From Clostridiaceae bacterium (GTDB lineage Bacteria > Bacillota > Clostridia > CAYPLH01 > DUMO01), in NCBI GenBank assembly GCA_012839865.1, contig DUMO01000041.1, positions 1 through 64,000 of the forward strand: 64,000 nt of DNA. Reading direction: 5' to 3'. A program made the position numbers and the translations under genes. This document shows, one piece after another, positions 1 to 64,000 of the stretch. The notes beneath the pieces were generated by a model that made no database searches, was not told the DNA's origin, and saw nothing but the letters and a program-made list of their open reading frames with translations. The stretch's first letter is position 1. Each line of letters begins with the position of its first letter.

Positions 1-127
1 ATAGTTATCTGGTATGGTATAATGAGAAGCGAATCAAGATGTCTCTTGGGGCGATGAGTCCTATGGACTATAGACGTAGTAAAGGTTTAGTGGCATGAAA
101 AAGTCCAGAAAAATGTCCGCACCTCCA
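1..127 (+). mobile_element. Right end of an IS3-family (IS150-like) insertion sequence
   Basis: The first 98 bases encode the C-terminus of an OrfB transposase. About 29 bases later the sequence reads GTCCAGAAAAATGTCCGCACC and then TCCA. Read in reverse this gives TGGAGGTGCGGACATTTTTC, which resembles an IS3-family terminal inverted repeat (begins TG and carries a T-rich stretch before TGGAC). I place the element end at about base 127. The left end lies outside the window, so the partner repeat and the target duplication cannot be checked. Confidence 0.7.
3..98 (+). CDS. IS3-family transposase OrfB, C-terminal fragment
   Basis: This is the last 31 codons of a transposase cut by the window start. 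The visible residues include WYNEKRIKMSLGAMSP and a following DYR, the usual C-terminal signature of IS150/IS3-type OrfB (a tract of the form YN.KRI...L..MSP..YR). OrfB carries the DDE integrase core, which lies outside the window. The frame ends in TGA at 96-98. Whether the copy is intact cannot be judged. Confidence 0.8.
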   Translation, partial: SYLVWYNEKRIKMSLGAMSPMDYRRSKGLVA

Positions 128-163
128 TTCGGTCAAAAATATCCCGGCGTTGACACTGCTTGG

Positions 164-200
164 GCAGTACCGCAAAAAATGCTGTGCGGTACTGCTTTTT
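164..200 (+). terminator. Hairpin with T-run after the IS element
   Basis: GCAGTACCGCA (164-174) pairs perfectly with TGCGGTACTGC (185-195), followed by TTTTT on the plus strand. It would stop transcription leaving the IS element. It also lies just past the stop codon of the minus-strand MerR gene, but no T-run follows on that strand. Confidence 0.6.
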
Positions 201-966
201 AAGCTTTTTTAATACCAGTGTAAATATAGACAGCTTCCCTTAAAAATGCTGCCAGTCCAGGCTGATGCTGATCATAGTATTTAGTAAATCTTTCATCATT
301 TACATACAAATCAGTGACTCCTGCATGGGCTTCCCTGTTGTAATTCCCCCATGCAAAGGTAAGCCACCTGCGGTGCAAATCCGCTGCTTTTTGAGCAAGT
401 TCCCCTGCCGGATCGTTTGTTTTAATGGCTTCCTTCAGGGTACTGATAATGTCCTCCCCAAGCTTGGTAAACTCATTGTACTGCTCTTCAGTCATGTTCA
501 TAAATGCCTTGTTGGACCGCTCAACAGCTTCATCACCATACTTCTCTCTTACTTCTTTTCCATACTTGCTTTCGTTCTCTTCAATAAGCTTTTGTTTAAA
601 ACCTTCAAATTTTTCCCTGTTACTCATAGTTATTCTCCCTTCTTTAGCTGCTATTGTTTTTTCAACATTCAAAATAAGTTTTTCTATTTGATTCTTTTTG
701 GCAATGAGCTTTTCCCGGTGCTCACACAATGCAGACAAGCTGTTGAAGGATGGTGAATCCATTATTTTTTTAATATCTTCAAGGCTTAAGCCCAGCTCAC
801 GGTAAAAAAGTATATGCTGCAGCCTGTCAATTTCCTTCTGCCCATATATCCGATAACCGGAGGAATTGATTCTTGCCGGCTTCAACATCCCGATTTCATC
901 ATAATATCTCAGTGTCCTTGTGCTGATTCCTGCCAATTTTCCAAGCTTCTGCACCGTGTACTCCAA
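199..966 (-). CDS. MerR-family regulator with TipAS ligand-binding domain
   Basis: This is a transcriptional activator of the TipAL type. The N-terminal winged-helix MerR domain (about residues 1-70: YTVQKLGKLAGISTRTLRYY) is followed by a short coiled coil and a C-terminal TipAS domain (about residues 110-255), which in relatives binds antibiotics or other hydrophobic ligands. The frame is open upstream to 1035. I prefer the TTG at 966 because the family begins with (M)EYTVQKL and an AGG lies 9 bases before; TTG at 969 is the alternative. No multidrug gene is directly linked, although a MATE exporter lies 1.5 kb away. The ligand is unknown. Confidence 0.85.
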   Translation of the reverse strand: MEYTVQKLGKLAGISTRTLRYYDEIGMLKPARINSSGYRIYGQKEIDRLQHILFYRELGLSLEDIKKIMDSPSFNSLSALCEHREKLIAKKNQIEKLILNVEKTIAAKEGRITMSNREKFEGFKQKLIEENESKYGKEVREKYGDEAVERSNKAFMNMTEEQYNEFTKLGEDIISTLKEAIKTNDPAGELAQKAADLHRRWLTFAWGNYNREAHAGVTDLYVNDERFTKYYDQHQPGLAAFLREAVYIYTGIKKA

Positions 967-1242
967 CAAAATGTACCTGGAATTAAGATTTCTTTTCAAA
1001 ACTTGTGGCCGGTCGCACGACAGTGCACTCATCACATGTAATTTGTTTGGAATTTTAATACGTTCATCTATGGCAATTTATCAGAATAGCTTGAAAATAA
1101 AAACTGCGCATGCAACATATTTTGCCTGAACATCTCGTTCTGCAGTATATATTGCATGCGCTGTAAATCCGCCTTGCTGCCGGATGATATATGCATTATG
1201 CATATTCACGCACTAACGTCCGGCAATAGTCATATAACTTTT

Positions 1243-2529
1243 TTATACCCAACCCCTCATCTTTACAGCCTGGGCAACACGGTTGATTGCAATAATGTAA
1301 GCAGCTTCCCTCATAAATACATTCTGGTTTACTGAAAGGTCATATACAGCCTTGAATGCAGAAGTCATTTTTGAATCAAGTTTATGCATGACTTCATCCT
1401 TATCCCAGTAATAATTCATATTTGATTGAACCTGCTCAAAATAACTGCAAGTAACTCCCCCTGCATTCGAAAGAAAATCAGGTATAACAAATATATTCCG
1501 CTCATTGATGACTTTATCGGCATCAGGGGTTGTTGGACCGTTTGCAGCTTCAGCTATGACTTTTACACTTTTGCTGATTCTGTTTACAGTTTTGCTGTTT
1601 ATCTGGTTTTCCAGCGCAGCAGGTAAAAGTATGTCAACATCCTGTGCAATCCAGTCATCTCCGGAGAGTAATTCATAACCGGCTTCTATTGCCTTGTTCT
1701 TGTTTACAGTTCCAAAGGAATCGGTTATACTTCTCAGGAAATTAATATCCACACCGTTATTGCAGCGGTAAGTGTAAGAACATTTATCGTTATTGTCCCA
1801 GCAGGAAATTGCTATTACCCTGCCACCCATCTGGGTGTACTTTAAAGCCGCATGCTGGCCGACATTACCGAAGCCCTGAATGCTTGCTGTTGTTTCTTCA
1901 ATCTTGATCCCGAGCTCTTTCAAAGCTTCACGCAGCACGAATATTACACCAAATCCAGTAGCCTCGGTTCTTCCAAGGGATCCGCCCATACCAACAGGTT
2001 TACCGGTAATGAATCCGGGATATCTGCCACCATATATTGCTTCGTACTCATCCAGCATCCATAACATATGCTTGGCACTAGTCATTACATCCGGCGCAGG
2101 GACATCAAGGTTTGGACCCATAACCCTTGCAAGCTGGCGCACCCATCCACGGCACAGCCTTTCCTGTTCGCGGTCGGACATGGTGCGTGGGTCGCAGACA
2201 ATGCCTCCCTTTCCTCCGCCAAGAGGGATATCAACTACCGAGCATTTCCATGTCATCCACATTGACAACGCCCGTACCGTATCTGCTGTCTCCAAAGGAT
2301 GAAAACGAATTCCGCCCTTGGCAGGCCCCCTGGCGTCATTATGCTGTATGCGGTATCCTCTGAAAACCTTTGTTGTTCCATCGTCCATCTTTACGGGTAT
2401 TGATATATGATACTCACGAATAGGTTGACGCAATAATTCTCTGGTTGATTCGTCCAGGCCGATCTTTAAAGCTACCTGATCGAACTGGGCTTGTGCAACT
2501 TCAAATGCATTATATGTTTCTTTACTCAT
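1243..2529 (-). CDS. gdhA: Glutamate dehydrogenase (Glu/Leu/Phe/Val family)
   Basis: This enzyme interconverts glutamate and 2-oxoglutarate plus ammonia using NAD(P). Its 428 residues match the short hexameric clostridial type. The dimerisation domain contains the substrate loop PLGGGKGGI with the catalytic lysine near residue 105. The Rossmann domain contains GFGNVGQHAA near residue 220. A Shine-Dalgarno sequence (AGGGGG) sits 7 bases before the ATG. It appears monocistronic: the MATE gene upstream ends 55 bp away and MerR lies downstream. An imperfect hairpin between 1190 and 1225 (TGCCGGA ... TCCGGCA) could shape its 3' end. Confidence 0.95.
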   Translation of the reverse strand: MSKETYNAFEVAQAQFDQVALKIGLDESTRELLRQPIREYHISIPVKMDDGTTKVFRGYRIQHNDARGPAKGGIRFHPLETADTVRALSMWMTWKCSVVDIPLGGGKGGIVCDPRTMSDREQERLCRGWVRQLARVMGPNLDVPAPDVMTSAKHMLWMLDEYEAIYGGRYPGFITGKPVGMGGSLGRTEATGFGVIFVLREALKELGIKIEETTASIQGFGNVGQHAALKYTQMGGRVIAISCWDNNDKCSYTYRCNNGVDINFLRSITDSFGTVNKNKAIEAGYELLSGDDWIAQDVDILLPAALENQINSKTVNRISKSVKVIAEAANGPTTPDADKVINERNIFVIPDFLSNAGGVTCSYFEQVQSNMNYYWDKDEVMHKLDSKMTSAFKAVYDLSVNQNVFMREAAYIIAINRVAQAVKMRGWV

Positions 2530-2583
2530 TATTGTACCCCCTGTTTTTATAATAAAAATCTTTATGTTAAATTACTTAGTAGC

Positions 2584-4311
2584 CTAAACCTTCACACTCT
2601 TCCACTTGCCCGAGTTAAACCTTAAAAGTACCAGCAAGGACCTTAACAGCTGATCTGCAATTACGGCAATCCAGGCACCGATTAATCCCCAATTCAGAGC
2701 ATGAATTCCTAAAATTGCAAGACCCGGTCGTACCAATAAGACAGTTATAAATGTAATAATGGCAACCGACCTGGTATCTCCAGCACCTCTTAACACACCG
2801 GCCAGTATGAACTGGGATGACTGGAAGGGCTGGATAAATGCTACAAGCATAAGTATTTTTGCTCCCTGGAATATGATTTGGGGCTCATCACTATAAAGTG
2901 AAACAATTTGCTTCCCAAAGAAGAAGAAAATCAGCGCCAAAACCAATGATACACACATTCCAAGACGCCTTGTACGGCTGCTGTATGCCTGTGCCATGTC
3001 CGGCCTCTTCTTTCCAAGACTCTGTCCCACCAAAGAAGTGCCAGATATTCCGAAAGCATTGCCGGTCATAAAGGTTAATGCCTGAATATTCATGCAAATC
3101 TGGTGAATGGCAAAGTCCACTGTACCGAGGGATGCAACAGTTTTAGAAAATATAATAATACCTGTTCTCATAACTGTCTGCTCCACCATTGCCGGAAAAC
3201 CAATCTTAAAAATCCTGCCTATGGATTCCCACTGCGGTTTGAAGCCCTTGTTCAACTCCAGTTTCAGATAGTGTTTTCCTCTCAGTAAAACAATCAGAGC
3301 AACTACAAACGCTGCACATTGGCCAATAACAGTAGCAAGAGACGCTCCGGCCAGTTCCATCCTTGGGAAACCAAAATGTCCATGTATCAATAAATAGTTG
3401 AAAATCACATTAATTATATTAGCCATCAAGTTATACAGCATGGCAATCCGTGTGTTGCCAACCCCACGCAAGGTGGCGGTAAATGTGCTGGTTAACGCCA
3501 GAACTATAAATCCGGCCATCTGAATCTTAAGATAAACGGTTCCACCAGCCAGGGTCTGGGCATCCGCCGCTCCCATAAAACGAACCATGGATTCTGACAG
3601 GAAGAAGCCGACCACCGATGATATGATTGAAAGAACGAATGTCAGAAGCAGTGCCTGTCTTAGCGCCATATTAGCTTTTTCAGGTTTGCCCTCGCCTTTA
3701 TGTCTTGCAACCAAAGCTGTTGCACCTACATTCATGGCCATAAAAGCAATCATCATAAGAAACTTGGGTTGAATGGTGAGACCTACCGACGTAATAGCCC
3801 ATGGTCCCAATCCTCCAACCATCATCAAATCCACCATGGATGCCAGCTGGGTCAGCGTCAGCTCCATTAATGAAGGCCATGCAATTCTGACTACATCTTT
3901 ATAAAGCATTCTGGAAGTCACTTCAGGGGGCAGGTGCTTGCTTACCCGTTCCTGTTTTCCATAACTGTTCTCATCATCATCACCCGGTTCAACCAGATCC
4001 AGAGCCAATTGTAATTCCTTGCCTTTTCTTTTCTCCACAGGCTTTTCAGGGTATTGTTCAACAGGTTCTGAAACAGACTTTTCGACAGTTTGGTCTACGG
4101 CTTGCTCTTTGGATTTTTCAGCCTGTTCTTCCACCGGCTGATTGGCGGTCTGCTGGGCTAACCCTGTGTCAGGCTTTTCAGTAACCTGCTCCGGGACATT
4201 TGCAAAGGGTTCCTCAACAGAGTTTTTAACTGGAATTTCAGATGTTTGACCCACCTTTTTTGTCATCTCCATTGATTTTATTTTACCAGTTACTGTAACC
4301 ATTCGCAGCAA
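2584..4311 (-). CDS. MATE-family multidrug/Na+ antiporter with long N-terminal tail
   Basis: Residues from about 135 onward form a typical MATE (NorM/DinF-like) transporter of 12 membrane helices. It begins near MLYKDVVRIAWPSLMELTL and includes duplicated motifs such as RGVGNTRIAM and RGAGDTRSVA. The family exports cationic drugs or metabolites using ion gradients. The first ~130 residues are unusual: a hydrophilic tract rich in Glu, Lys, Pro, Val and Gln with loosely repeated PVE/KPV units, absent from standard MATE proteins. The start is uncertain. The listed TTG at 4311 and ATGs at 4302 and 4272 all lack a clear ribosome site. No dedicated regulator is seen. Confidence 0.9.
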   Translation of the reverse strand: MLRMVTVTGKIKSMEMTKKVGQTSEIPVKNSVEEPFANVPEQVTEKPDTGLAQQTANQPVEEQAEKSKEQAVDQTVEKSVSEPVEQYPEKPVEKRKGKELQLALDLVEPGDDDENSYGKQERVSKHLPPEVTSRMLYKDVVRIAWPSLMELTLTQLASMVDLMMVGGLGPWAITSVGLTIQPKFLMMIAFMAMNVGATALVARHKGEGKPEKANMALRQALLLTFVLSIISSVVGFFLSESMVRFMGAADAQTLAGGTVYLKIQMAGFIVLALTSTFTATLRGVGNTRIAMLYNLMANIINVIFNYLLIHGHFGFPRMELAGASLATVIGQCAAFVVALIVLLRGKHYLKLELNKGFKPQWESIGRIFKIGFPAMVEQTVMRTGIIIFSKTVASLGTVDFAIHQICMNIQALTFMTGNAFGISGTSLVGQSLGKKRPDMAQAYSSRTRRLGMCVSLVLALIFFFFGKQIVSLYSDEPQIIFQGAKILMLVAFIQPFQSSQFILAGVLRGAGDTRSVAIITFITVLLVRPGLAILGIHALNWGLIGAWIAVIADQLLRSLLVLLRFNSGKWKSVKV

Positions 4312-4630
4312 CTTGCTTCTACAAAAGTATACAATACCAGAGATTTATTTTTTATATACTTTCGGTATCATATCACAAGCCTTCGGGAAAGTCCATATAC
4401 AAAATCTACTTCACCGGCTTGTTATAAAGCCACGTTGCCGCAATTTCCGCCGCATCCTGTTCTTTTTTTACCATATCCATTTATCAATCCCTGCAAAGCA
4501 GGTGTTTCTGAAAGCTCCAAAAAAAGTGAATCAGCTTACATTTTTATTTTAGCAGCAAGCTGCAATCGGTTCTTTGCATATTCTATTCATTGATTGATGA
4601 AAACCGTGATTATTAAGGTCGTAATAATAA
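4312..4630. other. Intergenic region upstream of the MATE gene
   Basis: I see no convincing gene here. On the minus strand, a 24-codon frame beginning ATGGATATGG follows GCAGGGATTGATAA and ends about 120 bp before the MATE gene. It could be a leader peptide or a remnant, but nothing supports it beyond the frame itself. Confidence 0.3.
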
Positions 4631-4672
4631 AATTACCAAAGCAAAGGCATCGCTACGGTTGCTTTGGTAATT
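4631..4672 (-). terminator. Terminator of the catabolic operon
   Basis: AATTACCAAAGCAA (4631-4644) pairs perfectly with TTGCTTTGGTAATT (4659-4672) around a 14-nt loop. On the minus strand it is followed by TTATTATTACG. It lies about 80 bp after the aminotransferase stop and probably ends the operon. Confidence 0.75.
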
Positions 4673-4752
4673 AATGAAATTTCACAGACTTGATATTATT
4701 ATTTTTACTTGCCAAATAAGCCTTATAAGATCAACTTCTTCCAAATTTCAAA

Positions 4753-6081
4753 TCAGCCATGTTTAAAGAAGTGCCATGTTCCGATATTGGCAGGATCTCC
4801 TTTGTCATCGGGCAGAAGATCCTTGTAGTTTTCACATACCTTACGGTATGCATACGCATATTCTTCAATAACTTCAGGAACAAATTTCTTAAACCACGGT
4901 ACTGAAAATATCATGGAACCTATTTTTTCGCTTACAGGCAAGTCCCGGTCAAATACTCTTATGTCATCTTTTGAATTTGCCAGTCTTGTAGGCTTGCCAT
5001 GTCCGTAGATATCACATGTATTGAAAACCGGGTGGGTATGGAGTGGATTGTTGCAGCCTGCTATGCAGTTTGCGACCCCCTCTGCCCTCACAGCTTCTGT
5101 AAACCGGGTAATCGAAAGCCCTCCAAGCTCATTCTTATTGTACAACGCATATGGTAAATACCAACCGGCCATATTGCTTCCTGAGCCTTCCAGTACCCTA
5201 TGGGGTTTGATTGCAGACATACTTTCCAATTGCTTCCAGAAATAATCCATGGCTTTTCTAATCTCGGCACACCTTTCATCATAATACTTAAGCTGGACTC
5301 TCCCAACTGCGGAGCTGAGCTGATGCATACGGTACTTGTAACCCCCCAGGGGCAGTCCTATATATTTTCTCAATTCCTTATTCTGAATCCTGTCATCAAA
5401 TCTTTCATAATGGCCAAATGCAATTGCTCTTTCATATATGTCCCTGTCATTTGTAACCAGTATGCCGCCTTCGCCTATGGCAAAAGATTTTCCGCTCATA
5501 AGGGACATGGCTGCAACGTCGCCAAAAGTACCGAGTTTTTTTCCTTTATACAGCCCCCCCTGGGCATGGGAAACGTCTTCTATCACTTTCAGGTTGTGTT
5601 TTTTGGCAATAGCCAATATGCGGTCCATATCAGCAGGATATGAAAGATAATGTACAACCATGATAGCTTTCGTATTTTTAGTAATTCTTTTTTCAATGCT
5701 GTCAGGATCAATGCACAGTGTTTCAGGGTCAATATCCGCAAAAACAACCGTACCGCCCAGTGAAAACACCTGTGCTACGGATGCCCAATAAGTTATACTT
5801 GGACAAATTATCTCATCGCCTATTCCGATTCCGCATCCAAACATTGCTGCATGAAGTGCGGAAGTTCCGTTGTTGAAAGCCAATGCATACTTAGTTCCCT
5901 GCCATGCAGCAAACTCTTTTTCAAATTCGACCGTAACATCGGTTCCTGACATGGCACACCTGTCTAATACATCCAGTACAGCCTTTTTATCTTCTTCTGT
6001 TATTATTGGCCACTTGAATATCTCGTTGTGACTTTGTTTTATTGTTTTTTCTCCTCCAAGTATTGCAAGCTTATTTGACAT
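4753..6081 (-). CDS. DegT/DnrJ/EryC1/StrS-family PLP aminotransferase
   Basis: This is a sugar-type aminotransferase (442 residues) that usually moves an amino group from glutamate or glutamine to a keto-sugar or keto-cyclitol. The fold-I elements are in order: the NNGTSALHAA phosphate loop near residue 70, the EDVSHAQG aspartate near 169, and the PLP lysine at about 198 in SGKSFAIGEGG. The start is the ATG at 6081, preceded by GGAGGG; the longer frame has no ribosome site. It is the last gene of the catabolic operon, 71 bp after the LarA-like gene. In this context it may work in the catabolic direction, removing nitrogen from an amino sugar or cyclitol, but that is inference. Confidence 0.88.
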   Translation of the reverse strand: MSNKLAILGGEKTIKQSHNEIFKWPIITEEDKKAVLDVLDRCAMSGTDVTVEFEKEFAAWQGTKYALAFNNGTSALHAAMFGCGIGIGDEIICPSITYWASVAQVFSLGGTVVFADIDPETLCIDPDSIEKRITKNTKAIMVVHYLSYPADMDRILAIAKKHNLKVIEDVSHAQGGLYKGKKLGTFGDVAAMSLMSGKSFAIGEGGILVTNDRDIYERAIAFGHYERFDDRIQNKELRKYIGLPLGGYKYRMHQLSSAVGRVQLKYYDERCAEIRKAMDYFWKQLESMSAIKPHRVLEGSGSNMAGWYLPYALYNKNELGGLSITRFTEAVRAEGVANCIAGCNNPLHTHPVFNTCDIYGHGKPTRLANSKDDIRVFDRDLPVSEKIGSMIFSVPWFKKFVPEVIEEYAYAYRKVCENYKDLLPDDKGDPANIGTWHFFKHG

Positions 6082-6152
6082 AAAATACCCTCCATTAAAT
6101 ATTTTATTCATAACCGCATTATGCCAGGTACATGCCATAATCTTTTATCATA

Positions 6153-7445
6153 TTAATTTTTTAATTTAACCACAAACTCGGTAAAATAGAAACTTGGAAA
6201 GGCATAAATTCTTGCATTTTTTCCGTGTCGCGCCAGAGCCATATCGACTGCCTCCTGAGGAGAATCAGCATATTCCATACCAAGTTTTGCTGCCTCTTCA
6301 CGATTTATTCCTTCACTTACAAGAATCGTTCGAATTCCCTTTGCCCACTTTTCTGCGCCGTGGCAAAGATGCCCTGCAGCAGTCAAGTCCGTTATTTCGC
6401 CGCGTTCCACCATGCCTTTTACTTCATCCAAAGGTCTGTACCCGTATTTTATGATATCGGGATGCTCGTCACATATGCCGTCTTCACATCTGGCAAACAG
6501 TACAACAGTACCCCCTTCCTTCATAATTAGCTCGCTCCAGTTAGGCCCTGTTGCATTGCCCCACATATTAGTCTGGCCGCTGGAAGCCCCGACAATGAAT
6601 ATGTCTGCCTTTTCTTCAATTTCAAGGGTAAAATACGGGCTGGCAGCTTCACAGCATGCCCGGTGGGCATCAATAAAATGGCCTGCAAATGCTTTAGAAA
6701 GCCTGTATTGCCTGTCCAGCACACAGTTAACAATAAAATCAAGGCCCACCTGTTCCGCAATCTGCTCCATTTCGCGACGTACAACATTATTATTATGCCC
6801 GAGGATTTCTGATACAGGGTATTGTGCAGCAAGCCAATGGGTATATCCGGTGGTTCTGAATCCTGAGACTCCCGGTTGTATCATCTTGGCGCCTCCGGAC
6901 CACCCGGCATCTCTGTGGGGCTTTACTGCTCCGACAGCAATTTTGACATCTGTTTCAAGAACATGCCTGTTTATATCAATCGGGGTCCCATTTGGTGTGG
7001 TTCCGACATGTACGAGTTGATTTTCATCCCACCACTCATGGTTGTAAATCCTGTTTTTGAATCTTTCATATAATACTGAACCGAAGTGATGCTCCATCTC
7101 TTCTTCCGTCATGGCCCTGTGCGTACCTGAACCGATTAAAAATTTAATATTCTCTTCCTTAATACCTCCTGCAAGAATTTCATCTATAACGGGAGGTATG
7201 ACAAAATCTAGCGGAAATTTTCTTGTCCTGTCCGGAACCATGATAAGGACTGTATTTTTCCCCCTTACAATCTCACTAAGCCTATCGGTGCCAATTGGTT
7301 TTAAAAGGGCTCTTCTAACCTCTGCGTCAGGGTTGGAGGCGGCGCAGGCATCACCAACCTCAATTATTTTAATCAGCGACTCCTCCGGAATCTGAACCGA
7401 TACACTTTTGTAGCCATACGAAAACTCTACCGCAACATTTGCCAT
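6153..7445 (-). CDS. LarA-like nickel-pincer hydroxyacid racemase/epimerase (DUF2088)
   Basis: Homologues racemise or epimerise 2-hydroxyacids by hydride transfer to a nickel-pincer nucleotide cofactor. The key residues are present with numbering close to lactate racemase: D72 and R75 in PDRTRKFP, H109 in GSGTHRAMTE, H177 in PHRDAGWSGG, K187 (covalent cofactor lysine) in GGAKMIQPGVSG and H203 in YTHWL. At 430 residues it has full family length. The ATG at 7445 is preceded by AAAGGAG; the longer frame is not needed. The maturation genes larB, larC and larE are not in this window. The substrate is probably a sugar-derived hydroxyacid rather than lactate, judged from neighbours. Confidence 0.87.
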   Translation of the reverse strand: MANVAVEFSYGYKSVSVQIPEESLIKIIEVGDACAASNPDAEVRRALLKPIGTDRLSEIVRGKNTVLIMVPDRTRKFPLDFVIPPVIDEILAGGIKEENIKFLIGSGTHRAMTEEEMEHHFGSVLYERFKNRIYNHEWWDENQLVHVGTTPNGTPIDINRHVLETDVKIAVGAVKPHRDAGWSGGAKMIQPGVSGFRTTGYTHWLAAQYPVSEILGHNNNVVRREMEQIAEQVGLDFIVNCVLDRQYRLSKAFAGHFIDAHRACCEAASPYFTLEIEEKADIFIVGASSGQTNMWGNATGPNWSELIMKEGGTVVLFARCEDGICDEHPDIIKYGYRPLDEVKGMVERGEITDLTAAGHLCHGAEKWAKGIRTILVSEGINREEAAKLGMEYADSPQEAVDMALARHGKNARIYAFPSFYFTEFVVKLKN

Positions 7446-7541
7446 TTTAATTTTCTCCTTTAATCCGTTATAACTTTTCTCTTGCAGAATTCTCTTTTTT
7501 TGAACCTTAAGACCATCAGCACAATGTCTAACCACTAAACA

Positions 7542-7591
7542 AAGCTATATTCCGTTTTGCCGGCATGAATCAACAAAACGGAATATAGCTT
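7542..7591 (-). terminator. Perfect 18-bp hairpin between dehydrogenase and LarA-like genes
   Basis: AAGCTATATTCCGTTTTG (7542-7559) is perfectly complementary to 7574-7591 with a 14-nt loop. On the minus strand it is followed by TGTTTAG, only weakly T-rich. It may be a partial terminator or an mRNA-stabilising structure that lowers or separates expression of the last two genes. Confidence 0.55.
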
Positions 7592-7604
7592 AAGACACAT
7601 TATT

Positions 7605-8630
7605 TTATAAAGGAAGGGATACAGGTTGGCCGGATTCAATCGAACGGTGAATTCCCTCAACAATTTCAGCTACCTTGCGTGCCTCTTTTCCGGATGTTAC
7701 AGGTTCCTTGTTATTCAAAAGGCAATCTACAAAATGTTCAAGACTTATCCTGAATGCACCCTGCAGCTTTCCGTTTACCCTGCATGAAATAGACAATTTG
7801 GGAAAAGTGTACACTTCAGGAGTTGCATACTCGAAGGACTCGCTCTTTCTGTCAAGATGCACCACTCCATGCTCTCCAACAATCTCAATATATGAATCAG
7901 TAGGAGTCGGGAAAGTATCCGGATATATCCAGCCTGATTCAAATGTTGCTATTGCACCGTTTTCAAATTCCACAAGAGCCTGAACAGCATCCAGAGTATC
8001 GTATCCTTTGCTTTTCAATACTTTGGCATATGCCCTGGCATATACTGATTTGGCTTCACAACCAATAAACCATCTTACAAGGTCAATGTCATGGCTTGAC
8101 AGAAATGCTGCAGGAGTCGATTCTGCAAGCCAGCCCCACGACTTTGTAATAACTCCTATAGTATCATTCTTCCTTGCATATGCCATTGCAACATTCCCTA
8201 TTTTTCCCGATTCTATCAAGCTTTTTGTATTAAAATATGATGCTGCCCATCTGTGAGAAAAGTTGACCATCAGAGTTTTGCCCTGTTTTTCGGCAAACTT
8301 TATCATTTCATCGCAATCCTCAAGCTTGGTTGCCAGCGGTTTTTCAACCAACACATGCTTTCCGGCCTGGAGAGCTGCAATTACAGGAGCTTTATGCATG
8401 CTGTCAGGTAAAGATATTGCAACGGCATCAATATCACATTTTGAAAGCATGGTTTCATAGTCTTTGAAACAGTCTGCCTTAACGCCGATTCGCTCACATA
8501 ATTTCTTTGCCTTGTCAACATCAAGATCTACAAGGGCACTTAATTCTGTCTCAGGCATGCCTGCAAAAATTTCTGCATGCTGTGAGCCCATGGTACCGAC
8601 TCCAATAACACCTATTCGTAATTTCTTCAT
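7605..8630 (-). CDS. Gfo/Idh/MocA-family NAD(P)-dependent dehydrogenase
   Basis: This is a sugar or cyclitol dehydrogenase-like enzyme of 341 residues. The N-terminal Rossmann fold starts with IGVIGVGTMGSQHAE, and the conserved EKPLA lysine motif lies near residue 97. The C-terminal half is the mixed beta-sheet substrate domain, with a HDIDLVRWF segment near residue 180. The start is the ATG at 8630 after GGAGG. It lies about 170 bp downstream of the permease genes on the same strand. Such enzymes oxidise a ring or chain hydroxyl to a keto group, which the DegT and LarA-like partners could act on or produce. The substrate is not predictable from sequence. Confidence 0.9.
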   Translation of the reverse strand: MKKLRIGVIGVGTMGSQHAEIFAGMPETELSALVDLDVDKAKKLCERIGVKADCFKDYETMLSKCDIDAVAISLPDSMHKAPVIAALQAGKHVLVEKPLATKLEDCDEMIKFAEKQGKTLMVNFSHRWAASYFNTKSLIESGKIGNVAMAYARKNDTIGVITKSWGWLAESTPAAFLSSHDIDLVRWFIGCEAKSVYARAYAKVLKSKGYDTLDAVQALVEFENGAIATFESGWIYPDTFPTPTDSYIEIVGEHGVVHLDRKSESFEYATPEVYTFPKLSISCRVNGKLQGAFRISLEHFVDCLLNNKEPVTSGKEARKVAEIVEGIHRSIESGQPVSLPL

Positions 8631-8801
8631 AGTAACCTCCATCCTTAATATAAAGATTATTTATAATAAATGTCCAAAAAAGCACGAACTGAAACTGACC
8701 TACACAATATACATTTGACAGACTAATAAACTGTATATTTTATAGGGAATTTTTACTATGCTTTTCCAGGCATTAAGCATCTTTCGCCAAAAACTTAAAA
8801 A

Positions 8802-9638
8802 TCAACCCTTAACTGCACCTTCAATAAGTCCTTTCAACAAGTAGTTCCTGAACACCAGCGTAATAATTACCGTTGGAAGCGCTGATAGTATGGCACTGGC
8901 AGCCGCCCCGCCATAATCTGTAAAGTAAATTCCTGAAAACGATGAGGCAAACACCGTCAAAGGTATGCTTTTTGACAGGGTTAAGGGCAGTGCAATCAAT
9001 AATTCGCCCCATACAAGTATAAAAGTTACAATTCCAGCAGATATCAGTCCTGGTCTCGACATGGGTAGAATTATTTCCAGGAAAATCTGAAATCTCTTGC
9101 ATCCATCTATTAAACCTGCTTCCTCCATTTCCCTGGGTATGCTTTTGAAAAAGCCTAAAAGCACCCACATGGATACAGGCAGCGTAAATACCAAAATAGC
9201 AATAATGAATCCGGCCAGGGTATCTATCAGGTTGAGGCTTCTCATGATAAGAAATATTGGTATCAGGAAGGCAACCGCCGGACCCATCTGTATGCTGTAA
9301 TTTGAAAACAAAATGAATGATTTTCCCTTAAAATTCAGCCTGGCAATTGCGTAAGCCCCCATACTGGCAAATGCAAGAGTCAATATAGTGGTGGTTAAGG
9401 ATACTATAATACTGTTTCTTAAGGATAACATAAACTTATCATTGTTCAAAAGCTTTCTATAATTTTCAAACCAGTTGGCAAATTCAATTTTAGGCGGTAT
9501 GCTTGTAAGATTAACCTGCGATTGAAAGCTTGTAAGGAGCATCCAAAAAAACGGTGCCATATAAAAAATAATAAAACAAAACACAAAAAAGTAAGTGAAA
9601 AATATCGCAAGATTTCTTTTAAGTCTGTTTGTCTTCAT
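8802..9638 (-). CDS. Carbohydrate-type ABC transporter permease (MalG-like)
   Basis: This inner-membrane permease of a CUT1-type sugar importer has 278 residues and six predicted membrane helices. The EAA loop that docks with the ATPase is near residue 175 (EEAGLIDGCKRFQIFLEIILP). The start at 9638 follows AGGGAGATAATA. It is 24 bp downstream of the MalF-like permease. No ATPase gene is in the locus, as is common for clostridial CUT1 systems that share a MsmK-type ATPase encoded elsewhere. Confidence 0.92.
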   Translation of the reverse strand: MKTNRLKRNLAIFFTYFFVFCFIIFYMAPFFWMLLTSFQSQVNLTSIPPKIEFANWFENYRKLLNNDKFMLSLRNSIIVSLTTTILTLAFASMGAYAIARLNFKGKSFILFSNYSIQMGPAVAFLIPIFLIMRSLNLIDTLAGFIIAILVFTLPVSMWVLLGFFKSIPREMEEAGLIDGCKRFQIFLEIILPMSRPGLISAGIVTFILVWGELLIALPLTLSKSIPLTVFASSFSGIYFTDYGGAAASAILSALPTVIITLVFRNYLLKGLIEGAVKG

Positions 9639-9662
9639 TATTATCTCCCTTTATAGTAAAGA

Positions 9663-10559
9663 TTAAGTGTTGTCACGGTTAAAGGTCTTATAATACAGCA
9701 GTATCATAAGCAGAATTATAACAGTGAAAATATACCCCAATGCTGATCCATAACTCATGTTTAAATAATTGAAGGCCTGTTGGTATATATACATATAGGT
9801 TATCATTGTATTGGTACCCGGACCGCCGCCTGTCATGATAAATATGGTGTCAAATGTCTTGAGTCCCCATGTCGTAAGCAGAATCAATACCGACATCAAA
9901 ACAATTTTTATACCCGGCAATGTAACATAGAAAAACCTTTGTGCTGCATTTGCCCCGTCAAGTTCAGCCGCTTCATATAAAGAAACAGAAATATTCTGAA
10001 AGCCGGTAAAACAAAGCAATCCTGCGAATGGAGCATTACGCCATATTTCAACAATTGCAGCCATTGCCAAAGCTTTCCATGTCGATTCCATAAACCACCA
10101 CTTGTATGAATTTATCAAACCAAATTGCTTGAGCAAAAAGTTGAGAATTCCATAGTTGCCATCAAATATCCACTTCCACATCAAACCGCCAACCACACGG
10201 GGAACAGCCCATGGAAGCAAGCTCAGCAAAAGAAAAAATTCTTTTCTTTTTATGTACTTGCTGTTTAATAATGAAGCAAACAAAAGTCCGAATACTGTAC
10301 TGCCTGTAACAATTAAAAGAACAAAGAATCCTGTTTTCGGAAGGCTCTGTAAAAATATTTGATCACTGAAAGCCTTGACATAGTTGCCAAACCCTATTAC
10401 CTTGGGTTTTGCCGCAATATTCAGCCTCCAGTTTAAAAAACTTACATAGAAGGAATAAAGAATTGGAAACAAGCCCATCAATAAAAATACGGAAAACATG
10501 GGGCCTACCATTTTATAAGCAAAAAGAGATTCTTGCAAAGCTTGACTTTTCCTTTTCAT
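9663..10559 (-). CDS. Carbohydrate-type ABC transporter permease (MalF-like)
   Basis: This is the second permease of the importer: 298 residues with six helices and an EAA motif near residue 205 (YEAAELDGANAAQRFFYVTLP). The ATG at 10559 (MKRKSQAL) follows AAAGGATTCAAC and is preferred over the longer frame. It lies between the solute-binding protein gene, from which it is separated by a stable hairpin, and the MalG-like permease. Confidence 0.92.
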   Translation of the reverse strand: MKRKSQALQESLFAYKMVGPMFSVFLLMGLFPILYSFYVSFLNWRLNIAAKPKVIGFGNYVKAFSDQIFLQSLPKTGFFVLLIVTGSTVFGLLFASLLNSKYIKRKEFFLLLSLLPWAVPRVVGGLMWKWIFDGNYGILNFLLKQFGLINSYKWWFMESTWKALAMAAIVEIWRNAPFAGLLCFTGFQNISVSLYEAAELDGANAAQRFFYVTLPGIKIVLMSVLILLTTWGLKTFDTIFIMTGGGPGTNTMITYMYIYQQAFNYLNMSYGSALGYIFTVIILLMILLYYKTFNRDNT

Positions 10560-10578
10560 GTTGAATCCTTTCTTATCA

Positions 10579-10604
10579 GGGGATATCTTCAACAAGATAT
10601 CCCC
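10579..10604 (-). promoter_or_regulatory. Stem-loop between binding-protein and permease genes
   Basis: GGGGATATCTT (10579-10589) pairs with AAGATATCCCC (10594-10604) around a 4-nt loop. No T-run follows on the minus strand, so it is more likely an RNA-stabilising or processing hairpin. Such hairpins often protect the upstream binding-protein message so that it is made in excess over the permeases. Confidence 0.6.
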
Positions 10605-10639
10605 TTTTTAATATCATCAAATTTTACAAAAACCAGCTT

Positions 10640-11929
10640 TTATTTGTATTGGGAAATTATGTCCTTAACCTTTGCTGCTGCATCATCCAAAGCCTGTTTT
10701 GCTGTCTTCTTGCCCTGCACTGCAAGTAAAAGCTCAGGTCCCAAAGTGTCCTGAAGTTCTGTTGTGTATGGAGCTGCAAATCTCATGGTAGGATACTTGG
10801 ATTGTTCAGCAGCGTACTGGAACAAAGGACTGCTGGCCAATACTTCCTGGTCCTCAAACAATGAGTTTACTACAGGATACCATCCGGTTTTCAGAACCAT
10901 CTTCTTTTGGACATCGTTGGATGAAAGGAATTTGATAAGATCAAGTGCTGCTTCTTTGTTCTGGGAATACTTGGATATCGAATGTCCTTCGGATCCTGTA
11001 ATAGCACCGGTGGTCTTTATAGAAGGAACCCTGGTTACAACGCAATGTCCTGCAAAAGCAGACTGTGCCGGATCGTTTGCCATTACATAAGTTGCTGCCC
11101 ATTCCCAGGTCATTGCATTAAGACCTTTATTCCATCTTTCCCTCTTGTCAGTTCCAAATACGATACCATATGATGCCGGGTCTATAACTCCCAAATTAAC
11201 CAATTCCACGATTTTTTCAAGGGCTTCCACACCTTCAGGTTCGTTGAACTTGATATTGTCATTGCTGTCAACTATTTGACCTCCGGTAAGCACCAGCACA
11301 TCCTGGAAAGATATTAACAGGTTGTTGTTGTTACCCATTCCAAATAGTAAACCGTATTCGTCCTTATCCTTGTTTGTCGTGGCTTTTGCGTATTCAACCA
11401 TTTCATCCCATGTTTCCGGAAGCTTTGTAATTCCTGCTTTTTGCAATGCCAGCTCATTGCAGTAAAATCCTCTTATGCTGAAGAACTTGGGCAAGCCATA
11501 TCTTCTTCCTTTATAAGTGACGCAGTTTAATGCACCCGGTACATACTTATCCCATTCATCTTTTGTAAGTTTGTCCGTAAGATCTTCAAGATGCCCGGCA
11601 TTACCAAATTCTGCAGTCCAGCCGACCCAGGTCCAGAGTACGTCAACTTCTGCAGATTTTGCTGCAAAAATTGTTGTGAGCTGTGTATGCAGGTTATCCA
11701 TGGCAATTTCCGTAAAGTCGACATCAATGCCTGTTGCTTTCTCAAAATCCGGAATGTATGGTGATATAATCATATTGTCTCCTGATCCATCCGGTGCAGA
11801 AAGCACAACAAGCTTGGTGGTCTTTGGAGTCTGAGTGCCTCCGCCATCTCCTGATGGTGTATTCAATACACAGCCAACCAAAGATAAAGAAAGAAGTGCT
11901 ACCAAAATGATGCAAAGCAGTTTTTTCAT
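10640..11929 (-). CDS. Extracellular solute-binding lipoprotein of a sugar-type ABC importer
   Basis: This 429-residue family 1 binding protein captures the substrate outside the cell and delivers it to the two permeases. A lipoprotein signal peptide ends in the lipobox LVGC at about residue 20, followed by a Gly/Thr-rich linker. Typical MalE-like segments follow, such as YGLPKFFSIRGFYCNELALQ near residue 145. The start at 11929 is preceded by GGGAGGATAAGTAC. It is the first structural gene of the operon, with a 400-bp upstream region that carries the shared 42-bp element. The ligand is unknown. Confidence 0.93.
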   Translation of the reverse strand: MKKLLCIILVALLSLSLVGCVLNTPSGDGGGTQTPKTTKLVVLSAPDGSGDNMIISPYIPDFEKATGIDVDFTEIAMDNLHTQLTTIFAAKSAEVDVLWTWVGWTAEFGNAGHLEDLTDKLTKDEWDKYVPGALNCVTYKGRRYGLPKFFSIRGFYCNELALQKAGITKLPETWDEMVEYAKATTNKDKDEYGLLFGMGNNNNLLISFQDVLVLTGGQIVDSNDNIKFNEPEGVEALEKIVELVNLGVIDPASYGIVFGTDKRERWNKGLNAMTWEWAATYVMANDPAQSAFAGHCVVTRVPSIKTTGAITGSEGHSISKYSQNKEAALDLIKFLSSNDVQKKMVLKTGWYPVVNSLFEDQEVLASSPLFQYAAEQSKYPTMRFAAPYTTELQDTLGPELLLAVQGKKTAKQALDDAAAKVKDIISQYK

Positions 11930-12334
11930 GTACTTATCCTCCCTTATTGAAATTTTTTACCTCTTAAAAATAGAGATCTATAATCTACCGTTAGCACGGT
12001 AAATTTTTTATTAATTCGATTCAAAATTGTTTTTAACAAGGATAAGCCTTTGCAAATATGTTAATAGGCTGCCAACTGTCTTATTCTCTTATATTTCAAC
12101 CGTATGGTTCAACATATGGATAATCATCTTTGCATCATCAAATATTTCTGTTTAACTGTTCAAGTTGGTTCTAAAGATAAGTCTAAAATATTGTTAGTCT
12201 AAAACTGCATCTATGTAAAATAAATCTTGCGAATTTTCTATTTACATCATATTCATTTTATAATCTTTTCCATGCAATTTCTTTGCAAATATTTTATTAT
12301 TCTTGATTGATATTACATTTTAATGTTGTCCATT
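11930..12334 (-). promoter_or_regulatory. Promoter region of the ABC importer operon
   Basis: This 405-bp AT-rich stretch holds no gene. It contains the 42-bp element at 12279-12320 and, closer to the binding-protein gene, a small inverted repeat TACCGT-TAGC-ACGGTA (11986-12001) that could be an operator. I could not place a single clear -35/-10 pair, as expected for an AraC-dependent promoter. Confidence 0.5.
12279..12320 (-). promoter_or_regulatory. Copy A of a shared 42-bp regulatory element
   Basis: On the minus strand this begins AAATGTAATATCAATCAA, then 16 AT-rich bases, then GCAAAGAA. The same arrangement and spacing occur at 16317-16358 (37 of 42 bases identical). It lies 350 bp upstream of the solute-binding protein gene and 14 bp past the AraC stop. 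A binding site for the AraC-type regulator encoded alongside is the simplest reading. Confidence 0.6.
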
Positions 12335-13258
12335 TCACCCGCCAAGTTTCCTGTAAGCTGTTGGAGACAGTCCTGTATGTTGTTTAAACAGCCGGTTGAA
12401 ATGGCTTATGTTTTTGAAACCTGATTCATAGCAAATATCAAGTATCTTTTTGTGTGATTGCTTAAGAAGTTCCATGGATTTTGAGATTCGAAGCCCGTTC
12501 AGATATTCCACAAAGGTTTTGCCGGTTACATTCTTGAAAAAATAACAGAAATATGATTTTGACAGCATTGCCTTTGACGCAATAAAGTCTATCGAAAAAT
12601 CCTCTGTATAATTTTCATTGATATATTGTATTGCTTTCATGATTGAGCCTCTGTGGCTGTCATAAAGTAAGCTGTCCTGATTTGTTTCAATGCTTTTTGA
12701 AAATTCCCTGCCAACAATTACGAGCAGATTAAGAAGAAGTGCTCTTATTATTAAATCGAATCCAACCATTCTGTTTTTATATTCATGCAATACATTGTTT
12801 AAAATTCTTTCCACTTCAATCTGTATCTCGCCTGCCAGGTTCAACCTTGGTTTAACCTGACTCTCACTGACCAGAAAGGGTTCTATGTAAGCAAAATCGA
12901 AAAATGACCTTATATTTTCTATACTGTTGAAGTTTTGATTTATAAATTCCGGTTCAAACTCAAATTCGATAATCTCTATGTCTACATCGTCAACAGGCAT
13001 GATTTGATGAGGAATATATGGCGGTATGATGAAAATGTCTCCTTTGACTATATCGAATGAATGGTTGTTTATAACATGTCTGCCCCTGCCCTGGCATATG
13101 TAATTTGTCTGCACATAATTGTGTCTGTGCAACTCAGGTGTTATTGTGTTTCTGTTGTATTTCCTTATGTAAAACAGCAGTCCCCCGTTATTGTTATCCT
13201 TCATGGTTAATAGAGGTATCTTTTTGAATCGCACATCATCGAAATTGCTAAAATCCAT
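12335..13258 (-). CDS. AraC-family transcriptional regulator
   Basis: This soluble regulator of 307 residues has an N-terminal cupin-like ligand domain (about residues 25-110, with TPELHRHNYVQ) and two C-terminal helix-turn-helix motifs (about residues 205-305), ending GFKNISHFNRLFKQHTGLSP. It lies in the same orientation as, and between, the importer operon and the amidohydrolase genes. It is the obvious candidate to sense the imported compound or a product and to act on the shared elements. Its own upstream region has a TATAAT (minus strand, 13338-13343) but only a weak -35. Confidence 0.93.
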   Translation of the reverse strand: MDFSNFDDVRFKKIPLLTMKDNNNGGLLFYIRKYNRNTITPELHRHNYVQTNYICQGRGRHVINNHSFDIVKGDIFIIPPYIPHQIMPVDDVDIEIIEFEFEPEFINQNFNSIENIRSFFDFAYIEPFLVSESQVKPRLNLAGEIQIEVERILNNVLHEYKNRMVGFDLIIRALLLNLLVIVGREFSKSIETNQDSLLYDSHRGSIMKAIQYINENYTEDFSIDFIASKAMLSKSYFCYFFKNVTGKTFVEYLNGLRISKSMELLKQSHKKILDICYESGFKNISHFNRLFKQHTGLSPTAYRKLGG

Positions 13259-13642
13259 TAAGTAAACACCCTTTCAATTGTGAAGAACAGAATTTTGTGT
13301 TCCAATTGCAAGTTTATTGCCGGTGTTATGCAATTACATTATATAATAGTCTGCACAAAATTTAAAGTAAATTTCTGCCTTATTGTTAATAAAGCCTTAT
13401 TTAAGTTTCCTGGCCGTAGTATATCTGATTTCATTTATTTCCATATGAACTTTAGCATGATGCCACTTTCAAAATATATAATTAAAAATTGCAAAAAAAT
13501 GTCTTCCCGGGGGATATAAAATTCAATAAACGAATTTATATTACGGAAAGACTGGGCAGTTTTAGTATACTATTTTTGTGAAATCTCTGTTTTATTACAT
13601 ATATAAGAGGCTTTTCAGTGATTAAATGTTTTACAATCATGT
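13259..13642 (-). other. Intergenic region upstream of the AraC gene
   Basis: This 384-bp AT-rich region separates the amidohydrolase genes from the AraC gene. A possible -10 (TATAAT, minus strand, 13338-13343) lies 80 bp before the AraC start. I see no gene, no copy of the 42-bp element and no strong terminator. Confidence 0.4.
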
Positions 13643-14434
13643 TTATCTGTTTTCCAAAATTCTTTTTATATTAAGCCCCAGAATATCTTTTTTCTCATCA
13701 TCCGAAAGACGGGCTAATGCTACTCTTCCGAAGGCCGCTCTCGGATCAAAAAAGGGCATGTCGGAACCGTACAAAAGTTTCCTGGACCCGACTTGGCTTA
13801 CAAACCATTCGACATTTCCTTCCCGAACCATTGAAACCGTTAAATCTGCGTAAACATTCACGTTGCTGTTTACTACATTTATAGTCTCTTCCATTGCCCT
13901 TACATCGCCGCCGGAGTGGCCTGCTATAAACCTTATTTCCGGGTATTTTTCAGCCAGTTTTCCAATAATCCGGATGTCTCCTATACCCCATGTGTGTATT
14001 AGAACCGGAAAACGCATTTCGTTGGCAAATTCATATGCAATATGGTAATTCTTATAGTCTATGGGGACCTGATGACATTCCGGATGAAGCTTGATACCCC
14101 TCATGCCGGGTACTTTCAGGCATCTTTCAATCTCATTTAACATATCTTTCGGGTAATGAGGATTTAGGGTTATATAGCCGATAAAGCGGTCAGGATATTT
14201 GGTTACGGCATCAATTATCATATTATTGCCATAAATGTAGTCCGGGCCTATTGATGCATGGGCGGCAACAAAAGCCATGTTTATTCCGATGGCGTCCATG
14301 CTCTCAAGCATTCCCTCCGCTGTATTGTTGGGAGCATTAAACTGGTAGTAAAAACCCATATGACAGTGGCTGTCAATTATAAGAGTATCATCAAGGGTCT
14401 GACCCATCCTTACCCTGTTGAACATACTATTCAT
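13643..14434 (-). CDS. Amidohydrolase family 2 (TIM-barrel) metal-dependent hydrolase/decarboxylase
   Basis: This 263-residue protein keeps the family's metal-binding marks: DSHCHMG near residue 21 (HxH), KLHPECH near 137, GHSGGD near 193 and YGSDMP near 236. Relatives hydrolyse C-N or C-O bonds or decarboxylate small acids. The start at 14434 follows GGGGGTGTAAAGT and overlaps the end of the upstream partner by 8 bp, so the two are translationally coupled. Context with an amidase and a sugar-type importer suggests processing of an amide-containing metabolite; the exact reaction is unknown. Confidence 0.87.
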   Translation of the reverse strand: MNSMFNRVRMGQTLDDTLIIDSHCHMGFYYQFNAPNNTAEGMLESMDAIGINMAFVAAHASIGPDYIYGNNMIIDAVTKYPDRFIGYITLNPHYPKDMLNEIERCLKVPGMRGIKLHPECHQVPIDYKNYHIAYEFANEMRFPVLIHTWGIGDIRIIGKLAEKYPEIRFIAGHSGGDVRAMEETINVVNSNVNVYADLTVSMVREGNVEWFVSQVGSRKLLYGSDMPFFDPRAAFGRVALARLSDDEKKDILGLNIKRILENR

Positions 14435-15182
14435 ACTTTACACCCCCAAGCAGCTTTTCAAGATTACCATATGCAATCATCCGTTTTTCTTCATCGCTTA
14501 TCCTGGCAAAATTAATCATTGTTATAGCAGAGGCCAGGGAACTTACCGGGGTTCCGCTTCCAAATATGAAACGCCCTGCACCAAACTTTTTGCAAATTTC
14601 CTCTATTCCATGATGCTGTTTATATCCGTAGGTCTCAATGCATAAGTTATCAAATTTTTGCAATAATGGATAAAGATTTCTGTCAGCTCTGTAGTTTAAA
14701 TCCGTTAAAACAATATTCAGTTTCGGAAAGCCGGTGCAAAGTTCATAAATTTCATTCCAGGTTAACTGGTCCAATCCAACAAACAGAGGGATTCCACTTT
14801 TTTCAAGCATTGAAAAAAGCTCCCCGCAGACCCAGTTTGATATGCTGTAAAAATGGTCTTTTATTGAGGGGAATATCTTCACAGCTTTGACATTATTCTG
14901 CCTAAGTTGCTTCAAAAGCTCATCAGGTTCCGGAAATTCTCCCGTATGGTGGGGCATTACAACCCACATTGGATACAGGCAGGGGTACTTGCTTATATCC
15001 TCCATAAGCATTCTGTTTCCTATGCATGGATTGTATTCTTTAGCAATTGAGTGATAAACCAGAGCTTTTTTTATACCAAAGTGATTCATATTTTCCACTA
15101 ACTCTTCCACTGTCCAATATGAACCGGGATTTACCACACTTCTTCTTCCAAAAAAGCAGCTTGAATCAAAGAACTCCAGCAT
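14427..15182 (-). CDS. Degenerate amidohydrolase-fold protein, partner of the downstream hydrolase
   Basis: At 251 residues this has the layout of amidohydrolase family 2, including a C-terminal RFIFGSGTPVSS and NFARISDEEKRMI that mirror the downstream gene. The N-terminal HxH metal motif is replaced by FDSSCFFGR, and the KLHPE-like histidine is replaced by KIFPSIKDH. It may be a non-catalytic subunit or an enzyme with a changed metal site. The start at 15182 follows AGAAGGTGATTAT. It overlaps the active paralogue by 8 bp, which argues for a complex. Confidence 0.75.
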   Translation of the reverse strand: MLEFFDSSCFFGRRSVVNPGSYWTVEELVENMNHFGIKKALVYHSIAKEYNPCIGNRMLMEDISKYPCLYPMWVVMPHHTGEFPEPDELLKQLRQNNVKAVKIFPSIKDHFYSISNWVCGELFSMLEKSGIPLFVGLDQLTWNEIYELCTGFPKLNIVLTDLNYRADRNLYPLLQKFDNLCIETYGYKQHHGIEEICKKFGAGRFIFGSGTPVSSLASAITMINFARISDEEKRMIAYGNLEKLLGGVKYE

Positions 15183-15311
15183 ATAATCACCTTCTGTTAA
15201 ATTTGAATATCCTGAAAAGCTACATTATGCGCAAACATGATTTTGATGGTTTTAATTTTAGAGTAAAATCCAGTATAAATCTTCTTATATCATACAAAAT
15301 AATTGATTTTT

Positions 15312-16208
15312 TTAACAAATCAAATATTTTTTCGGCATTTTGCAAATATATGTTCTTGTAGGATTGACAAATTGAGTGCAACGGGCTTCCATAACCTGAC
15401 TCATTAATAAAAAAGCCTCTTCATAAGTGAATCCGTAGCTGTCCACCATCCAGCACAGAATTTCCCTTGCCGCATGATAAAAGGATTCCTCCACAGTACC
15501 CAAGCATGCAACCGCCATGATATAGTCATTGTCCTCGATCCTTACGCAGTTCATTCTTACCGGTTTATCAACGACATCAACCACAAGTCTTATGGTAGCC
15601 CTGCATTCTATTCCACCCCCATTGCTTATCTCCCCGTCACCCTGTATTGCGTGAACATCTCCCACATGAAGGAGTGCTCCCGGAACTGACACGGGCAAAT
15701 AGACTGTGCTGCCGGCAGCAACTTCGTTGGCGTCCATGTTTCCTCCATGGAATCCACCGCGTGAATTTGACAGCACTTCAGATTCGGGCGCGGTTCCAAT
15801 TGTTCCTATCATAGGTTTTACAGGCAGTTTTAATTTTTCACTCCAATGTATGTACCCATCCTTGATTTCAACAGTTTTGGTTGTAAGGCCCCATTGCCTG
15901 GGATAGATGTATGTCGCCAAAGGGTTGAAGCTGATATCAAATCCGGTGAATCCAATATTATTCACCTGAATGTCTAATATTTTGACAGCCAGAATACTTC
16001 CGGGGTTTGCCCCCTTGATTTCCACACATACACATGGATTGCATCCTCGAATTTTTGAAAGATCAAATCTGTCTTCATTTGATTTTAACCAATCCCCTGA
16101 GCACAGTTCTGTTTCAATAATGAATTCTTCCTTTGGTTCAACAACCAATCCTGGTTTGTTAAACCTGCTGTGTTCATTGTAGACAACATCCCTTCGGGCT
16201 ATTTTCAT
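15312..16208 (-). CDS. Acetamidase/formamidase family protein (FmdA/AmdA)
   Basis: This 298-residue amidase-like enzyme belongs to a family that hydrolyses short amides to acid and ammonia. Family marks are CVCVEIKGANPGSILAVKILD near residue 60, and VGDVHAIQGDGEISNGGGIE near 190 (the usual GDxHAxQGDGE signature). The start at 16208 follows AGGAAAGGATTGAAGCAAT. It is the first gene of the second unit, about 110 bp downstream of copy B of the shared element and 129 bp ahead of the amidohydrolase pair. Confidence 0.9.
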   Translation of the reverse strand: MKIARRDVVYNEHSRFNKPGLVVEPKEEFIIETELCSGDWLKSNEDRFDLSKIRGCNPCVCVEIKGANPGSILAVKILDIQVNNIGFTGFDISFNPLATYIYPRQWGLTTKTVEIKDGYIHWSEKLKLPVKPMIGTIGTAPESEVLSNSRGGFHGGNMDANEVAAGSTVYLPVSVPGALLHVGDVHAIQGDGEISNGGGIECRATIRLVVDVVDKPVRMNCVRIEDNDYIMAVACLGTVEESFYHAAREILCWMVDSYGFTYEEAFLLMSQVMEARCTQFVNPTRTYICKMPKKYLIC

Positions 16209-16316
16209 ATTGCTTCAATCCTTTCCTGTTTTTTTGCAAATGTGTACTGTTGATTGAGACATGTGAAAAGCTTGTTCGATATTCTGTACATAATTTTACA
16301 TTATTATCAGGATTAA

Positions 16317-16358
16317 TTCTTTGCGGATTTTTTATTAATATTGATTGATATTACATTT
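16317..16358 (-). promoter_or_regulatory. Copy B of the shared 42-bp regulatory element
   Basis: This is identical in arrangement to copy A at 12279-12320: an 18-base block AAATGTAATATCAATCAA, a 16-base AT-rich spacer and GCAAAGAA (minus strand). It lies 109 bp upstream of the formamidase gene and abuts the deoB terminator. The pairing with copy A implies co-regulation of the two transcription units. Confidence 0.6.
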
Positions 16359-16360
16359 AA

Positions 16361-16400
16361 AAGAACTCCTTTCCGGAATATATTCCGAAAAGGAGTTCTT
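16361..16400 (-). terminator. Terminator of the xerD-deoB unit
   Basis: AAGAACTCCTTTCCGGAA pairs with TTCCGAAAAGGAGTTCTT around TATA with two mismatches. On the minus strand it is followed by TTTTAAAT. It lies about 60 bp after deoB. Confidence 0.8.
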
Positions 16401-16458
16401 CTCTGTTTCTTTGTAATTTTATAGAGCCGAATATTTTCGCCATGCGGACATGGCCGGT

Positions 16459-17628
16459 TTATTTTTTCACCTCATATAAAAAGCTTGTCCCATTAATATC
16501 ATTCTTAATTCCAAAATAATCCAAAACCGTAGCGGCAATATCTGCGAAGGTTTCCCGTACACCAAGATTCACCCCGGCCTTGAGGGATAATCCTGCAACC
16601 AGAAGCGGAACATATTCCCGGGAATGGTCTGTACTTTCTGTTGTCGGGTCGCAACCGTGGTCTGCAGTTATAATGAGGATATCATCCTTTTGCAAGCTTT
16701 CCATTATGTCAGGTATTCTTGAATCAAAATTCATGAGGGCTTCTGCATAACCTTCCACATTGTTTCTGTGCCCGTATACCATGTCAAAGTCCACACAGTT
16801 TGTAAAAATCAGCCCTTCGGCTTTATTTTTCATGTATTCAATGGTTTTATCCATACTATCGTCGTTATTTATCGTGTGCACCGCATCAGTAATACCTCTT
16901 CCGTTGAAAATATCCTCAATTTTTCCAACACCCATAACTCTGTACCCATTGGATTTAAGCACATCAAGCATGGTGACGCCAAGTGGATCAAGAGAAAAAT
17001 CCCTTCTCCTGCTTGTTCTTACAAAAGAACCGGGCTCTCCTGTGAAGGGCCTTGCAATGACTCTCCCTACTGCGTGTTCACCTTTCAGTATTTCCCGGGC
17101 AATACTGCATATTCTGTATAGTTCTTCAACCGGTATTACATCTTCATGGGCAGCAATTTGAAAAACACTGTCTGCTGAAGTATATACAATAGGCCTTTTT
17201 GTCTTTATATGCATTTCACCTAAATCTTCTATTATTTTGGTACCTGAAGCGGCATAGTTTCCAAGCACTTTTCTGCCTGTTCTTATTTCAAATTCATCAA
17301 TTATCTCCGCAGGAAACCCGTGGGGATACACCGGAAAAGGTTCTTCTTTTATAATGCCTGAAATTTCCCAATGCCCTGAAGTTGTGTCTTTGCCGGCTGA
17401 CTTTTCCGCCATCTTTCCAAAACAGCCGGAAGGGTTGTCCAATGCTTCCACGCCTTTAATCTCGCCTATGTTTCCAAGCCCCAGTTTTTGAAGGTTCGGG
17501 AGCCTGAATCCGCTAACCCGGGCAGCAATATTTCCAAGGGTATTGCTGCCCTCGTCTCCATATTTATATGCATCAGGCAGTTCACCAATCCCTACACTGT
17601 CCATTACTATAACTATAGCTCTTTTCAT
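16459..17628 (-). CDS. deoB: Phosphopentomutase
   Basis: This enzyme interconverts (deoxy)ribose 1-phosphate and 5-phosphate in nucleoside salvage. Its 389 residues match the alkaline-phosphatase-superfamily phosphopentomutase. The metal-binding [13 protein letters not shown] is at the N-terminus, and KDTTSGHWE near residue 79 carries the phosphorylated threonine. ADHGCDPT near residue 320 and DHSREYVP near 332 supply further metal ligands. It follows xerD by 184 bp, an order (xerD then deoB/drm) known from other Firmicutes. Confidence 0.97.
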
Positions 17629-17812
17629 TGTATGTATGTCTCCTTTTCATCAGTATTTTTTCAAAAGCATCTTAAGTCAAAGCTTTGGGCAAACACAGGT
17701 GTAAACGATGTTTATACATCTTGTGGCGGTTTGCAGAAGCTTGTAATGTACAAAGCAGTGCACTCAATAATATTAATACCCAAAATTACAGCATAAACTC
17801 AATAAAATTGGC

Positions 17813-18697
17813 TTAAGCCCTCGGATGTGTTTTCTTGTAAACTTCCCTTATCTTGTTCTTGGCTATCTGTGCATAAATCTGTGTTGATGATATGTCGGAA
17901 TGTCCGAGCATTTCCTGAATGGACCTTAAGTCCGCCCCATTTTCCAGTAAATGGGCGGCAAAGGAATGCCTTAAGGTATGAGGTGTAATGTCCTTATTGA
18001 TCTTGGCCTGATTTTTGTATTGTTTGATTATTTTCCAAAATCCCTGTCTGGTGAGTCTCTTGCCATTTACATTAACGAAAAGGGCTTCTTCTTTGTTATC
18101 CTGAACCATCAATCCCCTTGCTTTCCCAAGATAGCTTTTCAACGCATTTATAGCCATTGAACCAATAGGAATCATTCTTTCTCTGGTTCCCTTGTTGCAT
18201 AGAATAAAGCCCATATCAAGATTCAGGTCCGATACATTTAATGAAATCAGCTCGGAAACCCGGATTCCTGTAGCATATAGCAGCTCAAGCATGGCTTTGT
18301 CACGATAACCTTTCAGATCTACACATTTTGGCTGCTCCAGCAAAAGCTCCACTTCCTGGGTCGATAAAATTTGGGGAAGCTTTTTTTCAACTTTTGGCGA
18401 CTCCAGGTCAATAGTCGGATCATTATCAATAATATCACTTTTCGTAATATACTGATAAAAAGACCTTATGGATGCCAGATTTCTGGAGATTGTGGATGTC
18501 GCCCTGCCCTTTTTCTGAAGATGCAATAAATAAGCTATAATAGTTGTTTTTGTAGTTTTGGTTATGGTATGTATATTGATATCCTTTAAATATGCAATAT
18601 ATTGCTCAATATCTCTTTTATATGATTGAAGTGTATTATTTGATAACCTTTTATCCCTCTCTAAAAAGCTGATAAATTCTTCAACTAATGATTCCAT
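17813..18697 (-). CDS. xerD: Site-specific tyrosine recombinase XerD
   Basis: This is the chromosome-dimer resolvase partner (294 residues). The N-terminal SAM-like core-binding domain covers about residues 1-85. The catalytic domain shows ATGIRVSELISL (Arg near 148), TPHTLRHSFAAHLLENGAD (His/Arg near 242), MLGHSDISSTQIYAQI (His near 268) and the Tyr nucleophile near 277. Its place between spoIIM/nudF and deoB, and the intact catalytic set, favour the housekeeping XerD over a phage integrase. Confidence 0.93.
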   Translation of the reverse strand: MESLVEEFISFLERDKRLSNNTLQSYKRDIEQYIAYLKDINIHTITKTTKTTIIAYLLHLQKKGRATSTISRNLASIRSFYQYITKSDIIDNDPTIDLESPKVEKKLPQILSTQEVELLLEQPKCVDLKGYRDKAMLELLYATGIRVSELISLNVSDLNLDMGFILCNKGTRERMIPIGSMAINALKSYLGKARGLMVQDNKEEALFVNVNGKRLTRQGFWKIIKQYKNQAKINKDITPHTLRHSFAAHLLENGADLRSIQEMLGHSDISSTQIYAQIAKNKIREVYKKTHPRA

Positions 18698-19043
18698 AAA
18701 CCAAATACTCCTTTAACTTGATTTAGATTACTCAATGGCTTTTCACCTTTATATTAAATGCACGAACATCCAGCAAACACGGTTTAAAATTAACTTAGCT
18801 TTACATTAATATTTTTCCTTTTTTTATCAGATTCTATACAGATAAATCTGATAATACGCTTAAAACTTGAATGCTAATAGTAATTTTAATATAACTTGGT
18901 AAAAAATTAAAGAAATTTTTCCATTTTAGTTAATAAAATTTTAAATTTTTAAATTCTATTTTGTATACCTGCATTGTATCCCCTTGTAAATGGGATTTGC
19001 CTTAAAAGTTCTGCTTGCTTGGTTCCTTTTTTCCCTCGTGCAT
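18698..19043. other. Intergenic region between xerD and spoIIM
   Basis: This is a 346-bp AT-rich stretch without a gene. It contains an 8-bp inverted repeat, TATCAGAT ... ATCTGATA (18828-18856), with no T-run on the minus side, so it is not a convincing terminator. The xerD promoter is probably here. Confidence 0.4.
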
Positions 19044-19691
19044 TTATTTGAAATTTTCAAAAAGAGGCGCCAGCATTTTTACAAGCATAGGGCTCACATA
19101 GGCTTCCAATAATGCACCTGCAGTTATAAGACAGAAAAATAGTGCTGTTATAAGACAATATGTAAAAAATTCGGATTTCAGGCTCGATTTAAAAGGCAGT
19201 TTGTGACTCCTGCTCCTTAAAATATTCAGCGAAAAGTTTATACCGCTGACACCCAAGGCTACCAAACATGGAACCTGAATCAACTCTTTCGGCAGCATGG
19301 CTGCAATTACGAATAAAATTCCCCTCAATCCCGCAGCTTCAATAATGAATCCCGAGCTGAACCCGGATATAAACCCTTTAATACCAATAACAATATAAAT
19401 AAAAGGTATGCCTATTATGGTAACACCCAGTCCCCACAAAACGGCAATTAATTTTAAATTCTCCAGCATGGTGATTTTAAAAAGTTCGACACTGTCAATA
19501 TTTTGATAATTTATAAGATGCAGGAATCCAAAAAAGTAGTTTTCAAGTTCGGTACTCTGGCCCGGATTGAGTCCGTTGACAGTAAAAGCACCTGCTATTA
19601 TTCCTGCCACAAAAGACAGGAACAATAAAACATATTTGTTTGAGTTGGTTTTTAAATTCCTTGCAAGTATACCCCTGGCACGAAACAACAT
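19044..19691 (-). CDS. spoIIM: Stage II sporulation protein M
   Basis: SpoIIM is part of the SpoIIDMP peptidoglycan-remodelling machine that drives engulfment during sporulation. The 215-residue protein has a short cytoplasmic N-terminus and about five membrane helices, with a characteristic NGLNPGQSTELENYFFGFL segment in the first outside loop. The nudF-spoIIM-xerD-deoB order on one strand matches the Firmicute neighbourhood. spoIID is present separately at 50.5 kb. Confidence 0.9.
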   Translation of the reverse strand: MLFRARGILARNLKTNSNKYVLLFLSFVAGIIAGAFTVNGLNPGQSTELENYFFGFLHLINYQNIDSVELFKITMLENLKLIAVLWGLGVTIIGIPFIYIVIGIKGFISGFSSGFIIEAAGLRGILFVIAAMLPKELIQVPCLVALGVSGINFSLNILRSRSHKLPFKSSLKSEFFTYCLITALFFCLITAGALLEAYVSPMLVKMLAPLFENFK

Positions 19692-19829
19692 ATCCTGCCC
19701 TCAAAACTTTAAATTAGGCACGCACCACTGTTTTATAGCTTTTTAGTGATACTACCTATTTGAATTCTATGCCGGGTATTATTAAAAAATTACAAGAATA
19801 TTAAATTTCGTAAACCCTTGAAGCCTCAA

Positions 19830-20378
19830 TCAATATATTTCATGGTTCCTGTACATTCTGTCGGCAAGCAGTATGCCGATGATTGTTTTTGCATCGGTAA
19901 TTTCGTGGTTCAGTATCTTCTCAACAAGCTCATCCAATGTATATTTCTCACAATTGAGAAATTCGTCCTCGTCCGCACAGGTGTCACCTTCAACAAGGTC
20001 TGTAGCCAAAAACATGTGCAAGACCTCGTTGCAAAAGCCGGGAGTGCTGTGAACACTTATCAGGTGAGTAATTCTCCCTGCTTCAAGTCCTGTCTCCTCC
20101 TTAAGTTCTCTTCTGGCACAAACCTCGGGCGCTTCGCCAGGATCAAGCTTTCCGGCAGGTATTTCCAGTGATATTTTCTCAATTGGTTTCCTATACTGGC
20201 TGACCATGTAAACTTCTCCTGCTTCAGTGACAGGTATTATGACTGATGCTCCGGGATGGAGCACCAAATCCCGTTTTGCCTCTTTGCCGTTCGGCAGTAA
20301 TACTTTAAGAGCATCAACTGTAATTACGCTTCCATTGTAAATTCTCGTACTTGAAATTGTCTTTTCTTCGTAATTCAT
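19830..20378 (-). CDS. nudF: ADP-ribose pyrophosphatase (NUDIX)
   Basis: This enzyme hydrolyses ADP-ribose to AMP and ribose 5-phosphate. Its 182 residues carry a complete Nudix box near residues 76-98: GKLDPGEAPEVCARRELKEE, then TGLEAG. The segment SVHSTPGFCNEVLHMFLA is typical of the ADPRase branch. It lies upstream of spoIIM on the same strand, the order seen in other Firmicutes. Confidence 0.92.
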   Translation of the reverse strand: MNYEEKTISSTRIYNGSVITVDALKVLLPNGKEAKRDLVLHPGASVIIPVTEAGEVYMVSQYRKPIEKISLEIPAGKLDPGEAPEVCARRELKEETGLEAGRITHLISVHSTPGFCNEVLHMFLATDLVEGDTCADEDEFLNCEKYTLDELVEKILNHEITDAKTIIGILLADRMYRNHEIY

Positions 20379-20577
20379 ACTGTCCTCCTGGTTTTAATTA
20401 AGATTTTGCAATCCATACCGCTGATATTGGAATTGGATTGTGATATAAAAGCACATTTTTATACTTGCAGGAATAATTATCCGCCTTGTCACAACCAACG
20501 GATATAATTATAGCTCTTAATAAATAACCAATAATTGTACTTATCTTAAACTTCCAAATGAATACTGTAATTATACC

Positions 20578-20606
20578 TTGTCCTTTTGCATACACTAACA
20601 TGTAAT
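20578..20606 (+). promoter_or_regulatory. Candidate sigma-A promoter for a 46-residue gene
   Basis: TTGTCC (20578-20583), a 17-bp spacer and TGTAAT (20601-20606) precede the small gene at 20629. The leader would be short, about 15-20 nt. Confidence 0.4.
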
Positions 20607-20628
20607 CATAAAAAAAGGAAGGTACAGC

Positions 20629-20769
20629 ATGACCCAGTTTGTATTCAAACAATCCGTAATAATATGCGGTAAATCCTCTGAAATAGTTAAATACATCAAA
20701 AATCTTGCAACACAGTTTGCCACTGTAAAAGAGCTTATTGACAGCAAAATGAAAATATTAAAACAATAG
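20629..20769 (+). CDS. Small hypothetical protein, 46 residues
   Basis: This short plus-strand gene lies between two minus-strand units. The start ATG follows AAAAAAGGAAGGTACAGC, a good ribosome site, and TAG ends it at 20769. The protein starts MTQFVFKQSVIICGKSSEIV and ends with a Lys-rich helix (IDSKMKILKQ). Polar and hydrophobic residues alternate as in a folded protein, with no membrane helix. I do not recognise the family. A plausible promoter just upstream and its divergence from nudF support it as real. Confidence 0.6.
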   Translation: MTQFVFKQSVIICGKSSEIVKYIKNLATQFATVKELIDSKMKILKQ

Positions 20770-20874
20770 TTTTGCAGTATTCAGATATCTGGTTCTTTAT
20801 TGCTGTTCTTTTTTGTTGTTGCTCTTTTTTATCCTGGCTCTGATTCATTGCTGTGATTGTCTGTTGCTGTGTTT

Positions 20875-21390
20875 TTATTGCGGTTCTTCTCTGTGCTGTT
20901 CTTCGCTATTGCTCTCTTTAACATTCTCTTTACTGCTTACTTTACCACCGTGCTTTTTTATTTCGCCTGTTGCAAGCTTATCGCAGCGGCTGTTGTATTC
21001 ATCATCACTATGCCCTTTTACTTTTATCCATGTGATATTATGAATATTGCTGAGCTTGTCAAGCTCCATCCACAAGTCTGCATTTTTCACAGGGTCCTTT
21101 GACTTGTTCTTCCAGCCGTTCTTTTTCCAATTCAGAAGCCAAAATTTTTCAAAGGCATCTATCAAATACGAACTGTCGCTGTGCAGCATGACATCGCATG
21201 GTTCCTTAAGCCTCTTCAAAGCCTCAATAGCAGCCTTAAGCTCCATCCTGTTGTTTGTGGTGTTTTCCTCATAGCCCGAAATTTCAAGCTCATGCCCACC
21301 ATACATCAAAATAGCGCCCCAGCCCCCATTACCTGGATTTCCCGAGCAGGCACCGTCAGTATAGATAACAACCGTTTTTCTTTTACGCAT
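20875..21390 (-). CDS. rnhA: Ribonuclease HI
   Basis: This enzyme degrades RNA in RNA-DNA hybrids. The catalytic residues are present: Asp in YTDGACSGNPGNGGWGA (residue 11), Glu in RMELKAAIEAL (near 50), Asp in LHSDSSYLI (near 72) and the C-terminal Asp in KVKGHSDDEYNSRCD (near 136). Residues after about 150 form a hydrophilic Glu/Ser/Gln-rich tail beyond the usual end. The start overlaps the proC stop by 8 bp, so the two are probably coupled. Confidence 0.95.
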   Translation of the reverse strand: MRKRKTVVIYTDGACSGNPGNGGWGAILMYGGHELEISGYEENTTNNRMELKAAIEALKRLKEPCDVMLHSDSSYLIDAFEKFWLLNWKKNGWKNKSKDPVKNADLWMELDKLSNIHNITWIKVKGHSDDEYNSRCDKLATGEIKKHGGKVSSKENVKESNSEEQHREEPQ

Positions 21391-22198
21391 ACCTTTTACT
21401 CATTTCCATGGCTTTTTTTGTGCATGCCTGCATCGCTTCCATTACAGAACTCCTAAAATGATTTTTTTCCAATGCAGCTACAGCTTCAATGGTTGTTCCG
21501 GCAGGAGTGCATACCTGGTCTTTCAGCTCTCCCGGGTGTTTTCCGGTTTCAAGGACCATTTTTGCCGAGCCAAGCACCGCCTGGGCAGCAAGCCTGTATG
21601 ACAAATCCCTCGGTATTCCGGATTGCACAGCGGCATCGGACATGGCTTCAATAAACATGAACACATAGGCGGGACTACTGCTTGTCAGGGCAATTACCTC
21701 GTTCATAAGGCTCTCTTCCAGCTCTTCAGCCTTTCCTGCACATTCAAATATTGCCTTGATCTCTGTTTTTTCAGCCGATCCCACGTTTTTATTAAAGGAT
21801 AGCAATGTCATTCCTTCTCCCACCTGAAGCGGGGTATTGGGCATTGCACGCACAACTTTTTTGTCTCCTCCGATGATATCTTCACATTGTTTCAATGAAA
21901 CTCCGGCTGCAATTGAAACAATGGTCTTATTTCCGGTAATCCTGCTTTTGATTGATTCAAGAACATTATTTATTTGATAAGGCTTGACTGCAAGGATGAT
22001 TATATCGCTTTTTTCAGCCAGCTCACTGCTGGATGCAGTTTTTACCGCACCATATTTTCGAGCTGCATCTTCAAACCTTTGCAGATTCGCATCGAAGCAG
22101 AAAACTCTTGAGGCAGGTATCAGGCCACTTTGAATAATTCCCTTCATTAGAGCCGAGCCCATAACTCCGGTGCCTATAACGCCAATATTTCTGTCCAT
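21383..22198 (-). CDS. proC: Pyrroline-5-carboxylate reductase
   Basis: This catalyses the last step of proline synthesis (P5C + NAD(P)H to proline). The 271-residue protein has an N-terminal dinucleotide site, GVIGTGVMGSALMKGI. VRAMPNTPLQVGEGM near residue 120 and the family signature near 220-245 (KDQVCTPAGTTIEAVAALE) follow. It is first of a two-gene unit with rnhA. Confidence 0.96.
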   Translation of the reverse strand: MDRNIGVIGTGVMGSALMKGIIQSGLIPASRVFCFDANLQRFEDAARKYGAVKTASSSELAEKSDIIILAVKPYQINNVLESIKSRITGNKTIVSIAAGVSLKQCEDIIGGDKKVVRAMPNTPLQVGEGMTLLSFNKNVGSAEKTEIKAIFECAGKAEELEESLMNEVIALTSSSPAYVFMFIEAMSDAAVQSGIPRDLSYRLAAQAVLGSAKMVLETGKHPGELKDQVCTPAGTTIEAVAALEKNHFRSSVMEAMQACTKKAMEMSKRYA

Positions 22199-22539
22199 AA
22201 AAAATTCCTCCTTGACTTTCTTCTGAATATAATACCATTTTATTTATTCTCTGCCAATGCAGCATTTAATAATTGCCTGTTGAAATTGTGATTAAGATAT
22301 TATCTCTGAATTTTCAGACCGAAACCCATATAATTTGTCTTTCACAAATTGCCGGTTGAGTTTGAAATATTATTTGTTTTATAATAATTATATCTTCCCT
22401 ATCCCGCTGTAAATAACACGTTATAACCATATGTTTAAAAAATGCCGGTCTCATATACTCAATGGCTGCAGTTAGGCTAAAAAACCGCTCTAAACAGCCA
22501 CAGTAAAGAAACGGTGTTGTAAAAATTAATTTATTGCCA
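22199..22539. other. Intergenic region between proC and tRNA-Trp
   Basis: This 341-bp AT-rich stretch is non-coding as far as I can see. It must hold the proC promoter (minus strand). Longer frames crossing it run over the tRNA gene and are not credible. Confidence 0.4.
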
Positions 22540-22569
22540 TTGACAAAATCCATAAACCTGTTGTATACT
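22540..22569 (+). promoter_or_regulatory. Promoter of tRNA-Trp
   Basis: TTGACA (22540-22545), an 18-bp spacer and TATACT (22564-22569) lie 13 bp upstream of the tRNA. Confidence 0.75.
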
Positions 22570-22582
22570 AAATTAGTCTCAT

Positions 22583-22658
22583 AGGGGAGTAGCGCAATCG
22601 GTAGAGTAGCGGTCTCCAAAACCGTCGGCTGCAGGTTCGAGTCCTGTCTCCCCTGCCA
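22583..22658 (+). tRNA. tRNA-Trp (anticodon CCA)
   Basis: The acceptor stem AGGGGAG/CTCCCCT closes a full cloverleaf. The anticodon loop TCTCCAAAA gives CCA, the T arm contains GGTTCGAGTCC, and the 3' CCA is encoded. A strong promoter lies upstream and a terminator directly follows, so it is a single-tRNA unit. Confidence 0.97.
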
Positions 22659-22662
22659 AGGT

Positions 22663-22696
22663 AAAAGCCCTGAACTTATAAAGGTTCAGGGCTTTT
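22663..22696 (+). terminator. Terminator of tRNA-Trp
   Basis: AAAAGCCCTGAAC pairs perfectly with GTTCAGGGCTTTT around an 8-nt loop, followed by GCTTTATT. Confidence 0.9.
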
Positions 22697-22787
22697 GCTT
22701 TATTCATTACACTTTATAAAACAAAATATATTCAATCTATCTTTGTACTATGATATAATTGTACCGGTATGTAAGGAGACGGTATTT

Positions 22788-22868
22788 TTGGATGATGGAA
22801 CCTTGGAATTGACAGAAAAGGTTTATAGCAAACTGACCGGTTTCAGAAATGAATGGCTGTACTTATGA
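22788..22868 (+). CDS. Possible 26-residue ORF or gene remnant
   Basis: A TTG start follows AAGGAGACGGTATT, a good ribosome site. The frame encodes MDDGTLELTEKVYSKLTGFR and six more residues before TGA. A TATAAT-like sequence (22752-22759) lies upstream. It may be a leader peptide for the amidohydrolase gene at 22955 or the start of a truncated gene. I do not recognise it. Confidence 0.3.
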   Translation: MDDGTLELTEKVYSKLTGFRNEWLYL

Positions 22869-22954
22869 TTGATTGCATAAAAGATATGTGAATGTTGGTT
22901 AACTTAATTCTTTATAAAATTACAAAATAATTATTCCAGAAAGAGGTTATAAAA

Positions 22955-24604
22955 ATGCAAAACCTTGCTGATAAAATTTTCTTTAACGGTAAAATACATT
23001 CAATGGACTCCGGAAAAAATGTCTGCCAGGCCATGGCTATTGCTGATGGAAGAATTTTGGACATTGGTTCCAATGAGGAAATCTTAAAGCTGAAACATGA
23101 AGGTACCTTTTTGTACGACCTTGAAGGAAAAACAGTCATTCCGGGGCTTATAGACACTCACACCCATATATTCCGCGTCTCTGTCAGTGAGCTGTTTAAT
23201 GAAGTATTCATGCCCTCCTCGGTCCAGGAGTTGCTGGACTATATTAAGGAAAGGGTAAAAACCATGAAACCAGGCCAATGGCTGTATTTCAGGAATATTT
23301 ATCCTACCAGGCTCAAGGAGTACAGATACCCAACTTTGCAAGAACTTGACGAAGCTGCGCCAAACAATCCTGTTTATGCAGACGGTGCATATGCCGGCCA
23401 GGCAAACAGTTATGCATTGCGTTTGCTGGGGATTGATGAAAACACCCCAAACCCGCCTGTCGGAAGGTTCATTAGGGACAGGGAAACAGGAAAACTTACA
23501 GGCGGGCTGTTCCTTTGCAGCCATATGGTTCAAAAATTAGTCGGATCAAATGAATTCACCGTTGACGACTACAAAAAGGGAATCCAAAACATCCAGATGC
23601 ATTACAACAAATTCGGCATTACATCGGTTATTGACGGAATGACAGATGAAACGCACATAAAAGCATTTAATGAACTTCATAATGAAGGTAACCTTACTGT
23701 AAGAATTGTCATGACTTGTCTTGCCACATCAATGGAAGCCGGAAAAGAAAAGCTAAAGAGGTTGAAATCTGCAATTAATACTCCCCCGGAATTTGGAAAA
23801 CTTGCTTTTTATAAGATAATGATTGACGGCGGTATTCTTACCGGGACAGCTTATATGCGCAGGCCCTACAATGATAAAATAGGAGTTTTCGGAATAGATA
23901 TTGATGATTTTAAGGGACTTTTGCAAAGGAATCCCGAAGAAATAGTTGATTACATTGATACTGCCTACAACAGCGGCCTTCAAATGACGGCCCACTGTAT
24001 CGGTAGTGGGGCTATTGATGTCTTTCTCGATGCTTACGAGTCATACAACAGGAAAAACAGTATTCATGACAGAAGGTTCTCAATATTGCACTGTGACTTT
24101 ACCGATGAAAAAACTCTGGAAAGAATCAGGAATCTTAATCTTTTTGTTCTGTTCCAGCCTGCCTGGCATTACTGTGATGCAGATGTATTGTCAAAAGTCA
24201 TTGATAAGGATGCATTGGATTCATTTCAGCCATACAGATTGTATAACGAAATGAAAATTAATGCGGCTGCCGGCAGCGACCATATGATTAAGTATGATTC
24301 ACTGAAGTCGCAAAATCCATATAATCCCTTCCATGCACTCTACAACATGGTAACAAGAAAAACCCGTCATGGTATAACTGTAGGAGAAGAACATAAGGTT
24401 TCCCGGGTTGAAGCTCTTGATTTTTACACTGGCAAAGCTTCCGCCGCTTCCTTCGACGAATACCTCAAAGGCACCCTTGAGGTTGGAAAAGTTGCTGATT
24501 TTGCCGTGCTGTCGGATGATTATTTCAATTGTAATGAAGAAAAAATAAAGGATATTGAGGCTGTGCTTACTGTTGTTGACGGTAAAATAGTATATGAAAA
24601 ATAA
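22955..24604 (+). CDS. Amidohydrolase family 3 protein (YtcJ-like)
   Basis: This large metal-dependent hydrolase (549 residues) belongs to the D-aminoacylase/YtcJ-like branch. It begins with the small beta-domain (DKIFFNGKIHSMDSGK). The metal motif GLIDTHTHIF is near residue 70, a conserved MIDGGILTGTA is near 290, and AAGSDHM, carrying the late metal Asp, is near 447. The C-terminus returns to the beta domain (VGKVADFAVLSDD). The start follows AGAAAGAGGTTATAAAA. It stands alone on the plus strand with its own terminator. Substrates of this branch (amides or imides) are not predictable. Confidence 0.9.
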   Translation: MQNLADKIFFNGKIHSMDSGKNVCQAMAIADGRILDIGSNEEILKLKHEGTFLYDLEGKTVIPGLIDTHTHIFRVSVSELFNEVFMPSSVQELLDYIKERVKTMKPGQWLYFRNIYPTRLKEYRYPTLQELDEAAPNNPVYADGAYAGQANSYALRLLGIDENTPNPPVGRFIRDRETGKLTGGLFLCSHMVQKLVGSNEFTVDDYKKGIQNIQMHYNKFGITSVIDGMTDETHIKAFNELHNEGNLTVRIVMTCLATSMEAGKEKLKRLKSAINTPPEFGKLAFYKIMIDGGILTGTAYMRRPYNDKIGVFGIDIDDFKGLLQRNPEEIVDYIDTAYNSGLQMTAHCIGSGAIDVFLDAYESYNRKNSIHDRRFSILHCDFTDEKTLERIRNLNLFVLFQPAWHYCDADVLSKVIDKDALDSFQPYRLYNEMKINAAAGSDHMIKYDSLKSQNPYNPFHALYNMVTRKTRHGITVGEEHKVSRVEALDFYTGKASAASFDEYLKGTLEVGKVADFAVLSDDYFNCNEEKIKDIEAVLTVVDGKIVYEK

Positions 24605-24700
24605 AGGACTTCTGCATTTTGGAGTAGGCGAAAAGTGTAATCCAGGCAGAAATAATAAACAGGTTGAAGTGATAACCAATAAAAAAGGCCTATTATGGGC

Positions 24701-24730
24701 AAAGACCCCTGTTGAATGACAGGGGTCTTT
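24701..24730 (+). terminator. Terminator of the YtcJ-like amidohydrolase gene
   Basis: AAAGACCCCTGT pairs perfectly with ACAGGGGTCTTT around TGAATG, followed by ATATTAA. It lies about 100 bp after the stop codon. Confidence 0.85.
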
Positions 24731-24979
24731 ATATTAAAGGGCTCATTACAACAGGATGTAATTACATCATATAGACTTGTAGCTATATTAAGTTGTCATC
24801 AAAAGATCGAATGCAAGTTGTTGATTCAGAATCTCGAACTCCCGCTGTAATTGAGCCCTGTATTAATATTATTTTTTTAATTTTGATTTTCATGCCCGTT
24901 AATATTTTCATATTGCGATGTAATCAGGCAGTTTTGCAGATCATGAGACAACACGATTCATGATTACACATTTCATAAA

Positions 24980-25153
24980 TCAGGTCCTGAAAAAAATCAA
25001 GTACAGCGGGAATACCAGTGCTGCAAGTGACACAAGCAACACTGCGGCACCTCCGATCCGGTTTTTCTTATTCCAGGTCCATACACCATAACTACTGCTG
25101 TAAATAAATATCCATATAAGAATTAATATTGCTGCGATCAGATCAAAACTCAT
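24980..25153 (-). CDS. Small two-helix membrane protein at the end of the ger operon (GerD-subunit-like)
   Basis: This 57-residue gene has an ATG at 25153 preceded by AGGGGAGAAGTGCCT and ends in TGA at 24980. It encodes two membrane helices, LIAAILILIWIFIYSSS and AAVLLVSLAALVFPLYLIFF, joined by a short basic loop (WNKKNRIGG). It is 36 bp after the gerC-like gene on the same strand. Several Bacillus gerA-type operons carry a small two-helix D protein in this kind of position that modulates receptor function. Assignment here rests on position and topology, not on sequence identity. Confidence 0.72.
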   Translation of the reverse strand: MSFDLIAAILILIWIFIYSSSYGVWTWNKKNRIGGAAVLLVSLAALVFPLYLIFFRT

Positions 25154-25189
25154 AGGCACTTCTCCCCTTTTTACAAAACTTCACTTTGG

Positions 25190-26479
25190 CTAATTCTCAA
25201 ATTGAGCCGTCCTCAAAATGAGCCCGGGTCTTCTTATTTTCAAATCAACTTCAATATCAAATTGGGCATTTGGATATTTGTCGTGCCATGAAAACTCATC
25301 CCACTCTTTTTGGGTAAGAAACTTCCACTTCATACTTTTCCCAAATCCAAAAATGTCTGATTTAAATACTTTTGTTGTTTTTTCCAGCAAGCGGACTATG
25401 TCTTTTTTAAAAAATTCTTCTGATGCTGTTTCGAGCTCTTCCACCTTTTCCGGGTCTTCATAATTGATTCCGCTCTGTATGGATAAAATATCAGCCTCCA
25501 GCATTATTTTTACACTTATTTTCGGGGTATCTCCTTCCATAACCACATTATGCCTTGGTTTTCTGCTTTGCTTGACATTAAGCAGTACGAATTTATTCTC
25601 TACAACCGGGTCTGGTACTGTAACATATGAATAATCATATTCACCGGTCAGCATAAGATAATATCTTGTTTCAGCTCCATCCATCATTCCAACCATTTTA
25701 GCGCCGTCAAAAACAGCCAGACCCATTGCACTTGTTTTATTTTTATATTCCTTTGGAATGTTTCCTGCTGCAAAATCTCCTCCAAAATAATTCTCTCTTC
25801 CTTTTTCTTTATAATTTGTGTTTTCTTTGCTATAGTCATCAAGTTTTTCTATCCTGTCAACCCCAACCAGGATTGCTACAGGATTTATGCTCTTCGATTT
25901 TGCCCTGCTGATAAATTGAATAAGCTGGGTATTGGCTGTAAAAGATGTATACCTGTGACTGGCAAAGGTCTCCTCATAAAACTTGGATGGGCTAATATCC
26001 AGAACAAAATTTACATTTTTCAAATATTCCTCTGCACTGCCATCACAAACACAAATATACATGGTATTTCTAAACTCTCTTCCCCGGTGTATTGCATTTA
26101 TATACATCCCCATATTCTCTTTGGCCAGCTCACTTGAGATAATCAACACTTTGGTATGGGAAAGGTTTAATTGCTTGCTTACATAAGTGTTAACGATGTT
26201 AAAACCGGAATATACTGTAGGCGATTCAATGGTAGTGATTGTTACTGATTTTGGATGTTTTTCCTTCCCTTCACCACTTTCACCGCTGCTACCACCGCCT
26301 TCCTGGCCAAAGGCTGAGGGAACTGCTATTTGAAAAGTCATTCTCAAAAAATTTGTTTTTCCCTTGTCAAGGCCAAATGCTATTACGAATGCCTGATCGT
26401 CTATTTCAGCCCTGTCATAGCAGCTTGACAGAAAGCAGCACAGCATGAAAATTAAAATTAATAGAAAAAGTTTTTTCAA
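25190..26479 (-). CDS. Spore germination lipoprotein, Ger(x)C family
   Basis: This is the C subunit of a GerA-type nutrient germinant receptor in the spore inner membrane. The TTG at 26479 is the best start: it follows AAAGGAGTGAAAGGCAG, lies 7 bp after the gerB stop, and yields a lipoprotein signal (KKLFLLILIFMLCCFLSSC) with Cys near residue 21. The family motif DRAEIDDQAFVIAFGLDKG follows. The remaining ~400 residues form the three-domain GerBC fold. It is third in the gerA-gerB-gerC order. Confidence 0.92.
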   Translation of the reverse strand: MKKLFLLILIFMLCCFLSSCYDRAEIDDQAFVIAFGLDKGKTNFLRMTFQIAVPSAFGQEGGGSSGESGEGKEKHPKSVTITTIESPTVYSGFNIVNTYVSKQLNLSHTKVLIISSELAKENMGMYINAIHRGREFRNTMYICVCDGSAEEYLKNVNFVLDISPSKFYEETFASHRYTSFTANTQLIQFISRAKSKSINPVAILVGVDRIEKLDDYSKENTNYKEKGRENYFGGDFAAGNIPKEYKNKTSAMGLAVFDGAKMVGMMDGAETRYYLMLTGEYDYSYVTVPDPVVENKFVLLNVKQSRKPRHNVVMEGDTPKISVKIMLEADILSIQSGINYEDPEKVEELETASEEFFKKDIVRLLEKTTKVFKSDIFGFGKSMKWKFLTQKEWDEFSWHDKYPNAQFDIEVDLKIRRPGLILRTAQFEN

Positions 26480-26486
26480 CTGCCTT

Positions 26487-27578
26487 TCACTCCTTTTTTC
26501 CTTTACGCTTTTTAATGCCTGCTGCAATGAAAACCAATGTGGTGAAAGCAAAACTTATCAGCCAGCCCCAGTTTAAAAAATAAACAGTGTCTAGCTTTAT
26601 TGCCGACATAAGGTTGGGAGGAGTCAGACTTAATGAAAAAATTATTACTGCAAATGGCATTATCAATGGTTTATAATACTCAAGTTTTAATGTTTTCTTG
26701 AAAGTATAAAGCAGCATGAAGAAGCCGAAACTTAAATAAAGCATTGCTGCAAAAGACCACATTAGCAGAAATACAGATTCTCCTCTTTGAAGAAACCGTC
26801 CGTAATTTATTAACCGCGACAGTTGAAAAATCGGCAGAAAGCTCTCTGTAGAAGTAGGATATTCAAAAACTAAAAGAAATACAAGGGTGGATAAAAAAAG
26901 AAAACTTCCTGCAAAAACAAATCCTATATATGATGATTTTCTGAAATTATTGAACTTTTTCAGAAAGGGCGGCAGCATGAAAAAAATTATTATCTCAGAA
27001 AAATACGATAACTTAGGTAAACCTCCAATAAATATTTCCTGCAAACCGGTTCCAAACCATGGCATCAATTTGGAAAAATCGTACAATTGGCCTACTAAAA
27101 CTAAAATCAATATAAATCCTGCGGAAATAACAGGAACAGCAATTGCATTTACCCTTGTAATTGCTTCAAGACCAAAGTAAGCTGCAAGGATCATCGTACC
27201 CAGAAAAAACAGGGTAACAAAACTTATAGGAGAAATCACAAGGCTTATTATTTTCATATTTTCACTAAACTCTCTTAAATTTACAGGAATGAAATAAATT
27301 AAAAAACTAATGATTACGACACCAGTGATAATTCTTCCTGGAGCTCCTCCAATCAACTCCCCCAGGTCTATAAGATCCATTCCGTAATTTTTTTTATATA
27401 ATCTGAGCATGAACGTAAAAATCACAAATGCCAGCAAGGATGTATAAGCCGAAAGAATCCAGCCTGCTGAGCCTGCACTTTCAGACATTACTCTTGGATA
27501 ATTCAGAAAAATTTTCGTGCAAAAACTCATAATTACCAAGGCACTCAATTCCCAATTCCCTATGCTAATTTTCTCCAT
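26487..27578 (-). CDS. Spore germination permease-like protein, GerAB family
   Basis: The B subunit of the germinant receptor (363 residues) has about ten membrane helices and is related to amino-acid permeases of the APC superfamily. It starts MEKISIGNWELSALVIMSFC, and a SLTPPNLMSAIKLDTVYFLN segment lies near the C-terminus. In relatives this subunit holds the germinant-binding pocket. It starts 21 bp after the gerA-like gene and ends 7 bp before the gerC-like start. Confidence 0.92.
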   Translation of the reverse strand: MEKISIGNWELSALVIMSFCTKIFLNYPRVMSESAGSAGWILSAYTSLLAFVIFTFMLRLYKKNYGMDLIDLGELIGGAPGRIITGVVIISFLIYFIPVNLREFSENMKIISLVISPISFVTLFFLGTMILAAYFGLEAITRVNAIAVPVISAGFILILVLVGQLYDFSKLMPWFGTGLQEIFIGGLPKLSYFSEIIIFFMLPPFLKKFNNFRKSSYIGFVFAGSFLFLSTLVFLLVFEYPTSTESFLPIFQLSRLINYGRFLQRGESVFLLMWSFAAMLYLSFGFFMLLYTFKKTLKLEYYKPLIMPFAVIIFSLSLTPPNLMSAIKLDTVYFLNWGWLISFAFTTLVFIAAGIKKRKGKKE

Positions 27579-27599
27579 TTTTCCTCAACACCTTAGATT

Positions 27600-29429
27600 C
27601 TAGTTTTCTTCCTCATTTATTTTCCACTGCCGGCTTATTTCCTGTTGCGAGTTTTTTGATTTGACATTCAAATCGTCAGGTCTTCTGTTTTGCTTCCATG
27701 TAGGATTTCTAAATATATTGCCTTTATTAACGTCAGCAGTTGTGGGGCCATAAGGTACTAAAACAGGTACCCCGAATGACTTGGCCTTTGCAATCCACAA
27801 AAACATTATAAACAAGCCAAAAGATATTCCCAAAAAACCGGCTGTTGCTCCTAAGGCTATATAAGCAAACCTTTGCAGTCTGAAGGAATAAGCCAGGGAA
27901 AAATTCGGTATTGCAAAAGAACCGATTCCGGTCACAGCTACTATGATTATCAGTATGGGACTTACTATATTTGCCGATACGGCAGCCTGTCCCAGTATCA
28001 AGGCTCCAACGATACCCAAAGTCGGGCCTATGGGGCCAGGTATTCTTATACCAGCTTCTCTTATTAGTTCAAATGAAACCTCCATTATAAGGAGCTCAAA
28101 CACCGAAGGAAATGGCACTTTTTCCCTGGATGCCTCTATGGCAAGCAACAAGTCGGTAGGTATCATCTCATGATGGTAATTGGTAATTGCTATATAAATC
28201 CCGGGCAGCAACAGAGTAAGAAAAATTGCGAATAATCTTACAACCCTCAGCAAATTTGCATATGGAAATCTTACATATTCATCTTCAGTAGCATGAAAAA
28301 GATTCCACATAGTAGCCGGAACAACCAATGCAAAGGGACTGCCGCTGACGATTATGGCAATCCTGCCATTTGCCAGGTACCGGGATACCCTATCCGGTCT
28401 TTCGGTATATATAACCTGCGGAGTGGGCAGGTAGGTACTGTCCTCTATCAACTGCTCTAGCTCCCCTGAGTCAATCAGGTGGTCAATTTTGACACCTTTT
28501 AAACGTCTCCTGACTTCCTGAACCAGTGAATCATTTACTATATCCTTGATATATAGCATGGAACACGGTGTCTTGCTTCTTTCTCCAATAAGAATATCTT
28601 CAACAATCAATTTCTCATCTTTCAATATTTTCCTTATAAGAGCAGTGTTTATCCTTAGTATTTCACCAAAACCCTCCTGGGGTCCCTGTATTACCAATTC
28701 TGCATTAGGCCTCTCAATACCCCTGTGTTCCCATCCCTTGGCATCAGCCACAAACACTTTGTCAACTCCATCGATGAATATGGCACAGCAGCCATAGTTT
28801 ATACCAAATATCACCTTTTCGTAGCTTTCCTCCAACAGCATCTGGCTCTGTGGCAGAATATGTTTCTGGACATAATCGGCAATATCATCTTCCTTGCCTT
28901 TTATTTCAATGTTTGAAAGTAACATAAGGGGTTTTAGTATTGATTCATTTACCAGCATCCTGTCAACCAGCCCGTCAAAAAATATGCTGAAGGCCGGTAT
29001 TGTTTTATCTTTGAAAGCAATTTCAAATTCTCTTATTACTACGTCCCCGTTAAGTGGAACATTGTATACTTTTCTCATATATTCAAGGTTTCTTGCAACG
29101 TCTTTGCTTATACTTGTTTTTCTTTTTATGCTTTCTGGATCTTTGCTTTCTTTTTTGACATCAGATTCATTTTTTTCACTGTTGTCAGCATTGCTGTCAT
29201 ACCCATAGCAGGCGGTATCCTCTCTCTCAGGAGTAAAGAGTTTTTTTATTACCCCCTTGCTTTTTCTTACTTTTTCCGTCTTTTCTCTTTTTTCACCGGA
29301 TCCATCTTTTACTGCATCATTGCAGCTCTCATTACCTTCATCTTTACCTTCTTCCAGCACAAAATCGTCGGGTTTATCCGGCTCGGTAAAAAAAAGGTAC
29401 TCCTTGAGTGTTTTCCTTAATAAAGCCAA
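27600..29429 (-). CDS. Spore germination protein, GerAA family
   Basis: The A subunit of the germinant receptor (609 residues) starts at a TTG after AAGGAGTGAAGCAG. The first ~115 residues are hydrophilic and very charged (Glu/Lys/Asp/Ser-rich), longer than in many GerAA proteins. The conserved cytoplasmic domain follows (VPLNGDVVIREFEIAFKDK near residue 120, then VQEVRRRLKGVKIDHL). The membrane domain begins near residue 385. It contains TDLLLAIEASREKVPFPSV and GIRIPGPIGPTLGIVGALIL, both strongly family-typical. It is the first gene of the operon. Confidence 0.95.
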   Translation of the reverse strand: MALLRKTLKEYLFFTEPDKPDDFVLEEGKDEGNESCNDAVKDGSGEKREKTEKVRKSKGVIKKLFTPEREDTACYGYDSNADNSEKNESDVKKESKDPESIKRKTSISKDVARNLEYMRKVYNVPLNGDVVIREFEIAFKDKTIPAFSIFFDGLVDRMLVNESILKPLMLLSNIEIKGKEDDIADYVQKHILPQSQMLLEESYEKVIFGINYGCCAIFIDGVDKVFVADAKGWEHRGIERPNAELVIQGPQEGFGEILRINTALIRKILKDEKLIVEDILIGERSKTPCSMLYIKDIVNDSLVQEVRRRLKGVKIDHLIDSGELEQLIEDSTYLPTPQVIYTERPDRVSRYLANGRIAIIVSGSPFALVVPATMWNLFHATEDEYVRFPYANLLRVVRLFAIFLTLLLPGIYIAITNYHHEMIPTDLLLAIEASREKVPFPSVFELLIMEVSFELIREAGIRIPGPIGPTLGIVGALILGQAAVSANIVSPILIIIVAVTGIGSFAIPNFSLAYSFRLQRFAYIALGATAGFLGISFGLFIMFLWIAKAKSFGVPVLVPYGPTTADVNKGNIFRNPTWKQNRRPDDLNVKSKNSQQEISRQWKINEEEN

Positions 29430-29566
29430 ACTGCTTCACTCCTTAAATTGAATGGTAAATTTCCCGGGAAAGACACAACTTGTCTTTGGCGCCATAATCA
29501 TATTATGGATTTGACAATATGGAAATATTCATGAGTTTTGGCTGTTATATAAAGCGAAATCATATG

Positions 29567-30262
29567 TTAAAACTGAAAATCTATATTCCCATCCCCAATT
29601 TTTACCAGGTATACATCCCAGGACCTGTATCCCAAAAGTTTCGCAAACCTCTTGTCAAAAACAGCAAAATCAAACCTGTTGCGCCCCTTTATTGCTTCTC
29701 CGGTGTCCATGGCAACCCCGTAACCCAGCCCTTTTATAAAAAAAATGGTTCCGATAGGCCAGTGTTCCAGGTCAACAGCCAGGGATATGCCTGCCATTAT
29801 TGGTTCCCCAGAATAAGTTATTCCGAGATTGTTGCCACATTCATCTTCACTGGGGGTGTAGGCTGTACCAATAAATCTGCCTACATATTCACCACGCTCA
29901 AGCTCAGTTCTTATGGAAAACCCGCTGAATTTTTTATAGTTCTGCGGTTTAATGCCTGCTTCTGCAGCCAGTTTTAATGTATTTTGCAGTTCAATATTGT
30001 CTTCAACAAGCTCCCTGTTCTTTTGAACCATTTGATTTATCTCTTCTTCCAATGAGTTTATTTTTTTTATCAATACGTCTCTTTCCATCAAATAAGCATT
30101 GCTTGATGTTGCTGTATTTTCATAATTTTCTTTTTCATTGCACCCAAATGTTAAAAGATAAAGTAAAATGACATTGCTTGCAGAAAGTAAAAATACCAGT
30201 ATATACAGGACTTGGCGTAAGATTTTATTACTTTTTTGCGTATTACTTTCATCTTCAGTCAT
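29567..30262 (-). CDS. Membrane-anchored 3D (Asp-Asp-Asp) domain protein
   Basis: This putative cell-wall-active protein has 231 residues. One membrane helix near residues 15-38 (VLYILVFLLSASNVILLYLL) is followed by a coiled coil with LEEEINQMVQKNRELVEDN. The C-terminal 3D domain runs from GTAYTPSEDECG and contains LAVDLEHWPIGT, MDTGEAIKGRNRFDFAVFD and the terminal RSWDVYLVK. The domain resembles the active fold of MltA-type lytic enzymes and is common in spore and resuscitation proteins. The ATG at 30262 follows AAGGAGAATCAGT and is preferred over the longer frame. It may support the neighbouring germination operon; that is inference. Confidence 0.85.
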   Translation of the reverse strand: MTEDESNTQKSNKILRQVLYILVFLLSASNVILLYLLTFGCNEKENYENTATSSNAYLMERDVLIKKINSLEEEINQMVQKNRELVEDNIELQNTLKLAAEAGIKPQNYKKFSGFSIRTELERGEYVGRFIGTAYTPSEDECGNNLGITYSGEPIMAGISLAVDLEHWPIGTIFFIKGLGYGVAMDTGEAIKGRNRFDFAVFDKRFAKLLGYRSWDVYLVKIGDGNIDFQF

Positions 30263-30411
30263 ACTGATTCTCCTTATCTCTTTATTATGGATAATAAAAT
30301 TATTATCTTTTTTTTGTACATTATTCATTGTCAATTTTTTCAGGATAATGCCAATTCGATTTTACAGCGCTTGTAATTACATTCACACATCAGCAATTTT
30401 TGAATTTTATA

Positions 30412-30440
30412 TTTACATATTAAATGTTCTGTGCTATAAT
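30412..30440 (+). promoter_or_regulatory. Promoter of tRNA-Pro
   Basis: TTTACA (30412-30417), a 17-bp spacer and a perfect TATAAT (30435-30440) lie 13 bp before the tRNA. Confidence 0.8.
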
Positions 30441-30453
30441 TATAAATCGTTGC

Positions 30454-30531
30454 CGGGGTGTAGCTCAGTTTGGCTAGAGTGCTTGCTTGGGGTGCAAGAG
30501 GTCGCTGGTTCAAGTCCAGTCACTCCGACCA
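30454..30531 (+). tRNA. tRNA-Pro (anticodon GGG)
   Basis: The acceptor stem CGGGGTG/CACTCCG contains one G-U pair. The anticodon arm CTTGC-TTGGGGT-GCAAG gives GGG, the T arm contains GGTTCAAGTCC, and CCA is encoded. It has its own promoter and terminator. Confidence 0.95.
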
Positions 30532-30533
30532 GA

Positions 30534-30569
30534 AAAAAGCCTTGAAATCCAGTAATTTCAAGGCTTTTT
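30534..30569 (+). terminator. Terminator of tRNA-Pro
   Basis: AAAAAGCCTTGAAAT pairs perfectly with ATTTCAAGGCTTTTT around CCAGTA, followed by AGTTTTTT. Confidence 0.9.
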
Positions 30570-30939
30570 AGTTTTTTAGCGTATGGTAAAAACTGGTGTT
30601 TAATCCTCTCTAATTACATCAAAAACCGCCTAAAATTGCCCTAATTGTTGTCAAACTGTTGTCAACCACCCTATTCTGAAATGCAGTAATAGCAGTAGTT
30701 TTCACACATTCTATTATAAAAATTGTTGTCAGTACTAATGTATATTTATTTTAACTATTCAGAAATTCGTATATGTTACATGAGATAACATGTACGGAGG
30801 TAATCAAAGTGACAGATATGATAACCAGTGTTGAACAACTACCGTTATCACTGACTGTTGATGTTCATCAAAACAGATCAATTACCGGTTTTTAAGCCGG
30901 ATATCACATTTTCATAATATTTTCATTTACACGCAAAAC
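30570..30939. other. Intergenic stretch after tRNA-Pro with possible element remnant
   Basis: About 370 bp hold no full gene. A repeated TTGTTGTCAA-like word occurs at about 30648-30664, and a 28-codon frame (30809-30895) with a strong ribosome site starts like an excisionase. Together with the tRNA this looks like the residue of an integrated element, but no integrase or att repeat can be shown. Confidence 0.35.
30809..30895 (+). pseudogene. Possible truncated excisionase/HTH gene start, 28 residues
   Basis: A GTG start follows ACGGAGGTAATCAAA. The product reads MTDMITSVEQLPLSLTVDVH, then a few residues to TAA. The beginning resembles small helix-turn-helix excisionase proteins (VEELPL.L...DVA), but the helix-turn-helix itself is missing. 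It could be a remnant or a chance ORF. Confidence 0.3.
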
Positions 30940-31107
30940 TTATTTGGCTCGTCTTCCGGTTACAATTATATATACTGCATATGCAGCCAATACAAGTATT
31001 GCAATTGGCAATAATACTCTGAATGCGAATTGCAAAATTGAAACAGCTATAGCGAACAATACAATAACCGTCACTGCTAAGACTGAAAATTTTATCAGAC
31101 CTCTCAT
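30940..31107 (-). CDS. Small membrane protein, 55 residues
   Basis: The ATG at 31107 is preceded by AAAGGAGAGTATGTTCC and the frame ends TAA at 30940. The protein MRGLIKFSVLAVTVIVLFAI and onward is almost entirely hydrophobic. It has two membrane segments around residues 5-30 and 31-50, and ends in the basic TGRRAK. Longer frames on either strand here are shadows. I do not recognise the family. It is monocistronic as far as can be seen. Confidence 0.6.
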   Translation of the reverse strand: MRGLIKFSVLAVTVIVLFAIAVSILQFAFRVLLPIAILVLAAYAVYIIVTGRRAK

Positions 31108-31312
31108 GGAACATACTCTCCTTTAATAAAGTAATTATCTTTAATAATTGTATAATAAATATTAAGCAAGGTCTAGTATAAAATTTATTTTTTTTATATT
31201 TTTATTAATTAAATTCATTAACATGTTTTTGTCGGTAAAAAACATGCCAGTTTTTACCTGCTGTTTGCATTGCACTTATGCTTGTACAGACGAAAATCGA
31301 ATTGCTTTGGTT

Positions 31313-32584
31313 TCAACTTTTTGGGTGTACTTTTTGCTGGTGAACAAACAAGCCTTGTCCGGCTCGCGCCGCAATTTCCTTTATCGCCGTTGCAACAGCA
31401 TCAACATCCTCAATTGTATTAAAGCATCCCAAACTTAATCGTACAACCCCATTTTTAATTGTACCGATGGTTTCATGAGCCAGTGGAGAACAATGAAAAC
31501 CAGCCCTGGTGGCAATTCCATATTCATTACTAAGAATATAGCCCGTTTCCGTGGAATCAAGACCATCTATATTTAATGCGACAATGCCTGAATTGTTGTC
31601 CAATTTGCTGTATATTGATACACCTTTAATTTCAATCAAGGCATTATAAAGTCTTTCAAGGAGCATATCCTTGTAAAGCTTTATATTATCAATTCCAAAG
31701 GTATTTATAAAATCCAGACCGTATCCCAGACCGACTATGCCCGGTGTATTCAAAGTTCCGCTTTCAAGGATGTCCGGCATCATATCCGGTTGAAGCAGAT
31801 ATTTCGAATTGCTGCCTGTCCCTCCCTGCATTAATGGCTTCAATCTGATGTTTTTCCTTATACATAAAGCTCCTGTGCCCTGTGGTCCAAGCAAGCCCTT
31901 ATGCCCCGGAAAAGCCAGCATGTCAATATTCATCTTTTCCATATCCAAAGGTATTGTACCTGCACCCTGGGAAGCATCCACCAGGTAAAAAGCATCAGTA
32001 TTATTTACAACTTCACCGATTTCCTTTACAGGCAGAATTGTTCCGTTAACATTGGATGACAAAGTTACGGCAACCAGCCTTGTCTTAGGCTTTATTATGT
32101 TTTTTATGCATTCAGGAGTAATTTCTCCAAATTTATTACCCCATGCAATGGATATATCTATTCCAATATCCCTTTTAAGTGTGTTTAGAGGCCTTAATAC
32201 CGAATTGTGTTCCAAGCTGGTAATAACAACATGGTCTCCTGGCTCCAGCACTCCCCTTATGGCTATATTCAAAGCCTCGGTGGCGTTTTTTGTAAAACAT
32301 ACCCGGGACGGACTTCCCACATTAAAAAAATCACTTATTTTTTCCCTTACCTCCATAACCATGTTATTAGTCCTGACGGCTATGGTATGGCTGCTTCTCC
32401 CGGGGTTTGCACAGTATTGCCGCATACACCTTGCAATTTCATCAATGACTCTGTCTGGTTTTGGGAAAGATGTTGCTGCATTATCAAGATATATTAACGA
32501 ACCGGAATTTCGATTTGGTTTGTTTATTAAATCATACATTTTTACATCACTGCCAATAATCATTATTTTCTTGGTTATTAACAT
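31313..32584 (-). CDS. Cysteine desulfurase-like class V aminotransferase
   Basis: This PLP enzyme takes sulfur from cysteine in the SufS/CsdA-like branch (am_tr_V family). YLDNAATSFPKP is near the N-terminus, NATEALNIAI near residue 100 and SLEHNSVLRPL near 123. The PLP lysine lies in FPGHKGLLGPQGTGAL near 230, and the catalytic Cys is in RAGFHCSPLAHETIGT near 385. At 423 residues it has about 30 extra at the N-terminus. ATGs at 32563 and 32539 are alternative starts, and none has a clear ribosome site. No iron-sulfur scaffold gene is adjacent, so a specialised role is possible. Confidence 0.88.
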   Translation of the reverse strand: MLITKKIMIIGSDVKMYDLINKPNRNSGSLIYLDNAATSFPKPDRVIDEIARCMRQYCANPGRSSHTIAVRTNNMVMEVREKISDFFNVGSPSRVCFTKNATEALNIAIRGVLEPGDHVVITSLEHNSVLRPLNTLKRDIGIDISIAWGNKFGEITPECIKNIIKPKTRLVAVTLSSNVNGTILPVKEIGEVVNNTDAFYLVDASQGAGTIPLDMEKMNIDMLAFPGHKGLLGPQGTGALCIRKNIRLKPLMQGGTGSNSKYLLQPDMMPDILESGTLNTPGIVGLGYGLDFINTFGIDNIKLYKDMLLERLYNALIEIKGVSIYSKLDNNSGIVALNIDGLDSTETGYILSNEYGIATRAGFHCSPLAHETIGTIKNGVVRLSLGCFNTIEDVDAVATAIKEIAARAGQGLFVHQQKVHPKS

Positions 32585-32750
32585 TTTTTATACTGCTATA
32601 ACAAGGGAGCAGCAGCTACCTGACAATCTCTGCTGCCACCTGCCATCCCTTAGCTATAATATGCGCCAAATAGGGTAAAGTTTACAATTTATGGCTGCTG
32701 CAAAACTCCTGAAGGTTTTTGCCGAACAGTAAACAAAAAGTCATTAATGC

Positions 32751-32781
32751 AAAAGCACCTGCCTTGAAAGCAGGTGCTTTT
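32751..32781 (-). terminator. Terminator of RNase P RNA
   Basis: AAAAGCACCTGC pairs perfectly with GCAGGTGCTTTT around a short loop, directly after the rnpB 3' end. Confidence 0.85.
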
Positions 32782-32787
32782 GATATC

Positions 32788-33138
32788 ATTTATGAGTAAG
32801 CCTGTAAGCCGGGTTCTGTATTTGACAGCCATCTATCTAGGCTATGCATTTCTGCAAAGCTCAAGCCACCTACCCGGGACTGGCGGGCCACCAAAATGTC
32901 CCTCTTTGCGGTGTTGCTCCAGGTGGGGTTTACATAGCCGGCAAGTCGCCATGCCGCTGGTGAGCTCTTACCTCACCTTTCCACCCTTACCGGTAAAACC
33001 GGCGGTATATCTCTGTTGCACTTTCCTTAAAGTCACCTTCACCGGGAGTTACCCGGCACCCTGCCCTATGGAGCCCGGACTTTCCTCATGTACGGCCTTT
33101 CGGCACTGTACATGCAGCTGTCTGGCTTACTCAAGCGC
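32788..33138 (-). ncRNA. rnpB: RNase P RNA, bacterial class A
   Basis: This is the catalytic RNA that trims tRNA 5' leaders. On the minus strand, conserved blocks are GAGGAAAGTCCGGGCTCC near the 5' end, AGGGTGCCGGGTAACTCCCG, GGGTGGAAAGGTGAGGTAAG and the 3' CAGAACCCGGCTTACAGG. The ends TTGAGTAAGCC and GGCTTACTCA pair as helix P1. The ends are placed from P1 and are good to a few bases. Confidence 0.95.
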
Positions 33139-33168
33139 TATATATGTTACAACATAACCGCGGAAATG

Positions 33169-34272
33169 TCAACAGTATTCCGCAGGATTGTTTTCCCACT
33201 CGCTTTTTAATATTTCTATGTCATCAAATTTATTTTTAAGCTTGTTGCAGATTAATTCTTTAACTATTATCTCGGTGGCGTAATGTCCTGCATCTATTAT
33301 GCAATAACCCATTTCAGCCAAATCAATCGCATTATTATGTTTTATATCCCCTGTTATCAGCACGTCAGGTTTCTCCCGGTGCAACCCGGAGCAGTTGCCA
33401 TCAAAACTACCCGAAAACACAGCAGCCTTACTGACTATTTCAGGTTTTTCACCGATTACCTTAACTGCATCCAAATCAAGGGCTTTTTTCAGCCTGGATA
33501 AGAAATCATTAAATGTACAGGCAGGTTCAACATATCCTACTTTACCCAGTCCAAACTCACGGCCTTTTATCTCCAGGGGGTATATGTCATAAGCAACTTC
33601 TTCGTAAGGGTGGGAATTTAACATTGCATTTACAACTTTATTGATTATTCTTTCAGGCACAACAGTTTCAAGCCGGTATTCCTTAACCTTCTCCAACTCT
33701 TCCAAAGACCCGATGTATGGATTTGCTCCCTCCCTTGGCCTGAAAGTGCCTGTTCCCACGGCTGAAAAAGTACAGTCACTGTACTTGCCTATCCATCCGG
33801 CTCCCGCATTGCACATTGCGTTTCTTACACCATCAAGACTTTCCTCGGGAACAAAAACCACAACTTTATAGAGTTTTTCATTTTTATATGAATTCAGGTT
33901 TTGAATTCTTTTAAGGCCAATATATTCCGCCAGATATTGATTGAGGCCCCCGTCGGACACATCCAGATTCGTATGGGCGCTGTATACTGCAATATTGTTT
34001 TTTATTAATTCATAAAGTATTTTCCCTTTAAATTCATCCTTTAGAATTCTCTTTAACGGTTTAAAAAGCAGGGGATGATGTGACACAATCAAATCCACAT
34101 TTTTTTCAACTGCTTCTTTAACAACCTTTGAAGTAACATCAAGGCAAACCATAATTTTTTTTACAGTATCTGATTTCCCGCCAATCATCAGGCCTGCATT
34201 ATCCCACTCCTCGGCTAAAGACAACGGGGCAATCTCATTCATATATTTTGATATATCTTCACAAGTAGCCAT
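33169..34272 (-). CDS. Nif3-like dinuclear metal centre protein (DUF34/YqfO)
   Basis: This is a conserved protein of uncertain biochemical role (367 residues). The Nif3 fold supplies two-metal ligands from SHHPLLFKPLKR near residue 65, SAHTNLDVSDGG near 100 and, at the C-terminus, DAGHYATE near 325. Between them is the long-form insert (residues about 130-230, VVFVPEESLDGVRNAM onward), a PII-like domain found in Firmicute YqfO. The ATG at 34272 follows GGAGG. It follows trmK by 84 bp, the trmK(yqfN)-yqfO order of Firmicutes. Confidence 0.92.
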   Translation of the reverse strand: MATCEDISKYMNEIAPLSLAEEWDNAGLMIGGKSDTVKKIMVCLDVTSKVVKEAVEKNVDLIVSHHPLLFKPLKRILKDEFKGKILYELIKNNIAVYSAHTNLDVSDGGLNQYLAEYIGLKRIQNLNSYKNEKLYKVVVFVPEESLDGVRNAMCNAGAGWIGKYSDCTFSAVGTGTFRPREGANPYIGSLEELEKVKEYRLETVVPERIINKVVNAMLNSHPYEEVAYDIYPLEIKGREFGLGKVGYVEPACTFNDFLSRLKKALDLDAVKVIGEKPEIVSKAAVFSGSFDGNCSGLHREKPDVLITGDIKHNNAIDLAEMGYCIIDAGHYATEIIVKELICNKLKNKFDDIEILKSEWENNPAEYC

Positions 34273-34356
34273 AACAAACCTCCATCTCAACTTGATATTA
34301 TTTCTTTAAATCACTGCTGCTGCATCTTTAAGGCTGAATGCCGGCAGTATTCCGAA

Positions 34357-35052
34357 TCAATATAATCCCTTTAAAAGATCTTTCAGCCTTTCCCTTATTT
34401 CAATCATCTTTTCGGCTTTTCCAGTATTCTCTGATTCTGATGACATCTTAAGCCCTTCAATCATCATATCCAGTTTGTGTAATTTCTTATATATCAAGCC
34501 TTTAAGCAGTGGGTCCTTCTTTTCCACCAGCTTTTTTCCTATCGTATAATATATTATATCATCATTTCTGATTTCTCCGGTCCAACTGGAGCACAAAACA
34601 GTATAAATTTTTTTGCCCTCCGATGCCAGTTCTTCATCATATATATCAAAGCCATTGCATAACAGCCATTGACGAACATCACTTATCGCCGTCATAGGCT
34701 GAAGAATAAGAGATTTTGCTTTTTTAGCCTTTTCGAAATCATCCTGCAATATTTTAATTATTAATTCGCCGCCCATACCTGCTATAACAACAGTATCTAT
34801 TTCCGAATCATCTATAGACTCCAGGCCGCTTCCAAGCCTGACATCAATTTTATTTTCAAGTCCGTTCTCTTTTATATTTTTTTGTGCAATTTTCAAAGGT
34901 CCTGGTCGGACATCTGACGCGATAGCTCTTTTGCACCTGTTCTCCTTCACAAGATATATAGGTATATATGCATGGTCGGTTCCTATATCAACCGCCACAT
35001 TGCAAACAGGCACTTTTCGGGCAATCAGCTCCAGCCTTCCTTTCAGCTTCAT
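34357..35052 (-). CDS. trmK: tRNA (adenine-22 N1)-methyltransferase
   Basis: This SAM-dependent enzyme methylates A22 of tRNA (formerly YqfN). At 231 residues it has family length. It starts MKLKGRLELIARKVP, followed by the SAM-binding AVDIGTDHAYIPIYL and the catalytic-site segment TVVIAGMGGELI near residue 90. LQPMTAISDVRQWLLCNGF near 135 is also characteristic. Its start follows AATAAGGAGATAACTA. It pairs with the nif3-like gene, as in Bacillus near rpoD/dnaG. Confidence 0.93.
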   Translation of the reverse strand: MKLKGRLELIARKVPVCNVAVDIGTDHAYIPIYLVKENRCKRAIASDVRPGPLKIAQKNIKENGLENKIDVRLGSGLESIDDSEIDTVVIAGMGGELIIKILQDDFEKAKKAKSLILQPMTAISDVRQWLLCNGFDIYDEELASEGKKIYTVLCSSWTGEIRNDDIIYYTIGKKLVEKKDPLLKGLIYKKLHKLDMMIEGLKMSSESENTGKAEKMIEIRERLKDLLKGLY

Positions 35053-35179
35053 TAGTTATCTCCTTATTTTTTTTGAATAATTTCTTTTACTTTGGAGTAA
35101 GCAATGTCTGCACAATTTTTTTCATATGCAAAATTAACATTCGGCTTATCTCTTTTGATGAAATAATGTATATACGAAC

Positions 35180-35219
35180 AAGAGCCAGACTAACAATTAC
35201 GTTTGCCTGGCTCTTTTTT
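35180..35219. terminator. Hairpin between trmK and the tRNA pair
   Basis: AAGAGCCAG pairs with CTGGCTCTT around a loop, followed by TTTTG on the plus strand. It could terminate the tRNA-Asn/Met transcript on the minus strand, where its trailing sequence is only weakly T-rich. Confidence 0.5.
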
Positions 35220-35285
35220 GCAGTTAAAAACAGGGTTAATACAAATATAAGCCAGATTCACAGGTTATGCTCATCTGACTTCTGA

Positions 35286-35362
35286 TGGTGGGCCTTCAGG
35301 GACTCGAACCCCGGACCAACCGGTTATGAGCCGGTCGCTCTGACCAACTGAGCTAAAGGCCC
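35286..35362 (-). tRNA. tRNA with CAT anticodon (Met, possibly Ile2)
   Basis: The acceptor stem GGGCCTT/AAGGCCC and the anticodon arm CCGGC-TCATAAC-CGG place CAT in the anticodon. The T arm has GGTTCGAGTCC and CCA is encoded. It lacks the mismatched first pair of an initiator tRNA. Elongator Met is most likely, but a CAT tRNA modified to lysidine (Ile2) cannot be ruled out by eye. Confidence 0.93.
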
Positions 35363-35365
35363 GTG

Positions 35366-35441
35366 TGGCTCCTCAAGTTGGACTCGAACCAACGACCCTG
35401 CGGTTAACAGCCGCATGCTCTACCGACTGAGCTATTGAGGA
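35366..35441 (-). tRNA. tRNA-Asn (anticodon GTT)
   Basis: The acceptor stem TCCTCAA/TTGAGGA and the anticodon arm TGCGG-CTGTTAA-CCGCA give GTT. The T arm has GGTTCGAGTCC and CCA is encoded. It is 3 bp upstream of the CAT tRNA, so the two are co-transcribed. Confidence 0.96.
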
Positions 35442-35468
35442 ATATACAAGCTTCTAAAGCCAAATAAT

Positions 35469-35497
35469 ATTATACTTGTAAGGCAATTATTCTTCAA
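35469..35497 (-). promoter_or_regulatory. Promoter of the tRNA-Asn/Met pair
   Basis: On the minus strand TTGAAG (35492-35497), a 17-bp spacer and a perfect TATAAT (35469-35474) lie 28 bp before tRNA-Asn. Confidence 0.8.
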
Positions 35498-35707
35498 AAG
35501 GAATTTTGGCGCTTTCCATCAGATTATGTTTATGTTGCTTGACATTACGCTATATTGCTATATGATACATCATTTTTCATATGGGGGTATTGCTTCAGTG
35601 ATATGTATTTCATGGTCAACCGGCCCCAATACAACTTTTGGACGACAGGTTTGGAAAAGCACCTGAAAAATTGCTCTTCGGAAGTTGTTTTCATATATAA
35701 GGGCATG

Positions 35708-35735
35708 AAAAAACTCGATTTTAAAATCGAGTTTT
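35708..35735 (-). terminator. Terminator overlapping the rpoD stop codon
   Basis: AAAACTCGATTTT and AAAATCGAGTTTT form a perfect 26-bp palindrome followed by TTCATG on the minus strand. It begins inside the rpoD stop codon, so the stop and terminator overlap. Confidence 0.8.
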
Positions 35736-36810
35736 AATCCAGGTAATCTTTCAATTTCTTGCTTCTGCTTGGATGCCTCAGCTTTCTTAATGCTTTAGCT
35801 TCAATTTGCCTGATTCTTTCCCTTGTAACATTAAACTCTTTTCCTACCTCTTCAAGGGTACGAGCCCTACCGTCATCCAAACCGAAACGAAGCCTCAGCA
35901 CCTTTTCCTCTCTGGGTGTAAGGGTGTCAAGCACACCTATCAACTGTTCCTTCAACAATGTAAAAGCAGCCGTTTCTGCCGGCGCAGGCGCATCATCATC
36001 AGGTATGAAATCACCAAGGTGGCTGTCTTCTTCTTCTCCGATCGGGGTTTCCAATGATACCGGTTCTTGAGAGATTTTCATTATTTCCCTGACCTTGTCA
36101 ACCGACATATTCATTTCTGCAGCTATTTCTTCAGGTGTCGGTTCCCTGCCAAGTTCCTGCAACAGCTGTCTTGAAACTCTGATTAGTTTGTTGATTGTTT
36201 CAACCATATGCACAGGTATTCTGATTGTTCTGGCCTGATCTGCAATAGCCCTTGTTATTGCCTGACGAATCCACCATGTTGCATAAGTACTGAATTTAAA
36301 TCCCTTTGTATAATCAAATTTTTCTACAGCTTTTATAAGACCCAAATTACCTTCCTGAATTAAGTCAAGGAAAAGCATTCCCCTTCCAACATACCTTTTA
36401 GCTATGCTGACAACCAGTCTGAGATTCGCTTCGGCAAGTCTTTTTTTGGCTTCAACACTTCCTTCTTCTATTTTCTGAGCAAGTTCCTTTTCTTCTTCTG
36501 CAGTCAGCAAAGGTACTTTCCCAATTTCTTTAAGATACATTCTTACAGGATCATCTATGCTAATACCTTCTGGTATGCTTAAATCAAGATCTTCATCTGC
36601 ATTCTGAATTTCTTCCATTTCAGCGTCAACATCGCCAACCAGGTCAATTCCGACATTTTCAACTGTCTCATATATCTTTTCAATTTGCTCAGGATTTAAA
36701 TCAATATCTTCAAAGGCATCTATGATTTCCTTGTATGTTAACATGCCTTTGGACTTGCCTCTTTCAACCAACTCTTTCAGAATATTTCTTTTATTGCTGT
36801 TAACTTTCAT
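35734..36810 (-). CDS. rpoD: RNA polymerase primary sigma factor (sigma-A/RpoD)
   Basis: This housekeeping sigma factor (358 residues) has a short region 1.1, region 1.2 ([20 protein letters not shown] near 120) and region 2 ([20 protein letters not shown], then [16 protein letters not shown]). Region 3 follows, and region 4.2 carries the -35 recognition helix ([20 protein letters not shown] near 330). It follows dnaG with an 11-bp overlap, the conserved macromolecular-synthesis arrangement of Firmicutes. GGAGGGGAAGGAA precedes the start. Confidence 0.98.
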
Positions 36811-38608
36811 TTCCTTCCCCTCCTTTCTTCAGGAGTAATGTTTTTATCATAATAGATTTTAATTCTTGATTTAATTTTTCAACATCTCCTTCATCCATTT
36901 GTGAATTCAATAGCTTTATTATTTCCTGCTTTCTTATATCAAGTCTATGTAACTCAATCTTATTTATTATATCCAAAACAGCCTTTCTAGTATCTTCACA
37001 ATTGCAATCTTCCTGCATAACCCTTCCAAACTTGCCGGCCAGTTCCCCATCGGTAAAGTTCAGAAGCTCTGCTGCAACCAATCCTTTATTGTCTGCCAGT
37101 CTATCGATTGCAAAATTTGCCACTTCCTTGTTTTCAGAGGTAAATTCATAATTTTCCAATTTGTCTTTTACAGCGAAATATGCATTGTTGTCCATGCTAA
37201 GAAGTGATAGTAATATTCTTTCATAATATGCTATTTTTTCTTCATCATGAACACTTTTTCCGCCTATGTTGCCGCTTGCAGCCTTTAAATTAACCGGCCT
37301 TTGTTTTATCAATTGCCTGGGCTGAATTTTTTTATACACTTCCTGGCTAAATGACTCCCTAGAAATATTATATTCCTCAGCCAGCTTAACTATATACATA
37401 TCTCGTTCAACCCTGTTGTCTATTTTTGAAAGCAATTCAGCGCAACTGTTAAAAAACTCAACTTTTCCGTCTGTTGTCTTTGTATTATGCTGTTTTTTCA
37501 AAATTTCAATTTTATAATCAACAAGGGAAAGAGTTTTTTCCATGAGGTTTTGGAATGCTTTCCCGCCATACTTGTTGACAAATTCATCAGGGTCTTTTCC
37601 TTCAGGTATTAACAATACCCTAACGTTGCAACCGATTTCGTTCAATATATCCAATCCTCTTACAGTAGCTGCCTGTCCTGCTGTATCTGCATCATATGAA
37701 ATTATTACTTCTTCAAAATACTTTTTTAAAATTCTTCCCTGATCCACAGTCAAAGCAGTGCCAAGGGATGCAACAGCATTGCTGATTCCATTCTGATGCA
37801 GAGATATGACATCCATATAACCTTCTACCACCACTACTCTTTTTTCCCCCGAAGTTCTTGCAAAATTCATTGCATAGAGATTTTTTCTCTTGTTATACAC
37901 TATAGATTCGGGAGAATTCAGGTATTTGGGACCTGATGAGTCAATGCTTCTTCCTCCGAATCCGATTACACTGCCCCTGACATCAAAAATCGGAAATATT
38001 ATTCTGTTTCTGAATCTGTCATAACACCCGCCTTTTTCACTTTTTATGGCAAGTCCGCTTTTGACAATTATTTCTTCATTGTAACCTGCCTTCGATAAGT
38101 ACTTAAAAAGTTCATCTCCTTCATCGGAACAGTATCCGATGCCAAACTTAACAATTGTGCCTGGTGCAATGCCCCTTTCCTTCAGGTACAACAATGCTTT
38201 TTTTTGGGAAGTCTTGTCCTTCAGCTTGTTGTGAAAAAACCTTGCTGCTTCGGTGTTGATCTTAATTATTTTATTCTTCAGAATATTCTTCTTATGGGTT
38301 TCCCGGTCTTCATCTTCAGGTAAGGTAATCCGCGCCCGGTTGGCAAGTAATTTTATCGCTTCAGGAAAATCCAGGTTTTCTATATTCATGATAAACTGGA
38401 TTACATTTCCACCTTTTCCGCAGCCAAAACAATTAAATATTTGTTTTGTTGGTGAAACTGAAAAAGATGGTGTTTTCTCTCTGTGAAAAGGACATAATCC
38501 AAAAAAATTTGATCCTTTTTTTTCTAGCCTGATATATTCTGAAATAACGTCTACGATATCATTACTTACTCTTACTTCTTCTATTATGTCTTCTGAATAA
38601 AAAGCCAT
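36800..38608 (-). CDS. dnaG: DNA primase
   Basis: This enzyme makes RNA primers at the replication fork. The 602-residue protein has an N-terminal CHC2 zinc finger ([15 protein letters not shown], then [10 protein letters not shown], residues about 40-65). The Toprim core follows, with [17 protein letters not shown] near 265 and [11 protein letters not shown] near 310. A C-terminal helicase-interaction region completes it. Its end overlaps the rpoD start. Confidence 0.97.
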
Positions 38609-38978
38609 CTACCCACCGAACTTTCCAACCGACATATACTCCCCCGTAAGAAAAATTCCTGAATTACTTTATAATTTAATTGTTCGACATATTTGATAAT
38701 AATCCTTCTTTTAATTTAAATTTAATATTCATCCCGCATTACAGTTTAAGTTATATTCTACATCAAAAGATTTTTTCCTTCTTCTTGATTTAACTTTTTG
38801 ATAAATTTTTAACATGGCAATCCCTTGGAAAACATTTAGTATTGAAGACCGCAGCCCTTTATGTTAGTATTTAAATACTCGCGCTAACATTAGAGATTCC
38901 ATCTTAATGGATAATATATTTTACCACATTATTCACATACGTAAACTTTATTTTTGGGGATTGGGGAGAAGTGAGGCA
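38609..38978. other. Intergenic region between dnaG and a small membrane-protein gene
   Basis: These 370 AT-rich bases lie between divergent genes. A perfect 14-bp palindrome AGTATTTAAATACT (38866-38879) sits inside a wider inverted repeat TGTTAG ... CTAACA (38862-38889), an operator-like arrangement. It does not match CIRCE. I see no gene. Confidence 0.45.
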
Positions 38979-39251
38979 ATGCATGCAAATTTGAAACAAA
39001 GCTTTAAAAAGATCGCAATGGAACTGAGCAAACTTGGAAGTCCGTCAAAGAAGATTATAAAAATCGGAACCTGGTTATTTTTAGGGTTATTAACCATAGG
39101 AGCCCTTTTGAAAGTACTTAACCATACTGTATTCGGATATGATTGGTATTATGAGCATCTGTCAATTTCAATAATTAAAACAAGTTTCACAATGTTTGCA
39201 GAAGCTGTAATAGGCGGCATATTGATTGATTTTTTTCTTAAGAGGCTGTGA
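38979..39251 (+). CDS. Small membrane protein, 90 residues
   Basis: The ATG at 38979 follows GGGGAGAAGTGAGGCA and is preferred over the longer upstream frame. After a basic N-terminus (MHANLKQSFKKIAMELSKLG) there are two membrane helices, near residues 27-45 (IGTWLFLGLLTIGALLKVL) and 65-87. It ends in FFLKRL. The family is not recognised. It is divergent from dnaG and convergent with secF. Confidence 0.7.
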   Translation: MHANLKQSFKKIAMELSKLGSPSKKIIKIGTWLFLGLLTIGALLKVLNHTVFGYDWYYEHLSISIIKTSFTMFAEAVIGGILIDFFLKRL

Positions 39252-39338
39252 AGCTGAAAAAGCACTTTTTTTATAACCGCAGACGGGGAATTTCTTGTAC
39301 TTATCAAGTGTTTCAAAAAACTGACTAATTTAACAGTA

Positions 39339-39362
39339 AAGCAGCCTGGTTACAGGCTGCTT
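39339..39362. terminator. Shared terminator between the small membrane gene and secF
   Basis: AAGCAGCCTG pairs perfectly with CAGGCTGCTT around GTTA. It lies between two convergent genes and could serve either strand. Confidence 0.65.
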
Positions 39363-39498
39363 CATTAATATACATCTTTCTTGCCATACTTCTTTTTTTG
39401 CTTGAATTATATAAATCACTTGTTCTATAAAAGTCAGACTGCTTTCAGCTTTCAAATTTCTGCTTTCCACTTTACTCAAACCGTTTGCTGACTTAAAC

Positions 39499-40440
39499 TT
39501 ACACCTTTTTGGCAACTACTTTTCTCTGTCGGCTTTCCCTCCAGGCAGCCCACATGGGACCTGCTAAAAAGATTGAGGAATAAGTACCGGCCACAAGCCC
39601 TACAAGTATGGGAAAAGTAAACCCCTTGATTGATTGAATGTTATAATAAAATGAAAACAAATATAGGGTTGATATACAAATCAATGTGGTTGCAGCAGTG
39701 TTGATGGACCTTGTTAATGTCTGCGAAATACTTATATTAACCAGTTCCGTATTTGTTGCCCTTTTAAGCAGTTTTCGGTTTTCTCTGATTCTGTCATAAA
39801 CAACAATTGTATTATTGATTGAATAACCAAGTATTGTTAATATTGCTGCAATAAAGGATTCATTCAGAGGCAATTGGAAAAGGGTATAAGTTGCAAACAT
39901 TACCAATGCATCGTGTATGAGTGCTATTAATGCAGAAACAGCAGCGGACAAACCAGACATAATTCTAAATCTCCACCATATATAAAGCACTATAAGAACG
40001 GAAGCGACTACTGCAGCCTTTATACCGTTTCTTTTCAGCTCTGCGCCTATAAAGGGCTCAACACTCTGCATTTCAATGGCAGCATCCTCTTTTATATTAA
40101 ACTCTTTCCTCAATGCATCAACCACATTATTTCTCTCATCATCGGTCAGGGTTTCGGAACTTGATATTCTTAGCTGAAGCATATAAATAACCTTATTGTC
40201 CTCAGCATTTATGGTTTGCAATTTCTGAGCGGAGGCTGCCTTATTGACCGCTTCCTTAAACACTTCTTCCGCCCTTGCCACATCAAAGTTCCCATCGTTC
40301 ATCTCTATCTGCAAAAGTGTTCCGCCTTCAAACTGGATATCCATTTGAAGACCGTTTACAAAGTAGCTTATAATCCCGGCAATCAGTATTAAAGCTGAAA
40401 TTATAAAAAAGTAATTCCTTTTTCCTACAAAATCAAACAT
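39499..40440 (-). CDS. secF: Protein-export membrane protein SecF
   Basis: SecF works with SecD and YajC to drive protein export using the proton or ion gradient. The 313-residue protein has the first helix at the N-terminus (FDFVGKRNYFFIISALILI), a periplasmic P4-like domain (residues about 30-135) and five further helices. The family motif GYSINNTIVVYDRIRENR is near residue 210. It starts 12 bp after secD ends. Confidence 0.96.
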   Translation of the reverse strand: MFDFVGKRNYFFIISALILIAGIISYFVNGLQMDIQFEGGTLLQIEMNDGNFDVARAEEVFKEAVNKAASAQKLQTINAEDNKVIYMLQLRISSSETLTDDERNNVVDALRKEFNIKEDAAIEMQSVEPFIGAELKRNGIKAAVVASVLIVLYIWWRFRIMSGLSAAVSALIALIHDALVMFATYTLFQLPLNESFIAAILTILGYSINNTIVVYDRIRENRKLLKRATNTELVNISISQTLTRSINTAATTLICISTLYLFSFYYNIQSIKGFTFPILVGLVAGTYSSIFLAGPMWAAWRESRQRKVVAKKV

Positions 40441-40452
40441 CTTCGCACCTCC

Positions 40453-41736
40453 TTAAGCCCCGTACAACCATTTATTTTTAGCAAAACTCAAACTGGTTGT
40501 CGATCTGACCATTATCTTTGAAGCAGCAATGGCTGTCAGGAAACTTAACATTACACCGAGAAACAGTGTAACTGCAAAGCCTTTTATAGGTCCTGTGCCA
40601 AAAACATACAAAACAGCGGCTGACATCAATGTTGTTACATTACTGTCCAAAATAGCGGTAAACGCTCTCTTAAAACCCAATTCTACGGATGCTCCCAAAG
40701 TCTTGCCGCTTTTCAGCTCTTCTTTTATTCTTTCATTAATGATTACATTGGCATCAACACCCGTACCGATTGAGAGAATAATACCGGCAATTCCCGGCAG
40801 TGTAAGGGTAATACCTGCCCAGGAAATAATAAGCAGCTGCCCTGCCACCAAACCAAGCAACGCTATACAGGACAATAAACCAGGAAGCCTGTAATATAAA
40901 ATCATATATAAGAATACAAGAATCAACGAAACAAATCCGGCCAGTATCGTAACGCTCAAGGCATTTTCACCAAGTGTGGGGCTAATGGAGTTGACCTGTT
41001 TTGCTTCAAGCCTGAAAGGCAAAGCACCTGACTTGATAATGTAAGCCAGCTCTCCCGCCTCCTTGGGAGTGAAATTTCCTTCTATGGTAGCAGTGCCCCC
41101 TGAAATTTTTGTCTGAACCACAGGATCCGATATAAACTGATCATCCATAAAAATTGCTATTGGTTTTCCTATCAGCCTTCCGGTGGCTTCTTCAAACTTC
41201 TTGCCACCTTCTTCAGTAAGTTCAAGGACTACCACTATTTGCCCGGTGTCCGGATGTTTGGCAACTCCGGTGTCCTTTACATCAGTTCCCTGTATAACAA
41301 TCCTGCCTGTCGGCAGCGGATCACCGTTTTCATCCAATTTATCTTCGTCAACTTCCTGAAAAGTAAGAAGGGCTGTCTTTCCTATATCGTCAATGGTAGC
41401 CTGGGGATTGAAGTCAGTTTCGCCTTTCCCCCATGGGATGGAAACAATGATTCTTCCATTCTCTGTCTCGGTGGTAACTTCCCTGTCGAAAATTCCTTTT
41501 CCGTCAAGCCTTTTTTCAATGATGGTCCGGGCAGTTTCCAGATCTTCTTCTGAAGGGTTTTCTACATCAGGATACAAAATCGCATTTACACCGCCCCGAA
41601 TGTCGGTGCCGAATCTGATATCGTTTACACCTGGAATTTCCCATCCGAATAGATTCAAGCCAAATGCGGCTATATAGGTAAAAAGCGTGATAATCAATAC
41701 CGTAATTATCAGCCCAAGTGCATTATTACCTCTCAT
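40453..41736 (-). CDS. secD: Protein-export membrane protein SecD
   Basis: This is the RND-type partner of SecF (427 residues). An N-terminal helix, DIRFGTDIRGGVNAILYPD near residue 40, and a P1 head domain are followed by five C-terminal helices. GIILSIGTGVDANVIINERI is near residue 315. The conserved SecD Asp is present. It is downstream of the SCIFF maturase gene, a neighbourhood found across Clostridia. Confidence 0.96.
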   Translation of the reverse strand: MRGNNALGLIITVLIITLFTYIAAFGLNLFGWEIPGVNDIRFGTDIRGGVNAILYPDVENPSEEDLETARTIIEKRLDGKGIFDREVTTETENGRIIVSIPWGKGETDFNPQATIDDIGKTALLTFQEVDEDKLDENGDPLPTGRIVIQGTDVKDTGVAKHPDTGQIVVVLELTEEGGKKFEEATGRLIGKPIAIFMDDQFISDPVVQTKISGGTATIEGNFTPKEAGELAYIIKSGALPFRLEAKQVNSISPTLGENALSVTILAGFVSLILVFLYMILYYRLPGLLSCIALLGLVAGQLLIISWAGITLTLPGIAGIILSIGTGVDANVIINERIKEELKSGKTLGASVELGFKRAFTAILDSNVTTLMSAAVLYVFGTGPIKGFAVTLFLGVMLSFLTAIAASKIMVRSTTSLSFAKNKWLYGA

Positions 41737-41837
41737 TTTTCGAATTTCCTCCTTATCATGTCCTCTTCTGCTTGCACGAAAGTATTATATACTTTGTAAA
41801 AATTGACGTCAATACATCACATGTTTCCCTGTTTATT

Positions 41838-43187
41838 TCATATTTGTGTTTTTATCCAAATTGCACATTCCAGCCTTTTTTTCTCCATTTCACAGCCTAT
41901 TCTGTAAGGGACGTTGATATCTTCGTTGAACTGGTATGAATTTGCCGCACATCCCCCGCTGCAGTAGAACTTCGCCCAGCACTTTTGACATTCCGGTCTG
42001 GAGTATACGTTGGATTTCTTGAAAGTATCAGATATAATTTCATTTATCGACCCATCCATGATATTTCCCATTTTAAATTCGGGCTTGCCTACAAACTGAT
42101 GGCAGGGGTAAATATCCCCCTCCGGAGTTATGGCAAGATACTCATGGCCTGAGCCGCATCCGCTTATACGCTTTATAACACAGGGTCCCTGGCTTAAATC
42201 AATCATAAAATGAAAGAAATTGAAAAACTGCCCGGACTTTCTTCTGTTCACATACTCAAAAGCAAGCTTTTCATACTCGGAGAGAACTTTTTCAAGGTCT
42301 TCCTCCCGTATGTCGTATCCTGTATCTTTTGCTGCCACAACGGGCTCAATTGATATTTGATCAAAACCTTCATCGGCAAGGTGAAAAACATCCTCTGAAA
42401 AATCAAGGTTGTTTCTGGTGAAGGTTCCCCGTACATAATAATTCTGCCCATTCCTTGATTTTACAATATCCTTTATGCGAGGAAGGATTCTGTCATAACA
42501 GCCTGACCCGTCGCAAAAAACACGCATCCTGTCATTTATCTCCCTGCGGCCGTCAATGCTTAAAACAATATTATAAAAATGCTTGTTTATAAACTCCATA
42601 TCCTCTTTTTTCATCAAGGTTCCGTTGGTTGTTATGGTAAACCGGAAAACTTTACCCGCACTCTTTTCCCTTTCCCTGGCATACAGTACTATTTTTCGCA
42701 CCGTATCAAAATTGAGCATGGGCTCTCCACCAAAAAAATCCACCTCCAAGTTTCTCCTGTTGCCGGATTTTTCAATTAGAAAGTCAATTGCCTTAATGCC
42801 AACCTCTTCGGGCATCATGGTTCTTGCGCCGCCAAAATTTCCGGTGGAGGCAAAGCAGTATTTGCACCTTAAATTGCAGTCATGGGAAATATGAAGGCAC
42901 AATGCCTTGACGACAGGCTCTCTTTTCAGATTGGCGACATAGTCTTCATAAATATCCTCTGAAAACAAAAGACCTTCTTCCACCAGAGTATTCAACTCCT
43001 CCAGGGCTTCCAAAACTTCTTTTTCCTCATACTTTCCGGTAAACTTTCCGATAATTTCTTCTTTGCTTGCCTTACCCAAATAGTCAAGGAGTTCATATGC
43101 AAGGTTGTCCAGCACATGCACCGCCCCACTGTTGACATCTGCAACTATATTTGTCCCAAACATCGAGAATTTGTGTATCACACACAT
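41838..43187 (-). CDS. scfB: SCIFF-peptide radical SAM maturase (CteB-like)
   Basis: This enzyme forms a thioether crosslink in the six-cysteine SCIFF peptide. The N-terminal ~90 residues are the peptide-binding domain (HKFSMFGTNIVADVNSG). The radical SAM motif CNLRCKYCF is near residue 105, followed by VDFFGGEPMLNFDTV. The C-terminal SPASM region is Cys-rich, with CGSGHEYLAITPEGDIYPCH and RPECQKCWAKFYCSGGCAAN, binding two auxiliary clusters. It lies 330 bp after the peptide gene and upstream of secD. The start follows AGAGAGGCTGA. Confidence 0.97.
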   Translation of the reverse strand: MCVIHKFSMFGTNIVADVNSGAVHVLDNLAYELLDYLGKASKEEIIGKFTGKYEEKEVLEALEELNTLVEEGLLFSEDIYEDYVANLKREPVVKALCLHISHDCNLRCKYCFASTGNFGGARTMMPEEVGIKAIDFLIEKSGNRRNLEVDFFGGEPMLNFDTVRKIVLYAREREKSAGKVFRFTITTNGTLMKKEDMEFINKHFYNIVLSIDGRREINDRMRVFCDGSGCYDRILPRIKDIVKSRNGQNYYVRGTFTRNNLDFSEDVFHLADEGFDQISIEPVVAAKDTGYDIREEDLEKVLSEYEKLAFEYVNRRKSGQFFNFFHFMIDLSQGPCVIKRISGCGSGHEYLAITPEGDIYPCHQFVGKPEFKMGNIMDGSINEIISDTFKKSNVYSRPECQKCWAKFYCSGGCAANSYQFNEDINVPYRIGCEMEKKRLECAIWIKTQI

Positions 43188-43218
43188 TCAGCCTCTCTAA
43201 ATATAAATAGTAAACATC

Positions 43219-43269
43219 CTGCTGCCGCTTTTCGGGCAAACTCCCTGAAGAGCCCCCGGAAAGCAGCAG
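43219..43269 (-). promoter_or_regulatory. Stem-loop upstream of the SCIFF maturase
   Basis: CTGCTGC (43219-43225) pairs with GCAGCAG (43263-43269), and the inner TTTTCGGGC pairs imperfectly with CCCCGGAAAG. No T-run follows. It ends about 30 nt before the maturase start, so it could influence maturase translation or mRNA stability. Confidence 0.45.
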
Positions 43270-43474
43270 TTTAAAATAAGTAAATTTTAAATTCTTTTAA
43301 TACCCATTGGGTCCTGTAACTCCACACAGAACTGAATTTCTGTGAATCTGACCTTTTTGGCATACTCCCGGGCAATAATTTAAAATTGGCATAAAAAAAT
43401 ACCTAAATCGGCAGGTTCTTTAAAAGACACGCTTCATTCATAAATAAGATTGCCTGGTTTAAAATAAAATACTC

Positions 43475-43497
43475 AGGGGCGAACAGCAAGTGCCCCT
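43475..43497 (-). terminator. Weak stem-loop after the SCIFF peptide gene
   Basis: AGGGGC pairs with GCCCCT around an 11-nt loop and is followed by GAGTATTTTATTTTA on the minus strand. As a leaky terminator it would let peptide message exceed maturase message. Confidence 0.5.
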
Positions 43498-43519
43498 ATC
43501 TGATAACTATTACCCTATA

Positions 43520-43660
43520 TTATTTCTTTTCACAACTCTGATTTGCAACTGTGCATGAAGTCTTGCAAGCAGACTGGCATGATGTCTGGCATTCGCCGCA
43601 TCCGCCTTTTTTCAGGCTGCTGTTCAAGGTTGATCCGTTAACAGTTTTAACATGTTTCAT
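43520..43660 (-). CDS. scfA: SCIFF (six cysteines in forty-five) peptide precursor
   Basis: This ribosomal peptide precursor of 46 residues is too short for most ORF callers. The leader is MKHVKTVNGSTLNSSLKKGG. The core has six cysteines, at residues 21, 24, 28, 32, 36 and 43 (CGECQTSCQSACKTSC, then C near the end). The known product of the family carries one Cys-to-Thr thioether installed by the radical SAM enzyme encoded next. CAGGAGGGCTTTCAT precedes the ATG. Its cellular role is unknown although it is nearly universal in Clostridia. Confidence 0.97.
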   Translation of the reverse strand: MKHVKTVNGSTLNSSLKKGGCGECQTSCQSACKTSCTVANQSCEKK

Positions 43661-43695
43661 ATGAAAGCCCTCCTGTAGTCATTTTTTCAAGTCAC

Positions 43696-43724
43696 ATTAT
43701 AGCACATTAAAATCATTATTGAAA
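43696..43724 (-). promoter_or_regulatory. Promoter of the SCIFF peptide gene
   Basis: On the minus strand an extended -10, TGCTATAAT (TATAAT at 43696-43701), lies 17 bp from a weak -35, TTTCAA (43719-43724). The transcript would start about 30 bp before the ATG. Confidence 0.6.
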
Positions 43725-43871
43725 GAATTATTTACCGGTGAAGCTTTTGGATAATTTCAGATTATTGTTTTGTCTGCATGCATTTCATTCAACTGTAGTG
43801 GTTGCTCATAATAACTGAATTGCATTATCCAATAATAAGATGAATTGGATTGCCCGATAATGAGAAAAAAA

Positions 43872-45659
43872 TCAACTGTACAACTGCCTGTACTGTCCCA
43901 GGGTCAGACCCTCGCTGTTCTTAAACTTGCGGCTGAAGTTTGAAACGTCTATATAACCTACATCTTTTACTATATCCTGTATCTTCTTATCGGTTTCCCT
44001 CAACTGGCGTTTTACTTCTTCCATCCTGAGCATGGTTACAAACTGGACAAAGCTGCACAGGGTTTCTTCCTTCAATATGGCATTAATCCTTGATTTTGTT
44101 ATACCGAGGGTTGAAGATACAAACTCAAGTGAAAAGTCGCTTCGACAGTAATTATCCTTGATAAAGGCAAGTACCTTGCTCTTAATCATGGTATTGTGAA
44201 GTTCCCTCTTGGATTTGATTTCATTGCAAACAACGTCGATTATGGTGCTTACTTGCTCTTTGAATTCAATTAGAGAATTAAATGTAGCACATTTATCCAT
44301 GATATCCGAATCAATGGTTATACCTTCCTGTGACAGGAGTTTAATTATCATGTTCAGGATGTCGAAGCACTGCAGCTGCATAATAGTAAAAGAGCTGCAA
44401 TGCCTTTGCATTTGCTGAACAATTGTATCAAGAGCCGAAAGGGCTACTTGCTCATTTCCATGCTGCATACCTTCAATCAGCAGTGATTTATCCATTGTAG
44501 AGAAGCAATAATCAACGTAGTCAGACATTGTATCCTTTTTATAAAGGAATATATAATGTTCTTCATTTTGCAAGGCTGTCTGGAGCGCTGCATTTGCTTC
44601 AATATATGATAGATAAATTTCCATGGGGCTGTCGTAAATGGACCCGACACCTACCATTATATTATTGATGCCCTGGGATGTTAAAACACTCCATATTTTA
44701 TTGGCTATTTCATATCGTGTGGTGTCATCCTGGCTGCCATCGTAATTGCAAACATATGATATACTTTCTTCAAGCAACATCTCAGTAACATAAATATGGG
44801 CATTGGGGAAACCAATGTTGTCGCTGGCGCTGATGATTTGTTCCATTTGCAGTTCTTTATTCTGACTGTTGAACAGGGATATAACTATAACAAGGTTATT
44901 GCTCTTGTCAAATTTAAGGTCGGTGTATGATTCAATATATTCCAACTCATTAATGCTGCTGCATTTGCCACTGATCAGCTTGTATAAAAACTGATTCTTT
45001 ACAATGCGGTTTTGCTGGTCCAACTGTACCGAAAGCAGCATTTTTTCATTGACCGTCTTATTATAGAAGTTTTTAATAATTTCAAGCTCATTTACGTTGT
45101 CAAAATTCGCCTTTTGCCCGGTAATATCATAGATGAGGCTTTTTATGGGCCTGTAGTTGTAATATGCCATCATCAGGGCAAAAAATATGCAAAGAAGCAT
45201 TAGTGCCCCTCCGAGCAGGAAGAAGGGATATTTGGTATCAAAATTCTTACTATAAAACTCCTTTTCATCCATAGCCACTATATATGTCAGTCCAAGCTCT
45301 TCAGAAATACTTCGCATAAGAATCAGCTTTTTATTATTAATTTTCTGATGCAGCAAACCTGTTCCTTTTATTCTTCTGGCATTATCAACCGTGAGAGATT
45401 TGTATTGCTCCTCTGATGCAGCATTGCTGTATACAAGATTTAAATTCCTGTTGAATATATAAATATCTCCATTAAATGAGCCCATGGCATCTTCAAATAT
45501 ATTAAAGAAATAGTCTTCCTTTATCAGGAATACTATGTTTGAATGCACCTGGCTTCCCAAATGCGGCAAAGGAAATATATATGCAATAATTCCCTTGTCC
45601 TGGGTTATATCAAGGAAATTCTGACTTAAAAACATTGCAAAAAGAAGGGAGCTGCCCAA
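43872..45659 (-). pseudogene. 5'-truncated membrane-anchored AraC-family regulator (YesN-like)
   Basis: This long frame (595 codons) encodes most of a sensor-regulator: part of an extracellular sensor domain, a membrane helix near residues 147-170 (FFLLGGALMLLCIFFALMMA), a long cytoplasmic linker and a C-terminal AraC domain ending in YIDVSNFSRKFKNSEGLTLG. Complete relatives are about 750 residues and begin with another membrane helix before the sensor domain; that part is missing. The frame runs into the hairpin at 45648-45677 that ends the neighbouring binding-protein remnant. The 5' end therefore appears lost by deletion. No ribosome site is visible at 45659. Confidence 0.75.
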
Positions 45660-45677
45660 AGCTATTCAGGCAGCTCC
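45648..45677 (-). terminator. Terminator of the vanished binding-protein gene
   Basis: GGAGCTGCC pairs perfectly with GGCAGCTCC around a 12-nt loop, followed by CTTCTTTTT on the minus strand. The T-run continues straight into the truncated regulator frame. Confidence 0.75.
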
Positions 45678-45723
45678 TCTGACCACTTTTTTATTTTTTT
45701 GGGGGATACATTTTGAAGATATT

Positions 45724-45888
45724 TTATTGGCCTATATATCTGTTATATGCATTCTGAGTAATTTGAATCGCTTCTTCTATGCCATATGCTTTCAACTGGG
45801 CAACATAAGCATCAAAGTTTGCCAGCGGTTCAGCACCCATGATAAACCTGAGAACCATTTCATCACTGTAGGTATTCACTTGTGTCAT
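45724..45888 (-). pseudogene. C-terminal remnant of an extracellular solute-binding lipoprotein
   Basis: 54 codons match the C-terminal end of LplA-type sugar-binding lipoproteins: NTYSDEMVLRFIMGAEPLAN, then FDAYVAQLKAYGIEEAIQI, ending NRYIGQ (family pattern EMV.KFI.G.EPL.NFD.YV..L...GI.EA..I.Q.AY.RY). The frame opens only 8 codons upstream, where it collides with the end of comB; the ATG overlaps the comB stop as ATGA. The rest of the protein (about 450 residues) is missing. Confidence 0.75.
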
Positions 45889-46613
45889 AATAAGTGAACG
45901 CCTGTCAAGTTAACCCCATCACGGTATACCGGAACAACAGGTGAAGTGTCCAGGCTCAGGCATACTTCTATATCTTTATCGAACCCCAGTCCGACCAGAC
46001 GGGAGTAATGAAGTGTATTCCTTAATATCCCGGCAAGGTTGTCCCTGTTTTTCTCATACATAAAACAACCTGCCAAACCAAGGTCATCCAGTTTTACATC
46101 AAGTTCATTTTTTAATTGGCTTGCAATTGCTCCTGCAGCAAGTATATCTTCCAGGGAAAAACGGCCGTCGGTCCCTGCGCATATAATCGCCAAATCCTGT
46201 CCTTTCTCCTTAATATAATCACATACCCGGGTTACATTAAGAAAAGAAGCAATAACAATATCTCTGGCTTCTGACGCCTTTCTAATTGCTTTGGTGCCAT
46301 TTGTGGTGGTAAATATGATGGTTTTTCCCTCAACCGCATCACGGGTATATTCCCTGGGAGAATTGGACAAATGGAACCCTTCAATTTTTTGTGCGAACCG
46401 CTCTCCTCCCAGAAGAAAGGTCCCGGGGTCATAATTTTTTGCAATGCTGAGGGCTTCTTCGATATCAACCACCGGAATAACTTTACTGCAGCCGTTGTAA
46501 AGGGCTGTAGTTATGGTACTGGTGGCACGAAGAACATCTATTACTACTGCCGTTCTCTCTTTTAAAAATGCTTCCTGAATACCGGACGGTGTTGCAAACA
46601 GATCTACTTTCAT
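45885..46613 (-). CDS. comB: 2-phosphosulfolactate phosphatase
   Basis: ComB-type enzymes release phosphate from 2-phosphosulfolactate to give sulfolactate, known from coenzyme M synthesis in archaea and present in many bacteria. The 242-residue protein includes VVIDVLRATSTITTALYNG near residue 24, GERFAQKIEGFHLSNSPREY near 72, FTTTNGTKAI near 103 and ICAGTDGRFSLEDILAAG near 144. The last ~15 residues (DGVNLTGVHLL) may have been altered by the adjacent deletion. The start follows TCAGGAGGAAATC. No other sulfolactate gene is nearby. Confidence 0.9.
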   Translation of the reverse strand: MKVDLFATPSGIQEAFLKERTAVVIDVLRATSTITTALYNGCSKVIPVVDIEEALSIAKNYDPGTFLLGGERFAQKIEGFHLSNSPREYTRDAVEGKTIIFTTTNGTKAIRKASEARDIVIASFLNVTRVCDYIKEKGQDLAIICAGTDGRFSLEDILAAGAIASQLKNELDVKLDDLGLAGCFMYEKNRDNLAGILRNTLHYSRLVGLGFDKDIEVCLSLDTSPVVPVYRDGVNLTGVHLL

Positions 46614-47041
46614 GATTTCCTCCTGAATTATGTTTCAACTGTAATGTTATAGTTTGGAATCAGCCAAAGAATATTATAAGACTGTGAACCTTAATATGAC
46701 ATTTATAAATGCTAACACGAAACATAAAAAATGTAAAGCAAAAAATTGCAAATTAAAGCCAACCCCGATTGGCCTAGAGGTTACTGTTCAGACGACTGTT
46801 AAATAAACCTGCAATACACCATTGACAAGAAATCAGCTGAAATGAATGAAATGTATACAGAATAATAGCAGATGGCTTATTTTTTCAGAAAACCAGGTGA
46901 GCTGAAGGCAAAAATGTGTGAAAAACAAGATGTTTTTTTAGCTTTTTTTAAGCCGCAGAGGGCGAGTAAAAAAGCGGTAGCATTTTTGCTTCATCACGCC
47001 CGTCAGTTTTCTCAAAATAAGAGCCTTGCTATTAGAAAAGC
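46614..47041. other. Intergenic region between comB and the TIGR04086 gene
   Basis: About 430 bp have no convincing gene. An 82-codon plus-strand frame (46872-47120) has no ribosome site, is very basic and runs through the terminator hairpin; I regard it as chance. A TTGACA (46823-46828) has no well-spaced -10. Confidence 0.4.
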
Positions 47042-47060
47042 CCGGGGCATCGGGCCCCGC
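47042..47060 (-). terminator. GC-rich terminator after the TIGR04086 gene
   Basis: CGGGGC pairs with GCCCCG around ATCGG, followed on the minus strand by GGCTTTTC. The GC-rich block stands out from its AT-rich surroundings. Confidence 0.6.
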
Positions 47061-47147
47061 TCGCTTTTAGCCGGATTTGCATCGCAAATAACCCTGTTCT
47101 GCATATATTTCATGCCATAAGTATATATTCGTCCAACTTTGCAATAC

Positions 47148-47570
47148 CTATCGCTTCTTGTAAGCGATCTTGGTGTTGACGCCAAGTATGCCCCCTACTA
47201 TTCCTGCCAGTATACCGATCAAAAACATGAAAAGCACATTTCTGTTTATTGAAAAGTCCATATATATGATGCTTCCCAGAATAAATAAAACCAGCATATA
47301 TAAAACACCGGTTATCCCTCCGTTCAGCCAGCCTCTGGATTTTATGCATCTGGCTGAAACCATTCCTGCCGCCATCACGCTTAAAATAGTAGTAATCAGG
47401 ACAACAGGGGAAACAAGATTTGCGCATGAATCAATTTTGCTTAAAACAAGAGCAAATATGAAAAAAACCGGTATTGTTATTATGTATGACACAACAAGCC
47501 CCTTAAGTATCGCGGTTAAATGAGAATATTCTTTTGTGGTTTTGGTCTTTTTGACGGCCATTTTATACAT
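47148..47570 (-). CDS. TIGR04086-family membrane protein
   Basis: This small clostridial membrane protein (140 residues) has four predicted helices. It starts MYKMAVKKTKTTKEYSHLTA, then has helices at about 22-44, 52-75, 84-105 and 112-130, and ends GVNTKIAYKKR. The ATG at 47570 follows TTGGAGGTGCACC and is preferred over the longer frame. In Clostridia this family typically lies between yajC and the SCIFF peptide gene, as it does here apart from the intervening comB and remnants. Its function is unknown. Confidence 0.85.
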   Translation of the reverse strand: MYKMAVKKTKTTKEYSHLTAILKGLVVSYIITIPVFFIFALVLSKIDSCANLVSPVVLITTILSVMAAGMVSARCIKSRGWLNGGITGVLYMLVLFILGSIIYMDFSINRNVLFMFLIGILAGIVGGILGVNTKIAYKKR

Positions 47571-47685
47571 GGTGCACCTCCAATAGATAAAATTCAAATT
47601 ACCGGTTGCAATTACCTTATTAATATCTATTTCAGTGCGTAAAAAGTTAGAACCGTCTTAAGCCGCCTCTTTAAAAAAAGCTTCG

Positions 47686-47780
47686 GGACAGTGAAGAAAG
47701 GGCTTGAGCTTTTAAATCAGCCAAAAAATCCTCCCCGGGGCAACATTCTTTTGGACAGTGAAAAGAGGGCTCGCGCCCTC
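47686..47780 (-). terminator. Terminator of yajC with a duplicated upstream copy
   Basis: GAGGGC (47765-47770) pairs with GCCCTC (47775-47780) and is followed by TTTTC on the minus strand. A 21-base segment that includes half of this hairpin, GGACAGTGAAAAGAGGGCTC at 47753, recurs at 47686-47706 with 18 of 21 bases identical, giving a second, weaker hairpin. Confidence 0.6.
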
Positions 47781-47797
47781 ATATTTCAATTGGAACA

Positions 47798-48133
47798 TCA
47801 ACTTTCTACCGGTTTGTCCACATCCCTGACTGCCCACTTTTTGAATTGAATCTTGCTTTTTTCAATGCTTGTTTCGATAGTAATCTCATCGTCTTTGATA
47901 TTGACAACTTTTCCGGTAATACCGCCAATTGTTGTCACCTTGTCGCCGACAATAAGCTTATTAACCATTTCCTGCAACTTTTTCTCCCTTTTCTTTTGAG
48001 GACGAAATGCAATAAAATAAATCGCTCCTCCAAAAAACGCCAGATACAGGATAAGCCCTATTATACTGCTGGCCGGTGACAGAGCTTCCTCTGCTGCTGC
48101 AGGAGCTTCAGTAAGTAAAAACATAAAAGGCAT
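47798..48133 (-). CDS. yajC: Sec translocase accessory subunit YajC
   Basis: This is a small partner of SecDF (111 residues). The short N-terminus is followed by one membrane helix (IIGLILYLAFFGGAIYFIAF), the FRPQKKREKKLQEM motif and a cytoplasmic domain starting LIVGDKVTTIGGITGKVV. It follows tgt by 71 bp, the usual queA-tgt-yajC-secDF order. Confidence 0.95.
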   Translation of the reverse strand: MPFMFLLTEAPAAAEEALSPASSIIGLILYLAFFGGAIYFIAFRPQKKREKKLQEMVNKLIVGDKVTTIGGITGKVVNIKDDEITIETSIEKSKIQFKKWAVRDVDKPVES

Positions 48134-48204
48134 GTTATTCCTCCTTGCGGTGTAAATTTATTTAATAAAGCTATTTTTCATAACTTTAATAGCAACTGTA
48201 CCAA

Positions 48205-49332
<1,128 letters not shown>

Positions 49333-49341
49333 TCACCTTTC

Positions 49342-50367
49342 CTATTTAATAAACATTGCATCCCCGAAGCTGAAAAACCTGTACCTAAACTTAATAGCCT
49401 CCTGATAGGCATTCAGTATTTTCTCCCTTCCTGCCAGGGCACTCACAAGCATAAGCAATGTTGACTGGGGAAGATGAAAATTGGTAATCAAGGCATCCAC
49501 AACTTTGAAATTATAGCCGGGATAAATAAAGATATCCGTCCTGCCTTCAAAGGGTTTGACATATCCTTCCCTGGCTCCTGCGGTCTCAAGTGCCCTGCAG
49601 CTGGTTGTTCCAACAGAAATTACCCTGTTCCCTCTTTCTTTGGCAAGGTTGATTGTCCGGCATGCCTTTTCATCTATTCGAAAATATTCCGAATGCATTT
49701 TATGTTCTTCCAGGTTTTCTACCTTTACAGGACGAAAAGTCCCAAGCCCCACATGAAGAGTAATATATGCAAGGTCAACTCCCTTATCGGTAATGGTCTT
49801 CAATAGTTCTTCAGTAAAATGAAGTCCCGCTGTAGGTGCCGCTGCTGAACCGGTATTCCTGGAATAAACGGTCTGGTATCTTTCAGGATCGTCAATGCCT
49901 TTTTTTATATATGGAGGAAGCGGGATAATACCAACCTGGTTCAAAACGTCTTCGAAAACCCCTTGATGCTCAAAACGCACAATGCGGTTCCCTTCTTCAG
50001 CAACTTCAAGTATTTCAGCTTTCAAAAGACCGTTCCCAAACTGAAACCTGGCTCCGGGTTTTGCCCTTCTACCAGGTTTTAAGATTACTTCCCATACGTC
50101 TTCCCTGATCCTGTTCAATAAGACAAACTCAATCCTGCCTCCGGTGCCTTCCCTGGTTCCAAGCAGCCTTGCGGGCATCACCCGTGTATCATTCAATACA
50201 AGACAATCGCCTTTGTCAAGGTAGTCTGTTATATCTCTAAATATTCTATGCTCAATCACCCCGGTAGTCCTGTCAAGTACAAGAAGCCTTGACATTTGTC
50301 TCTCCTTTGAGGGTTCCTGGGCAATTAATTCTTCAGGCAAGTAATAATCAAAATCAGTGACTTTCAT
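49342..50367 (-). CDS. queA: S-adenosylmethionine:tRNA ribosyltransferase-isomerase
   Basis: QueA adds the epoxycyclopentanediol moiety to preQ1-tRNA. The 341-residue protein begins [35 protein letters not shown] is near residue 53, [17 protein letters not shown] near 172, [10 protein letters not shown]-like [20 protein letters not shown] near 200 and [20 protein letters not shown] near 292. All are family signatures. It is upstream of tgt. Confidence 0.97.
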
Positions 50368-50549
50368 AATCTATCCTTACTTTTTTTGAAATAAGTTGCG
50401 GCAAAGGCCTTGAATATTACAAGAATATTCTTTCCAAGCATTGCAAATAATAATACACCAAAATGCTCAATTGCACAAGATACTATGATTACAATTTTTA
50501 CATTGGGAGCCTTGCAACTGTTTCGTGTATAAATCCCTTCGAAATGCAG

Positions 50550-52178
50550 CTATTGGACAACTGCGCCGGTATAATAATACTGTAAAATCTCCTGAAAATT
50601 GAACCCGGCATTGGCCATGCCTTTTGCCCCCTCCTGGCTCATACCCAGCCCGTGGCCCCATCCATGGCCTATGAATTTATAGCTTTGAGAAGTGTTTGAA
50701 ATGCTGACAATTTTTCCGTCAGCTCCGATAATTGATATGCTTGAACCAGAAAGCAAACCGGTTCCGGTGGAAGTTACTATATATTTATTATCAAGGGTGT
50801 TGATTTCAGGAGAATAAACAACACCTGTAATATAAACTTTTTGACCGTCGCTGCTGATGGTATACATCTGGCTTCTTAATCCAAATATGGTCCTGCACTC
50901 GTCTTTTTTATAGACCTTCCTTCCTTTTGTCCCGGTAACAACCAGTTCAATCACCCTGCCGCTGTCGGAATAACGGGTTGCTGCAACATTGGTGATGTCA
51001 CCGATATCGCTTCCTACATACTGTTTTATTTGTGCAAGAGTCAAAGTTACTTCCCAATTTCTATACTGGGCGGATTCAGGTTCATAGCTGTCATCAACGC
51101 TTTTAAGGTACGGTATTTCATAGTTGCCCCATACGTTGATGTAGTCCTCGGTTTTGCCGCCGCTGGTGCTGAAATAGAATGCATTGATAAGCTGTCCGTT
51201 GTATGTCAAAACTTTTCCCCTTGTTTCATCCACCGCCTGGTTTGTAGACGGTTTCTCAGAGTCATAGCCTTTGTAAACCTGGGTGTTCATTGAATTGCAC
51301 AGGTCGAAGTACCACTTGGAATATTTCCCCAGGGTAGCTGCTGCATAAGTCCTGGCGGCGACAGCCTGTGCTTTCAAAGCTTCTATGGGTGAATTATAGC
51401 CCATTTCAATCGGGACTACTCCATATAAGTATTCTTCAAAGGGCAATATGTTTATCACCGTCATATCACTGTCCCAAAATCTTCTGACTTCCAGGTATCC
51501 CCTGTAATTGGAATTGTTCAATGTCAATTTGTAAGGATTGTTTTCACTCTGGGGTCTGATCTGAAGAGCTCCTGACCCCGAGCTGTAAACAAACATTACC
51601 TGCCCGCCTGTTGAAATTACTATTCGTGAAGATGACGGTTCCACCACCTTGTAAGCTCCCAAACCAAGGATGTCTTCCACCAGGGTAATCCCGCCTTGTG
51701 CCTCTTCGCTGCTTTTATAGAAGCCGGCCCAGATCTCCCATGAACCTGTATATACGGGGTATGCATCAATTCCTTTTTGCCTGTAAACCATAATACTTGT
51801 AATTATTGATTCCAACTCACCAAAGGGGCCGCCTATAAAAACATGATAAGGTCCATATACTTTGCCATCCGGTAAACTATTCGGACTGCACTCTTTTAAC
51901 GTTCCGTTTGTTTCATAAAAGTAGCTGTCTTTACGGATATTATATGTACTGCTTGTTTTGTCTTCGAGTAATACTTTGAAATCGGATACTGTATATTCCC
52001 CGAATATTAATCCCTTTCCAGCACTCACATTAAAGCTGCTTACGCCATTATCGCCATAATAAAGCCCTATTCTTATATAGTTTGGAATTGAATATTGGGC
52101 ATAAGCCGTGGTATTGCAAAAAAGTGCAGAAATAATCAAAGCCAGGCAAACAAATATTTTAGTGAAATGCTTTTTCAT
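50550..52178 (-). CDS. spoIID: SpoIID/LytB-domain protein (stage II sporulation protein D)
   Basis: SpoIID is a lytic transglycosylase that degrades septal peptidoglycan during engulfment. A signal peptide (KIFVCLALIISALFCNTTAY) is followed by a SPOR-like stretch (about residues 110-195). The SpoIID domain shows LPFEEYLYGVVPIEMGYNSP near 245 with the catalytic Glu, LKAQAVAARTYAAATLGKY near 268 and YFSTSGGKTEDYINVWG near 335. The C-terminus carries GHGWGHGLGMSQEGAKGMA. At 542 residues it is longer than Bacillus SpoIID because of the N-terminal part. It precedes queA in the clostridial order. Confidence 0.9.
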   Translation of the reverse strand: MKKHFTKIFVCLALIISALFCNTTAYAQYSIPNYIRIGLYYGDNGVSSFNVSAGKGLIFGEYTVSDFKVLLEDKTSSTYNIRKDSYFYETNGTLKECSPNSLPDGKVYGPYHVFIGGPFGELESIITSIMVYRQKGIDAYPVYTGSWEIWAGFYKSSEEAQGGITLVEDILGLGAYKVVEPSSSRIVISTGGQVMFVYSSGSGALQIRPQSENNPYKLTLNNSNYRGYLEVRRFWDSDMTVINILPFEEYLYGVVPIEMGYNSPIEALKAQAVAARTYAAATLGKYSKWYFDLCNSMNTQVYKGYDSEKPSTNQAVDETRGKVLTYNGQLINAFYFSTSGGKTEDYINVWGNYEIPYLKSVDDSYEPESAQYRNWEVTLTLAQIKQYVGSDIGDITNVAATRYSDSGRVIELVVTGTKGRKVYKKDECRTIFGLRSQMYTISSDGQKVYITGVVYSPEINTLDNKYIVTSTGTGLLSGSSISIIGADGKIVSISNTSQSYKFIGHGWGHGLGMSQEGAKGMANAGFNFQEILQYYYTGAVVQ

Positions 52179-52489
52179 TATTTATCCCCTTTTTTTCTTT
52201 GGTAAAATACAATAATTTTAATATTTCGACAATTGGCTTTATATTCCTGCCGGAATTGTCATCTTTAATAATCCTGTAACATTTTACAAAGCAAATTGTA
52301 CATGCACTATTTCATAAATTTCTGAATAAAATTATAAAAGAAGTCTGTGACAGATACTTTTTAGCCGGCTGCACCACTTTTACGCTGCTGTTTTGACATA
52401 ACCCCCCCCGAAGATGACAGTACATAAATTATGGATGAATATTAAAAATAATAGCTTTGCTTTATTTAATTTGGCGGTATAAGAAAAGT
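52179..52489. other. Intergenic region between spoIID and the lysine riboswitch
   Basis: These are 311 AT-rich bases between divergent units, containing a run of eight C (about 52400-52408). No gene is seen. The spoIID promoter should be here on the minus strand. Confidence 0.4.
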
Positions 52490-52518
52490 TTGACATCCTG
52501 TATTTGTGGTGTTATCAT
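52490..52518 (+). promoter_or_regulatory. Promoter of the lysine riboswitch-dapA transcript
   Basis: TTGACA (52490-52495), a 17-bp spacer and TATCAT (52513-52518) lie just upstream of the riboswitch 5' end. Confidence 0.7.
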
Positions 52519-52529
52519 AATATAAAAAT

Positions 52530-52806
52530 ACGATAGAGGTGCATTTTTCATTAGTATAACTACAGAGAAATATGGGTCTTAAAAACATTATCTCCCAAAA
52601 AATACGAAATTGTTCATGTCTGCGGACTGAAGCTTCAGAAAAATATGGTTTTGCTGTGAGAAATACCGGGGATAGTGGTCATGTAGTTTGAAAGGGAAAA
52701 GTGCCGAAGGATGTTTGTTTCCCCATAAAATAGACATCCTGGGTATACAGTTAAGAGCTGTATAACTGTCATCGTTTATGATGAAGCGCTATCGGAAGTC
52801 ATAAAA
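52530..52806 (+). promoter_or_regulatory. Lysine riboswitch (L box)
   Basis: Conserved L-box blocks occur in order: AGAGGTGC (52535), ATAACTACAGAGAAATATGGG, GGGAAAAGTGCCGAAGG, CCTGGGTATACAGTTAAGAG with its complement CTGTATAACTGTCAT, and a final ATCGGAAGTCA near 52790-52801 that closes the P1 stem. Lysine binding favours the following terminator, so dapA is shut off when lysine is plentiful. The location directly upstream of dapA fits. Confidence 0.92.
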
Positions 52807-52830
52807 ACTGTGTTAATGGTTATTAAGACG

Positions 52831-52863
52831 GCTGGTATTTCGCTTTATGATACCAGCTTTTTT
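52831..52863 (+). terminator. Riboswitch-controlled terminator before dapA
   Basis: GCTGGTAT pairs with ATACCAGC around an 11-nt loop, followed by TTTTTTC. It is the expression platform of the L box. Confidence 0.88.
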
Positions 52864-53057
52864 CAGTTCAACCCTTATTGCTTAAAGTATTATGTATATA
52901 ATAATTCAAGCATGATTATAATTTAAATAGCTGCCCGGAAAATTTTATGCAGCAAGGCAAGAAAAACCAGGGAAACGAACAAAACCGCTTCATCAGCTTT
53001 TTGGAAATAAGCTTGGCCGGAAGGCCATAACTAAATAATGAAAGGATGGCATTATTT

Positions 53058-53939
53058 ATGAAGAAACCGATATTTACAGGCTCAGGAGTTGCAATTGTTA
53101 CTCCATTTACAGATACTGGTGTTGATTTTGATAAACTTGAAGAACTTATTGAATTCCAAATTAAAGAGGGCACAAATTCCATAGTTGTTTGCGGAACTAC
53201 GGGAGAAGCTTCAACCATGCCCGATGATGAACATATAAGCGTCATCAGGTTTGCAGTTGAAAAAGTAAATAAACGTGTCCCTGTAATAGCAGGCACAGGC
53301 AGCAACGATACCGTGCATGCAATAAAGCTGAGCCAGTTGGCAGAAGATGTTGGTGCTGACGCTATATTAAGTGTTTCCCCGTATTATAATAAAACAACCC
53401 AGAAGGGTTTATATGAGCATTTCAAGGCAATTGCCAACAGCATCAGCATACCGGTGGTGCTTTATAACGTGCCTTCAAGGACCGGAATGAACATAAATCC
53501 TGAAACTGTAAAGCAATTATCCGAGGTTGAAAACATAACAGCCATAAAAGAATGCAATCTTGCCCAGGTCGGAGACATTGTGAACCTCTGTGGCGATGAT
53601 ATGACTATTTATTCCGGAGAAGACGCAAATGTAGTTCCGCTGCTTGCCATGGGTGGTAAAGGTGTAATTTCGGTTATGGCAAACATTATTCCAAAGGATA
53701 CAAGCAAAATGGTTATAAAGTTCCTGAATGGCGATGTTGAAGGAAGCCGGAAAATTCAACTGGCTACTCTTGAACTGATTAAAGCATTATTTATTGAAGT
53801 AAATCCAATTCCCATTAAAGCAGCAATGAACTTAATGGGTATGAATGTAGGCAAATGCCGAATGCCCCTTGTGGATATGAGTGAAAAAAACCTGGAATTT
53901 CTGAAAAAAGCTATGAAAAACTATGGCCTGATTGATTAA
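53058..53939 (+). CDS. dapA: 4-hydroxy-tetrahydrodipicolinate synthase
   Basis: This catalyses the first committed step of lysine/diaminopimelate synthesis: pyruvate plus aspartate semialdehyde. The 293-residue TIM barrel shows GVAIVTPFTDTGVDFDKLEE, the CGTTGEASTM motif near residue 43, Tyr in VVLYNVPSRTGMNI near 135 and the Schiff-base Lys in ITAIKECNLAQVGD near 163. The ATG at 53058 is preferred, since the AAAGGATGG ribosome site overlaps the upstream ATG at 53046. It is expressed under the lysine riboswitch and followed by dapB. Confidence 0.97.
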   Translation: MKKPIFTGSGVAIVTPFTDTGVDFDKLEELIEFQIKEGTNSIVVCGTTGEASTMPDDEHISVIRFAVEKVNKRVPVIAGTGSNDTVHAIKLSQLAEDVGADAILSVSPYYNKTTQKGLYEHFKAIANSISIPVVLYNVPSRTGMNINPETVKQLSEVENITAIKECNLAQVGDIVNLCGDDMTIYSGEDANVVPLLAMGGKGVISVMANIIPKDTSKMVIKFLNGDVEGSRKIQLATLELIKALFIEVNPIPIKAAMNLMGMNVGKCRMPLVDMSEKNLEFLKKAMKNYGLID

Positions 53940-54084
53940 GCCCTGATATTCAAGTAAGGTTAAGATGCAAAGACTTTGCCTTTGTTCAAGGCAATATGCA
54001 AACAAGCGGATCTCTTAAAGTCAGTGAAAATACATAAAGATAAATGGCACTGTCATTTTAGTGCCCGGAAGGTGTGATTTTAAA

Positions 54085-54843
54085 ATGGTTAATATATTTT
54101 TGAGCGGATGTAACGGAAAAATGGGACAGGTGATAACAAGACTCGCCGCTTTGGATGATGAAGTAAAAATTGCCGGGGGGCTTGACATAAATACTTCTAT
54201 CAAAAATGACTATCCGGTATTCACCGATTTGGCAAACGTAAATGTCCGGTTTGATGTCATCCTGGATTTTTCCCACCCCAGCGTATTTGATAAAATACTT
54301 GAATTTGCCCTTAAAACAAATAAGCCTTTGGTTATGGCTACAACCGGTCTGTCTTCGGAACAAAAAATGAAACTCAGGGATGCTGGATTAAAAATACCGG
54401 TTTTATTCAGTGCCAACATGTCTCTGGGAATCAACCTGCTGGTTGACCTTGTAAAAAGGGCCGCAAAAGCACTTTACGGGAACTTTGACATAGAAATAAT
54501 CGAGAAGCACCACAGCCAAAAAATTGATGCTCCAAGCGGAACCGCCCTTGTACTTGCAGATGAAATCAACTCTGTAATTGAGCAAAAATGCGAATATGTA
54601 TATGACAGGCACTCCAAGAGAAGAAAAAGAAATTCAAATGAAATCGGAATACATGCGGTACGGGGTGGAACAATAGTCGGTGAACATTCTGTAATATTTG
54701 CCGGTACCGACGAAATAATAGAAATAAACCACAGGGCTACGTCTAAAGACATATTCGGAGTTGGCGCATTAAGAGCGTCAAAGTTTATATACCATATGAA
54801 ACCCGGTTTTTACAGCATGAATGATATGTTCAACGAGCTTTAA
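54085..54843 (+). CDS. dapB: 4-hydroxy-tetrahydrodipicolinate reductase
   Basis: This is the second step of the branch after dapA. The 252-residue protein has the NAD(P) loop FLSGCNGKMGQVI, ATTGLSSEQ near residue 93 and the catalytic signature EIIEKHHSQKIDAPSGTALV near 146. The ATG at 54085 follows GGAAGGTGTGATTTTAAA; the longer frame from 54061 is not needed. It lies 145 bp after dapA with no promoter visible between, so it is likely in the same riboswitch-controlled transcript. Confidence 0.97.
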   Translation: MVNIFLSGCNGKMGQVITRLAALDDEVKIAGGLDINTSIKNDYPVFTDLANVNVRFDVILDFSHPSVFDKILEFALKTNKPLVMATTGLSSEQKMKLRDAGLKIPVLFSANMSLGINLLVDLVKRAAKALYGNFDIEIIEKHHSQKIDAPSGTALVLADEINSVIEQKCEYVYDRHSKRRKRNSNEIGIHAVRGGTIVGEHSVIFAGTDEIIEINHRATSKDIFGVGALRASKFIYHMKPGFYSMNDMFNEL

Positions 54844-54872
54844 AGAATGTGGTTGAATTTGCACTGTACAGA

Positions 54873-54903
54873 AAAACTGACGCCGTTTAAGCTGTCAGTT
54901 TTT
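54873..54903 (+). terminator. Terminator of the dapA-dapB unit
   Basis: AAAACTGAC pairs with GTCAGTTTT around a 12-nt loop and is followed by TTTACTTTT, 30 bp after dapB. Confidence 0.88.
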
Positions 54904-55113
54904 TACTTTTATAGGCATTTAGCAATAATTGCTTTATATTATCTTTGCTTCTGCTCTTTAAAACTGCAACCCTGCTTCGTTGCATCTGTTCTTAAGCCCA
55001 ATCGTCGCTTTGCCTTTCAATATTTTCAGGTGTAAGGTCCTCTGATTCAGTCATCATTTTAAGCAGTAATTTCTGCTTCACTACCGCTATTTTAAGCCGC
55101 CAGGTTGCCTGTA

Positions 55114-56085
55114 TTACTTGCCGCTGTTTTCCTCTGCACTGTCCACATCGCCGTTGGTATTCTCAGCCTTGTCATTTTCCTCTGTACTGCTGTCATCTAC
55201 AGCTGCATTGCCTTCTGCCCCACTACTGATTTCTTCTCCTGCAATGGTGCCTTCCTCTGCATTGCCGGCACCGTCAGCCTGTTCAATTTTATCGATCATG
55301 TACTTTTTAAGCTGCGGATATACATAGAAGTTAATAATCAAACCTGTCAGGCTGTAAGTGAGAAACGGAAACAGTACTGCTCCGATTAATGAATTAAAAT
55401 AAAATGAAGCTAAAACCAACCCGGCAACCAGGACCAATATCAGCAGGTTTGGTATGAATTTCATCACAGCAAATATAAAGGCATTCTTATACAACTGTCT
55501 GGTGGACAATTTGAATGTAACCATCATGGGATATATATAAAAATGCATCATTACATAGATTACAAAAAACATTACCAACATGCCGCTGGCAATGGGTTTT
55601 ATGTTGGAAGTCATTGTTCCGTAAATATTCAAATCAAATCCTATGATGAACACAACAAACAAGTCAATCAAGCTTACCAGCAATCCCTGCTTGAAGTTGT
55701 CCTTGAATGCATCCTTGAAATCCCACCACAAAAAAGCATGCTCTTCTCTGGAGTAATTCCTCAGTATATAGGTAAATCCTGCCTGTACCGGACCTACAGT
55801 AATAACAGGAATGCAAATAAAAATTGAACCTATGATCAACCTTACCAAGAGATCCATCAGGGCATCTTCAAACATTATCTGCGGTATATAATAATGCGAC
55901 AGAAAAAATACAAAAACAACAGCAGGCAGGTTAAACAGAAAAAACATCATGTTAAGCCTGACAAGGGGCCAAAATTTCCTGCCAAGCACCTCAAAAAAGA
56001 CTATAAACCTCGCTTTAGGCGGAGCATCCTTTGGTATGCCCGGTCCTGGCTTGGTATAATCGAAGAACCCAAAAAAACCTGCCAT
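55114..56085 (-). CDS. YesL-like (DUF624) membrane protein with acidic C-terminal tail
   Basis: This membrane protein (323 residues) has about six helices. The layout and the VGPVQAGFTYILRNYSREEH segment near residue 97 match the YesL/DUF624 family, often found near sugar-uptake genes, function unknown. It starts MAGFFGFFDYTKPGPGIPKD. The last ~55 residues are an unusual acidic tail rich in Glu, Ala, Asp, Ser and Asn, beginning near DKIEQADGAGNAEEG. It appears monocistronic. The acidic tail is encoded by a GC-richer repetitive stretch. Confidence 0.8.
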   Translation of the reverse strand: MAGFFGFFDYTKPGPGIPKDAPPKARFIVFFEVLGRKFWPLVRLNMMFFLFNLPAVVFVFFLSHYYIPQIMFEDALMDLLVRLIIGSIFICIPVITVGPVQAGFTYILRNYSREEHAFLWWDFKDAFKDNFKQGLLVSLIDLFVVFIIGFDLNIYGTMTSNIKPIASGMLVMFFVIYVMMHFYIYPMMVTFKLSTRQLYKNAFIFAVMKFIPNLLILVLVAGLVLASFYFNSLIGAVLFPFLTYSLTGLIINFYVYPQLKKYMIDKIEQADGAGNAEEGTIAGEEISSGAEGNAAVDDSSTEENDKAENTNGDVDSAEENSGK

Positions 56086-56304
56086 TTAATAACCCCTTTC
56101 AAGCAAAAAATACGCTTATAAGCTCGTAATTGCGCTGAAAAATTTCGCTCCGGCAATATCCGGTTCATATTTAACATTAATAGTATACTTCTAACATTAC
56201 ATTTTAACAATAGTTGATAGCATAATCAACCACATTTTCAGCAACCATTTTTTTGCTTTGCGTGTTCACTTTAAAGAGTACAGGAAAAAAAGCAATTAAA
56301 TAAT

Positions 56305-56383
56305 AAAAAAATACCTTGTTATTAAGTAATTTAAGTGAGCCGGCTTTAGGCAGACTCAACGGACATTACTTAATTCCAAGGTA
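56305..56383 (-). terminator. Long-stem terminator candidate
   Basis: TACCTTGTTATTAAGTAAT (56312-56330) pairs with ATTACTTAATTCCAAGGTA (56365-56383) with 17 of 19 positions complementary. The 34-nt apical part can form a smaller hairpin. On the minus strand it is followed by TTTTTTTATTATT. It lies 425 bp past the rubrerythrin stop, so it may end a separate small RNA rather than that gene. Confidence 0.6.
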
Positions 56384-56463
56384 ATAATACTGTGTTTCCG
56401 TAACCATGCTGAAAACAGCCTGTCAGGATATGCTTGTTTATATAAAAGCTTTATATAACTAAA

Positions 56464-56704
56464 AGGGGTAAGAATTTTAATACAATGAATTTTCTTCTCA
56501 AGCCTTGAGGTACCAATACCACAAGCTTTTCAGGTTCTGCATTGTTGCTTCATAAATACTGCTCTCCGACCAACCTGCAACGAATATTACCAAACAAAAA
56601 GGAAGTTCAATTAAATTCTACGAAAAACCACCAACCTGGCTGCGATAAATCAACGACTTAACTTTCTGCAAACCAACAAATCAACTACATAAATTCTTAC
56701 CCCT
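56464..56704. ncRNA. Candidate structured RNA closed by a 14-bp stem
   Basis: AGGGGTAAGAATTT (56464-56477) and AAATTCTTACCCCT (56691-56704) are perfectly complementary and enclose about 213 nt. Inside, CAGGTT/AACCTG, GTTGC/GCAAC and CTCAA/TTGAG form further potential stems. On the minus strand the closing arm is followed by TTTTAGTT. Orientation is undecided. It does not match tmRNA, SRP RNA or RNase P features that I know. A 6S-like rod or a defunct mobile element with inverted ends are alternatives. Confidence 0.35.
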
Positions 56705-56808
56705 GATAGCATCTTAAGTTAATCATACATGCCCTTTGCATCAGCAAGCTTTTGATGGAAGCTTGCAACAACCGGCCTCAACAATACCAAATATATAATG
56801 AAGATAAA

Positions 56809-57399
56809 TTAATAAGCCTCTACGTAAACCTCAAAGAAAGATTGCGGATGAGCACAAGCCGGGCATAAGCCGGGAGCTTCAGGTCCTTCATGAACATAAC
56901 CGCAGTTACCGCATTTCCATTTGATTTTTTCCGGTTTTTTGAATACAAGTCCGTTTTCAATATTGTATGCAAGCTTGCTGTATCTTATTTCATGGTATTT
57001 CTCTGATACCGAAATCATTCTGAATACCTCGGCAATTTCCGGGAAACCTTCCTCCTCTGCAACCTTGGCAAAAGCAGGATAAAGATCTTCGCACTCTTCA
57101 TGTTCACCAGCTTGTGCAGCCCTCAGATTCTCAAGGGTTGTGCCCTGTGCCACCGGGTAACCTGCATTGATTTCTATTGTCGCAGGCAACTCGCCTTTGA
57201 AACCTTCCAGAAGAAATTTATAAAACCTTTTGGCATGCTCCTTCTCATTGTCTGCAGTTTCAATGAATATGTTCCTTATCTGCTTGTAACCTTCCTTGTC
57301 GGCAACTGACGCAAAGAAAGTGTATCTGTTGCGTGCCTGTGATTCACCGGCAAATGCCTTAAGCAGATTCTCAGCAGTCTTTGTACCCTTCAAATTCAT
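56809..57399 (-). CDS. rbr: Rubrerythrin
   Basis: This is a peroxide-scavenging diiron protein of anaerobes. The 196-residue protein has a ferritin-like domain with the Glu/His ligands (LLKAFAGESQARNRYTFFAS, ADNEKEHAKRFYKF, AGEHEECEDLYPAF and VSEKYHEIRYSKLA). The C-terminal rubredoxin-like domain contains WKCGNCGYVHEG and LCPACAHPQSFF. It accepts electrons from rubredoxin or NAD(P)H systems to reduce hydrogen peroxide. An AAGGAGG lies before the start. It appears monocistronic. Confidence 0.96.
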   Translation of the reverse strand: MNLKGTKTAENLLKAFAGESQARNRYTFFASVADKEGYKQIRNIFIETADNEKEHAKRFYKFLLEGFKGELPATIEINAGYPVAQGTTLENLRAAQAGEHEECEDLYPAFAKVAEEEGFPEIAEVFRMISVSEKYHEIRYSKLAYNIENGLVFKKPEKIKWKCGNCGYVHEGPEAPGLCPACAHPQSFFEVYVEAY

Positions 57400-57643
57400 G
57401 CAAAAACCTCCTTGTGAATTGTTAATGTTTTCTTATTCTTAATATACCATTAATAATGAAACTTAAACAACTATTTTGAAAGTCAATATGATATTCCTTA
57501 CACGATGAAAAATGGAGTAAAATGAATATAATTGTACAAAAAAAGTTTACCACAAAAAAAGCCTGGTTTTACCTTTTCCTGAATTATCAAAATTTATTTT
57601 ATTGTTTTCGTAAATGTAGATTAAAAAATGCTGAATTATGCAG

Positions 57644-57668
57644 AAAACCCGCTAATATAGCGGGTTTT
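57644..57668 (-). terminator. Terminator of tRNA-Leu
   Basis: AAAACCCGCTA pairs with TAGCGGGTTTT around ATA, followed by CTGCAT on the minus strand, 11 bp past the tRNA. Confidence 0.8.
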
Positions 57669-57679
57669 CGGACAATTTG

Positions 57680-57764
57680 TGGTGCGGTCGATGGGACTTG
57701 AACCCATACGAGGCCCCTCACACGCCCCTCAAACGTGCGCGTCTGCCAGTTCCGCCACGACCGC
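57680..57764 (-). tRNA. tRNA-Leu (anticodon GAG)
   Basis: This class II tRNA has acceptor stem GCGGTCG/CGACCGC and an anticodon loop TTGAGGG giving GAG. It has a long variable arm (TGTGAGGGGCCTCGTA region), a T arm with GGTTCAAGTCC and an encoded CCA. Confidence 0.95.
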
Positions 57765-57876
57765 ATATTTAAAAATGACTGTTTTAATTAAGTGCTACTG
57801 TTCGCAAACAGCATAATTCATTATACTAGCATAGAATTTGCATGTCAATACTTCTAATCAGAAAATTTCGTGGCAC

Positions 57877-58620
57877 TTATGTTATTGTTTTCAAAAAATC
57901 CAGGGTAGTATATTTTTTTTCAAGGCGTTCACTCAGGTACCGGCCAAATACATGCTCCAGTTCATTTAACACACTTTCGGAGACCCGAAAGCCAAATAAA
58001 GAATCACTGTCTGAAAAGGCAATGTATTGTATGGCCCGTGCCGCAGCAGGACTGAGTTTATATGAAGATTTATCGGTCTGGGAACAATTGCTGCATAAAA
58101 AACCGCAACTTTCAAAACTAAAGCTTACATTATCAAGATCCGTGCCGCTGCAAGCCATGCACCCTCTTACATCAGGAGAATATCCCGATAAGACCAGCAG
58201 CCTCATTTCAAAAACACGTGCTATGAATCTCGGGTCATGTTTTCCTGCGGCAAGCAAATAAAGTGAGTTTAAAAAAAGCTTGAGCAGACTCATTGCCGGT
58301 TCATTTTCCTGCACCACGTCATTGATTATTTCTGCAAAATAAGCAGAATATGTCAACCTGATTATATCATTTCTAAGATTATAAAAATGCTCAATGAGCC
58401 GGCAACTGTTTATTGAATACATTTCTTTTCCCGAAAAAAAAACAAAATCACTGTAGCATAAAAACTGGGTACTTGCAGTAAGGCTGTTTTTGGGCCTTCT
58501 GGCACCCCTGGCGTAAGCAGAAATCTTACCTTTGCTTTCTGTAAAAATTGTCACAACCTTGTCTGCTTCGCCTGTATTGACCTCTTTTATAATAATGCCT
58601 TTTGTTTTTAAAAAAGCCAT
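57877..58620 (-). CDS. recO: DNA repair protein RecO
   Basis: RecO helps RecR load RecA at single-strand gaps. The 247-residue protein has the N-terminal OB fold (KTKGIIIKEVNTGEADKVVT, then GKISAYARGARRPKN). The C-terminal domain carries the zinc site GCMACSGTDLDNVSF and FLCSNC near residue 155. The ATG at 58620 follows AAGGGGAGTCATA. It is preceded by yqzL and era, the standard Firmicute order. Confidence 0.95.
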   Translation of the reverse strand: MAFLKTKGIIIKEVNTGEADKVVTIFTESKGKISAYARGARRPKNSLTASTQFLCYSDFVFFSGKEMYSINSCRLIEHFYNLRNDIIRLTYSAYFAEIINDVVQENEPAMSLLKLFLNSLYLLAAGKHDPRFIARVFEMRLLVLSGYSPDVRGCMACSGTDLDNVSFSFESCGFLCSNCSQTDKSSYKLSPAAARAIQYIAFSDSDSLFGFRVSESVLNELEHVFGRYLSERLEKKYTTLDFLKTIT

Positions 58621-58641
58621 TATGACTCCCCTTAAAATCAA

Positions 58642-58779
58642 TTAATTGCTGACTGCAACCTCATCCTTTGCAATTGTCTCCTGCTGATTTGTACTTTTTT
58701 GCAGAATTTCCTTAAGTGCCAAATATGCCTCGATATTGCCCGTTCTTAAAAATGCATTCCAAAGAAAATCCTTCAACAA
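58642..58779 (-). CDS. yqzL: YqzL-family small protein
   Basis: This 45-residue protein starts at a TTG (58779) that sits 7 bp after GAGGGGG; a second TTG follows immediately. The sequence MLKDFLWNAFLRTGNIEAYL matches the YqzL pattern (ML.F.WN.F..TGN...YL..KE), continuing LKEILQKSTNQQ. YqzL genes occur between era and recO in Firmicutes, as here. The function is unknown. Confidence 0.85.
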   Translation of the reverse strand: MLKDFLWNAFLRTGNIEAYLALKEILQKSTNQQETIAKDEVAVSN

Positions 58780-58975
58780 ATATAATCCCCCTCGCTGTCA
58801 TTTGTTTGATTAGCAATATGACCTTTCTGAAAATAGTCCTTATATATTTATATTTCTCCAAAATAAAGACCTTATACCTTGTAAATTCATCATGGGATGG
58901 ATTAATCAGCATCACTTTTTAAAAACTTTAACAATACAAAGCAATCAACGCAAGGTACTGCCATGCTTTCAAAAA

Positions 58976-59860
58976 TCAATTATAACCAAGCATTTTTAGC
59001 ATGCTTTCGTTGTTCCTCCAATCATCCTTTACCTTCACCCAAAGTTCAAGATAGACTTTAACCCCAAGCAGGCCCTCAATTTCAAAACGCGCTCTTGAGC
59101 CTATTTCTTTGAGCATTTTTCCGCCTTTTCCAATTATAATTCCTTTATGGGAATCCTTCTCGCAATATATTACAGCCCTGATCTCAACTAAATCCTTGTC
59201 CTGTCTTTCATTGAATTGTGTAACCTCAACTCCCACCCCGTAGGGAATTTCATCGCTCAAAAGGTGAAAGGCCTGTTCCCGGATAAATTCCGCAACAATG
59301 GCCCTTTCCGGCTGGTCCGTAGTAAAATCATCGTCGAAATAGCGCGGCCCTTCAGGAAGCACCGCAACAATCTCATTGATGATTATATCAACACCTTCCC
59401 CTGTAATTGCTGAAACAGGGATAATCGCTTTGAAGTCCATTTCTTTGCTGCAGCTTTCAATCATGGGCAGCAATTTCCCTTTTTCAATCATGTCAATTTT
59501 ATTTATAATCAAATATACCGGGGTCTTCAGGCTCTTCAGCTTCTCCACGGTATCCTTGTCCCAGCTGTCACTCCATGTGGCATCAACCATGTAAAGCACT
59601 GCATCCACTTCATTCATGGTGGTAAATACAAGGTTTACCATGTATTCCCCCAGTTTATTCTTTGCTTTATGGATGCCCGGCGTATCAATGAATACTATCT
59701 GAAAGTCTTGTCTTGTGACAATCCCCCGGATTGTATTCCTTGTGGTTTGCGGTTTTTTTGAAGTAATAGCCACCTTTTCACCTGTCAATGCATTCAGAAG
59801 AGTTGACTTGCCAACATTAGGCTTTCCGATAATAGTTACAAATCCTGATTTGAAAGACAT
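58976..59860 (-). CDS. era: GTPase Era
   Basis: This essential GTPase binds 16S rRNA during 30S assembly. G-motifs: GKPNVGKSTLLNAL near residue 13, DTPGIHKAKNKLGEYM near 60, NKIDMIEKGK near 124 and SAITGEGVD near 150. The C-terminal KH domain (residues about 205-290) shows GIIIGKGGKMLKEIG. The ATG at 59860 follows CCGGAGGTTGTTT. 294 residues is the normal length. Confidence 0.97.
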   Translation of the reverse strand: MSFKSGFVTIIGKPNVGKSTLLNALTGEKVAITSKKPQTTRNTIRGIVTRQDFQIVFIDTPGIHKAKNKLGEYMVNLVFTTMNEVDAVLYMVDATWSDSWDKDTVEKLKSLKTPVYLIINKIDMIEKGKLLPMIESCSKEMDFKAIIPVSAITGEGVDIIINEIVAVLPEGPRYFDDDFTTDQPERAIVAEFIREQAFHLLSDEIPYGVGVEVTQFNERQDKDLVEIRAVIYCEKDSHKGIIIGKGGKMLKEIGSRARFEIEGLLGVKVYLELWVKVKDDWRNNESMLKMLGYN

Positions 59861-59956
59861 AAACAACCTCCGGTTAACAATTTCATGTATTACAGTTCAA
59901 CTTCAATGACAGCAAAACCGTCCCCATTAGCTCGATAAATTAATAATTTTTGAATA

Positions 59957-60340
59957 CTATAATGAAAACCTTTTAGGCAAAAGGTCTTCCAGGCTGTAAA
60001 CTACATAGTCACCGTTTCCCCTGCCGCACAGTATCTTTGTTTCATTATCGCAAAACTCTCCGACTACCTGCAGGCAAATGCCACAGGGGAAAATTTCATC
60101 CTCAGTATCGGCTGCCACGGCTAAAGCCTTTATCTTGTGGTTTCCGTCAAGTACAGCCCTGAAAATGGCACTGCGCTCTGCACAAACTGTGGCTCCATAA
60201 CTTGAATTTTCAATGTTCGCTCCGGTATATACCTTACCGTTCTCCATAATAACTGCCGCTCCGACCCTGAAATTCGAGTATGGAGAATATGACATGTTTT
60301 TAGCTTCCTTTGCCATTTTATATAGTTCCAAATAATCCAA
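59957..60340 (-). CDS. cdd: Cytidine deaminase
   Basis: This enzyme deaminates cytidine and deoxycytidine for pyrimidine salvage. The 127-residue protein contains YSPYSNFRVGAAVIMENGKV, the zinc motif CAERSAIFRAV with its catalytic Glu near residue 53, and PCGICLQVVGEF near 85. The TTG at 60340 follows AGGGGGTACAAAA and gives the family's normal length; the longer frame adds a non-homologous stretch. It follows era in this conserved cluster. Confidence 0.95.
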   Translation of the reverse strand: MDYLELYKMAKEAKNMSYSPYSNFRVGAAVIMENGKVYTGANIENSSYGATVCAERSAIFRAVLDGNHKIKALAVAADTEDEIFPCGICLQVVGEFCDNETKILCGRGNGDYVVYSLEDLLPKRFSL

Positions 60341-60450
60341 TTTTGTACCCCCTGTATTTTGTTCTTCTATTTTTGTAAAAAAATCATAGACACCTTTTGC
60401 TGATAATCTTTTGCTGCAGGCTACCCTTATGGTACCTGCTGAGCGGCACC

Positions 60451-61158
60451 TCAACTTCCGTTGAAAAATAACTGGAAAACCAGCAAAGTAACAAGGAAAC
60501 CCAATACTGCGCCTGCTATAAGTTCAAATATGGTGTGAAATTTTGCTTCAAGCCTGCTTTGAACCACAAGCAGGGCAATTATCAGGCAAAAAACGACAAT
60601 TATCGTATTGTCTGTCAGGAAGGCTACGGCAGTTGTTATGGAAAAAGCAATGGCTGAATGACCGCTGGGCATGCCTCCCTGAAAAGGTGTTCCTTTTTCA
60701 ATAATAAATTTTATCACCAGCACGAGAAAAATCGTGATTGCAAGAGCGATAATTGTAATATGTACCGGCGACTCTCTAATTATTCTCAAGCCTGCCTCAA
60801 GGTCAAACCTGAACTTGTCAAAAAATATAAAATAGGCCGCAATAAGTGAAAAAAAAGCTGATACAAGCACGGCACCCGCTGCTATGTCCTTTACTTTTTT
60901 GGCCTTTGGATGATAGACATCAACAATAGTATCCATTAACATTTCAATTGCAGTATTGAGAAGCTCGCATATAAAAACCAGTGCTATAGCTGCACAAACC
61001 ACCAGCAATTCCATTCTGGTAAGCCTGTAGAAGAAGCTTAAGACCAATACCAGTACAGCCGCTGTTATATGCAATTTCATGTTTTTTTCTCTTTTTATTG
61101 TGTGAATAATTCCGCTTACAGCATTGTTAAAGCTGTCCACCAGATTTTTATTCTTCAT
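60451..61158 (-). CDS. Fusion of undecaprenol/diacylglycerol kinase and PAP2 phosphatase
   Basis: The N-terminal half (residues about 1-120) is a DgkA-type membrane kinase, with SFNNAVSGIIHTIKREKNMK, the acidic CELLNTAIEMLMD motif near residue 65 and the HPKAKKVKDIAAGAVL signature. The C-terminal half (about 150-235) is a PAP2 domain with GTPFQGGMPSGHSAIAFS and RLEAKFHTIFELIAGA. The KX6RP motif is not evident, so catalysis by the PAP2 half is less certain. A single protein could phosphorylate and dephosphorylate undecaprenyl lipids. It overlaps ybeY by 11 bp. Confidence 0.88.
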   Translation of the reverse strand: MKNKNLVDSFNNAVSGIIHTIKREKNMKLHITAAVLVLVLSFFYRLTRMELLVVCAAIALVFICELLNTAIEMLMDTIVDVYHPKAKKVKDIAAGAVLVSAFFSLIAAYFIFFDKFRFDLEAGLRIIRESPVHITIIALAITIFLVLVIKFIIEKGTPFQGGMPSGHSAIAFSITTAVAFLTDNTIIVVFCLIIALLVVQSRLEAKFHTIFELIAGAVLGFLVTLLVFQLFFNGS

Positions 61159-61651
61159 TTTCCCTCTTTAAATTCATTTTGTTCAGAACATTCTCCTGCA
61201 TGCCCATCATCAATTTTTCATCCTCGGGGTTTACGTGGTCAAATCCTAAAAGATGAAAAACTCCATGGGTCAATAAAAAGGTAATTTCCCTTTCAAAGCT
61301 GTGTCCATACAGTTCTGACTGCTTTATTGCCGTTTCTATGGATATAATAATATCTCCCAGCACCAGCAGGTTCTGGTCCAGGTCAAAGTCGGACTCACTT
61401 GGTGTAAAGCTGCCATGGTCTATTTCAAGCAGCGGGAAGGAAAGCACATCCGTTGGCCTGTCAATATTCCTGTAATCACGGTTGACTTCTCTTATATATT
61501 CATCATCAACAAGATAGACGCTTATCTCAGAAGGCATATCAAATTCAACTTCTTTAAGGCACAATAATGCAGCCTTTTCCAGGGTCTCGTAAAGCTCATT
61601 GGTTAATTCTTTCGTATTTTGCAGGTTCTCTATTATCATTTTCATCATCAA
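61148..61651 (-). CDS. ybeY: Endoribonuclease YbeY (rRNA maturation factor)
   Basis: YbeY is a metal-dependent RNase in 16S rRNA 3' processing and 70S quality control. The zinc site HGVFHLLGFDHVNPEDEKLM (HxxxHxxGxDH) lies near residue 132, and NRDYRNIDRPTDVLSFPL near 57 is the other family mark. The frame begins ATGATGAAAATG and the exact start among these ATGs is unclear; AAGGAAATTG precedes them. Its start lies inside the end of pgpH (56-bp overlap), indicating coupled translation. Confidence 0.95.
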   Translation of the reverse strand: MMMKMIIENLQNTKELTNELYETLEKAALLCLKEVEFDMPSEISVYLVDDEYIREVNRDYRNIDRPTDVLSFPLLEIDHGSFTPSESDFDLDQNLLVLGDIIISIETAIKQSELYGHSFEREITFLLTHGVFHLLGFDHVNPEDEKLMMGMQENVLNKMNLKRENEE

Positions 61652-63890
61652 TTTCCTTACCTTCCTGTTTCATCTGGTCAATTGCCATTTGCACGGGATC
61701 TTCTATGTATTGTTCAGATGCCTGTTCTTTGGATTTTAATTCGGGATAAATCTCCCTCCCATGGAAATATCCGCTGAATACCCTGATAAAAGCCTTGGCA
61801 ATGGCATCAAGATCTTTAAAAGTAAGTTCACAGTTGTCAAGCTGCCCTTCATCCAGCCTTTCCTTGATAATTTTTCTGATTAAGCCTTCTATTTTGCCTT
61901 CTGTTTTATCAGCCATGGACCTTACTGCAGCTTCCACAGAATCGGCAAGCATAACAACTGCAGCCTCCCTGGTCTGAGGTTTGGGTCCCTCATATCTGAA
62001 CTTTTCTTCTTTCACTGTTTCCAACTTCTCAGTATTCTTTGCCTTGTGGTAAAAATAAATCATTAGGGTGGTTCCATGATGCTGTTTGATTATATCCCTG
62101 ACTGCAGCAGGAATTTTATATTTTTTTGCCAGCTCATAACCATCCTTGGTGTGGGAGACTATGACAAGAGCGCTCAAGTTGGCGGTCATTCTCTCATGAG
62201 GATTGTCGGCCAGTTGGTTTTCCCTGAAAAAATACGGTCTTCTCAGTTTCCCAATATCATGGTAGTATGCTCCCACCCTGGCAAGCAATGAATTGCTTCC
62301 TATTGATTCAGCAGCCTCCTCTGCCAGGTTTCCCACCATCAGGCTGTGGTGGTATGTACCCGGAGCTTCAAGGAGCAGTCTTTTCATCAGCGGTTGGGTT
62401 GGATTTGCAAGCTCCATCAGCTTCAAAGGAGTAATGACATTAAAGGTGCTTTCCCAGAAGGGCAGAATTCCAATGGTCACTATCATTGATACAATTCCGT
62501 TCAGGAATGCAAGAAAACAGTCCCTTGTTATTGCTTCCAATGTATTCTTGCTCAATATTCCATAACACATGATTATAAGCACATTTATAAGCCCCACTAA
62601 AAGGCCGGCTACTGCGAGTTTGCTTCTTTGATTCATTTTTGAAACAAAAAATGCTGACAGGGTACCGCTTATAAGTCCCATGTAAATAAAACCCGGATTG
62701 GCTTTCATGAGGATGGATAATGCAGCAACAAGTATAAAATTGACTATTACCGCAAGTTTTACATCCAGCAGAATTGAAATGGTCATAGCCGCAATGAAGA
62801 TTGGAATTGCAGCAGGAGAGGCAATGCTGTATATCCCCCTCCCCAGGCCAAGGGTCAACAAAATGGTAATACATATGATCAAGACATTATTCCTGGTCTG
62901 CAACATCGCCCTGTTGAAATTATAGACATACATCACGAAAACAACTGCCAGCAAAAGAACAAATACAAATACGCCAACTGCAGTCATATAATCAAAATTG
63001 CCTTTTTTCTCAATCAGGTTAAGCTCCACCAGCATGCTTAGTATATCCTCGGTTACAATATCGCCGCTGCTTATGATTTTTTCTCCTTCCAGGACCCTTT
63101 CGGTTTTGGCAGCTTCCTCATAAGCATCTTCATAAGCCTGTTTGCGCTTGATCTCAGTTTCTTCAAGGTCAATGACCCGGTTGGGCTTTATTATTGTCTG
63201 AACCAGAAGAGAACCGATATTCTTCAGATCCTGGCTGAGATTCTTGTGCTGGAATTCAGTCTGCATTTCCATGATAACACTGGCAAGATTCTCCTGGGTT
63301 ATTTCCCCCATCATCCGTTCCCAAATCATATCCATGGTGATTTTTTTAAGGTTTTCAATATCTTCATCGGTTGCCGTTTTTATAATGTAACTGACTTGCT
63401 GCTCTGAAAGGGGAATTTTCATTTTATTGATTTCCGCAATTAAATCCGCAGCTGCTTTTTCCTGGGCTTCATTTAATTTCAGGGCATAATCTTCGGTGCC
63501 TTTTGCCACATTCTCCATTTCTTTTTGAACAAACTTTCTTGATTTTTCTATTTGACTGATAAAATTGTCGACACTGCTGGAAACAGCATACAAAACAGTA
63601 TCGTCCCTACGTATTACAGGCTCAACGGCATCCTGCACCAGCAATGCTTTTTCCTCGGCCTTCATTTTATTCACTACATCCTTTGTTGCATAAATATCTA
63701 CCGGAGCCCTGTCCCCTACTTCCAGATTATATTTTCTGTTAATAATACCGCTTTGAATTATCAGGAAAGATAAAAGCAATGTTGTGATTCCTATAAGCCA
63801 GATATGGAATTCCCTGCTTTTTAGAAAATTTAAAATACCACTTGTTTTCCCGTTATCATTATTAGTTTTTTTATCGTCCATCCGTTTCAT
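61596..63890 (-). CDS. pgpH: Seven-helix HD-domain phosphohydrolase (PgpH-type, c-di-AMP phosphodiesterase family)
   Basis: Family members such as Listeria PgpH cleave the second messenger c-di-AMP. The 764-residue protein has one N-terminal helix (HIWLIGITTLLLSFLIIQ), an outside 7TMR-HDED domain (about residues 55-300), and seven membrane helices (about 305-490). The cytoplasmic HD domain contains GTYHHSLMVGNLAEEAAE near residue 525 and GAYYHDIGKLRRPYFF near 553. VIVSHTKDGYELAKKY, RDIIKQHHGTTL and MLADSVEAAVRSM complete the metal ligands. It overlaps phoH by 4 bp (ATGA). Confidence 0.95.
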   Translation of the reverse strand: MKRMDDKKTNNDNGKTSGILNFLKSREFHIWLIGITTLLLSFLIIQSGIINRKYNLEVGDRAPVDIYATKDVVNKMKAEEKALLVQDAVEPVIRRDDTVLYAVSSSVDNFISQIEKSRKFVQKEMENVAKGTEDYALKLNEAQEKAAADLIAEINKMKIPLSEQQVSYIIKTATDEDIENLKKITMDMIWERMMGEITQENLASVIMEMQTEFQHKNLSQDLKNIGSLLVQTIIKPNRVIDLEETEIKRKQAYEDAYEEAAKTERVLEGEKIISSGDIVTEDILSMLVELNLIEKKGNFDYMTAVGVFVFVLLLAVVFVMYVYNFNRAMLQTRNNVLIICITILLTLGLGRGIYSIASPAAIPIFIAAMTISILLDVKLAVIVNFILVAALSILMKANPGFIYMGLISGTLSAFFVSKMNQRSKLAVAGLLVGLINVLIIMCYGILSKNTLEAITRDCFLAFLNGIVSMIVTIGILPFWESTFNVITPLKLMELANPTQPLMKRLLLEAPGTYHHSLMVGNLAEEAAESIGSNSLLARVGAYYHDIGKLRRPYFFRENQLADNPHERMTANLSALVIVSHTKDGYELAKKYKIPAAVRDIIKQHHGTTLMIYFYHKAKNTEKLETVKEEKFRYEGPKPQTREAAVVMLADSVEAAVRSMADKTEGKIEGLIRKIIKERLDEGQLDNCELTFKDLDAIAKAFIRVFSGYFHGREIYPELKSKEQASEQYIEDPVQMAIDQMKQEGKEIDDENDNREPAKYERINQ

Positions 63891-64000
63891 TTTTCGCCCC
63901 CCGATTGGTTGACCTGACGCATTTTTTCATCATATCTGTCATAAGCCTTGATTATTTTCTGCACCAGTTCATGCCTTATCACATCCCGGTCAGTCAGGTA
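63887..64000 (-). CDS. phoH: PhoH-family ATPase, C-terminal fragment
   Basis: The last 37 codons of a gene running off the window read YLTDRDVIRHELVQKIIKAY and continue to TGA at 63887. The FT..DVVRH.LVQ.II.AYE pattern is the C-terminus of PhoH-like NTPases. Position directly upstream of pgpH-ybeY is the conserved order. The ATPase domain is outside the window. Confidence 0.88.
   Translation of the reverse strand, partial: YLTDRDVIRHELVQKIIKAYDRYDEKMRQVNQSGGEK

Follow-up and report, generated by a model that had tools for sequence, protein, structure and literature searches.

Within the window, a 64,000-nucleotide stretch of a Clostridiaceae bacterium contig, the region from 4753 to 16208 carries a set of ten genes, all of them on the minus strand, whose content and family matches were checked. 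Three of these genes encode an importer of the CUT1 type, consisting of a solute-binding lipoprotein of the SBP_bac_1 family (SBP; 10640..11929) and two permeases, one MalF/UgpA-like (PermF; 9663..10595) and one MalG-like (PermG; 8802..9638). An ATPase of the MsmK kind is also present, as an OB_MalK-type protein encoded elsewhere in the genome (G000:C44; 58.9 bits against a cut-off of 27). The permease genes are followed by those for a Gfo/Idh/MocA oxidoreductase (7605..8642) with the EKP lysine and HD motif kept, a LarA-like protein (6153..7445), and a PLP aminotransferase of the DegT/DnrJ/EryC1/StrS type (4753..6138; PF01041 match), which retains its PLP lysine (SGKSFAIGEGG). Orthologues of this DegT protein occur at 67-69% identity in three distant Bacillota genomes and at 56-57% on two haloarchaeal plasmids, and the source genome itself holds a second copy (68%). 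In the profile search, no protein of the set scores above the cut-off of a known-pathway equivalog, and a literature search on such a gene combination returned nothing relevant; the statement of an earlier note that no described pathway uses this combination stands, and its description of a catabolic set with sugar-type import is borne out by the gene families.

The genes fall into two co-directional units, FmdA-AmhB-AmhA and SBP-PermF-PermG-Gfo-LarA-DegT, each preceded on the same strand by a copy of an 80-bp direct repeat. Copy 1 (12255..12334) lies in front of the SBP operon and copy 2 (16293..16372), 73% identical to it, in front of the FmdA-AmhB-AmhA unit; the repeat occurs nowhere else in the window, and its 29-nt core has only these two matches in 64 kb and none in 100 shuffles. 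Between the copies sits the gene for an AraC-family transcription regulator with a cupin-type ligand domain (12335..13258; family match), which was absent from the earlier gene list despite lying inside the set. Both units look like one regulon, and on balance we lean towards reading the region as a single catabolic regulon putatively controlled by the AraC protein. A hairpin whose stem pairs perfectly over 20-21 bp (7543..7590, minus strand), possibly an attenuator or terminator, lies between the Gfo/Idh and LarA genes and could separate LarA-DegT from the remaining operon, which would count against this reading. Scans for promoter-like and terminator-like signals gave results at chance level, and no RNA families were found in the region.

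The genes of the two PF04909 proteins in the first unit overlap by 8 bp. AmhA (13643..14434) is an enzyme with the fold of metal-dependent hydrolases and a complete set of metal ligands (HxH, H, H, D), whereas AmhB (14427..15182) has a TIM barrel (model pLDDT 92) but none of these ligands; they are missing from AmhB in all aligned loci, while its fold is kept. What had been taken for an amidohydrolase pair is thus one catalytic-type protein and one pseudoenzyme. This pairing recurs in about 30 loci whose neighbourhoods vary widely, and the two genes are fused in several of them, from which physical contact between the proteins is predicted. Amide hydrolysis by the pair, as formerly proposed, is unsupported, because the nearest solved PF04909 relatives are mostly decarboxylases or hydratases and because one member is a pseudoenzyme. 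AmhA shares the TIM barrel and its ligands with other amidohydrolase-2 enzymes of PF04909, such as ACMSD, the dihydroxybenzoate decarboxylases and 4-oxalomesaconate hydratase, but differs from them in being encoded beside, or fused to, a ligand-less paralogue; a limited literature search found no description of such an amidohydrolase-pseudoenzyme pair. The third gene of this unit encodes an acetamidase/formamidase-family protein (FmdA_AmdA; 15312..16208), for which the name formamidase is too specific: the match holds at family level only, scoring 70 bits where the formamidase FmdA model (NF045496) requires 500. As FmdA was seen in none of the related loci and is local to the window, a formamidase step was rejected as a core feature of the set.

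The LarA-like protein most likely starts at the ATG at 7445, which is preceded by an AAAGGAG ribosome site, in place of the GTG at 7535. Its ligands for the nickel-pincer nucleotide (NPN) and nickel and its acid/base residues are all present, as equivalents of D72, R75, H108, H174, K184 and H200 (D72, R75, H109, H177, K187 and H203 in the earlier numbering, where they were rightly listed as present). The claim that all LarA active-site positions are kept fails at two others: the window protein has Gly and Thr where L. plantarum LarA has Q295 and K298. Both residues contact the substrate carboxylate, and every known LarA substrate has a carboxylate that is bound by a conserved group of residues to which these two belong (PMC11851776). 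Among 49 homologues, their joint loss is confined to the window LarA and the two proteins closest to it, both from one distant Bacillota genome (G660), in which the replacements are A/A and N/C. These three proteins form one clade (support 1.0), are encoded beside Gfo/Idh and amidohydrolase genes, and keep the NPN and catalytic residues intact across 44% identity. All close homologues outside the clade retain Q295 and K298, and those of the sister clade adjoin TRAP importers and apparent sugar-acid genes. Loss of K298 in some uncharacterised LarA groups has been noted before (PMC7583248).

As the Gln/Lys pair that takes part in binding a 2-hydroxy-acid carboxylate is missing, the window LarA, judged from its sequence, probably has a substrate other than a simple 2-hydroxy acid. 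Tentatively, the clade may represent a nickel-pincer subfamily whose substrate is a neutral sugar, a cyclitol or a hydroxy-amide and which inverts or isomerises one of its alcohol carbons; this would form a step in an undescribed pathway to which a two-subunit amidohydrolase, with one active and one dead paralogue, also contributes. Two observations speak against this: each of the three clade members replaces Q295 and K298 by different residues, and position 175 of the window LarA is an Arg that could still bind a carboxylate. The same regulon might instead contain a LarA that has remained a racemase or epimerase of 2-hydroxy acids, sugar acids among them, with Arg175 and other residues taking the place of Gln295/Lys298. 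The best family matches are consistent with such an activity, being the malate racemase model (LarAH6, NF052593; 306.8 bits) and the lactate racemase model (250.6 bits), albeit below their cut-offs of 500 and 460, as are the retention of R75, H108 and H174, the apparent sugar-acid clusters of the sister clade, and the compatibility of Gfo/Idh and amidohydrolase enzymes with uronate chemistry. We nevertheless consider it rather doubtful, as the whole clade has lost both carboxylate-contacting residues that every other close homologue retains, and as the importer is of the CUT1 sugar type and not a TRAP system.

Compared with the LarA superfamily at large, including lactate racemase LarA, malate racemase Mar2/LarAH6 and LarAIp (PMC7583248, PMC11851776, PMC11770544), the window LarA shares the fold family, the NPN-tethering Lys, the Ni-binding His, both catalytic His, Arg75 and Asp72, but replaces Gln295/Lys298, scores below all NCBIfam equivalog cut-offs and lies in an operon with a CUT1 importer and a Gfo/Idh enzyme. 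The single-histidine subfamily of LarA(Sp) and LarA(Bw) resembles it in its non-canonical active site, adjoining sugar ABC importers and proposed carbohydrate role; that subfamily, however, carries Asn instead of H174 and Lys instead of R75, both of which the window LarA keeps while losing Q295 and K298 (PMC12611868).

Beyond the source genome, the SBP-PermF-PermG-Gfo-LarA operon was found in just one other genome, that of the distant Bacillota relative (G660:C93), at 44-52% identity (SBP 47%, PermF 49%, Gfo/Idh 52%) and with the order of LarA and Gfo swapped; it is flanked there by a ceramidase-like gene, and an amidohydrolase-2 pair follows about 4 kb on. A second locus of the same genome (G660:C138) holds LarA, two Gfo genes, AmhB and AmhA beside NagA-like, ROK-like and SIS genes, and a Bacteroidetes contig carries a Gfo orthologue (46% identity) directly before AmhB-AmhA. 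A DegT-family gene adjoins AmhAB in seven loci (L066, L067, L079, L080, L081, L085 and L089). Peptide patterns from the window LarA picked out no relatives in the genome collection, the order-level search sample consisted of the source genome only, and the class sample held LarA relatives of at most 37% identity, encoded without DegT or amidohydrolase neighbours.

Recurrence of the operon in another genome and the absence of the upstream-element core from all 100 shuffles indicate that the gene set is more than chance. Neither DegT nor FmdA turned up in the G660 loci, which means that the ten genes are not all conserved together. It is nonetheless unlikely that the region is a chance patchwork of unrelated carbohydrate genes in which only AmhA-AmhB and transporter-Gfo-LarA are functional units; the missing DegT and FmdA and the many different neighbourhoods of the pair would fit such a patchwork, but the upstream repeat common to both units, the recurrent DegT-AmhAB adjacency and the Gfo orthologue beside AmhBA in Bacteroidetes argue against it. 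Co-occurrence in relatives thus upholds the earlier interpretation for the transporter, LarA, Gfo, the amidohydrolases and DegT with the pair, though not for FmdA as a core gene; likewise, the genes that it lists are confirmed, but not a full LarA active site, two active amidohydrolases or the formamidase identity.

Nickel-pincer chemistry, formerly expected from the NPN and nickel residues, is a possibility that stays uncertain, because no larB, larC or larE scored above cut-off in the assembly, although the genome is scored 99.98% complete. A second LarA in the source genome is canonical (614 bits); it ends 184 bases before its contig stops, and the assembly may lack lar genes at this point. 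LarC is undetected in four of the seven LarA-positive genomes of the class sample. These absences would suit a LarA that is cofactor-free in the source organism, serving substrate binding or regulation or else decaying in a genome unable to make the nickel-pincer nucleotide, yet this is quite improbable given the residues conserved across the clade, the contig end just described and possible cofactor uptake.

Our best reading remains that the gene set catabolises a sugar-like amino compound, plausibly an amino sugar, amino cyclitol or uronic-type sugar, and that LarA may act on a non-carboxylate alcohol. A sugar-sized solute would enter through the CUT1 permeases, with a MalK-type ATPase from elsewhere in the genome providing the energy. 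After uptake, and in an order that we can only propose, the Gfo/Idh enzyme would use NAD(P) to convert a hydroxyl into a ketone or back, DegT would transfer an amino group from glutamate to the substrate or the other way, the LarA-like protein, if loaded with cofactor, would invert a carbinol centre by passing hydride to the nickel-pincer cofactor, and AmhA, helped by the catalytically dead AmhB, would perform a hydrolysis, decarboxylation or lyase step. The 3-keto-glycoside and inositol pathways (DgpA, IolG) similarly place a Gfo/Idh enzyme beside a sugar importer, but the set has no IolE-, IolD- or DgpBC-type genes. An inositol pathway was rejected on the lack of IolE and IolD genes and on the Gfo/Idh score against myo-inositol dehydrogenase IolG (TIGR04380), 173.5 bits against a cut-off of 355. 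Rhizopine (moc) catabolism also combines sugar-type import with a Gfo/Idh enzyme for an amino-cyclitol; its pathway is not known to contain LarA, AmhAB or DegT.

LarA-positive genomes without detectable larC pose the question of where the cofactor comes from. AmhA-AmhB constitutes a conserved enzyme-pseudoenzyme partnership found in bacteria and haloarchaea. Finally, a LarA clade that lacks both carboxylate-contacting residues but keeps the cofactor site, near a sugar importer and a Gfo/Idh enzyme, offers a definite case in which to examine whether nickel-pincer chemistry reaches further than 2-hydroxy acids.

The gene set lies on the minus strand and encodes a DegT aminotransferase (6138-4753), a LarA-like protein (7445-6153), a Gfo/Idh oxidoreductase (Gfo, 8642-7605), a CUT1 solute-binding protein (SBP) with two permeases, PermF and PermG (11929 down to 8802), an AraC regulator (12335-13258), two PF04909 proteins, namely AmhA, with metal ligands (13643-14434), and its ligand-less pseudoenzyme partner AmhB (14427-15182), and FmdA (15312-16208). 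At the level of curated NCBI equivalog models, where every protein of the set falls short of the cut-off, the statement that the genes encode no named pathway therefore stands. The larA open frame begins at GTG 7535; ATG 7445, however, has an AAAGGAG ribosome site ahead of it and is the start that agrees with the residue numbering of the earlier note. Elsewhere in the window, 41838-43187 encodes a radical SAM protein, by eye SCIFF-peptide maturase-like.

Among 398 genomes sampled from the phylum, the closest LarA relatives are two copies (44%) in G660, a distant Bacillota genome. The first lies in an operon of SBP (47%), PermF (49%), PermG, LarA (44%) and Gfo (52%); a ceramidase-like gene precedes this operon, and a TRAP-like importer and two amidohydrolase-2-like genes follow after about 4 kb. 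The second shares its locus with the AmhB and AmhA genes, two genes for Gfo/Idh enzymes, a POT-type importer, and NagA-like, ROK-like and SIS genes. On a Bacteroidetes contig, AmhB and AmhA come immediately after a Gfo orthologue (46%), with heparinase II/III-like and ceramidase-like genes nearby. DegT-family genes adjoin AmhAB in seven further loci, and close DegT orthologues occur in three distant Bacillota genomes (67-69%), with others on two haloarchaeal plasmids (57%), beside M55 peptidases, amidohydrolases, ceramidase-like or Gfo/Idh genes. The G660 loci yielded neither DegT nor FmdA, and the other related loci examined likewise showed no FmdA. This distribution marks two conserved modules, the transporter-Gfo-LarA block and the AmhA-AmhB pair; DegT repeatedly accompanies the pair, and FmdA is a local feature of the window. 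Open frames in relatives were called mechanically, and several neighbouring genes were named by reading sequences, without library search. The source genome also holds a second DegT copy (68% identical; L104, contig C32, 13-1350), alone beside chromate-transporter-like genes, and a second AmhA-AmhB pair (L065, contig C1, 8053-16948) with a Gfo/Idh-like protein, an M55 D-aminopeptidase-family protein and a CUT1-like importer.

The earlier note held that all LarA active-site positions are kept; the six it named are intact, while Gln295 and Lys298 are replaced by Gly and Thr. Both residues touch the substrate carboxylate in a lactate-bound LarA structure (PMC11851776), and K298 is counted as catalytic (PMC7583248). 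Among 49 aligned homologues, only the window LarA and the two G660 copies (Ala/Ala and Asn/Cys) lost both; in a few remote homologues, of hexonate or single-histidine type, one of the two is missing. These three sequences, from two genomes, form one clade (support 1.0). Close homologues outside it (up to 42% identity) retain Gln and Lys and lie in sugar-acid-like clusters with TRAP importers (assigned by search), FGGY-type kinases and dehydratases (both named from their sequences). This difference suggests, for the clade, a substrate other than a plain 2-hydroxy acid. Since Arg175 and Arg75 remain, the window LarA possibly binds a carboxylate some other way. A different LarA subfamily, also non-canonical and encoded near sugar importers, has already been described (PMC12611868).

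Supply of the nickel-pincer nucleotide cofactor was checked in the source genome (2.74 Mb, 89 contigs, 99.98% complete). It encodes three LarA homologues, of which one is a canonical lactate racemase (614 bits), another of hexonate type (667 bits). The proposed check for larBCE gave no LarC match in this assembly, only a PurE-like match under the cut-off for LarB and weak matches for LarE. The canonical larA (L062, contig C51, 8221-9492) has a CUT1 importer and an MlrC-like gene next to it and stops 184 bases short of the contig end; the assembly could thus lack lar genes linked to it. Of seven further LarA-positive genomes in the class, four (G021, G055, G082, G137) also have no detectable LarC; in these, cofactor scavenging or a missing pathway variant is possible. 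Nickel-pincer chemistry, which the earlier note expected, is therefore plausible for the window LarA, not assured.

In the aligned loci, the metal-ligand set of HxH, two more histidines and an aspartate is preserved in almost every AmhA and complete in no AmhB. The genes are adjacent, often overlapping, and fused in haloarchaea and some Bacillota. Two haloarchaeal plasmids (L016, L018) carry two-domain AmhB/AmhA-type fusions near sulfatase, DegT, class III aminotransferase or RidA genes, and four loci place AmhB-AmhA beside large heparinase II/III-like proteins, assigned by Pfam match (L005, L068) or sequence clustering (L069, L070). AmhB is a predicted TIM barrel (pLDDT 92) whose nearest solved folds are amidohydrolase-2 decarboxylases. 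One, an ACMSD entry whose title describes arginines, one from the neighbouring subunit, as essential for catalysis, offers a model by analogy in which AmhB would give residues or shape to AmhA. Amide hydrolysis by the pair is not established, because AmhA's nearest solved relatives are decarboxylases, hydratases and uncharacterised hydrolases.

An 80-bp direct repeat (copies 73% identical, same orientation) lies upstream of the SBP unit (12255-12334) and of FmdA (16293-16372); a search for its 29-nt core matched exactly two sites in the 64-kb window, and 100 shuffled sequences gave no match. Since this repeat precedes both units and the AraC gene lies between them, they are most simply read as one regulon, and we infer that AraC binds the repeat. 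The window's single hairpin with a perfect 20-21 bp stem (7543-7590), between Gfo and LarA, may reduce LarA and DegT transcription, possibly as an attenuator.

In the pathway we propose, whose order is inferred, the CUT1 system would import the substrate, powered by a shared MalK-type ATPase, which the suggested check for an MsmK-type ATPase located in the genome. Gfo would then perform redox at a hydroxyl, DegT amino transfer, LarA carbinol inversion if cofactor is available, and AmhA-AmhB a hydrolytic, decarboxylating or lyase step. In other loci, the modules lie near NagA-like, NagB-like, heparinase II/III-like, ceramidase-like, M55 and M20 genes. These neighbours hint that the substrates belong, broadly, to amino-sugar or uronic-acid glycans.
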